In this document: positions 1-22,823 of the stretch, one piece after another
Layout: the number at the start of each line of letters is the position of its first letter
Position numbering within the stretch: the stretch's first letter is position 1
IMG/VR virus record: IMGVR_UViG_3300030098_001852
Span: 1 to 22,823 of that record
Length of the DNA stretch: 22,823 nt
Direction: 5' to 3' (one strand)
Source of the DNA: a virus
Made by a program: the position numbers and the translations under genes
The notes under the pieces: generated by a model
Databases searched by the model: none
Told to the model about the DNA's origin: nothing
The model's input: only the letters and a program-made list of their open reading frames with translations

Positions 1-1014
1 TGCATTTTCTTTTTCAGTAACATATCTAGATTCGGCTTCCTTCCGTGCCTCTATTTCTGCGTGTACTTGTCTATTTCTTGCTTCTATTTCGTCATATCTA
101 CTTAAAGACTGAACATTTATAGCACCACCGTTGTTGTAAGTAGTTAAAGCTTGGTTTTCTGCTTCTCTCCAACCTTCAATAATAATTTGGTCAGGATCAA
201 CACCTACATGTTTATGAAGTTTTTCTAGTACTTTTCCTTCTGGTAATTGTATTTTATCGTCATCTTGAAATGCTAGATATTCTTGGAAGGATCTAAGTTT
301 ATCAAATGCTATACCAGCTTGGTCATACCCCTCATCTGTTCTAATAAATTCGAATTTATTCTGCTTTATATATCTGTTCCAAATAGAATCTTGTAAGGCT
401 AAATTGGTAAGACTGTTGGTACCACCTCTAGCAGCTGTTTTACCATGATCTATATCCTTTCCTTCTGTACCTTTTAATCTGTTATAGACCCATTTCTGCC
501 ATTTAATATATCCTTCTTTAGATTTACCCTCTGGCCAACCATAGTTTCTATTTGGATCATATTTCTCAGTTTTATAATACTTTCTAAATAATTTCCTCAT
601 TTTATTGTGGAAATCTTTCTCAGCATTACGTGCAGCTTTTGCGTCTTTAGGGAATTCAAGTTTCTCTTTTAATTCAGCTTTATATTCTTCAATTTTATCT
701 AAAGCTAATACTTGGCCTTTTGTTTCAGGTACAAATCCGTATAAGGCTGAACTTCTTTTTTCTTCGTGTTTTTTCTTACTTTCTAGTTGTTTAAGTTTAT
801 TTGGAAAAGTAATCTCTCCTTTATTAAGAGAAGCACCAAATATTTGGCCATCTTCTTTTAGATATCCAAAGTGTTTAGTGAAACCAGCTAAACTTTTACT
901 TCCTTTTACGAAGTTCTCTTTATTATTTAAAAAAGCTTTAGCTGCTCTTGCATAAGCTTGTCTATTCCCATCAAAAACATTTGAATACCTCTTAGGTATT
1001 GTGATTTCAGACAT
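1..1014 (-). CDS. Large protein with internal HNH-like motif (C-terminus cut by window edge)
   Basis: An open frame runs 338 codons from an ATG at 1014 to the window edge without a stop, so the C-terminus is missing. The protein is highly charged and mostly helical in appearance, with long K/E-rich stretches. Residues 187-214 read D-I-D-H, then R-G-G-T-N and T-N-L, then W-N-R. This spacing resembles an HNH (beta-beta-alpha metal) nuclease core with H190, N204 and N213, although the zinc-binding cysteines of classical HNH proteins are absent. I do not recognise the family. It lies where T7 order would place gene 19 (large terminase), but I see no Walker A motif in the visible part. An intrinsic terminator ends directly at its start codon and no separate ribosome-binding site is present. 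The nuclease role is an inference from the motif alone. Confidence 0.8.
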   Translation of the reverse strand, partial: MSEITIPKRYSNVFDGNRQAYARAAKAFLNNKENFVKGSKSLAGFTKHFGYLKEDGQIFGASLNKGEITFPNKLKQLESKKKHEEKRSSALYGFVPETKGQVLALDKIEEYKAELKEKLEFPKDAKAARNAEKDFHNKMRKLFRKYYKTEKYDPNRNYGWPEGKSKEGYIKWQKWVYNRLKGTEGKDIDHGKTAARGGTNSLTNLALQDSIWNRYIKQNKFEFIRTDEGYDQAGIAFDKLRSFQEYLAFQDDDKIQLPEGKVLEKLHKHVGVDPDQIIIEGWREAENQALTTYNNGGAINVQSLSRYDEIEARNRQVHAEIEARKEAESRYVTEKENA

Positions 1015-1039
1015 AAAAAAAGCCGCCCTTTCGGACGGC
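1015..1039 (-). terminator. Intrinsic terminator after the HNH gene
   Basis: Read on the minus strand, a 7-bp stem GCCGTCC/GGGCGGC (one G-T pair) closes a GAAA tetraloop and is followed by seven T residues. This is a textbook Rho-independent terminator for leftward transcription. The opposite strand lacks a T-tract after the stem, so it is directional. It lies about 22 bases past the stop of the HNH gene. The T-tract runs straight into the ATG of the next gene at 1014. Confidence 0.88.
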
Positions 1040-1061
1040 GGTTGATATTTACTTCAGGTGG

Positions 1062-1391
1062 CTAACTAATGTGAGACAGAATCAACTGTTCTCTATCAGG
1101 GATACGTCCATATGTTTGGCGCATCCATCTGAGCCAATGACTACTACCTTTACCTTGGTTGCAAGTTCTACAAGCAGGGACAAGATTGCTTGCAATACTT
1201 TCTCCACCGTTTGTTTTAGGCTTGACATGATCAAGCGTGAGTTCATGTAATTCATAATTGTTTCCGCAATAAACACATTGACAATTGAAGTGCTCTTTAA
1301 TAGCTCTTCTCCAGAGCTTTTTAGCGTCAGGACTTGTCATGGTTATTAGGTTGTATAAATAGTGTTCAGGTTTAGGTAGTACAGGGGTCAT
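1062..1391 (-). CDS. HNH endonuclease
   Basis: This 109-aa protein has a classical zinc-supported HNH core: C-V-Y-C-G near residues 39-43, L-T-L-D-H-V-K-P near 51-58, N-G-G-E, then N-L-V-P-A-C-R-T-C-N. The two CxxC pairs would bind the structural zinc, and D-H with the following N supplies the metal-binding catalytic residues. Family members are single-domain nicking or double-strand DNA endonucleases, found free-standing in phages both as homing enzymes and as packaging helpers. The ATG at 1391 overlaps the stop of the preceding gene (ATGA); a second Met at residue 18 is a possible alternative start. Closeness to the small terminase makes a role in packaging possible, but homing activity cannot be excluded. 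Confidence 0.9.
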   Translation of the reverse strand: MTPVLPKPEHYLYNLITMTSPDAKKLWRRAIKEHFNCQCVYCGNNYELHELTLDHVKPKTNGGESIASNLVPACRTCNQGKGSSHWLRWMRQTYGRIPDREQLILSHIS

Positions 1392-1624
1392 TTACGAGTT
1401 TTTTTAAGTCTGCTTTTTCTATTAACCGAAGGTCTTTGAAGTCTCCCTCTAGTGGTACTTCCTTTATAGTGAGCAGCATCTAAGCCATCACCATTTCCGT
1501 AGGTACCAAGTTTTCGATTTAATTTATTAGCGTTAACTCTTAATGCTTTACCCTTTTTAGTTTTGTTGTACGCTTTCTGTTGGGCTTTATAATTTCCGTT
1601 AGCGTACTTCGCTCCTTTTGCCAT
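1388..1624 (-). CDS. Small basic protein with HNH-like D-x-x-H motif
   Basis: A 78-aa, strongly basic protein (many K, R and N). Its C-terminal half carries G-L-D-A-A-H-Y-K-G at residues 47-55, then T-T-R-G-R and P-S-V-N-R-K-S-R. This D-x-x-H ... R-G ... x-N-R pattern resembles small phage proteins with a degenerate HNH-type metal site that sit near terminase genes; that likeness is from memory. There are no cysteines for a structural zinc. The gene starts at an ATG 26 bases inside the end of the small terminase gene, and its stop overlaps the HNH gene start by 4 bases, so the three are probably translationally coupled. DNA binding or nuclease activity is inferred. Confidence 0.75.
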   Translation of the reverse strand: MAKGAKYANGNYKAQQKAYNKTKKGKALRVNANKLNRKLGTYGNGDGLDAAHYKGSTTRGRLQRPSVNRKSRLKKTRK

Positions 1625-1868
1625 ATAGTCTTGTTTGTACGAGTTCTGGGTCTACAGTTGGCATAATTGCAGCTAGCTTTGATAAAGGGCTGCCTTCTAA
1701 AGCAATACCGCTTATGTCATTAGTCTTTAGCCAATCACAAGCTGCTTTTAAATCTTGAGTAGTAGCAGTGCCACTTTTGACCCGCTTTAGGAATTCTTCT
1801 GTGACAAGGCTATGTAATTCGTTGAACTGATCTTCAGTGGCTTTTTGTGTGCGAAAGGCTTTGTTCAT
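1599..1868 (-). CDS. Terminase small subunit, T7 gp18-like (DNA maturase A)
   Basis: An 89-aa protein, the same length as T7 gp18. It has a helical N-terminal part (Q-F-N-E-L-H-S-L-V-T-E-E-F) followed by R-V-K-S-G-T-A-T-T-Q-D-L-K-A-A-C-D-W-L-K-T-N-D-I, a pattern I associate with small terminase subunits of T7-like marine phages. The C-terminus is P-T-V-D-P-E. The protein would recognise concatemeric phage DNA and present it to the large terminase. Its ATG overlaps the upstream stop (TAATG). In T7 the large subunit gene 19 follows with only a spanin gene between; here HNH-type genes follow instead and the large subunit is not in the window. The assignment rests on motif, size and position. Confidence 0.75.
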   Translation of the reverse strand: MNKAFRTQKATEDQFNELHSLVTEEFLKRVKSGTATTQDLKAACDWLKTNDISGIALEGSPLSKLAAIMPTVDPELVQTRLYGKRSEVR

Positions 1869-2035
1869 TACTCTTTAGTTCCTGGGAATAAATTCTTCTT
1901 AATTAATTCGACTGCCTTATCATCAATGGTATTGTCAGTTGACTCAGCATAGGCTTCTAGTAGTTGTATAACTAATTCCTTTACAGCTGAAGAGCTGAGG
2001 AATGCCATTAGGATGGGCTTGATAAGTACGATCAT
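1868..2035 (-). CDS. Small conserved-looking protein, 55 aa
   Basis: A 55-residue protein starts M-I-V-L-I-K-P-I-L-M-A-F-L and ends N-L-F-P-G-T-K-E. The first 20 residues are hydrophobic or amphipathic, and the rest is acidic (D-N-T-I-D-D-K-A-V-E). I recall similar short proteins in marine phages, but cannot name a function. Its ATG overlaps the stop of the preceding 25-codon gene as ATGA, and its TAA overlaps the ATG of the small terminase as TAATG. Such back-to-back coupling strongly suggests real translation. No Shine-Dalgarno sequence precedes it, in line with reinitiation. A membrane-associated role near lysis genes is only a guess. Confidence 0.72.
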   Translation of the reverse strand: MIVLIKPILMAFLSSSAVKELVIQLLEAYAESTDNTIDDKAVELIKKNLFPGTKE

Positions 2036-2109
2036 GGTGTGTTAATTGTGTTTTTTAAAAAAATGTATAAAAGTATGGTTACGCAAATAACCGCTATAAA
2101 CGAAGTCAT
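2032..2109 (-). CDS. 25-residue single-helix membrane mini-protein
   Basis: This tiny ORF encodes M-T-S-F-I-A-V-I-C-V-T-I-L-L-Y-I-F-L-K-N-T-I-N-T-P. One hydrophobic run of about 15 residues is followed by a lysine and a polar tail. The ATG at 2109 overlaps the stop of the upstream gene (ATGA), and its TGA overlaps the ATG of the downstream gene (ATGA). It therefore fills the gap exactly, in one frame, between two coding genes, which is hard to explain by chance. A single-pass membrane peptide next to signal-peptide proteins could be a small holin-like or antiholin-like lysis factor, but there is no family recognition behind this. Confidence 0.6.
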   Translation of the reverse strand: MTSFIAVICVTILLYIFLKNTINTP

Positions 2110-2747
2110 TTCTTAAATGGGTTTAATGACCACCCTTTCTTTTCAGGTTGTGGTGGTTCTTTTGATTTGAGGTAAGACGCAATTGGAATAACGTCATTAC
2201 ACATATGAGCTACACGACTACCAGGTACTAGCATGAAGCCTTTCTGTTGTAGTTCAGCACATTTCAGTGCTCTTACTAACTCATAATCCAACTGCATTTT
2301 TTCTTCTTGTCTTTTAGCAATGCGTCGGCACTGCTCTAGTCCACGTTTATCTAGTGGAACCATAAAGTTAAGTTGCATACCCCAGTTTTCAGTCATGGTG
2401 TAACTACTGGGAGACATTTCTCCTTTACTGTGTTCCCAAGGTTTAACGTGATTACCCATATAGAAAGGTGAGAACGTCATAGTGCTTCCGTTACAGGAAA
2501 TATTGGGTCCATAGTTCTGCCTGGATGGAGCACCATTGTTCTGGAATTGCACGGCTTGATTGGTTACATTTCCAGTCGCAGCCGCCACAGGATTAGAGGT
2601 GTTATTTATCTCATCCTCTGCACGTGCTGGTAGACCTATTGCGAGAAGACCGATAAGGAGGTAGTGGTAGCTGTAGTTTCGATGTCTCTTGTGATATCGA
2701 TTGTTTCTACTACTCCCGCTGATCTTGTCACTGTTTCGAAAGTGAAT
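2106..2747 (-). CDS. Exported protein of unknown function; start codon uncertain
   Basis: The frame ends at 2106 and clearly codes from about 2660 downward. A signal-peptide-like core L-L-I-G-L-L-A-I-G-L-P-A-R-A is followed by a mature part of about 170 residues starting E-D-E-I-N-N. The mature part has a polar N-terminal region, several cysteines, a charged helical stretch (C-R-R-I-A-K-R-Q-E-E-K-M) and a lysine/proline-rich tail. No ATG, GTG or TTG lies in frame within about 85 codons before the hydrophobic core, and the open frame further upstream reads like a shadow of the overlapping gene. The left limit given here is an ATT at 2747, preceded 4 bases away by AAGGAG; an ATC at 2654 or an indel are alternatives. 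It is followed directly by the 25-codon gene (ATGA). An envelope or lysis role is possible but unproven. Confidence 0.6.
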   Translation of the reverse strand: MHFRNSDKISGSSRNNRYHKRHRNYSYHYLLIGLLAIGLPARAEDEINNTSNPVAAATGNVTNQAVQFQNNGAPSRQNYGPNISCNGSTMTFSPFYMGNHVKPWEHSKGEMSPSSYTMTENWGMQLNFMVPLDKRGLEQCRRIAKRQEEKMQLDYELVRALKCAELQQKGFMLVPGSRVAHMCNDVIPIASYLKSKEPPQPEKKGWSLNPFKK

Positions 2748-3004
2748 GGATCTCCTTGCGTTGTTACTGTAAATATTGAATCTGAAGCTTCGATACCGCC
2801 TGAAGTAGCTGAAGAGTGAGTTATGTTGTCTCCTGACCACTTTTTGTATGCGCCACCATATACTTCTGTTTCGATTGTTTCTGTTATCTCTTGAGTTGTA
2901 GTTGTTGTCGATTGCATACTCCCTTGTGTGAACTGAGGAGTAATTAAGTCGGCTCTTGCAACTGTGGGTGATACCAGCATTAAGAGTAGTAGCCATTTTT
3001 TCAT
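2636..3004 (-). CDS. Exported Thr-rich protein with signal peptide
   Basis: The start chosen is the ATG at 3004 (M-K-K-W-L-L-L-L-M-L-V-S), which overlaps the TGA of the upstream gene as ATGA; an in-frame ATG nine codons earlier would add a charged leader and is less likely. Residues 1-18 or so form a classical signal peptide ending A-R-A before D-L-I-T-P. The mature part of roughly 100 residues is rich in Thr, Ser, Glu and Ile, with pseudo-repeats such as T-T-T-T-T-Q-E-I-T-E-T-I-E-T and I-T-R-D-I-E-T-T-A-T-T-T. That suggests an extended beta or fibrous protein. Its end overlaps the next gene in the -1 frame. I do not recognise the family; it may act in the periplasm or be a virion component. 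Confidence 0.72.
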   Translation of the reverse strand: MKKWLLLLMLVSPTVARADLITPQFTQGSMQSTTTTTQEITETIETEVYGGAYKKWSGDNITHSSATSGGIEASDSIFTVTTQGDPFTFETVTRSAGVVETIDITRDIETTATTTSLSVFSQ

Positions 3005-3318
3005 TCTTCTTTTTTCTTTGCCATAGGACAATTGACGGGAGTTATGTTTCCGTTGTTTTTACTATTACCTGTGGTCAAACCAAAACTGGCAAGTGCTCCC
3101 GTAAACACACTGGCAACGAACGTGATATCTGAGTTCCCAGCTTTCTTTATCATCGGTAATTCAACGTAGTTCATCGTTATGATGAAACCAGACCAAACCA
3201 CAACGCCAAGTCTGACGAATGTTCCTAAGATCTGGATTTGGTGTTCTTGGTCTTCAGCAGCGTCTTTTAGCTTGCTAATGAGACCTTTTCTTTTTTCTCC
3301 TTTCTCTTTTTCTTCCAT
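3001..3318 (-). CDS. Two-helix membrane protein, holin-like candidate
   Basis: A 105-aa protein with a strongly basic and acidic N-terminus (M-E-E-K-E-K-G-E-K-R-K-G), followed by a likely membrane segment around F-V-R-L-G-V-V-V-W-S-G-F-I-I-T-M. After a polar loop (E-L-P-M-I-K-K-A-G-N-S-D) comes a second segment, F-V-A-S-V-F-T-G-A-L-A-S-F-G-L. The C-terminus is polar, with a final K-K-K-E-E. Size and topology fit a class II holin, and similar proteins occur in cyanophages (recalled, not searched). The ATG lies 52 bases inside the end of the upstream gene, and its TGA overlaps the next start (ATGA). Holin function is inferred from topology and from the neighbouring secreted proteins. Confidence 0.7.
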   Translation of the reverse strand: MEEKEKGEKRKGLISKLKDAAEDQEHQIQILGTFVRLGVVVWSGFIITMNYVELPMIKKAGNSDITFVASVFTGALASFGLTTGNSKNNGNITPVNCPMAKKKEE

Positions 3319-3665
3319 GCGTCAATTTTGCCTTGAAGGAATTTCTGAACCTTTTTCTTAATTGGTTCAAATAGTGATGAGGTAATAGATGTGGTACCTA
3401 CAGCCACTACAGCAGTAGTTACCGCCGTAACCACTACCGCAGTTTCGGGTAGTGGCATTTGTATATCTAATACAGGTATATCTAATTTCCTTGGTGGAGG
3501 TGGAGCTTCACTTGTAGAAGTCTCTGCCTTTACTCCATCTGGTGACTCCAAATCTGTAGGAGGAATCACCATTGTTTTATATCTAGGAACTTTTGCTGTA
3601 GGTACCTTCAAAGTCATCCTCGGAATAGGTGGTACCGAGGGTAACGTCAATGAAGGTAGTTCCAA
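3267..3665 (-). CDS. Pro-rich protein with one membrane segment and basic tail (TTG start)
   Basis: A 132-aa protein in three parts. The first is a proline-rich, low-complexity region of about 70 residues (L-P-S-V-P-P-I-P-R-M, S-E-A-P-P-P-P-R-K). The second is a hydrophobic segment, A-V-V-V-T-A-V-T-T-A-V-V-A-V-G, suited to span a membrane. The third is a very basic C-terminus rich in K. The start is a TTG at 3665 that directly abuts the TAA of the upstream gene, with GGAGG 11 bases before it; the next in-frame Met is at residue 17. The same architecture is familiar from cyanophage genomes, but its function is unknown to me. It could anchor a virion or envelope complex. It overlaps the following gene by 52 bases. 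Confidence 0.7.
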   Translation of the reverse strand: MELPSLTLPSVPPIPRMTLKVPTAKVPRYKTMVIPPTDLESPDGVKAETSTSEAPPPPRKLDIPVLDIQMPLPETAVVVTAVTTAVVAVGTTSITSSLFEPIKKKVQKFLQGKIDAWKKKRKEKKEKVSLAS

Positions 3666-3848
3666 TTAGTCTGCTGCCTCCGCTGTGTTACCTGCTGCTA
3701 CCCATTCTAGGTATTCTTGATAGTCTGCGTTTTCTGTCGTTGTAGGAATCCATGCTCCATCTGATTTTCTAATAATAATATCTGTCTTATCTTTTCCAGC
3801 CTCAAAAGGAAAATTTTCTGGATACTTGCCTGGTAATTTATAACTCAT
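3666..3848 (-). CDS. Small tail-fibre helper-like protein, 60 aa
   Basis: The C-terminal half reads A-D-Y-Q-E-Y-L-E-W-V-A-A-G-N-T-A-E-A-A-D. This closely follows a motif common in short phage proteins encoded next to tail fibre genes (N-x-D-Y-Q-x-Y-L-x-W-x-A-x-G-N-T-P-x-P-A-D). The first 35 residues hold I-I-I-R-K-S-D-G-A-W-I-P, matching the usual preceding part. It starts 2 bases after the stop of the CBM-like fibre gene. By position it is the helper of that fibre protein, possibly in folding or assembly, but a structural role is equally possible. Confidence 0.7.
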   Translation of the reverse strand: MSYKLPGKYPENFPFEAGKDKTDIIIRKSDGAWIPTTTENADYQEYLEWVAAGNTAEAAD

Positions 3849-3850
3849 AA

Positions 3851-4948
3851 TTAAAGCTCCGCTGAGAATGTAGCACTGTCAACATACTTCGCACTGTTAA
3901 GATCATATGCAGCAGAGATTAAAGCTCGAAAGCATAAAACTTGTTGAGAATTTGTATAAGTACTAAAACTACTAGCTGACCCTCCTGTTAATGTTGCAGT
4001 AGGTATGGCTCTCATTTGAACAGGATGATCTATTTGTAACAGTCGAAAATCCCCTCTATACGCATAGGCAGTTCGTTGAAAAGAGGTTTGCCAGTAATAA
4101 CGTTGGCAGAGAGCTAATTCAGAACCATACGATCTATGTTCAAAGTCAGTGGCAACGTCTCCTACTTCTAACTGAACGCCTGTCACAGCAATAGTTGCAT
4201 CATCTGTTGTATACCAGGTAGAAGTATTATCTGGCATCCTGTTTGAACCTGAATAAGCACCCCATTGATTTAACGTTACTCCTGAAGATGTTTTATCAGT
4301 ACCACTAAAAGGAACTAAAAAATTAAAATAAAACGCAGCTTCATTATTATTATCAAATTGAACACCTGAAGCACCTGGAATTGTTTTAGTTATTTTTGTC
4401 CAGGTATTAGCAGATAACGAACCTGTTTCATATGGGTATGACTGACGAGTTCCGTCAAGAGTTGTCATATATCCATAGAAATTTTGAGCAACACTTGATT
4501 TAACCCAAAAACTTACAGTTATATAACTAGATGCAGAAGTATAATCCCAACCACTATTAGCTAGATCTTGTGCTTCTGCCATATATTGCAGTTCCATTTC
4601 ATCGCCTGAACCTGCGCCACTTGATTGATTACCATTCGTAATTTGCCAAGCATGTCTAAAACCTTTTTCCCAAGGTCCAGTATCACTAGAAGTTAAAGCT
4701 ATTTGTGCTTGGTCAGGATTATTATCTAATCCATTTGCACTAATTCTAAATCTGTCTACAGTCCCATAACTTACAGTTGCAGTAGCCGAAGCACCCCTTT
4801 GTGCAATATTCATCGCACCGTTAATTATTAAATTTCTGTTGCTTAGATTATTAGTAATCTTGGCGGTTGCTGTTCCATCACTAGCCAATGTAATCGCATC
4901 GCTAGTTGCCGTTGTATGGCGTATTGCGTTTGTTTTTAATTGGCTCAT
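3851..4948 (-). CDS. Tail fibre / receptor-binding-like protein with carbohydrate-binding-type domain
   Basis: This 365-aa protein begins with an attachment-type region (M-S-Q-L-K-T-N-A-I-R-H ... S-D-G-T-A-T-A). It is followed by N-L-I-I-N-G-A-M-N-I-A-Q-R-G near residues 39-52, a motif widespread at the start of phage receptor-binding modules. The central part looks like a beta-sandwich carbohydrate-binding module (I-T-V-S-F-W-V-K-S-S, T-W-T-K-I-T-K-T-I-P-G), closed by G-V-Q-L-E-V-G-D-V-A-T-D-F-E-H-R-S. That closing motif is typical of phage and prophage tail proteins. The last 80 residues are a distinct, probably variable tip with aromatic residues. The ATG overlaps the upstream gene by 4 bases. 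It likely binds cell-surface glycans of the host. Confidence 0.82.
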   Translation of the reverse strand: MSQLKTNAIRHTTATSDAITLASDGTATAKITNNLSNRNLIINGAMNIAQRGASATATVSYGTVDRFRISANGLDNNPDQAQIALTSSDTGPWEKGFRHAWQITNGNQSSGAGSGDEMELQYMAEAQDLANSGWDYTSASSYITVSFWVKSSVAQNFYGYMTTLDGTRQSYPYETGSLSANTWTKITKTIPGASGVQFDNNNEAAFYFNFLVPFSGTDKTSSGVTLNQWGAYSGSNRMPDNTSTWYTTDDATIAVTGVQLEVGDVATDFEHRSYGSELALCQRYYWQTSFQRTAYAYRGDFRLLQIDHPVQMRAIPTATLTGGSASSFSTYTNSQQVLCFRALISAAYDLNSAKYVDSATFSAEL

Positions 4949-5286
4949 GGTTTTGGATTGTCAGATTTAACTTTGTCAATGGCTTCGACCCACTTGTTAG
5001 TGCCATTCTTTTTGTCCCAATAGAGCTGATCTAATTGTTCTCCAATCTCATCGTAAGCTCTTTTACGAGCTTTTCTTGCTCTATTGCTTGTATATAATTT
5101 ATCTCCTTCTGAATCTAGAGCTGATAATTCACTATCTGTAGGTTTAGTTATACCAGATACATCCCATTTTTTAATAACATGATCTTGTATTTCAATAGTT
5201 CTATTATCTACATAAGCATCTGCTTGTGCTTCAGTCTTACCTTTAGAAATTAGATAAGCTTTTGTTTTATAAAATGTTGTAGCCAT
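4945..5286 (-). CDS. Tail-fibre assembly helper-like protein
   Basis: A 113-aa, charged, probably helical protein. The C-terminal part reads R-K-A-R-K-R-A-Y-D-E-I-G-E-Q-L-D-Q-L-Y, then K-W-V-E-A-I-D-K-V-K-S-D-N-P-K-P. This Y-x-x-I-x-x-Q-L-D-x-L-Y ... W-x-x-x-I-x-x-V-K-x-x-x-P pattern is typical of phage proteins next to tail fibres. It is clearly related to the C-terminus of the protein encoded at 5891-6163. It starts 2 bases after the upstream fibre-like gene and its stop overlaps the following fibre gene by 4 bases. Known or presumed relatives act as chaperones or connectors for fibre assembly; that role is inferred here. Confidence 0.72.
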   Translation of the reverse strand: MATTFYKTKAYLISKGKTEAQADAYVDNRTIEIQDHVIKKWDVSGITKPTDSELSALDSEGDKLYTSNRARKARKRAYDEIGEQLDQLYWDKKNGTNKWVEAIDKVKSDNPKP

Positions 5287-5288
5287 AA

Positions 5289-5894
5289 TTATGCGAGTTT
5301 AAAACCCCCTAAGAAAGTATTTTTACTACCTGGTGCATTTATAGAACCACCTTCATTATGGTAAACATTCATTTCCACTACGTCACCTGCAGCTAAAGTA
5401 ACAATAAAACTACCATTACCTTGTAGATTTTGATCACTATTTCCAGAGGTATATTGGATATCAGACCAATCAACTCCATCATCATTTACTTTAACTTCAG
5501 CTATCATAGTTTCACCGCTATCAATTGCAGGGAATCTTATACCAAAGAAAATACAATATCTACCACCTTGACCACTGGGAACTGTATAGCCATTACTAGC
5601 AAATCCATTATCTGTGTCCCATTCCTCAGTACCTAAATTAGTAATCTTTGTCCAAGTTCCGCTACTTATACTTTGATCAGCATTAGATGTTGCTAACCAA
5701 GAAGGTGTATTACCTGATACTGCAACAGTTGCGAAACTTAAATTCTTTGATCCATCAGTTTTTAAATATTGACCTGCACTCCCATCGGCTACAGGGAGAA
5801 CAAATGGAACATCAGCATTACCTGTTGTTGTAGCTGGACCCTTAAGGGAGACAGTGCCTCCTCCTGAGTCAGCTGTTAATTTTATTTCACTCAT
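5289..5894 (-). CDS. Fibre-like protein with C1q-like C-terminal domain
   Basis: A 201-aa protein. Residues 1-57 contain S-L-K-G-P-A ... F-V-L-P-V-A-D-G-S-A-G-Q-Y-L-K-T-D-G-S-K-N-L-S-F, a phage fibre module also found inside the gp17-like fibre of this genome (residues about 495-530 there). The rest resembles a C1q/TNF-like jelly-roll domain: P-S-W-L-A-T-S-N-A-D-Q-S-I-S, then G-T-W-T-K-I, then G-G-R-Y-C-I-F-F-G-I-R-F, then V-E-M-N-V-Y-H-N, ending F-L-G-G-F-K-L-A. Such domains trimerise and form receptor-contacting tips. Its ATG overlaps the previous gene by 4 bases. It probably attaches to the tail as an accessory fibre or tip. Confidence 0.78.
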   Translation of the reverse strand: MSEIKLTADSGGGTVSLKGPATTTGNADVPFVLPVADGSAGQYLKTDGSKNLSFATVAVSGNTPSWLATSNADQSISSGTWTKITNLGTEEWDTDNGFASNGYTVPSGQGGRYCIFFGIRFPAIDSGETMIAEVKVNDDGVDWSDIQYTSGNSDQNLQGNGSFIVTLAAGDVVEMNVYHNEGGSINAPGSKNTFLGGFKLA

Positions 5895-6163
5895 TTGGGA
5901 TATTTATCTTTAGTAGTTTTAATGGTTGCTTTCCAAGCATCTATACCGTTATGGTATATATCATCCAACTGATCGACCACAGTAGGGTATTCTCTTGCTC
6001 TTTTCCATTTATAATCTTCTTTAGCTAGTTCTGTTCTAGCTGCATCTATCTTAGATTGTTCTAGGGTTACTTTGTTTCCACTAGAATCGAAAGCTCCAAG
6101 TCCATCATCAATACGTTTGACATTAGGATAAGCTTTATAAATTGCAGTATGATCTAATGTCAT
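5891..6163 (-). CDS. Tail-fibre assembly helper-like protein (paralogue)
   Basis: The start chosen is the ATG at 6163, which overlaps the TGA of the upstream fibre-like gene (ATGA) with a GGAG-type sequence nearby. The frame is open further upstream but would overlap that gene by about 50 bases. The 90-aa product begins M-T-L-D-H-T-A-I-Y-K-A-Y-P-N-V-K-R-I-D-D-G-L-G-A-F-D. It ends Y-P-T-V-V-D-Q-L-D-D-I-Y-H, then W-K-A-T-I-K-T-T-K-D-K-Y-P-K. The C-terminus shares the Q-L-D-x-x-Y and W-x-x-x-I pattern with the protein at 4945-5286. It probably serves the fibre-like protein directly upstream. Its stop overlaps the next fibre gene by 4 bases. Confidence 0.75.
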   Translation of the reverse strand: MTLDHTAIYKAYPNVKRIDDGLGAFDSSGNKVTLEQSKIDAARTELAKEDYKWKRAREYPTVVDQLDDIYHNGIDAWKATIKTTKDKYPK

Positions 6164-6687
6164 CCTTGTATCTCCATAATTGTTATTGAGGAAGCACCTC
6201 TTGCTTGCCAAGTTGCATCGACATCATTATGACTTCTATTTAAATATACAGCTTCTGTAGCATTATTCCCGTGTCGGAAAGCTACTCCATAAGCAGTAGA
6301 ACTTGTTGAAGGAGAACTAAGTAGATACGTAATTTGTGCACCATCGTTAACCCCATCACTTCCAGGATGGGTAGGACAAGAAGAACGTGCTCGATCACCA
6401 GCAGCATCTCCTCTATATGCTGACTCACTACCACCAATCATTAAAACTGGATAAATAAGAGATGTATCGCAACCCATACTGAGATTTATCTGAATTAATA
6501 ATTTATTACTTGAACTTGCAGCGGCATAATTAGTTGAAAACAAGACAGCACTTATAGCTCCATCTCCAACTTCTGCTGAAGCTGTATCTGTTTTAACTAC
6601 AGAATGTACGTTGACTATTGCATGTTGTGGTTGAACCGCTGTTGTCGGAGTTATAACGTTTGTTGTTCCGTTTAATGTAATTGCCAT
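6160..6687 (-). CDS. Fibre-like / tail tip protein
   Basis: A 175-aa protein starts M-A-I-T-L-N-G-T-T-N-V-I-T-P-T-T-A, an opening common to phage tail fibre and tip proteins. It continues into a beta-rich globular domain with V-L-F-S-T-N-Y-A-A-A, L-L-I-Q-I-N-L-S-M and a C-terminal S-S-I-T-I-M-E-I-Q-G. The fold looks like a small jelly-roll, and the C-terminal S-I-T-I-M-E-I recurs in marine phage tip proteins that I recall. Glycosidase motifs are not evident. It sits 2 bases after the gp17-like fibre gene and overlaps its helper by 4 bases. A role as receptor-contacting tip of the fibre is inferred. Confidence 0.72.
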   Translation of the reverse strand: MAITLNGTTNVITPTTAVQPQHAIVNVHSVVKTDTASAEVGDGAISAVLFSTNYAAASSSNKLLIQINLSMGCDTSLIYPVLMIGGSESAYRGDAAGDRARSSCPTHPGSDGVNDGAQITYLLSSPSTSSTAYGVAFRHGNNATEAVYLNRSHNDVDATWQARGASSITIMEIQG

Positions 6688-6689
6688 AG

Positions 6690-8915
6690 TTATACCACCG
6701 TGAATACTGACCCACTAGGGATCGTTAATGTGTAGCTACCTGTTGAGAACGGTCCAGCTACTAAGCCGTTATTACCTGTACCTATTGTTCTATTTGCTGT
6801 CATAGTAGCTTTATGTTCTACAAAATCATTAATCGAAGCTGGTAAGTTTGTTAAACTAGCTCCACTACCAGCAAATGCTGTAGCAGTTACAGTACCTGTA
6901 CTTGGATTATAATGGAAATCTCCATCTGTTTCTAATCCACGACTACCAGCACCTCCAGCATCTTCTACAAAGGCTATAAGGTTATTTTCATCTGTATTTT
7001 CATTATCTGTAATTGTAACGTGATCCGCTGTACCAGTTGTGTCTTGGTTCAGTGTTCCAACTACAAAATCTAAAGTACCATCACCGTCTTCATATGTTAC
7101 TGCAATACCTGTCTCAGTATTACCAGTAACCATACCACCAACAATGTCTTGTACTTCTTCAGTGCTCAGTTGAGTGTTAGTGTCAGTTGAGACTAAATCA
7201 ATAGTACCGTCATCATCTTGATAAGTAGCAGTAATATTAGTTTCAGTATTACCACTAAACATAGCACCAACAATATCCTGTACTTCTTCAGTACTTAATT
7301 GAGTGTTGGTATCTGTAGTCTGAGCAACCCAAGATAAATTTCCACTACCGTCAGTTTTTAAAACTTGGTTAGCAGTTCCATCATCATCAGGAAGAGTTAA
7401 TGTATAACTTGCTGCAGCACTATGAGCTGGTCCTTTTATTTTTACACCGTGACTATTATTCTCACAATTAAGTTGGATAGTACCAGGGTTGGTATTACCT
7501 TTAACTTCTAATAGACCAGTTCCATTAGGTGTAAGTTTGATATTACCGTTAGTTGTACTGGTGTTTATTTCCCGTGCTTGTACATCTAAGTTACCACCAA
7601 GTTGAGGACTGCTATCGTCAACTATATCGGATAGACCTCCACCACCACCACCACCACTTGAGGCAATAGTAATAGTATCAGTACTATCATTTGTGGTAAT
7701 CGTGACGTTACTACCAGCTTCAAGAGTTAATGTATCTGTAGCACCATCTGCTACCACACTATTTTGTCCAGAGACAGCTATGGTTTTGAATGCTTCGCTT
7801 GCTCCACTACCACCGCCACCTCCAGCATTAGCAGCCCACTTAACACCTGTAGCTTCTGAACTATCAGCTGTAAGGATATAACCATTAGTACCAACACTTA
7901 ACGCTGACGGATCACCAGACCCATCGCCTACCAATATCTCGCCTTTAACATCAAGGTCTGAGTTCATTACAGCACCAGCTGCATTGACATTAGTAGCATC
8001 AGTTACATCAGCACTGGCTTCTATAGCTGCTAACTTAGTTTTCTCCGCATCTGTATAGGCATTTGTATTTGACTCGCCTTCATACGCTGATTTTATCTCT
8101 GCACCTGTTTGGTCAGCTGTAGCTGCAGTTTCTATTCCATCTAATTTTGTCTTATCAGCTGATGAGATACTACCTGGTGCTGAAGTGGTAGATGCTGCTA
8201 TTTTTGATCCATCAATTGCTGCAGATGAAGATATATCAGCATTAGTAATAGTCCCATCTACTATTTTAGATGAGTCAACAGAGTTAGCAGATAGGTGAAC
8301 TAAATCGATTGATCCATCAACATATTGATCACTATCAACTGAGTTAGCTGACATGTGGGCTAGATCTATTGACCCATCAACATATTGATCGCTGTCAACT
8401 GAGTTAGCTGACATGTGTTCTAAATCAATAGACCCTGCTACGTAGTGCTCTGAATCAATAGAATCATCAGCTATCTTTGTACCGTCAATTGAATCAGCTC
8501 TGATCTTATCTCTAGTTACAGCGACGTTAGTTATTCGATAAGTATTAACTGTATCTGACTGAGCTTCTTGTAAAGCGTACAAGATTTGATCTTGGTTATC
8601 GTTCAAATCTCCAGCTCTTACAGAAGATCCAGCTGAATAAACAGCTTTAGCTGTATCGACTTCTGTGTCTCTATAAACTCTTACGGCTACTCCAGTTTTA
8701 GGAGCACCGTCACTTTCTTGTACAGTGCTATCAACACTTGTAGCATTAAAAGTAATTTTTGTGGGTGAGGTGGATACTGTGTATTTAGTTGTAGCTTGCG
8801 TTAATCCATTTAACGAAACTTTGACGTCTTCAGTTTTTAGATATGGAAAAGAGAATGTATATTCTTTATTTGAACCATTAACTGCTCCTCCATTATCGAC
8901 ATAAGTTGTAGCCAT
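6690..8915 (-). CDS. Tail fibre, T7 gp17-like
   Basis: A 741-aa fibre. Residues 1-120 match the T7 gp17 N-terminal attachment domain in pattern (F-S-F-P-Y-L, V-K-V-S-L-N-G, Y-R-D-T-E-V-D, A-G-D-L-N-D-N-Q-D-Q-I-L-Y-A-L-Q-E-A). Residues 142-221 are eight decapeptides of the form S-[IV]-D. Residues 534-619 are two copies of a 43-residue unit starting T-D-T-N-T-Q-L-S-T-E-E-V-Q-D. Two polyglycine hinges lie at 365-369 and 421-427. The C-terminal part has P-S-T-G-T-V-T-A-T-A-F and ends T-I-P-S-G-S-V-F-T-V-V. The fibre trimerises and links the tail to receptor-binding tips. Length exceeds T7 gp17 (553 aa) because of the repeats. It is 15 bases from the gp16-like gene. Confidence 0.92.
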   Translation of the reverse strand: MATTYVDNGGAVNGSNKEYTFSFPYLKTEDVKVSLNGLTQATTKYTVSTSPTKITFNATSVDSTVQESDGAPKTGVAVRVYRDTEVDTAKAVYSAGSSVRAGDLNDNQDQILYALQEAQSDTVNTYRITNVAVTRDKIRADSIDGTKIADDSIDSEHYVAGSIDLEHMSANSVDSDQYVDGSIDLAHMSANSVDSDQYVDGSIDLVHLSANSVDSSKIVDGTITNADISSSAAIDGSKIAASTTSAPGSISSADKTKLDGIETAATADQTGAEIKSAYEGESNTNAYTDAEKTKLAAIEASADVTDATNVNAAGAVMNSDLDVKGEILVGDGSGDPSALSVGTNGYILTADSSEATGVKWAANAGGGGGSGASEAFKTIAVSGQNSVVADGATDTLTLEAGSNVTITTNDSTDTITIASSGGGGGGGLSDIVDDSSPQLGGNLDVQAREINTSTTNGNIKLTPNGTGLLEVKGNTNPGTIQLNCENNSHGVKIKGPAHSAAASYTLTLPDDDGTANQVLKTDGSGNLSWVAQTTDTNTQLSTEEVQDIVGAMFSGNTETNITATYQDDDGTIDLVSTDTNTQLSTEEVQDIVGGMVTGNTETGIAVTYEDGDGTLDFVVGTLNQDTTGTADHVTITDNENTDENNLIAFVEDAGGAGSRGLETDGDFHYNPSTGTVTATAFAGSGASLTNLPASINDFVEHKATMTANRTIGTGNNGLVAGPFSTGSYTLTIPSGSVFTVV
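7059..7316 (-). repeat. Two-copy 43-residue repeat in tail fibre
   Basis: Fibre residues 534-576 and 577-619 are tandem copies starting T-D-T-N-T-Q-L-S-T-E-E-V-Q-D-I-V-G and continuing G-N-T-E-T-x-I, then T-Y-x-D-x-D-G-T-[IL]-D. Around eleven of the first seventeen codons differ at silent positions, so the copies are old or under protein-level selection. Confidence 0.85.
8253..8492 (-). repeat. Decapeptide (S-I/V-D) tandem repeat in tail fibre
   Basis: Fibre residues 142-221 are eight 10-residue units, each starting S-I-D or S-V-D. The alternating pair S-I-D-L-x-H-M-S-A-N and S-V-D-S-D-Q-Y-V-D-G recurs, giving near-identical 60-base repeats at about 8313-8432. The pattern suggests a regular beta-helical shaft segment. 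Confidence 0.88.
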
Positions 8916-8930
8916 TTCCCGTTGGGTAAA

Positions 8931-11900
8931 TTAATTGTTTTGCCAATCCAATAAGCCTCGTATCTGTTCGGTTTGACCTGTTTCAGTTAGATAATCAATT
9001 TGATCATTAATATATTGTTTCCTTCTTACTTTTTCTTGATCGCTTATATGTGCTTCTGCGAATTTCTTAGCTCTCCTTAACGCATCATTTAGACGCATAT
9101 GTATCCTCATGAATAACTTTCTATCCATCGGTACATTGGAGTTTTTATATAGTTTTCGGAATTCCTTACCGTCTACTGATCCCATTATATCTTTAATTTC
9201 TTTCTTAAACCAGCCATATTTACCCATAAGTTCGGTGACTTCGGATCTTTGACTAGGTGTATATTCAACACCCTTACCGTTGGTTCTTAGTTGAGGTCTA
9301 CCATTCCATTCAATATCTATAAGGAATTGTTTCTCAGGACTGATTCTATCACTTTGTTTAAACCAAGGTGAATATGTATTAACTACACGTTGCCAGAAGT
9401 TTTCAGGTTCACCTACTTTACCTCCATCAACCCAGTCATATACATCAGCTAATCCTTGTTTTAGACCTACGTTTCTGTTAGCAAGTAGTTGAGTTAACTC
9501 TTGATCTACTTCTTTTAATGAAGGTGTTATTAATCTTCCTAATTCATTTCTAAAACCACTACCAGGTAAGAATGAGCTTCCAAAACTAGCTCCCCATCTA
9601 GCTAATGCAGCAGGGTTTCCAGCTAATACATCATTAAGTGGTTCTAAACCAGCTGTAAATGATTTATTGGTTAGGTTTGCAGATATGATAAAACCCATCT
9701 TATTTAACATAGTCTCGATATTAGTCTCATCTAACGTATCGAAGTTATCCATAATATCAGTTGTAAGTGACAACCAATCAGATAATGGACCTAAGTTTTC
9801 ATAGCTATACCATTTACCATCCCAACCCTGATAAGTGAGAGGTTTCCAACCAAGCTCTCTTCTAGTCTTTTGTCTAGTCTTATCATATAAACCATTACCA
9901 CGGATACGACCACTAAGGAATAAACCTACAGCTCCTCCAACTGAGAGAGTACCTATAGCTTTTCTACCTTTAAGTTCAGCTCTAATAGTCTCATACGCAG
10001 CTTTAGCATTCTCATCAAATGGTATTCCTCTAGCAGCTAATAAATTCTCTACTTGTTCTTTATTAGTGATAGCCATATCAAATGGATGCTTAAACTCAGC
10101 TAATTCATTACGGAATAAAGCTAGTGGATTATGAGATCCAGTGAACTTAAGCATATTCATAGATGTTTTAGGGAACATCAAGAATGGTTTTAAAGCAGGA
10201 TATTTTTGAATTAATTTACTTAGAGCATTAACTGAGTCATTCTCTAAGTTCATAGCAATCTCTTTACTTGCGTATTCAACTGCTTTATCAGTTATAAACC
10301 CTCTTTCATCAAACATTTGATCATATAGACCATTGGATAACTTCTTAATGCTATCTGCATTTAAAGCTTTCTCACCTCCCTCTTTGAGCAATTTATCATA
10401 TGCTCTACCTCTAGCTTCAACACTACCAATAAATGATCTAGTAAATCCGTCAAACGCTGTCATAGTGTTAGCACTTAGACGTAACCAAGGGTGTTCAGAT
10501 AAATCATTCATAGCTTCTATCTGAGCTACCAGAGCAGAAGGTCCATACTCACCTACACTTTCCTTAGCTTCACCATAAGAACGTAGAACTTTCATAGTTC
10601 CTTCATTCTTACGTGCTATATCTTCACGCATAATATATCCAACAGAACTAGGATCACTCCAAGATCTTCTGAATATTTGATTCATATGACTGAACGCTTT
10701 CTGTAACGTATCAACCATACCAACGGTGTACATATAACTACCGCGTCTTAGTGTTGCTGCATCTCCTTCAATCAATGCACCACCAAGGGTAGCGATAGGA
10801 CGTTCAATCATTAAAGCTAGGTTAGATGCACCTGCTTTTAATGGAGTACCTATAGAAGATAGAACAGAGTTATAGATGTTAGCCCACATACCTTGTGTCC
10901 AAGCTGAAGGCATGTCAGGATTGACATCAACTAAAGCTTTCTTAAAGACACCAGTAGTGTTTCTGATGTAGTCATTCAATGCTGAAATGGTAGATACCTT
11001 TCCATCAGTGACTTCATAAGCTAATTGTAGGGGTCTTAACAATTCAGGACGTTCAGCTGATACCTGCCTAAGAGTCTCGATAGTTTGATTTGTTTCAAAA
11101 GTAAGCTTTTTAAGATGCTCTTTTGTCAAACTTGTCTCATCTTTAATTGCAGTGAGCATCTCATCCATCGTCAGCTCTTTTTTAAATGCACGTTTTCCAA
11201 GGTTTAGCATGTTCAATGCTCTACCTCTTACGTAAGAAGTAGTACCTTTGATCTGCATTAAGTATTGAAGACGGTCTAATATTTGTTCTTGAGCACGTTT
11301 TACAGCTCCAGGGTTTTCACTAAATAATCTTGCACCTTCTGACATATCAGCAACTTGACCAGCTAGAGAAGTAGCTATATAGCCTTGAGCACGTACTATA
11401 TCCATATTGATATAGTCATCCATATACTGTTTGATAGCACTCATGACTCCTGCATATCCTTCAGAACTGAGAACTTTTGCACCAGAGTCAACATCTACAC
11501 CAGACAATCCTTTGATGATACCTTTCATATCTTCAACAGGAAGGCCATATAAGTCAGCACCTATCTTGTTTCCTGATTTAACTATCTCTGCATGAGAAAG
11601 GTATTTACCATTACTGAATTTATAGCCATATTTAGAGTCTTTTAATATATCTGCTGCCTGTACTATTAATCTTTGACCAGCATCATCACCTTTGGTTAGG
11701 AATTGTAGAGCACCAGGAGTAACTACAGAACCAACTCTTCCATAGATGGTATCTAGATTCTGTTCTATCCTTACTACATCAACTGAAGCTCCTAATATGC
11801 CATCAGGGTCTCCAGTTCTAATACCTGATTCTGTATAACCATAGAGATCATGCATACCGAATATAGGTTCATCTAAATTAACTGATTGGTTCAAATTAAC

Positions 11901-12806
11901 TTGACCTAGTTCAGATGTTTGGTCGTATCTTCTTTTTGCTGATTTTAGAGTTGCATCTTCAACGGCATCTGTTGAAAGATCTTCTTCTTGCATAGCTTTG
12001 ATATAAGAAGCTGCCTTTTCGTTCTCAGGTATCCATTCAGTTGCCTTCGCAGTACCTTTTAAACTTTTAGCTAACTTACCTGCACCTACTAATACGTCGG
12101 CAAGTAATCCTATACCTAAACCTTCTTTAATGTTCTTTTGTCTTTTTAAATCTGGTCCATCACTATCTAAAGTTGCTAAGTCTTCGGATATCCAACCGGT
12201 ACTTCTAGGGAATGATTTCTTAATCATACCTAGAGCATTATGATCTCTCTCTTGAGCAGGTGCCAAGGAATCAGAGACAACACCTGCACCACCAGCTAGA
12301 CCAGTCTTTGAAAACCATTTAAAGAATGGATCGTTTCCTAACTTCCATCCCAGTTTTGAATGAGCTGCAGCACCTCCTTTCATACCAAATCTAGTCATGA
12401 CTACTGTAGGTACCACTATTGAGGAAATATCCCTAACAGTTTGTGCAACTTCGTTCTCAAATCTAGGTATGTTTGGTATATCTAGTGCCTCACCTGGCAT
12501 TACTTTATTATATAAACCTATACCAGTATCAACTACACCAGTAGGTATAGATAAAGCGGCTTCAGCAGTGGTTTTTAGAGCATTGCCTTCTTCCTCTGGT
12601 TCAGGTTGTTGTGTTTCTTGTGTGGGTTCCTCTTCCGTAGAAGAAGTAGGTTGTTGAGGTTGTTGTTCACCCTCCATAGAAGGTAGCTCTTCTTGGGTTT
12701 CGAGGAAGCTATCAGTAATAGCATCCTCTTCATCCATACGTATTAGATCTTCTTCATCTATTGCTTCGAATTGCGGATCAACAACTTCATCTATATCATT
12801 GGCCAT
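8931..12806 (-). CDS. Internal virion protein, T7 gp16-like
   Basis: A 1291-aa protein in the position of T7 gp16 (1318 aa), just before the fibre gene. The first 75 residues are acidic and Gln/Pro-rich (D-E-E-D-L-I-R-M-D-E-E-D, E-P-E-E-E), followed by long helical regions with Gly/Ala-rich hydrophobic patches (K-T-G-L-A-G-G-A-G-V-V; I-G-T-L-S-V-G-G-A-V-G-L-F-L-S-G-R). The segment K-P-F-L-M-F-P-K-T-S-M-N-M-L-K-F is reminiscent of cyanophage gp16 proteins. In T7, gp16 is ejected into the cell and spans the envelope for DNA entry. I do not see the N-terminal lytic transglycosylase motif of T7 gp16. The ATG lies 11 bases inside the end of the gp15-like gene. Assignment is by size, order and general character. 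Confidence 0.88.
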   Translation of the reverse strand: MANDIDEVVDPQFEAIDEEDLIRMDEEDAITDSFLETQEELPSMEGEQQPQQPTSSTEEEPTQETQQPEPEEEGNALKTTAEAALSIPTGVVDTGIGLYNKVMPGEALDIPNIPRFENEVAQTVRDISSIVVPTVVMTRFGMKGGAAAHSKLGWKLGNDPFFKWFSKTGLAGGAGVVSDSLAPAQERDHNALGMIKKSFPRSTGWISEDLATLDSDGPDLKRQKNIKEGLGIGLLADVLVGAGKLAKSLKGTAKATEWIPENEKAASYIKAMQEEDLSTDAVEDATLKSAKRRYDQTSELGQVNLNQSVNLDEPIFGMHDLYGYTESGIRTGDPDGILGASVDVVRIEQNLDTIYGRVGSVVTPGALQFLTKGDDAGQRLIVQAADILKDSKYGYKFSNGKYLSHAEIVKSGNKIGADLYGLPVEDMKGIIKGLSGVDVDSGAKVLSSEGYAGVMSAIKQYMDDYINMDIVRAQGYIATSLAGQVADMSEGARLFSENPGAVKRAQEQILDRLQYLMQIKGTTSYVRGRALNMLNLGKRAFKKELTMDEMLTAIKDETSLTKEHLKKLTFETNQTIETLRQVSAERPELLRPLQLAYEVTDGKVSTISALNDYIRNTTGVFKKALVDVNPDMPSAWTQGMWANIYNSVLSSIGTPLKAGASNLALMIERPIATLGGALIEGDAATLRRGSYMYTVGMVDTLQKAFSHMNQIFRRSWSDPSSVGYIMREDIARKNEGTMKVLRSYGEAKESVGEYGPSALVAQIEAMNDLSEHPWLRLSANTMTAFDGFTRSFIGSVEARGRAYDKLLKEGGEKALNADSIKKLSNGLYDQMFDERGFITDKAVEYASKEIAMNLENDSVNALSKLIQKYPALKPFLMFPKTSMNMLKFTGSHNPLALFRNELAEFKHPFDMAITNKEQVENLLAARGIPFDENAKAAYETIRAELKGRKAIGTLSVGGAVGLFLSGRIRGNGLYDKTRQKTRRELGWKPLTYQGWDGKWYSYENLGPLSDWLSLTTDIMDNFDTLDETNIETMLNKMGFIISANLTNKSFTAGLEPLNDVLAGNPAALARWGASFGSSFLPGSGFRNELGRLITPSLKEVDQELTQLLANRNVGLKQGLADVYDWVDGGKVGEPENFWQRVVNTYSPWFKQSDRISPEKQFLIDIEWNGRPQLRTNGKGVEYTPSQRSEVTELMGKYGWFKKEIKDIMGSVDGKEFRKLYKNSNVPMDRKLFMRIHMRLNDALRRAKKFAEAHISDQEKVRRKQYINDQIDYLTETGQTEQIRGLLDWQNN

Positions 12807-15534
12807 AGAATCCTGGTCTTACTAGTTGTGATAAGTTTTTGGGTGTTGGTTCGTATTTATAGTTAGCTTGTTGTACGTTTTGTTTTTCGTCTTCATTTAA
12901 TATAGGAACATTAGGAATGATTTCATTCATTAAGTCATTAACTCTATCGGATGACCATTTACTGAAATTCACAACACCAGTTGTTATAAGTTCAGCTAGA
13001 AAATCTCCAGTAGCTTTACCAGAGGCTATTTCAGCAAATTGCACAATCTCTTCTAGTTGTTCGTCTAGTGGTTTTCCCTCTATAGCTTCATCCATTAGCT
13101 TATTCACTTCAATGGAAGTGTCTTTTCTGAATTGGTTTAATCGACTAGTAACTACTCTGAACACTTGTTTATAAGCATCGGCTCCCATTTGGAAACCTCC
13201 CATTATCTGACCGTTTATATGTGCAGCTGCTAGTCCAACTCTATCCCAATCTATTTCACCACTAGTTGATTTTGGTGTGACTCCATAAGCTGCTGCAATA
13301 TTCGGATTAGTAATAAATAACTCGTACGTACCAGCTAGTTGACCAAACTCATTACCGTTTTCTTTAGAATAATTAAATAGCTCTTCACCCTTATTATTCA
13401 GTACAAAAGCAATATTAAGATTGTCAGTATTCTGACCAAGCTTACCTAAAATACGTGTAGATCCATTGAATCCACTGTATTCCATAGTTATATGGTCTTC
13501 TTTAGATAACCAGCGATCAGTTAAATCGAGTGATGGACTTGGAGAAGGTAGAGGTATTCCATGCGCTTTAGCTATCTTTTCTAGTATTTGTTGTTTACTT
13601 ATAGTACCCGCTGGTTGAGAGTTAAAGATTGTATTCACCTCTTGTGGGTAGCGAGGATCATCCTGAGTAGCTAAGTGATTTGTATATGCCTCTTCGAACC
13701 TTTCTTTAGTCATCACCTTATTTATATTCTCAGGTGTGAATAATGAATTAACATCTCTATTCCTTCTTAGTACACCATTAATCCTTTTATTAATTTTATT
13801 CCTGCGAGTTACACGATTAGTAGCTGCTGATAAATCTGCAGGACTGTCATTAAATCCAGGTACTTTGAAACCTTTAACGCTATCAGTATTAGGAGGATTT
13901 GTTGCGCTATTATAAGTATCAAACCACTCTTCAGCTACTTGACGTGCATATGCAGATGGGTTTGCTTCCTCAGCATTTATAGCTGCTGTTAATGCGTTGT
14001 TATAGATTTGACCTACTAGGTAATCTGCCATAGCATCTTCATTACCTTCACCTTCACTAAACCCCAATGTTCTACGTCTAGATTTTACGAGACCTCTTAG
14101 ATATTCTGTATCTTTCTTCTTATGTTTAGAAACTATAGTATCTATTATTGCAGCTTTTGATTTATATTTCTCTATAAGTTGTGCATCTCCTGTGTCGTAC
14201 AACGCGACTGTAGTCAATTCATTTTTATCTATCATATCTAAGACTTTTGCCTCTTCGTTTGACTGTTCTAATGCACCTGGAGATTGATTTTCGATATATT
14301 TATTTAACTTTGTTGGCTCCATTCCAAAGAAATCTTCATTTTGAAGTAAATCAGTTTTGAGTCCTATTAAATATCTCTGGTCTACCCTAGTAGGATCATC
14401 TTTCAGTTGTTGTTGTATCGTCTTAAATATATCTTCTTGTGCATCCTCAAAGGCTGCTCTCTTTTTATCATCATCAGCTTCTTGTTGATCTACTATAGCT
14501 TGATCCATATGTTGCTTCATCTCTAAATACCTTCTAGGTATCTTATCTTTAATCATCACAAACTTACCTGAACCAGGTGGGTCTTCAATCAGAGCCTTCA
14601 TAGATTCCTCGAATTCATCTGGTTGTAACCGACCTAAATCCATTTCCTTCTTCACAACCTCCATCGCTTTATCATGAGCACCTGTTCTGGTATAACCTTT
14701 AGGTGGTTTTGATTTTGGATCAGTAGTTGCCTGTAGACTTGTTATTAAATTTACATAGTTAGAATTTATAGAGAATTCTTGAGTAGCTGTTTCGACATCT
14801 ATAGTTCCTTGTTCAATAGCAAAGTCTCTAGTATCACGTTTTGCCGCTGCATTGTGTGCGTCTAAAACCTGTGAGTAGAAACCATTTTTTTCAGCTAGTA
14901 GAGCTTTGTTGTAATAAAGATCATTATCCTTGATATATTGTCTAAGTATAGCATTTCTAGCAGCGTCTTTTTGTTTAGGGGTTTGAGCGGTTTTAGGTGT
15001 AAATGTCACACCATTAAGCATTAATTCAAGTGTATCATTAGTGCTCATCTCCCCTTCTAAATGACCTGCGTATTCTTTACCCAATAAAGCTGATCTAGTA
15101 GAGGCTGTCTTATATGAAACAGCTCCACTTGTATTAGCGATGTTTGTAGCTTGTTCTTGAGTACCTCCATTCTGTAAAACTTTAGCAGATACCTCTTTAC
15201 TTTTTCTTTCATTATCATCTACCTCTTTTTTAACTTTGTTATAAGCTTCCTCTTCTTCAGTAGATAAAATAGGTTTATCTAGTTTTTGATGAAGATTAAG
15301 GGCTTCCACATACTCATCGGCTATGGCATCATTATCGGCTTCCCAAGCTGCTATCTCTTTATCTTGCTCAAGTTTATCTCCTAGTTTTTTGGAGAATTTT
15401 GCTGCAGATTCAAAGAGTTCCTTTTCTCGTTTAATGGCTTCTGCAGTTCTTTCCTTATCGTACTGTCCAGCACGTGTTAAGTTCCTGATTTCGCCAGTTT
15501 GCCAGCTATCTAGGATTTCATTATAAGTAGACAT
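12796..15534 (-). CDS. Internal virion protein, T7 gp15-like
   Basis: A 912-aa, highly charged and mostly helical protein, larger than T7 gp15 (747 aa), located between gp14- and gp16-like genes. The N-terminus (M-S-T-Y-N-E-I-L-D-S-W-Q-T-G-E-I) leads into coiled-coil-like K/E-rich segments over about 150 residues. The C-terminus is K-Y-E-P-T-P-K-N-L-S-Q-L-V-R-P-G-F-Y-G-Q. I see no enzymatic motif. In T7, gp15 forms part of the inner core and, with gp14 and gp16, the ejected channel through the cell envelope. Order and size support the same role. It starts 27 bases after the gp14-like gene and overlaps the gp16-like gene by 11 bases. Confidence 0.85.
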   Translation of the reverse strand: MSTYNEILDSWQTGEIRNLTRAGQYDKERTAEAIKREKELFESAAKFSKKLGDKLEQDKEIAAWEADNDAIADEYVEALNLHQKLDKPILSTEEEEAYNKVKKEVDDNERKSKEVSAKVLQNGGTQEQATNIANTSGAVSYKTASTRSALLGKEYAGHLEGEMSTNDTLELMLNGVTFTPKTAQTPKQKDAARNAILRQYIKDNDLYYNKALLAEKNGFYSQVLDAHNAAAKRDTRDFAIEQGTIDVETATQEFSINSNYVNLITSLQATTDPKSKPPKGYTRTGAHDKAMEVVKKEMDLGRLQPDEFEESMKALIEDPPGSGKFVMIKDKIPRRYLEMKQHMDQAIVDQQEADDDKKRAAFEDAQEDIFKTIQQQLKDDPTRVDQRYLIGLKTDLLQNEDFFGMEPTKLNKYIENQSPGALEQSNEEAKVLDMIDKNELTTVALYDTGDAQLIEKYKSKAAIIDTIVSKHKKKDTEYLRGLVKSRRRTLGFSEGEGNEDAMADYLVGQIYNNALTAAINAEEANPSAYARQVAEEWFDTYNSATNPPNTDSVKGFKVPGFNDSPADLSAATNRVTRRNKINKRINGVLRRNRDVNSLFTPENINKVMTKERFEEAYTNHLATQDDPRYPQEVNTIFNSQPAGTISKQQILEKIAKAHGIPLPSPSPSLDLTDRWLSKEDHITMEYSGFNGSTRILGKLGQNTDNLNIAFVLNNKGEELFNYSKENGNEFGQLAGTYELFITNPNIAAAYGVTPKSTSGEIDWDRVGLAAAHINGQIMGGFQMGADAYKQVFRVVTSRLNQFRKDTSIEVNKLMDEAIEGKPLDEQLEEIVQFAEIASGKATGDFLAELITTGVVNFSKWSSDRVNDLMNEIIPNVPILNEDEKQNVQQANYKYEPTPKNLSQLVRPGFYGQ

Positions 15535-15561
15535 AGTTGTTATTTGTTTGGTTCTGTAACT

Positions 15562-16224
15562 CTAGGCGGGTAACTTATTTTTGTTAGGGTCTATTTCACC
15601 TGACTCACGAAGTAGCTTATTTCTTTGCATATTTTGATCTAGCATTCCCGTAGCTATCTCTAACCCAGTGTCTAGTAAGCTTGGCATTTTTACATGTCCA
15701 GGGTGAGGAGGGAGATGCCTACCACCAGGTCGTGCAGCATTAACACTTCTATCCCAGTCATACCAAGCTTGTTTTTGTTTACGCTCTTGGATATTTGTCA
15801 ATAATGCTGCTCTATCTCGCTTACCTGTTAGTTTGAGTGCTAGCTCTTGACGCTTTCCAGTTTGACTTAATAGTATTTCTCTATTAGTCATCTTCAATCC
15901 AGAGCGCCTACCAGTTGCTTCTGAATAACCTCCTTTTATGTAGGCAACATCTTGTTCTCTGATTTGATTAACAGTACTGGCTTCCAGTTCAGCAAGTTCC
16001 TGATCAATTTTAGCTATATTATCTTGTGCTTCAATCCTTTTTCTTTGAGCAATTATTGCTTTATCTTCAGCTGTATTTCTCCATTTGTTTCTAATGGCCG
16101 TATCTTCGATAATATGCTGATTGATAGCTCTTTGGTGCTCTCTATCTGCTTCTGCTCGTTTCCTGTTAGCCTCTCTAACTTTTTGTACGTGTTTAAGCCC
16201 TGCAGCTATTAATAAAGTTACCAT
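15562..16224 (-). CDS. Internal virion protein, T7 gp14-like
   Basis: A 220-aa protein, close to T7 gp14 in size (196 aa) and in the same place. The first ten residues are hydrophobic (M-V-T-L-L-I-A-A-G-L), followed by a long basic/acidic alpha-helical region of about 90 residues rich in R, K, Q and E (A-N-R-K-R-A-E-A-D-R-E-H-Q-R). A glycine/proline-containing segment (A-R-P-G-G-R-H-L-P-P-H-P-G-H) precedes the C-terminal helix. In T7, gp14 inserts in the outer membrane as the first part of the ejection channel. Sequence similarity is weak by eye, so the call rests mainly on order and size. Its start overlaps the upstream gene by 7 bases. Confidence 0.78.
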   Translation of the reverse strand: MVTLLIAAGLKHVQKVREANRKRAEADREHQRAINQHIIEDTAIRNKWRNTAEDKAIIAQRKRIEAQDNIAKIDQELAELEASTVNQIREQDVAYIKGGYSEATGRRSGLKMTNREILLSQTGKRQELALKLTGKRDRAALLTNIQERKQKQAWYDWDRSVNAARPGGRHLPPHPGHVKMPSLLDTGLEIATGMLDQNMQRNKLLRESGEIDPNKNKLPA

Positions 16225-16655
16225 TGTATTTTACAGAATTCTAGAAAAGGTAAATTATTGGGACCATAGTTAAGTTCTCTTAGAAATTTAAATCCCAATA
16301 ATCTAAGGAGACGTATGTGTACAGTATTTCGTTTGTCAACAATGTTCCAGTACAAACCGTCAGGTTGACTAAGTAGCCATTGTTTTACATCTTTAACGAA
16401 AGTTCTAGGATGATCTTTACAAGCGGGAGTAGATAACATCCATACTCGACCATCTTCTACACCAATCATAGCGGCAATCTTGCCGTCGCTAGTGTAGATA
16501 GCATCGGTATTCTTTTGAGTGATGGAAGCAAGGACAATCATCCAAACATTAGTGATACCATGTCCTTCAAATACTTCCTTCTTATCAGCTTCTGTTAAAT
16601 TAGAGGCTACTTTATAAGCAGCCTCCTTAGTAATGGGGTGAATTCGTTTAGGCAC
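16218..16655 (-). CDS. gp13-like protein with GNAT-like fold (GTG start)
   Basis: A 145-aa protein, close to T7 gp13 (138 aa) in length and position. The C-terminal half, L-Y-W-N-I-V-D-K-R-N-T-V-H-I-R-L-L-R-L-L-G-F, lines up with the T7 gp13 segment around W-N-Y-V ... N-T-S-H-I-R-F-L-K-T-I-G. Both look like the end of a GNAT acetyltransferase fold (beta strand, helix ending L-x-x-L-G-F, strand). Residues 64-75 (A-A-M-I-G-V-E-D-G-R-V-W) would form the central strands. The canonical acetyl-CoA loop R-x-x-G-x-[GA] is not seen, so catalysis is doubtful. T7 gp13 is needed for virion assembly. The start is a GTG at 16655 overlapping gp12 by 8 bases. Confidence 0.82.
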   Translation of the reverse strand: MPKRIHPITKEAAYKVASNLTEADKKEVFEGHGITNVWMIVLASITQKNTDAIYTSDGKIAAMIGVEDGRVWMLSTPACKDHPRTFVKDVKQWLLSQPDGLYWNIVDKRNTVHIRLLRLLGFKFLRELNYGPNNLPFLEFCKIQW

Positions 16656-19473
16656 GTCTATAATATTTAGGGTTATAATCTCCTTCCCAATTTAAGGAGT
16701 ATAAGGTTGCTGGAGATGGATGGGATGATTTGAGTTGTACAGTTAAGTTTTTATTATTTTCATATACAGGAATAGTATGGATATATTCATCAGCTATAGC
16801 AGCATAGTTATTCTGAATCTGATCCCATTCAATAGATTCATAAGTTTGAGAATAATCGGGTCTTCCAGTTCTCTTTAAGGTGGTTTCTATTAAACCTACT
16901 GAACCAAATCCAAACTTCAATCTATGAACTACTAACGAAGATCTGGTATCAGCCCTAGATTTACCCCCTTGATTAGTTGCTGCATATATTGTAGGTAATT
17001 CTACTAACCAATCAAATACATATCCAAGGATTAATGTAGCTCCTGTCCAGTTACCATCTACTTCTAAATTACTACCATTCACTGTTACTAAGCCATATCT
17101 ACCTAAGTCATTACCAGAATTATTGTTAAATACCGCTAATTGCCTACTGCTGTTATATCCACTAGGTTTAGGGAATACAGTTTTCTTAGTTGTAACGTTA
17201 TAAGTGTTAGCAGCTAATGCAGCTATCTCAGTATGATTATCTAGATGTATGACATCTGTATTAATAACAGTAGTGTCATCTTGTTTTTTAACATCATAAG
17301 CTTCTAAAGTATAGTTACCACCATTCTCTAAAACAGTGTAATAAATGTCATCTAAGATAACATGGTGTTTTAAATTACCTGGTAATTCCCATCTAAACCA
17401 AGCCGCTTGTATACGTCTTTCACCGTTACTATAATATCGGTAACCCCAAATATCTGTAGCTGTAGACGTCTTGGTAGATCCAAATAAAATTAATCCATTC
17501 TCTTTAGATGTTGCTATATGAGATATATCAATAGGTAGTTTCTTAGAGATAACCTTACTTTGTTCAGTCACAACAGGTTCTCCTTCCCTTCTGATTTCGG
17601 AGATTTCAAAGAACCTGGCATTCTTACCAGTGCTATTTACAAAACCATTAGTCATACCTAATGAAAATGGTACTATCTTATGGTTATAGTTGTAAGATGA
17701 TAAGTAATTTACTTTAGCTGTTGTAGGTGTTAGTGCATCACTATCTGTAGTCAACATGAACTGTTGATTAGCACTGTGCAGAAGTAGACCACTATTCACC
17801 TCTATACCATCATATAATACAGTAGGATATAGTGAGCTTGATTTTATATCTATAGGGTCTGTCGGACTTACTGTTTGAGCACTCTTAGAAAAGAAGTTAT
17901 AGAAGTCGTTTGTTTGGGATAATACAACATTATTCTCAGACAGCATTACTAGTCTATTTCTAAAGAATAACAGCTTTGTAATCTTCTTCCCAATAAATGA
18001 TGGCTCAGGGTTTGTATCTTCATCTCCTACATTTCTAGTAATCCAAGGTGGTTTAGAAATTCTGAATATACCATTAGCATAGTTTTGTGCAGATCCTCCA
18101 TTAATAGCCCAGCTACCAGGATCTCCTCTCTCTAGTCTAATAGGTAAAGTATCCCCATCCAGTGTAGTTTTAATACCAGGCTTAACAGTCTCTTCCCATA
18201 CACCTGTACCATAACGATCCGCCGTTACACCAGCAGCAATATTATCTACCTGGAATTTTAAGTAGTAGTCATCTTCATCAGCTTCTGAAGAATTAGCTAC
18301 CTTAACAACATAATTATGTCTACATGAAGCTGGTAAATCACCTGGAGTATTAGTCTCAGATGTTGTGATTTGCATTAACCCCACTTCAGGAGTGCTTATA
18401 TTAAATGCAGCTGTATGTTTTATATGTAGACAATTACCTGTGATTGTAGTAGTCATACCTGATGGTTTTAAAGCATCTAAGGCAGTCTTCATATCACCTA
18501 AGACACCAGCTGCAGTTATAGAAGTATCTGCATTAGCAGCTGTTGGTGCTGGTCTAACTCTACAAGTAGGTTTACCATTAGAGTCGTTTGGACCTTGAGC
18601 ACCTGTTAGACTAGCTTGTGACCTAAGTGTGACATGAGATTTAACTTCTACTGTACCTGTAGCACCCTTCTCCATAGTGAAGCTTTGGGTGTTACCAGTG
18701 ACAAAACCTTCTCCACCAAATTCTAAAAGACAAAATCCTGTGTAAGAGTTATCATAGTTTGGATGATTATTTGTACTACCACCACCTTCTGCTATTGGTT
18801 GACATCTAAGATCAATTTCATAGCACAAATTATTAGCACCTTTTATAGACTCTCTAGATGCTTTTCTACATTGACCATCGTTTGTATCTAAACTACCAAA
18901 CGTTTCATGTACAGCCAGGGATGTGGCTCTAGTCGTTTCAGTGACTGTTGTGTCATCAGGATCACTTAAATCTAATGCATATTGCCTTCCATAAGTAACA
19001 GTTGTTAATTCAACGATAGCTTCGTGTACTTCTGCTGTAGAAGTAGTAGTAGCCATAGCAGCTGTCTTAGTTCTATTAGTTAGGAATGTGTTATAGTTGA
19101 CAACTAAAGATTGAATATCAGTAGGTTCAGTCCATCCTGACAAGTATGTGCAAGCGTTAGTACCAGGAACTTGTGCATAATCTACTGGTATCGAGGCACC
19201 ATCCCGTGTTCTCCATATTTGTACAACACCTGATGTATTGACATTACCTATATATTGATCCGTATCATTCTCATAGATATGGAACCAACTAAGCTCTCCA
19301 GAGTTAGGAGATAGTGTCGAAATAAATTTACCACCAGGTCTTTTTATTAAACCATGAGTAACATCAGGCATAGCATTCTTCAGATCAACTACTTGTCCTG
19401 GTGTCTTCAATTCGTCGGGTTGGTCTGATATACCTAAAATATAATTAGGTATTGTCTGTGTTATGCCTGCCAT
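16648..19473 (-). CDS. Tail tubular protein B, T7 gp12-like (tail nozzle)
   Basis: A 941-aa protein. Its opening M-A-G-I-T-Q-T-I-P-N-Y-I-L-G-I-S-D-Q-P-D followed by G-L-I-K-R-P-G-G-K-F matches the N-terminal signature of T7 gp12 (I-S-Q-S-I ... G-I-S-Q-Q-P-D ... G-L-x-K-R-P). The rest is beta-rich, with F-F-R-N-R-L-V-M-L-S-E-N-N-V-V-L-S-Q-T-N-D near the middle, a typical nozzle protein segment. It is longer than T7 gp12 (794 aa), with extra Thr/Ser-rich sequence in the first half. The protein forms the hexameric lower tail tube that closes the DNA channel. Its ATG overlaps the gp11-like stop (TAATG) and its end overlaps the gp13-like gene. Confidence 0.95.
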   Translation of the reverse strand: MAGITQTIPNYILGISDQPDELKTPGQVVDLKNAMPDVTHGLIKRPGGKFISTLSPNSGELSWFHIYENDTDQYIGNVNTSGVVQIWRTRDGASIPVDYAQVPGTNACTYLSGWTEPTDIQSLVVNYNTFLTNRTKTAAMATTTSTAEVHEAIVELTTVTYGRQYALDLSDPDDTTVTETTRATSLAVHETFGSLDTNDGQCRKASRESIKGANNLCYEIDLRCQPIAEGGGSTNNHPNYDNSYTGFCLLEFGGEGFVTGNTQSFTMEKGATGTVEVKSHVTLRSQASLTGAQGPNDSNGKPTCRVRPAPTAANADTSITAAGVLGDMKTALDALKPSGMTTTITGNCLHIKHTAAFNISTPEVGLMQITTSETNTPGDLPASCRHNYVVKVANSSEADEDDYYLKFQVDNIAAGVTADRYGTGVWEETVKPGIKTTLDGDTLPIRLERGDPGSWAINGGSAQNYANGIFRISKPPWITRNVGDEDTNPEPSFIGKKITKLLFFRNRLVMLSENNVVLSQTNDFYNFFSKSAQTVSPTDPIDIKSSSLYPTVLYDGIEVNSGLLLHSANQQFMLTTDSDALTPTTAKVNYLSSYNYNHKIVPFSLGMTNGFVNSTGKNARFFEISEIRREGEPVVTEQSKVISKKLPIDISHIATSKENGLILFGSTKTSTATDIWGYRYYSNGERRIQAAWFRWELPGNLKHHVILDDIYYTVLENGGNYTLEAYDVKKQDDTTVINTDVIHLDNHTEIAALAANTYNVTTKKTVFPKPSGYNSSRQLAVFNNNSGNDLGRYGLVTVNGSNLEVDGNWTGATLILGYVFDWLVELPTIYAATNQGGKSRADTRSSLVVHRLKFGFGSVGLIETTLKRTGRPDYSQTYESIEWDQIQNNYAAIADEYIHTIPVYENNKNLTVQLKSSHPSPATLYSLNWEGDYNPKYYRRA

Positions 19474-20126
19474 TATCTTGCTAATCCAATGTAAGGTTGA
19501 TAAGTATTAAATGATGTTTCATGTGGAAAACCTAAATAATTATGATCTCCTTGATTACATTCATATTCCATACACGTTGCTCGTGCAGTTTGTTCTTGTA
19601 TATTTAACAGCTGTACTAATTGAGGATTAGTTACCATTTGAGTTGCAGCTCTACCTGCAGCTTTATAAGTAATTAATCTTTTGAAGATAGAAGGTAGATC
19701 ATCAAAGTCGAATAGCCATACAATATCTACTCTATATTCTTCACCTACTGTCCATACATCTGTATGATTTACCTTGTCATATAAACGTCCATTCCTCTTT
19801 ACTACATCATGATGTTTAGATTGTGGTTGAGAGAAATCCATACGTAATGCATTGGTATCAAACAATAGATAACCATTAGCATCAGCTGTTTTATGACAGT
19901 GTTCTTCAGTATTAAAATGCCAACCTTCATTTTGTACATCAATATTAGATTCCTTTAATAAGTTATGTACAAAGGCTATCTCAGGGTTGTCGTAGGTTGA
20001 TATCTGATTACTATTAACTGTGTAAGTTCCTAGTGTTGTAACTGGGGATTGTCCAATCGCTCCCAGTATTGTATTCACTGCGGATAGTTCGGTATCGGTG
20101 TCTGTTGTAGTGGGAGCTATAGTCAT
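19473..20126 (-). CDS. Tail tubular protein A, T7 gp11-like (gatekeeper)
   Basis: A 217-aa protein. The motif T-E-L-S-A-V-N-T-I-L-G-A-I-G-Q-S-P-V near residues 12-29 is the hallmark of T7 gp11-type tail tubular proteins. It is followed by L-L-K-E-S-N-I-D-V-Q-N-E-G-W-H-F-N-T-E, also characteristic. Later residues hold I-V-W-L-F-D-F-D-D-L-P, then Y-K-A-A-G-R-A-A. T7 gp11 has 196 aa. The protein forms the dodecameric upper tail ring that connects portal and nozzle. The ATG at 20126 follows the intrinsic terminator after the capsid gene by about 13 bases and has no clear Shine-Dalgarno sequence. Its stop overlaps the gp12-like start. Confidence 0.95.
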   Translation of the reverse strand: MTIAPTTTDTDTELSAVNTILGAIGQSPVTTLGTYTVNSNQISTYDNPEIAFVHNLLKESNIDVQNEGWHFNTEEHCHKTADANGYLLFDTNALRMDFSQPQSKHHDVVKRNGRLYDKVNHTDVWTVGEEYRVDIVWLFDFDDLPSIFKRLITYKAAGRAATQMVTNPQLVQLLNIQEQTARATCMEYECNQGDHNYLGFPHETSFNTYQPYIGLAR

Positions 20127-20138
20127 AAGATATATGAA

Positions 20139-20167
20139 TAAAAAAAAGGAGGACCGAAGTCCCCCTT
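20139..20167 (-). terminator. Intrinsic terminator after the capsid gene (T-phi-like position)
   Basis: On the minus strand, a 9-bp stem AAGGGGGAC/GTCCTCCTT (one G-T pair) closes a TTCG tetraloop and is followed by a run of eight T residues counted from the stem base. It sits about 18 bases after the capsid stop and before the gp11-like gene, the same place as T-phi between genes 10 and 11 of T7. It should reduce transcription into the tail genes relative to capsid. Confidence 0.92.
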
Positions 20168-20185
20168 ATATGAACAATAAATGTG

Positions 20186-21358
20186 TTACCAGCTATGTGT
20201 GTTAGAGCCAGATGTAGCAGGAGCTGCACCAGCAATAAGTTCTACACAAGCAGCAGGGTTTAGGTAGTCAGCACCCATAGCCAAACGGCCAAGAATTACA
20301 TCACCTTGATAAACCACTGATACGTCGCCAGAAGTTACTTGAACCTGTGGTCCGATAGCTTCAACTACAGCTGCACCTTCCTTCTGGAATATAACTCCAC
20401 AAGAATGTGCGAATCTTTCATCAGTACCGTAGTCGTTACGTGAACCATAGTTAGTACCAGTTACAGCTTCGTCGTCGAGCATATCTTCGCCAACGAATGT
20501 ACCTAAGTTTCCAGGTGATGTTTCACCAGGATCAGCTGCACCAGCGGTGCCTCCTAACTTAGTACCATAGTTTCCGAAGAATGGTACGTTCATTGACTTG
20601 AAGATTTTGATACCTGCAATTTCAATGATTCCGTTACCAGTCTGCAAAGCAGTACCTTGTACGTCACGGTTGATTAGACCATTACCCGATACGTTCTGGA
20701 TAAGTGCATAGTACTGTCTTGGGTTAAGAACAGCTACTCTTCCAGCACCACTTACACCCTTTTCATCTAGGGCTGCAGCAGCATCATAGAAGGCATCTAC
20801 TAGCTTATCTGAGTCGTATGCGTTAGCAGCTAAGTTAGTAGTACCAACACGGATCTGAGATCCACCTGGTTCTACGAAACCTGTTGCTGAAACTGGAGAA
20901 GCTGCACGAGCACCACGAACGATAGATCTGAAGATCTTACGGTCATATGTTTGTGCTAAAGCGTAACCAATTTTTCTTGAGATTTCTCCTCTCAATTCGT
21001 AGTGAGCCAGAGTTTCATCTAATTCATAGACGAAAGCACTTGAGATTAATAGGTCATCACAAGTCACTGTTTTCTCAGCTACTGGAGGCGCATTGTCACT
21101 GTTACCCAAGATGCTCTGGCCTGGAATATGATATTCCGCTTTGGTGCGACCCGTGTAGATGAACTGCAATGAGCGTCCATTCTTAAGGGTTCTCTTGGTA
21201 ACTAGATCACGTGCAATAGCCTCATGTTGGAACCCTTTGAAGAGCTCCCCAGAGAAAATTTTAAGATAAAGATCTCTGTTATTTGACGCATTACCAGTAG
21301 CGTTAGCCCTACCTTGAAAGGTTACTGGCGCTGTACTGTGCGTACTTTGTTGTGCCAT
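20186..21358 (-). CDS. Major capsid protein, T7 gp10-like (HK97 fold)
   Basis: A 390-aa protein with the layout of T7-group major capsid proteins. Y-L-K-I-F-S-G-E-L-F-K-G-F near residues 27-39 corresponds to the T7 F-L-K-V-F-G-G-E region. It is followed by S-L-Q-F-I-Y-T-G-R-T-K-A-E-Y-H-I-P-G (beta-rich E-loop part) and L-L-I-S-S-A-F-V-Y-E-L-D-E. Next comes a long helix and R-V-A-V-L-N-P-R-Q-Y-Y-A-L-I-Q. The C-terminus has V-I-L-G-R-L-A-M-G-A-D-Y-L-N-P-A. T7 gp10A has 345 aa. It would form the icosahedral head. The ATG at 21358 has no evident Shine-Dalgarno sequence, surprising for a highly expressed gene. A terminator follows, and a tRNA gene precedes. Confidence 0.95.
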   Translation of the reverse strand: MAQQSTHSTAPVTFQGRANATGNASNNRDLYLKIFSGELFKGFQHEAIARDLVTKRTLKNGRSLQFIYTGRTKAEYHIPGQSILGNSDNAPPVAEKTVTCDDLLISSAFVYELDETLAHYELRGEISRKIGYALAQTYDRKIFRSIVRGARAASPVSATGFVEPGGSQIRVGTTNLAANAYDSDKLVDAFYDAAAALDEKGVSGAGRVAVLNPRQYYALIQNVSGNGLINRDVQGTALQTGNGIIEIAGIKIFKSMNVPFFGNYGTKLGGTAGAADPGETSPGNLGTFVGEDMLDDEAVTGTNYGSRNDYGTDERFAHSCGVIFQKEGAAVVEAIGPQVQVTSGDVSVVYQGDVILGRLAMGADYLNPAACVELIAGAAPATSGSNTHSW

Positions 21359-21476
21359 TGTTATGGATAAAGTTTATATTTACGTTTCTCAGCTGAAATT
21401 TTTTTGATCGATTTGTTGTGGTCTATCCCACCGTCTAGACGGCTAATGGGTATCCGCGTACGGGCCAAAAGCCAAA
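21359..21476 (-). promoter_or_regulatory. Structured leader between tRNA-Gly and capsid gene
   Basis: This 118-base non-coding spacer holds a perfect 12-base palindrome, CCGTCTAGACGG (21431-21442), flanked by CCCA/TGGG arms that extend it to an imperfect hairpin over 21427-21450. A direct repeat GCCAAAA occurs twice next to the tRNA 3' side. The last 60 bases before the capsid ATG are AT-rich (TAAATATAAACTTTATCC) with no ribosome-binding site. It may contain tRNA processing signals, a late promoter or a translation element for capsid. I cannot name a specific promoter sequence. Confidence 0.4.
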
Positions 21477-21547
21477 AGCGAGCTATCGGAATCGAACCGA
21501 TGAACCTAGTTTGGAAGACTAGAGTTTTACCGCTAAACTAAACTCGC
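21477..21547 (-). tRNA. tRNA-Gly (anticodon UCC)
   Basis: A complete 71-base cloverleaf can be drawn on the minus strand. The acceptor stem is GCGAGTT/AGCTCGC with one G-T pair, the D arm GTTT/AAAC, and the anticodon arm CTAGT-CTTCCAA-ACTAG giving TCC at the anticodon. The variable region is GTTC, the T arm ATCGG-TTCGATT-CCGAT, and the discriminator base T as in bacterial glycine tRNAs. CCA is not encoded. It reads GGA (and GGG by wobble) codons. It begins 8 bases after the stop of the 68-aa gene and may be excised from the late transcript. All stems pair properly, so it is likely functional. Confidence 0.96.
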
Positions 21548-21555
21548 AGTACTCA

Positions 21556-21762
21556 TTATTTATTGAGTACATATCTATTAAGTACTTCAAGCTGATCGTG
21601 ATATCTCGATATCTTATCTAGCTCTAGACCAATAGCTTCGGTTATATCAGAGTGTTCGCCAATACCAGCGGGGTTAGTTAAATAAACTTCTACATTAGCT
21701 AGATGCTTCTGTATCTCCCCGTTCGCATGTGCCTTCACTGCGTTGATTAGTTGTGTTCTCAT
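21556..21762 (-). CDS. Conserved-looking small protein upstream of capsid, 68 aa
   Basis: The 68-aa product begins M-R-T-Q-L-I-N-A-V-K-A-H-A-N-G-E-I-Q-K-H and continues N-V-E-V-Y-L-T-N-P-A-G-I-G-E-H-S-D-I. It ends with an acidic/basic helical part (L-E-L-D-K-I-S-R-Y-H-D-Q-L-E-V-L). I recall close relatives in cyanophages of several types, always as small proteins of unknown function. The helical layout suggests an oligomeric accessory factor of the virion. The start is an ATG at 21762; a longer ORF in another frame overlaps its first 68 bases. The tRNA gene follows 8 bases downstream. Confidence 0.8.
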   Translation of the reverse strand: MRTQLINAVKAHANGEIQKHLANVEVYLTNPAGIGEHSDITEAIGLELDKISRYHDQLEVLNRYVLNK

Positions 21763-21940
21763 TCTGGGTAGATCGATGGTAGTTTAAATGAGACCATTCA
21801 ACATAAATGAAAAAGGATAGCAGTAGAAATACCACTATCCATAATTCATTTAGTTTCTCACTAGCTCGTGAGAGCCTCTTCCAAAGAGTCGTAGTCGACT
21901 TCTTTTTCTTCTTTTTCTTTATGCTCTTCTGGTTTGTCAT
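21695..21940 (-). CDS. Doubtful nested ORF with one membrane helix
   Basis: An 81-codon frame overlaps the end of the 46-aa gene by 80 bases and the start of the 68-aa gene by 68 bases; only about 98 bases are its own. That unique part encodes a strong membrane helix, L-W-I-V-V-F-L-L-L-S-F-F-I-Y-V-E-W, with a basic stretch before it, which fits an N-in single-pass protein. The lysine-rich N-terminus is, however, the shifted reading of the acidic neighbour's GAA/AAA run. A shorter version starting at an internal GTG is possible. Without it the 98-base gap would hold no gene. I treat it as a candidate only. Confidence 0.35.
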   Translation of the reverse strand: MTNQKSIKKKKKKKSTTTLWKRLSRASEKLNELWIVVFLLLSFFIYVEWSHLNYHRSTQNENTTNQRSEGTCERGDTEASS

Positions 21941-22001
21941 GATGAGATTCAGGACTTAACCAAGTAACTGAAGCAGGAGAGTGGGAGCTTTGTTGAGCCA
22001 T
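21861..22001 (-). CDS. 46-aa acidic protein sharing its N-terminus with the capsid protein
   Basis: This small gene encodes M-A-Q-Q-S-S-H-S-P-A-S-V-T-W, then a run rich in E and K, ending V-D-Y-D-S-L-E-E-A-L-T-S. The first 14 residues match the capsid N-terminus (M-A-Q-Q-S-T-H-S-T-A-P-V-T-F) at 10 positions. The ATG overlaps the stop of the preceding 28-codon ORF (TGATG) and is preceded by a strong GGAGG 4 bases away, the best ribosome-binding site in this part of the window. Acidic, helical and next to capsid, it could be a scaffold-like or capsid accessory peptide, but no family is recognised. Confidence 0.72.
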   Translation of the reverse strand: MAQQSSHSPASVTWLSPESHHDKPEEHKEKEEKEVDYDSLEEALTS

Positions 22002-22087
22002 CACTCCTCCTTCTTCTCTTCCTTCTTCTCTTCTGCAGGAGCTTCATATCTCCTGGCAGGTCTTTTATCTGTGTTGTTATTCGGCAT
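22001..22087 (-). CDS. 28-aa Lys/Glu-rich leader-like ORF
   Basis: The ORF encodes M-P-N-N-N-T-D-K-R-P-A-R-R-Y-E-A-P-A-E-E and then a K/E repeat to a TGA. The ATG overlaps the stop of the beta-barrel-like gene (TAATG), and the TGA overlaps the ATG of the 46-aa gene (TGATG). Its GAAGGAGGAG 3' end doubles as the ribosome-binding site of the next gene. It may be a real mini-protein, or the N-terminal half of a protein split from the 46-aa ORF. Confidence 0.58.
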   Translation of the reverse strand: MPNNNTDKRPARRYEAPAEEKKEEKKEE

Positions 22088-22443
22088 TAGAATGAATACT
22101 TAGCTCCTAGTTTGGTACCATATGTATTGTCAGAATCTTCTACGTTAGCAAAAGATACTTCACCATAAAGACCAAGCTTTTGACTGGCAGCTACAGAACC
22201 ACCTAACTTACCTGAGAAGTTAGAGTCAGCATCAGCACCATCAACAGCGTTGATAGTCTTTCCACCTTGTACATACCAGTCAACAATACCGGCGGTATTC
22301 TCATAACCGATGTGAAGGTCGGTAGCTCTTGATGTGTAATCAGAGCCAGTGTAAGAAGCGTTTGTTTCTACGTTTACATATGGACCAGCCATTGCAGGTG
22401 TAGAAGCGAGAGTGGTCGCTAGGACAAGTGCAAGTTTTTTCAT
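22087..22443 (-). CDS. Exported small beta-barrel-like (porin-like) protein
   Basis: A 118-aa protein with a clear signal peptide, M-K-K-L-A-L-V-L-A-T-T-L-A-S-T-P-A-M-A, cleaved before G-P-Y-V-N-V-E. The mature part of about 99 residues alternates polar and hydrophobic residues in short strands (L-H-I-G-Y-E-N, V-D-W-Y-V-Q-G-G-K, L-G-L-Y-G-E-V-S-F-A). It ends T-K-L-G-A-K-Y-S-F. A final phenylalanine after an amphipathic strand is the sorting signature of outer-membrane beta-barrels. At about six strands it is short for a pore. I recall similar proteins in cyanophages. It may modify the outer membrane of the infected cell or join the virion. The start lies 3 bases after the preceding gene. Confidence 0.8.
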   Translation of the reverse strand: MKKLALVLATTLASTPAMAGPYVNVETNASYTGSDYTSRATDLHIGYENTAGIVDWYVQGGKTINAVDGADADSNFSGKLGGSVAASQKLGLYGEVSFANVEDSDNTYGTKLGAKYSF

Positions 22444-22446
22444 TAA

Positions 22447-22554
22447 TTAGTTCTTGTAAGATTTGTAATAAGTAATGCCACGATATTTGAGTTTTTGTTC
22501 TCTCTTAAAAATATCTTGCTCTTTAACACGAGCTTGAAGTTCTAATGGAGACAT
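22447..22554 (-). CDS. 35-aa protein with L-x-Y-R-G-x-x-Y motif (DUF4278-like)
   Basis: A short ORF encodes M-S-P-L-E-L-Q-A-R-V-K-E-Q-D-I-F-K-R-E-Q and then K-L-K-Y-R-G-I-T-Y-Y-K-S-Y-K-N. The L-K-Y-R-G-I-T-Y motif resembles DUF4278, a short cyanobacterial domain of unknown function, which supports a cyanobacterial context. A GAGGA ribosome-binding site lies 7 bases before the ATG. The gene is followed after 3 bases by the beta-barrel-like gene. The N-terminal half is a charged helix. The function is unknown, and the DUF match is from memory of the motif. Confidence 0.65.
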   Translation of the reverse strand: MSPLELQARVKEQDIFKREQKLKYRGITYYKSYKN

Positions 22555-22629
22555 AATAAATCCTCGAATACCAAGACCCCGTTCCATGCCTTGGTTTCAT
22601 GCGTCCCAATGGGGGATGAACGGACGTGG
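22555..22629 (-). promoter_or_regulatory. Structured spacer after ndhI
   Basis: The 75 bases between ndhI and the 35-codon gene contain two successive hairpins on the minus strand. One has TTCAT/ATGAA arms and an inner CCC/GGG pair; the next has ACCAAG/CTTGGT arms. No T-tract follows, so they are not terminators. The GC content is clearly higher than the surroundings. The GAGGA ribosome-binding site of the next gene follows directly. It could stabilise the ndhI transcript end or regulate the downstream gene. Confidence 0.4.
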
Positions 22630-22823
22630 CTAATGTGGATCCATTTGACCTTTAGATAGGTAGGCAAGTTCTCGTAATGCCTTTACACTTGGATCAAGTG
22701 TTACGTTTGTAGGTAGACGACCTAATGCAACATTGTCAAAATTTAAACTATGTCTATCAAATGTGGAAAGTTCATATTCTTCTGTCATTGAAAGACAATT
22801 TGTCGGACAATATTCAACACAGT
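22630..22823 (-). CDS. ndhI: NDH-1 complex iron-sulfur subunit NdhI, C-terminal part (5' end outside window)
   Basis: The last 63 codons read [19 protein letters not shown], then [16 protein letters not shown] and R-E-L-A-Y-L, ending M-D-P-H before TAG at 22630-22632. This is the region after the second 4Fe-4S motif of cyanobacterial NdhI. C1 and C5 here are the last two cysteines of the C-x-x-C-x-x-C-x-x-x-C-P cluster motif. NdhI carries two 4Fe-4S clusters in the peripheral arm of the thylakoid NDH-1 complex, which takes electrons from ferredoxin for cyclic flow around photosystem I and respiration. Host proteins, as I recall them, extend some tens of residues beyond M-D-P-H, so the viral copy seems shortened. 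The gene is co-oriented with the phage late genes and lies upstream of capsid, so it is an auxiliary metabolic gene. Confidence 0.93.

Follow-up and report, generated by a model that had tools for sequence, protein, structure and literature searches.

A linked four-gene module of marine picocyanophages as a candidate for host-envelope breaching

Results

Gene content of the locus

The window, a 22,823-nucleotide stretch of viral DNA (positions 1 to 22,823 of IMG/VR record IMGVR_UViG_3300030098_001852), carries six small genes on its minus strand, henceforth referred to as ORF1 to ORF6 (Table 1). Successive overlaps from ORF1 to the small terminase gene are 52, 4, 361, 4, 4 and 1 nt. ORF1, 2, 3, 4 and 6 matched PHROG families by profile search (E 1e-27 to 1e-56) and are therefore real genes. 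A preliminary description had treated all six as one cassette of membrane or exported proteins lying between fibre and terminase genes, as the T7 holin does. The existence and place of the genes and the predicted nature of their products were borne out, but not the unity of the set: ORF5 is confined to close relatives and ORF6 relocates. ORF1–4 form one module, and the six genes are not a single unit.

Table 1 Features of the locus and their positions in the window.
Feature	Position	Strand	Description
ORF1	3267..3665	-	132 aa, 18 Pro; Pro-rich N-terminal arm, one hydrophobic segment AVVVTAVTTAVVAVGTT, basic C-terminal tail; phrog_9426
ORF2	3001..3318	-	105 aa; two hydrophobic segments, charged ends; DUF6450 / phrog_721 / phrog_2714 = T4-GC 218
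ORF3	2636..3004	-	122 aa; predicted Sec signal peptide, predicted Thr-rich secreted protein; phrog_650 = T4-GC 236
ORF4	2106..2996	-	296 aa; basic N-terminal stretch (-1 frame over ORF3), hydrophobic segment, AxA|E site, predicted 4-Cys exported domain with 35-residue helix
ORF5	2032..2109	-	25 aa; one hydrophobic segment
ORF6	1868..2035	-	55 aa; hydrophobic start
Double start ATGAAAAAATG	2994..3004	-	ORF3 ATG overlaps ORF2 stop (ATGA); ORF4 ATG 8 nt downstream
ORF4 hydrophobic segment and signal-peptidase-like site YHYLLIGLLAIGLPARA|E	2619..2669	-	P123 and A126 invariant in alignment A2

ORF1 carries a net charge of +8, with its hydrophobic segment identified from the KD profile, and matched phrog_9426 by PHROG profile search (E 2.6e-47). 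The same family was found in myophage S-H38 as a 260-aa frame (E 4.4e-5) on the same strand as, and ~1 kb from, the S-H38 DUF6450 gene. Alignment of ORF1 to T4-GC 234 by hhalign gave a probability of 57% over only 28 columns, at the hydrophobic segment, and direct BLASTP against PHM2_194 was weak (E 0.27). Judged from these comparisons, ORF1 and myophage T4-GC 234 are probably related.

The hydrophobic segments of ORF2 span residues 31-47 and 65-81. ORF2 matched DUF6450 in Pfam (E 4.7e-32, 110 bits against a cut-off of 25), as did the P-HM2 GC218 protein (E 2.7e-34), and phrog_2714 (E 7.6e-38); its family was found in 430 phage records. Its small size and two membrane segments are those of class II (two-TM) holins, but PHROG and Pfam profiles placed it in no holin family; its matches were confined to DUF6450 and to phrogs that have no assigned function. 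ORF2 is thus holin-like only in topology.

ORF3 contains no Cys and matched phrog_650 (E 1.5e-36). Its score against DUF6322 (PF19847), 17.2 bits, lies below the gathering cut-off of 30.6, compared with 128 for the P-HM2 orthologue; both proteins matched phrog_650. The AF2 model is all-beta with two ~22-residue strands (mean pLDDT 77, pTM 0.34). Weak fold matches (Z 4.3 to 2) were obtained to stems of beta-pore-forming proteins and to proteins that form rings or tubes, with pore formers at Foldseek E 0.086 and above and VIA Z 4.3 or lower; phage collar proteins were also among the weak matches. Long strands by themselves yield pore-type structural matches of this kind.

ORF4 belongs to phrog_848/1755, equivalent to T4-GC 235 (‘gp165’); a shorter form of the protein matched phrog_1755 at E 6.4e-56 and phrog_848 at E 9.2e-55. 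Conserved positions in alignment A2 include C168, C223, C246 and C266. The AF2 model, a low-confidence fold (mean pLDDT 52), contains a hydrophobic helix at 102-120 and a second helix at 217-251, and its PDB matches are all at or below Z 4.3. Neither the ORF3 nor the ORF4 model gave a significant match to a fold of known function, and searches of PDB sequences with the profiles of both returned nothing convincing.

ORF5 was matched (E < 1e-3) in 9 of about 92 related loci, the window included, and is a lineage-specific accessory with a single hydrophobic helix, outside the conserved core. ORF6 matched phrog_2738 (E 1.8e-27), a family widespread in cyanopodoviruses that includes Syn5 gp48. It is conserved, yet its position shifts among relatives as it moves along with terminase or fibre genes, and it probably lies outside the core module.

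The ORF3/ORF4 overlap

The two signal-peptide genes had been described as partly nested. The nesting was confirmed but had been understated, as all of ORF3 except its first 8 nt lies within ORF4. Among 77 divergent relatives (window counted), ORF3 is wholly inside ORF4 in a different frame in 57; the +8 ATG is present at all 57 of these loci and at 3 of the remaining 20. The -1 frame is free of stops in 74% of loci against 2.5% expected under codon shuffling, and T-avoidance statistics accompany this figure as support for the reading of ORF4 over ORF3. The third base of ORF3 codon 3 is fixed as A, with 5 synonymous changes where 71 were expected, and in the last 21 ORF3 codons ORF4-changing substitutions occur at 0.36 of the ORF4-silent rate. 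The overlap is selected rather than a product of chance. The ORF4 N-terminal sequence over ORF3 is otherwise unconstrained, its conservation being limited to the hydrophobic export segment. The overlap is kept open but variable, and selection therefore seems to act on the ORF4 start and not on the sequence that the overlap encodes. ORF3 and ORF4 are a clean natural case of overlapping genes in which long stretches are held open while the sequence is free to vary.

A programmed -1 frameshift by which translation of ORF3 would continue into ORF4 was first suspected because most relatives have no start codon near the ORF4 signal-like segment. It was dropped, along with a non-AUG start near -64, as every untruncated frame has a start codon in frame and openness is tracked by the +8 ATG at 57 of 57 loci, although some additional frameshifting might still occur.

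Distribution and the T4-like cluster

Matches in the phage collection were solely to Synechococcus, Prochlorococcus, cyanophage, marine-virus and uncultured records. Nine genome-contig matches, considered as possible cellular homologues, fell on contigs from marine single cells or MAGs and in one isolate assembly, and are probably of phage origin. Of 14 test phages, 11 carry the ORF2, ORF3 and ORF4 families jointly, and the other three (Syn5, P60 and S-PM2) have none of them.

The window combines DUF6450, phrog_650 and phrog_848, the joint membership that marks the T4-GC 218/234/235/236 module. ORF1–4 are the T7-like counterpart of the T4-like cluster T4-GC 218/234/235/236/237, and the linked four-gene set is common to T7-like and T4-like phages of the commonest photosynthetic bacteria of the ocean; it is therefore not tied to virion type. 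By profile match ORF2 corresponds to GC218, ORF3 to GC236 and ORF4 to GC235, and the ORF3 and ORF4 counterparts overlap in myophages too. Myophages differ in having two convergent units with GC219 and GC237 in addition, whereas the window has four genes on one strand. In S-SM1 the two convergent units lie amid replication genes, with regA on one side and hsp20/gp43 on the other, and pstS/phoA is nearby. GC237 matched phrog_650 at E 1.6e-4 and GC236 by hhalign at 93% probability, and is by sequence a probable paralogue of GC236.

The T4-like version was described earlier by Sullivan et al. (2010, PMC3037559), who reported a conserved cluster and listed T4-GC 218, 219, 234, 235 and 237 without assigning them a function. 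Of the cyanophage-specific lysis system proposed in the preliminary description, the restriction of the genes to cyanophages was supported but not their newness, and the module is absent from Syn5, P60 and S-PM2. The suggested fit to a wall underlain by thylakoids gained no support.

Comparison with known lysis systems

The absence of likeness to T7 proteins was upheld, the best BLASTP match between the ORFs and gp17.5, gp18.5 or gp18.7 being E 0.009 over 22 aa. T7 17.5 (holin) and 18.5/18.7 (spanin pair) share with the cassette the same interval, membrane or exported products and an embedded gene. However, the T7 spanin pair follows the small terminase gene, whereas the cassette precedes it; ORF3 has no lipobox, and T7 18.5 has no counterpart of the long N-terminal stretch of ORF4. 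As in lambda-type Rz/Rz1, a small exported-protein gene lies within a larger one, whose product in the window is predicted to have a single membrane segment and a periplasmic domain that includes a helix. The window set differs in having no lipoprotein, in that the start of the larger gene follows that of the embedded one by 8 nt, and in that the larger protein is unconstrained where the overlap encodes it. Set against the i-spanin layout of an N-in membrane segment and an alpha-helical periplasmic domain, ORF4 shows two modelled helices (mean pLDDT 52) together with the cleavage-like AxA|E site.

No lipobox protein was found on either strand of the cassette, and the sole match in a lipoprotein (o-spanin or u-spanin) scan of all frames of the 22.8-kb window was a spurious 16-residue frame at 14357. 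ORF1–6 matched no spanin-family profile in PHROGs or Pfam, and the module proteins showed no homology to lysis families in either. The link to holin or spanin folds that the preliminary description had proposed to look for did not emerge from PHROGs, Pfam or structure comparison.

The annotated genes of complete P-SSP7 include no holin, endolysin or spanin; leaving psbA and hliP aside, the genes annotated there as encoding membrane or signal-peptide proteins are 042-044, which correspond to ORF1–3. An independent survey detected no spanin in P-SSP7, Syn5, P60 and many cyanomyophages (PMC6139136). A T7-type endolysin (Amidase_2) was found in 0 of 16 cyanopodoviruses, and GH19 and Phage_lysozyme endolysins in none of the podoviruses tested. 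P-SSP7 gp050 was rejected as an endolysin: its weak PHROG match (E 9.8e-10) covers part of a profile of 1175 positions and falls on hydrophobic residues at the C-terminal end, was not repeated by homologues, and was accompanied by no hydrolase in Pfam. No complete lysis module elsewhere was seen in the P-SSP7 annotation, nor a free endolysin of the three hydrolase families in module-bearing phages. In a small sample of myophages, S-PM2, S-H34 and S-B68, which do not have the module, carry a recognisable lysozyme or endolysin, whereas in P-HM2, S-H38, S-SM2 and S-SM1 none of the families tested had a free member.

Discussion

Few genes for lysis of the most abundant photosynthetic cells have been recognised in marine cyanophages, and a survey for spanins came up empty. 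Most T4-like and many T7-like picocyanophages carry a linked module of four genes, which offers a concrete, testable target. We regard ORF1–4 as a host-envelope module common to most marine picocyanophages, with envelope breaching at lysis as its likeliest job, a reading given a probability of roughly 0.4. The module is known yet unexplained; its role is probably lysis or envelope breaching, and it is the best current candidate for how picocyanophages breach the host envelope.

A lysis role is plausible from the T7-like position, the 2-TM protein, the two exported proteins and the lack of an annotated holin, endolysin or spanin in P-SSP7. Further points in its favour are the gene order (fibre, module, small terminase, against fibre, holin, terminase in T7), the all-or-none co-occurrence of the ORF2, ORF3 and ORF4 families, an embedded two-gene architecture like that of T7 18.5/18.7, the sharing of the module across virion types, the empty spanin survey, the recognisable lysozyme or endolysin in the module-lacking myophages of the small sample, and the presence in the module's interval in Syn5 of phrog_12220, a family found near endolysin genes in S-H34 and S-B68. 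Against it stand the absence of lysis-family homology, of a lipobox protein, of an endolysin alongside the module and of a significant fold match for either AF2 model, the location of the S-SM1 cluster among replication genes, and the finding that phrog_12220 and the module are not simple substitutes. Moreover, Syn5, P60 and S-PM2 lyse Synechococcus cells without the module.

Ribosomes finishing ORF2 at the ATGA may restart at one of the two ATGs 8 nt apart, which would yield ORF3 and ORF4 in a set ratio. Both products would be exported. ORF4 would use its internal hydrophobic segment for this, its basic stretch being discarded or staying inside, and the long beta strands of ORF3 and the helix and Cys domain of ORF4 may act jointly in the periplasm. 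More speculatively, ORF2 might permeabilise the inner membrane as a two-TM holin, ORF1 might anchor its Pro-rich arm there, and ORF3/ORF4 might disrupt the wall or outer membrane instead of spanins. The specific version in which the outer membrane is opened without spanins, with secreted, Thr-rich beta ORF3 inserting or bridging, ORF4 as periplasmic partner in a fixed twin-start ratio and ORF2 as holin, is considered improbable; if true, T4-like and T7-like phages would both draw on a single exchangeable module.

The same membrane and exported proteins would also fit a module that alters the envelope of the infected host without lysis, blocking further adsorption or DNA entry or changing transport. 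Sharing between unrelated phages of the same hosts is expected of competitors, the S-SM1 cluster sits among replication genes near pstS/phoA, and some phages without the module still lyse. Superinfection-exclusion systems, however, usually need one or two small proteins; the all-or-none module and its T7-like position agree less well with them, and this explanation is judged somewhat unlikely. A surface or secretion structure made by the phage for export or import during infection, in which ORF3 (with GC237) polymerises or forms an outer-membrane beta pore and ORF4 is its periplasmic partner, would draw on the predicted long strands, the weak matches to beta-pore stems and to ring- or tube-forming proteins, and the probable GC237/GC236 paralogy. 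All of these structural matches are below significance at a pTM of 0.34, and long strands alone give such matches; we consider such a structure unlikely.

The fibre and terminase neighbours in podoviruses, and the collar proteins among the weak ORF3 fold matches, would fit minor proteins of the virion or of DNA ejection that work in the next host's envelope. Two proteins with export signals would be unusual for virions assembled in the cytoplasm, however, one module serves contractile-tailed and short-tailed phages alike, and in S-SM1 it lies far from structural genes; this reading is doubtful. Record labels were unusable as a guide to virion membership, as the S-SM1 record calls a known virion protein ‘hypothetical’.

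The phrog_12220 family (Syn5 gp47) resembles the module in being a small single-TM protein of the Syn5 fibre–terminase interval, but is unrelated to it in sequence. It was rejected as a mutually exclusive substitute: both occur together in four phages (S-RIP1, S-TIP37, S-SBP1 and MedDCM-S45-C4) and are therefore not simple substitutes. One phrog_12220 member gave a weak match to an Rz-like spanin profile (E 0.0047).

Composition of the module

The window covers 22.8 kb of a T7-like cyanophage genome, and its neighbouring genes are matched by P-SSP2, P-SSP3, P-GSP1 and P-SSP7 at 74–77% DNA identity. Minus-strand gene order runs from a T7-type tail fibre gene through helper genes and six small genes (ORF1 to ORF6) to the small terminase gene and an HNH nuclease gene. 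Successive ORFs share 52, 4, 361, 4 and 4 nt, with a further 1-nt overlap between ORF6 and the terminase gene, so the series looks translationally coupled. ORF1–4 and ORF6 gave strong matches to PHROG families, all without annotated function.

Treatment of the six genes as one cassette in the preliminary description held for ORF1–4, the module core, whose syntenic counterparts are P-SSP7 genes 042–045. ORF5 was present in only 9 of ~92 related loci. ORF6 is widespread and relocates: it lies upstream of ORF1 in S-TIP37, S-SBP1, S-RIP1 and MedDCM-S45-C4, is on the opposite strand in P-SCSP2 and P-RSP2 (where ORF1 is convergent to ORF2–4), and is retained as gp48 beside the small terminase in Syn5, which lacks the module. 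Of 14 test phages, 11 carried all of the ORF2 (PF20048), ORF3 (phrog_650) and ORF4 (phrog_848) families and the other three (Syn5, P60 and S-PM2) carried none; because the 14 were hand-picked, several for carrying the genes, this co-occurrence shows linkage, not frequency.

Coordinates of features in the window and in related phages
Feature	Location	Strand	Remarks
Tail fibre gene	window 6690-8915	minus	T7-type
Small terminase	window 1868-1599	minus	
Very basic 78-aa protein	window 1388-1624	minus	phrog_6437; flanked by the small terminase and HNH nuclease genes
338-aa partial protein	window 1-1014	minus	HNH-like stretch DIDHGKTAARGGTNSLTNLALQDSIWNR; runs off window end
Syn5 gp47	L148 (Syn5):6393-6653		phrog_12220; small single-TM protein, fibre-terminase interval
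P-HM2 GC237	L005 (P-HM2):8835-9392		secreted; adjoins GC236 in myophages
S-PM2 Phage_lysozyme match	NC_006820 116286-116696		E 1e-22; free-standing 169-aa frame

Counterpart in T4-like phages

The module was already listed in T4-like phages: T4-GCs 218, 219, 234, 235 and 237 were described as a conserved cluster, with no function given, in all but S-PM2, the sole cyanomyovirus reported without it (Sullivan et al. 2010; PMC3037559). That T7-like phages share it is new. A P-HM2 query recovered 45 IMG/VR loci; in those where the contig reached far enough, GC237-GC236 (ORF3)-GC235 (ORF4) was convergent with GC234 and usually also GC218 (ORF2). Direct BLASTP between ORF1 and GC234 failed; a probable relationship is suggested by a common architecture, in which a Pro-rich arm precedes a hydrophobic segment and a basic tail, and by a match to phrog_9426, the ORF1 family, near the DUF6450 (ORF2-family) gene of myophage S-H38. 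GC237 is a probable paralogue of ORF3/GC236, and the podoviruses examined seem to carry a single copy of this type.

Homologues of ORF4 and ORF2 occurred in 439 and 430 phage records, respectively (rough yardstick: 462 for the core cyanomyophage gene cobS). All were named Synechococcus, Prochlorococcus, cyanophage, marine or uncultured, bearing out the proposed cyanophage specificity. An ORF4 relative (28% identity) was also found on NZ_RMVE01000006.1 of the Nonlabens xiamenensis 1Q3 assembly, which may be a phage contaminant since its 188,235 bp match a cyanomyophage genome in length.

ORF3 is embedded in ORF4

The two exported-protein genes had been called partly nested; nesting stood, and "partly" understated a selected, almost fully embedded gene, also new here. 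Close relatives (NC_016658, NC_016659, AP013538) have the ORF4 start annotated inconsistently or ORF4 unannotated (~294 aa in NATL1A-7, ~135 aa in NATL2A-133, unannotated in MedDCM-S45-C4). The -1 frame was open across all of ORF3 in 57 of 77 non-redundant loci versus 2.5% expected from synonymous shuffling of the same proteins, a statistic uncorrected for relatedness among loci of one or few clades. Third-base T before AA, AG or GA, which creates a -1 stop, occurred at 1 of 1055 sites in the open-frame overlap versus 30% elsewhere in the same genes, a contrast partly circular given that the loci were selected for openness; T in this context was nevertheless at a normal 45% in the non-overlapping ORF3 part of other clades and 57% in large window genes.

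An ATG 8 nt after that of ORF3 was present in 57/57 open-frame loci versus 3/20 of the remainder, and the base creating it was nearly invariant (5 synonymous changes observed, 71 expected). Over ORF3 codons 5–100, ORF3-silent substitution rates were equal whether or not ORF4 was changed (0.368 vs 0.375), indicating an unconstrained ORF4 N-terminus. In the last 21 codons ORF4-changing substitutions were reduced (0.174 vs 0.484), indicating constraint on the conserved ORF4 hydrophobic segment, which with an AxA|E site overlies the end of ORF3 in the -1 frame. On the reading that fits these patterns, the +8 ATG would let translation of ORF4 begin at the point where ribosomes leave ORF2, and the added N-terminal stretch would be tolerated. 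ORF4 starts further down in other clades (-190/-205, -109 and -64 nt from the ORF3 stop) and uses a different frame in P-SCSP2.

AF2 models were built on 57–59 relatives. That of ORF3 was all-beta (strands 28–49 and 98–120; mean pLDDT 77, pTM 0.34); that of ORF4 was poor (mean 52), with a hydrophobic helix at 102–120 and a better one at 217–251. The top PDB matches of the predicted ORF3 fold were to collar proteins of phages and to the stem regions of beta-pore-forming proteins; all fell short of significance (Foldseek E of at least 0.003; VIA Z of at most 4.3) and serve as a lead only.

Possible function

The module is a real, conserved, cyanophage-specific membrane/export set, and we infer a tentative function in lysis or envelope breaching (probability about 0.4). 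Its T7-like genomic position favors the lysis reading, as does the finding that, psbA and hliP aside, the annotated membrane or exported genes of P-SSP7 are the module's, by a simple hydropathy cut-off that yields some false segments and misses others. No spanin was found in these phages by Kongari et al. 2018 (PMC6139136), which points the same way. Lysozyme or endolysin genes were recognisable in 3/3 module-lacking myophages (S-PM2, S-H34, S-B68), versus free ones in 0/4 module-bearing myophages for the few Pfam families tested; the S-SM1 lysozyme domain sits within a 925-aa frame. This contrast is no more than suggestive, and module-lacking Syn5 and P60 likewise had no lysozyme or endolysin of the tested families.

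Against lysis, the module proteins showed no homology to lysis proteins and no lipobox, Syn5, P60 and S-PM2 manage without the module, and the S-SM1 cluster lies among replication genes. The suggested lysis or envelope cassette survives as a membrane/export module at a T7-like position. Such a set could instead act in superinfection exclusion or envelope takeover, which we consider unlikely; a surface structure is less probable still, and a virion part slightly less again.

Syn5 gp47 is a candidate lysis accessory. Its phrog_12220 relatives occur in P60, S-TIP28, S-H34, S-B68 and S-CRES3, lying ~2–2.5 kb from the annotated endolysin in S-H34 and S-B68 and labelled lysozyme, apparently in error, in S-CRES3. 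A phrog_6437 member also adjoins the phrog_12220 gene in S-CRES3. The partial protein at the window end matched no Pfam family and lies where P-SSP7 has gp050, a protein with a hydrophobic, Gly-rich C-terminus.

Follow-up and report, generated by a model that had tools for sequence, protein, structure and literature searches.

A microprotein of T7-like cyanopodophages resembles the capsid N-arm tip and covaries with the major capsid protein

By comparing related viral loci, we show that a conserved gene upstream of the major capsid protein (MCP) gene of T7-like cyanopodophages encodes a microprotein whose N-terminus imitates the MCP N-arm at the protein level and covaries, at the level of single residues, with that arm and with MCP residue 73. 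From these patterns we think it reasonably probable that the microprotein mimics the N-arm, docks in the MCP groove that receives this arm, and serves as a low-copy peptide for capping or decoration whose charged tail can be exchanged; within this reading, the predicted docking site is well supported and the capping or decoration role is probable. T7-like cyanopodophages abound in the ocean, and most descriptions of their capsids give them a shell made of one protein. Our search of the open-licence PMC literature found no report of the microprotein or of arm mimicry and listed no proteome of an arm-bearing phage, and the available portions of PMC13002823 and PMC9207676 contain nothing on the microprotein.

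The window, which is the whole 22,823-base viral fragment analysed, reads on its minus strand as the head/tail region of a T7-like cyanopodophage. Gene order along this strand runs from a Glutamine-II riboswitch through small ORFs, an OMP-like protein and a 28-aa ORF to the 46-aa ORF that encodes the microprotein, and on through a 68-aa ORF and a tRNA-Gly to MCP and the tail genes. The riboswitch (Rfam RF01704, 57 bits; 22570–22625, minus strand) lies 5′ of the small ORFs in the cyanophage late region, and the tRNA-Gly(TCC) (21477–21547, minus strand) sits between the microprotein and MCP; none was found in the 18 related loci scanned. The 390-aa MCP (20186–21358, minus strand) is T7 gp10A-like (Pfam Gp10A-like, 4.8e-69; PHROG major head protein) and matches the P-SSP7 capsid 2xd8 with an E value of 2.9e-163; its closest annotated relatives are those of Prochlorococcus and Synechococcus podophages. 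Just 5′ of MCP, GGTGGGATAGACCACA (21417–21432, minus strand) is a conserved non-coding element, with exact copies at 199 of 406 loci when overlapping loci are counted separately, and is possibly a promoter or an RNA-processing signal.

The microprotein gene (21861–22001, minus strand, stop codon included) is an intact ORF that starts 643 nt upstream of the MCP start and encodes an acidic protein with a net charge of −8. Its codons 1–14 (21960–22001, minus strand) carry the capsid-like motif MAQQSSHSPASVTW, identical at 10 of 14 residues to the N-arm tip of MCP (MAQQSTHSTAPVTF, codons 1–14; 21317–21358, minus strand), and the variable residue x of the shared x-Q-S motif is Q3 here. The remainder (21861–21959, minus strand) is a charged variable tail that ends in SLEEALTS, a SLEEAL module, followed by the stop codon. 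Of the 9 non-Met residues in common, 6 are encoded by different codons in the two genes. A first-pass annotation of this DNA had noted the likeness, the acidic character and the conservation at the protein level, all of which were borne out, the likeness more widely than first noted. It had also credited the ORF with the best ribosome-binding site in the area: the Shine-Dalgarno stretch AGAAGGAGGAG is indeed good and MCP there has none, but this is a local feature that is rare across the family, with an SD-like 4-mer for 10 of the 140 microproteins and for 3 of the 140 partner MCPs. In the +1 frame, an ORF at window positions 21695–21940 (minus strand) overlaps the acidic half of the microprotein and encodes a Lys-rich stretch and one TM-like segment (NELWIVVFLLLSFF). 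In P-SSP10 (L081), comparison with close relatives shows the +1 ORF fused to the microprotein by an indel.

To define the family, six MCP-based scans of viral contigs and annotated phages were pooled into 403 records, of which 26 were dropped for an unreadable MCP start; merging the 377 kept by identity of the first 600 nt of MCP left 271 distinct loci. A microprotein HMM (E<0.01) found the gene upstream of MCP in 142 of the 271; the other 129 loci gave no HMM match, and in many of them the DNA available upstream of MCP is short. With 144 matches at this threshold on the plus strand and 0 on the minus strand, the recurrence of the likeness greatly exceeds chance. Two loci (L390 and L166) had no in-frame Met and were left out, giving 140 microprotein–MCP pairs, in which the microprotein is 32–74 aa long and starts 235–1606 nt upstream of MCP (window included). 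The protein of the window matches PHROG_23119, a family annotated as of unknown function (E 1e-6; residues 1–44 to profile positions 1–40 of 44), as do the 9515-10a and P-GSP1 proteins, all three over most of the profile. A tblastn search of phages with the 46-aa protein returned no match, which we attribute to its length because annotated relatives exist. For the five family members scanned, Pfam gave nothing above the cut-off, and no decoration family was matched in PHROG or Pfam.

Selection acts on the protein: dN/dS is approximately 0.20 over 50 independent pairs, at 0.18 in the first 14 codons and 0.21 in the rest. This amino-acid constraint, like the covariation with MCP described below, speaks against the view that the ORF mainly serves as a leader, or to couple translation, either for the gene downstream or for the +1-frame membrane ORF that overlaps it. 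The overlap of the stop of the upstream 28-aa ORF with the microprotein start (TGATG) fits such a role, and so does the occurrence of a similar +1 ORF, TM-like segment included, at 10 of the 140 family loci, the window among them; most family members, however, lack the +1 ORF, and we give this explanation hardly any weight.

The microprotein gene is accessory in T7-like cyanopodophages. Of the 182 loci in which 700 nt or more precede MCP, 115 have both arm and gene, 59 have the arm without the gene, 8 have neither and none has the gene without the arm, so that the gene is absent in 8 of 8 loci whose MCP lacks the arm. Since 59 of the 174 arm-bearing loci do without the gene, it is dispensable. 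P-SSP7, whose MCP begins MANANQ and has no arm, also has no microprotein gene. An N-terminus common to all structural proteins was considered and rejected: in six-frame scans of two genomes, the full motif occurred in MCP and the microprotein only.

The two N-termini covary. For position x, the 140 pairs (MCP residue first) comprise 57 QQ, 46 HH, 13 FM, 23 QH and 1 HQ, that is, 116 matches when F/M is counted as a match. Independent evolution simulated on the MCP-body tree (MCP trait; 21 and 19 parsimony changes) reached 116 matches in 0 of 2000 runs, with a mean of 47.8 and a maximum of 92. To control for a linked stretch being transferred as one piece, the comparison was repeated on a tree built from the MCP 5′ tract with codon 73 left out, and the result was again 0 of 2000. 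Residues 5–9, for which the N-terminal position tests used 114 of the 140 pairs, also match the MCP of their own locus more often than that of others (142 versus 105, sd 6; 0 of 2000 shuffles within x-class), a comparison that ignores phylogeny. The trees are approximate and the simulations are simple symmetric models; recombination can inflate the number of independent x switches, for which the tract tree is a partial control. The related-phage search and N-terminus comparison that the first-pass annotation had proposed as a check thus yielded a conserved ORF and covarying N-termini.

Could the likeness simply reflect descent? An ORF copied from the 5′ end of the MCP gene, with its resemblance kept by ancestry or by recent gene conversion, would account for a likeness that spans exactly the N-terminal ~14 residues and for gene starts so close together. 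The DNA tells otherwise: at 572 shared-residue positions codon identity was 239, against 239.7 expected, and therefore the likeness is kept at the protein level and there is no sign of gene conversion, which we rejected as its cause. The constraint on the first 14 codons, the family-specific residues common across loci (ASVT versus TSLT) and the approximately 20 x switches on the tree, largely matched between the partners, likewise contradict a relic, which we hold to be very improbable. Hitch-hiking of a linked 5′ tract is argued against by the tract tree and by an adaptor control: among 272 columns of the tail adaptor (TTA; 118 of the 140 sequences), none was linked to microprotein x at z>4, and 1 of 272 reached z 4.0 against MCP x.

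When all MCP columns were scanned against microprotein x, the top column was residue 73 (z 14.1), which in the window is Lys (codon AAA, 21140–21142, minus strand) and which aligns with about residue 70 of T7 gp10. Lys is found at this position in 56 of 58 loci with microprotein Q and in 13 of 13 with microprotein M, and Thr in 54 of the 69 with microprotein H, the others being Lys (8), Gln (4), Gly (2) and Ser (1); the 8 H proteins paired with K73 count against the fit to the arm-mimic reading. The association holds among the 80 loci in which MCP x is Q: microprotein Q goes with K73 in 56 and with another residue in 1, microprotein H with K73 in 8 and with another residue in 15 (Fisher 1e-9; 1 of 5000 and 0 of 5000 tree simulations). 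Repeating the residue 73 tests on the 5′ tract tree without codon 73 still gave 0 of 2000. In the Q/H pairs, microprotein x is more closely tied to residue 73 (scored as K or non-K; MI 0.43) than to MCP x (0.27), and the microprotein motif therefore agrees better with the putative docking site than with the arm that it resembles. Columns 86, 122, 348, 336 and 55 set apart only the 13-member F/M group, which is possibly a single lineage.

The same region of MCP is linked to its own arm. In the 271 MCPs, the columns most strongly associated with MCP x were 86, 73, 88 and 161 (z 12.1, 12.0, 11.0 and 10.8), followed by 160 and 82. Residues 72–89 (21092–21145, minus strand), which hold several of the top covarying residues (73, 82, 86, 88 and 89), are a putative E-loop segment; residue 73 would lie within it by topology, after the N-arm helix and before the spine helix, an assignment made on topology because AF2 modelled residues 26–120 of MCP poorly (pLDDT <50 around residue 73). 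That MCP x and microprotein x both pick residue 73 fits the contacts described for the related P-SCSP1u capsid in the available portion of PMC10575957, where E-loops wrap adjacent N-arms and N-arms bind the E-loop and P-domain of neighbouring capsomers. The same source reports no decoration protein in the capsid of T7, P-SSP7 or P-SCSP1u, which counts against a decoration role; the joint lack of decoration protein, arm and gene in P-SSP7, the one of these three phages in which the gene was checked, is consistent with the arm-mimic reading.

A third factor, such as a scaffold, portal, host protease or chaperone, that reads both N-termini would also produce matching motifs, with covariation arising without contact between microprotein and MCP. 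Against it, the motif tracks residue 73 even where MCP's own x differs, and neither adaptor nor scaffold showed a link to the motif: none of the 272 adaptor columns reached z>4, as above (n=118), and none of 297 scaffold columns did so, in a set of only 28 of the 140 sequences and hence of low power. We consider this account improbable.

The scaffold bears on a further proposal, that the microprotein is a mini-scaffold in a genome segment whose usual scaffold gene is not beside that of the capsid. We rejected it: most annotated relatives carry a separate 'head assembly' gene of 251–298 aa, the 46-aa protein gave no PHROG scaffold match and is unlike a T7-type scaffold (gp9) in sequence and size, and the 28 scaffold sequences showed no covariation with the motif. 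The premise itself was misleading, because the scaffold of annotated relatives lies upstream of hli/psbA and the window ends before that point. The first-pass interpretation is in this way partly supported, while the notion at its centre, of a peptide imitating the capsid N-arm or pairing with it, is strongly supported by the covarying N-termini and by the tracking of residue 73.

From indirect, evolutionary evidence we infer a direct contact, with residue 73 in an E-loop groove, and propose the following role. The microprotein would be an accessory virion or assembly component of cyanopodophages whose first ~14 residues, imitating the N-arm tip, dock on another MCP subunit at the E-loop around residue 73, in the groove that normally takes the MCP N-arm, while the remainder would be a flexible tail of high charge that can be exchanged, either acidic or of the basic Cys4 type. 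It may fill vacant N-arm sites, such as those near the portal vertex, which lacks a penton together with its arms, or sites left by arms that fail to reach the outside as the capsid expands. The main rival, less likely but still to be taken seriously, is an assembly regulator that would sit in the N-arm groove while MCP is free or in procapsids, hold back the locking of capsomers to one another or their expansion until the right time, and then leave, so that virions lack it. The docking evidence is identical for both, the accessory distribution of the gene suits a regulator, and the 23-residue N-tails of T7 lie inside the procapsid and on the outer surface after expansion (in the available text of PMC7695174), a switch of side that a competitor could tune. 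That the tails are modular and vary would be more readily understood if their function were display or recruitment, and apart from this nothing specific speaks against a regulator.

The N-arm mimic has partial parallels among known capsid proteins. PRD1, whose capsid lineage is unrelated, has a spike protein P5 that differs from the microprotein in being trimeric. Its N-terminal end and that of the penton protein P31 are highly similar, a likeness suggested, in the accessible part of PMC5850374, to permit a mixed pentamer. Accessory arms like the one proposed here are described for lambda gpD, whose N-terminus joins the E-loop and N-arm strands of MCP (PMC5701804), and for P74-26 Dec, whose Dec-arm rings the E-loop (PMC6775164), although the portions of these sources available do not describe either arm as a copy of MCP's own N-terminus. 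Both differ from the microprotein in being folded trimeric cement proteins. Syn5 gp53, gp54 and gp58, which we take to be its knob and horn structural proteins, differ in their length of 169–622 aa and in N-termini unlike Syn5 MCP. Knob and horn are accessory capsid proteins of a T7-like cyanophage in the available portion of PMC10575957.

More tentatively, the microprotein may represent a class of capsid self-mimics in which an N-arm copy docks in the groove and carries a swappable tail onto the capsid. If so, phages could add head functions, or cap the penton-less portal vertex, through a plug-in arm that coevolves with the shell residue by residue and bears acidic SLEEAL, acidic DNSDN, PSY or basic Cys4 tails; a coevolving self-mimic would then be a hidden accessory capsid component. 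Such a reading names a docking residue, would give an orphan family a function and offers a handle on the N-arm locking of capsomers during expansion.

The tails of the 140 family members fall into Cys4 (37), SLEEAL (35), DNSDN (20), PSY/F (18) and other (30) types, with median net charges of −3 to −8 except for Cys4 (+8). In the 37 Cys4 forms (L067, L089, L092, L115 and others), the acidic tail is replaced by a strongly conserved basic one, VFKRCGxCGDKKPxCRKQKKCLKGLL, which looks like a zinc-binding knuckle; these proteins are often N-extended, which makes the motif internal, and the one Cys4 form scanned, L089, had no PHROG_23119 match. SLEEAL was rejected as a tail private to the microprotein family: in two loci (L218:660 and L324:2452) it also ends a small, basic and unrelated protein (RHWK..TTGRK...EPQSLEEALTGE), which gives it the look of a portable module.
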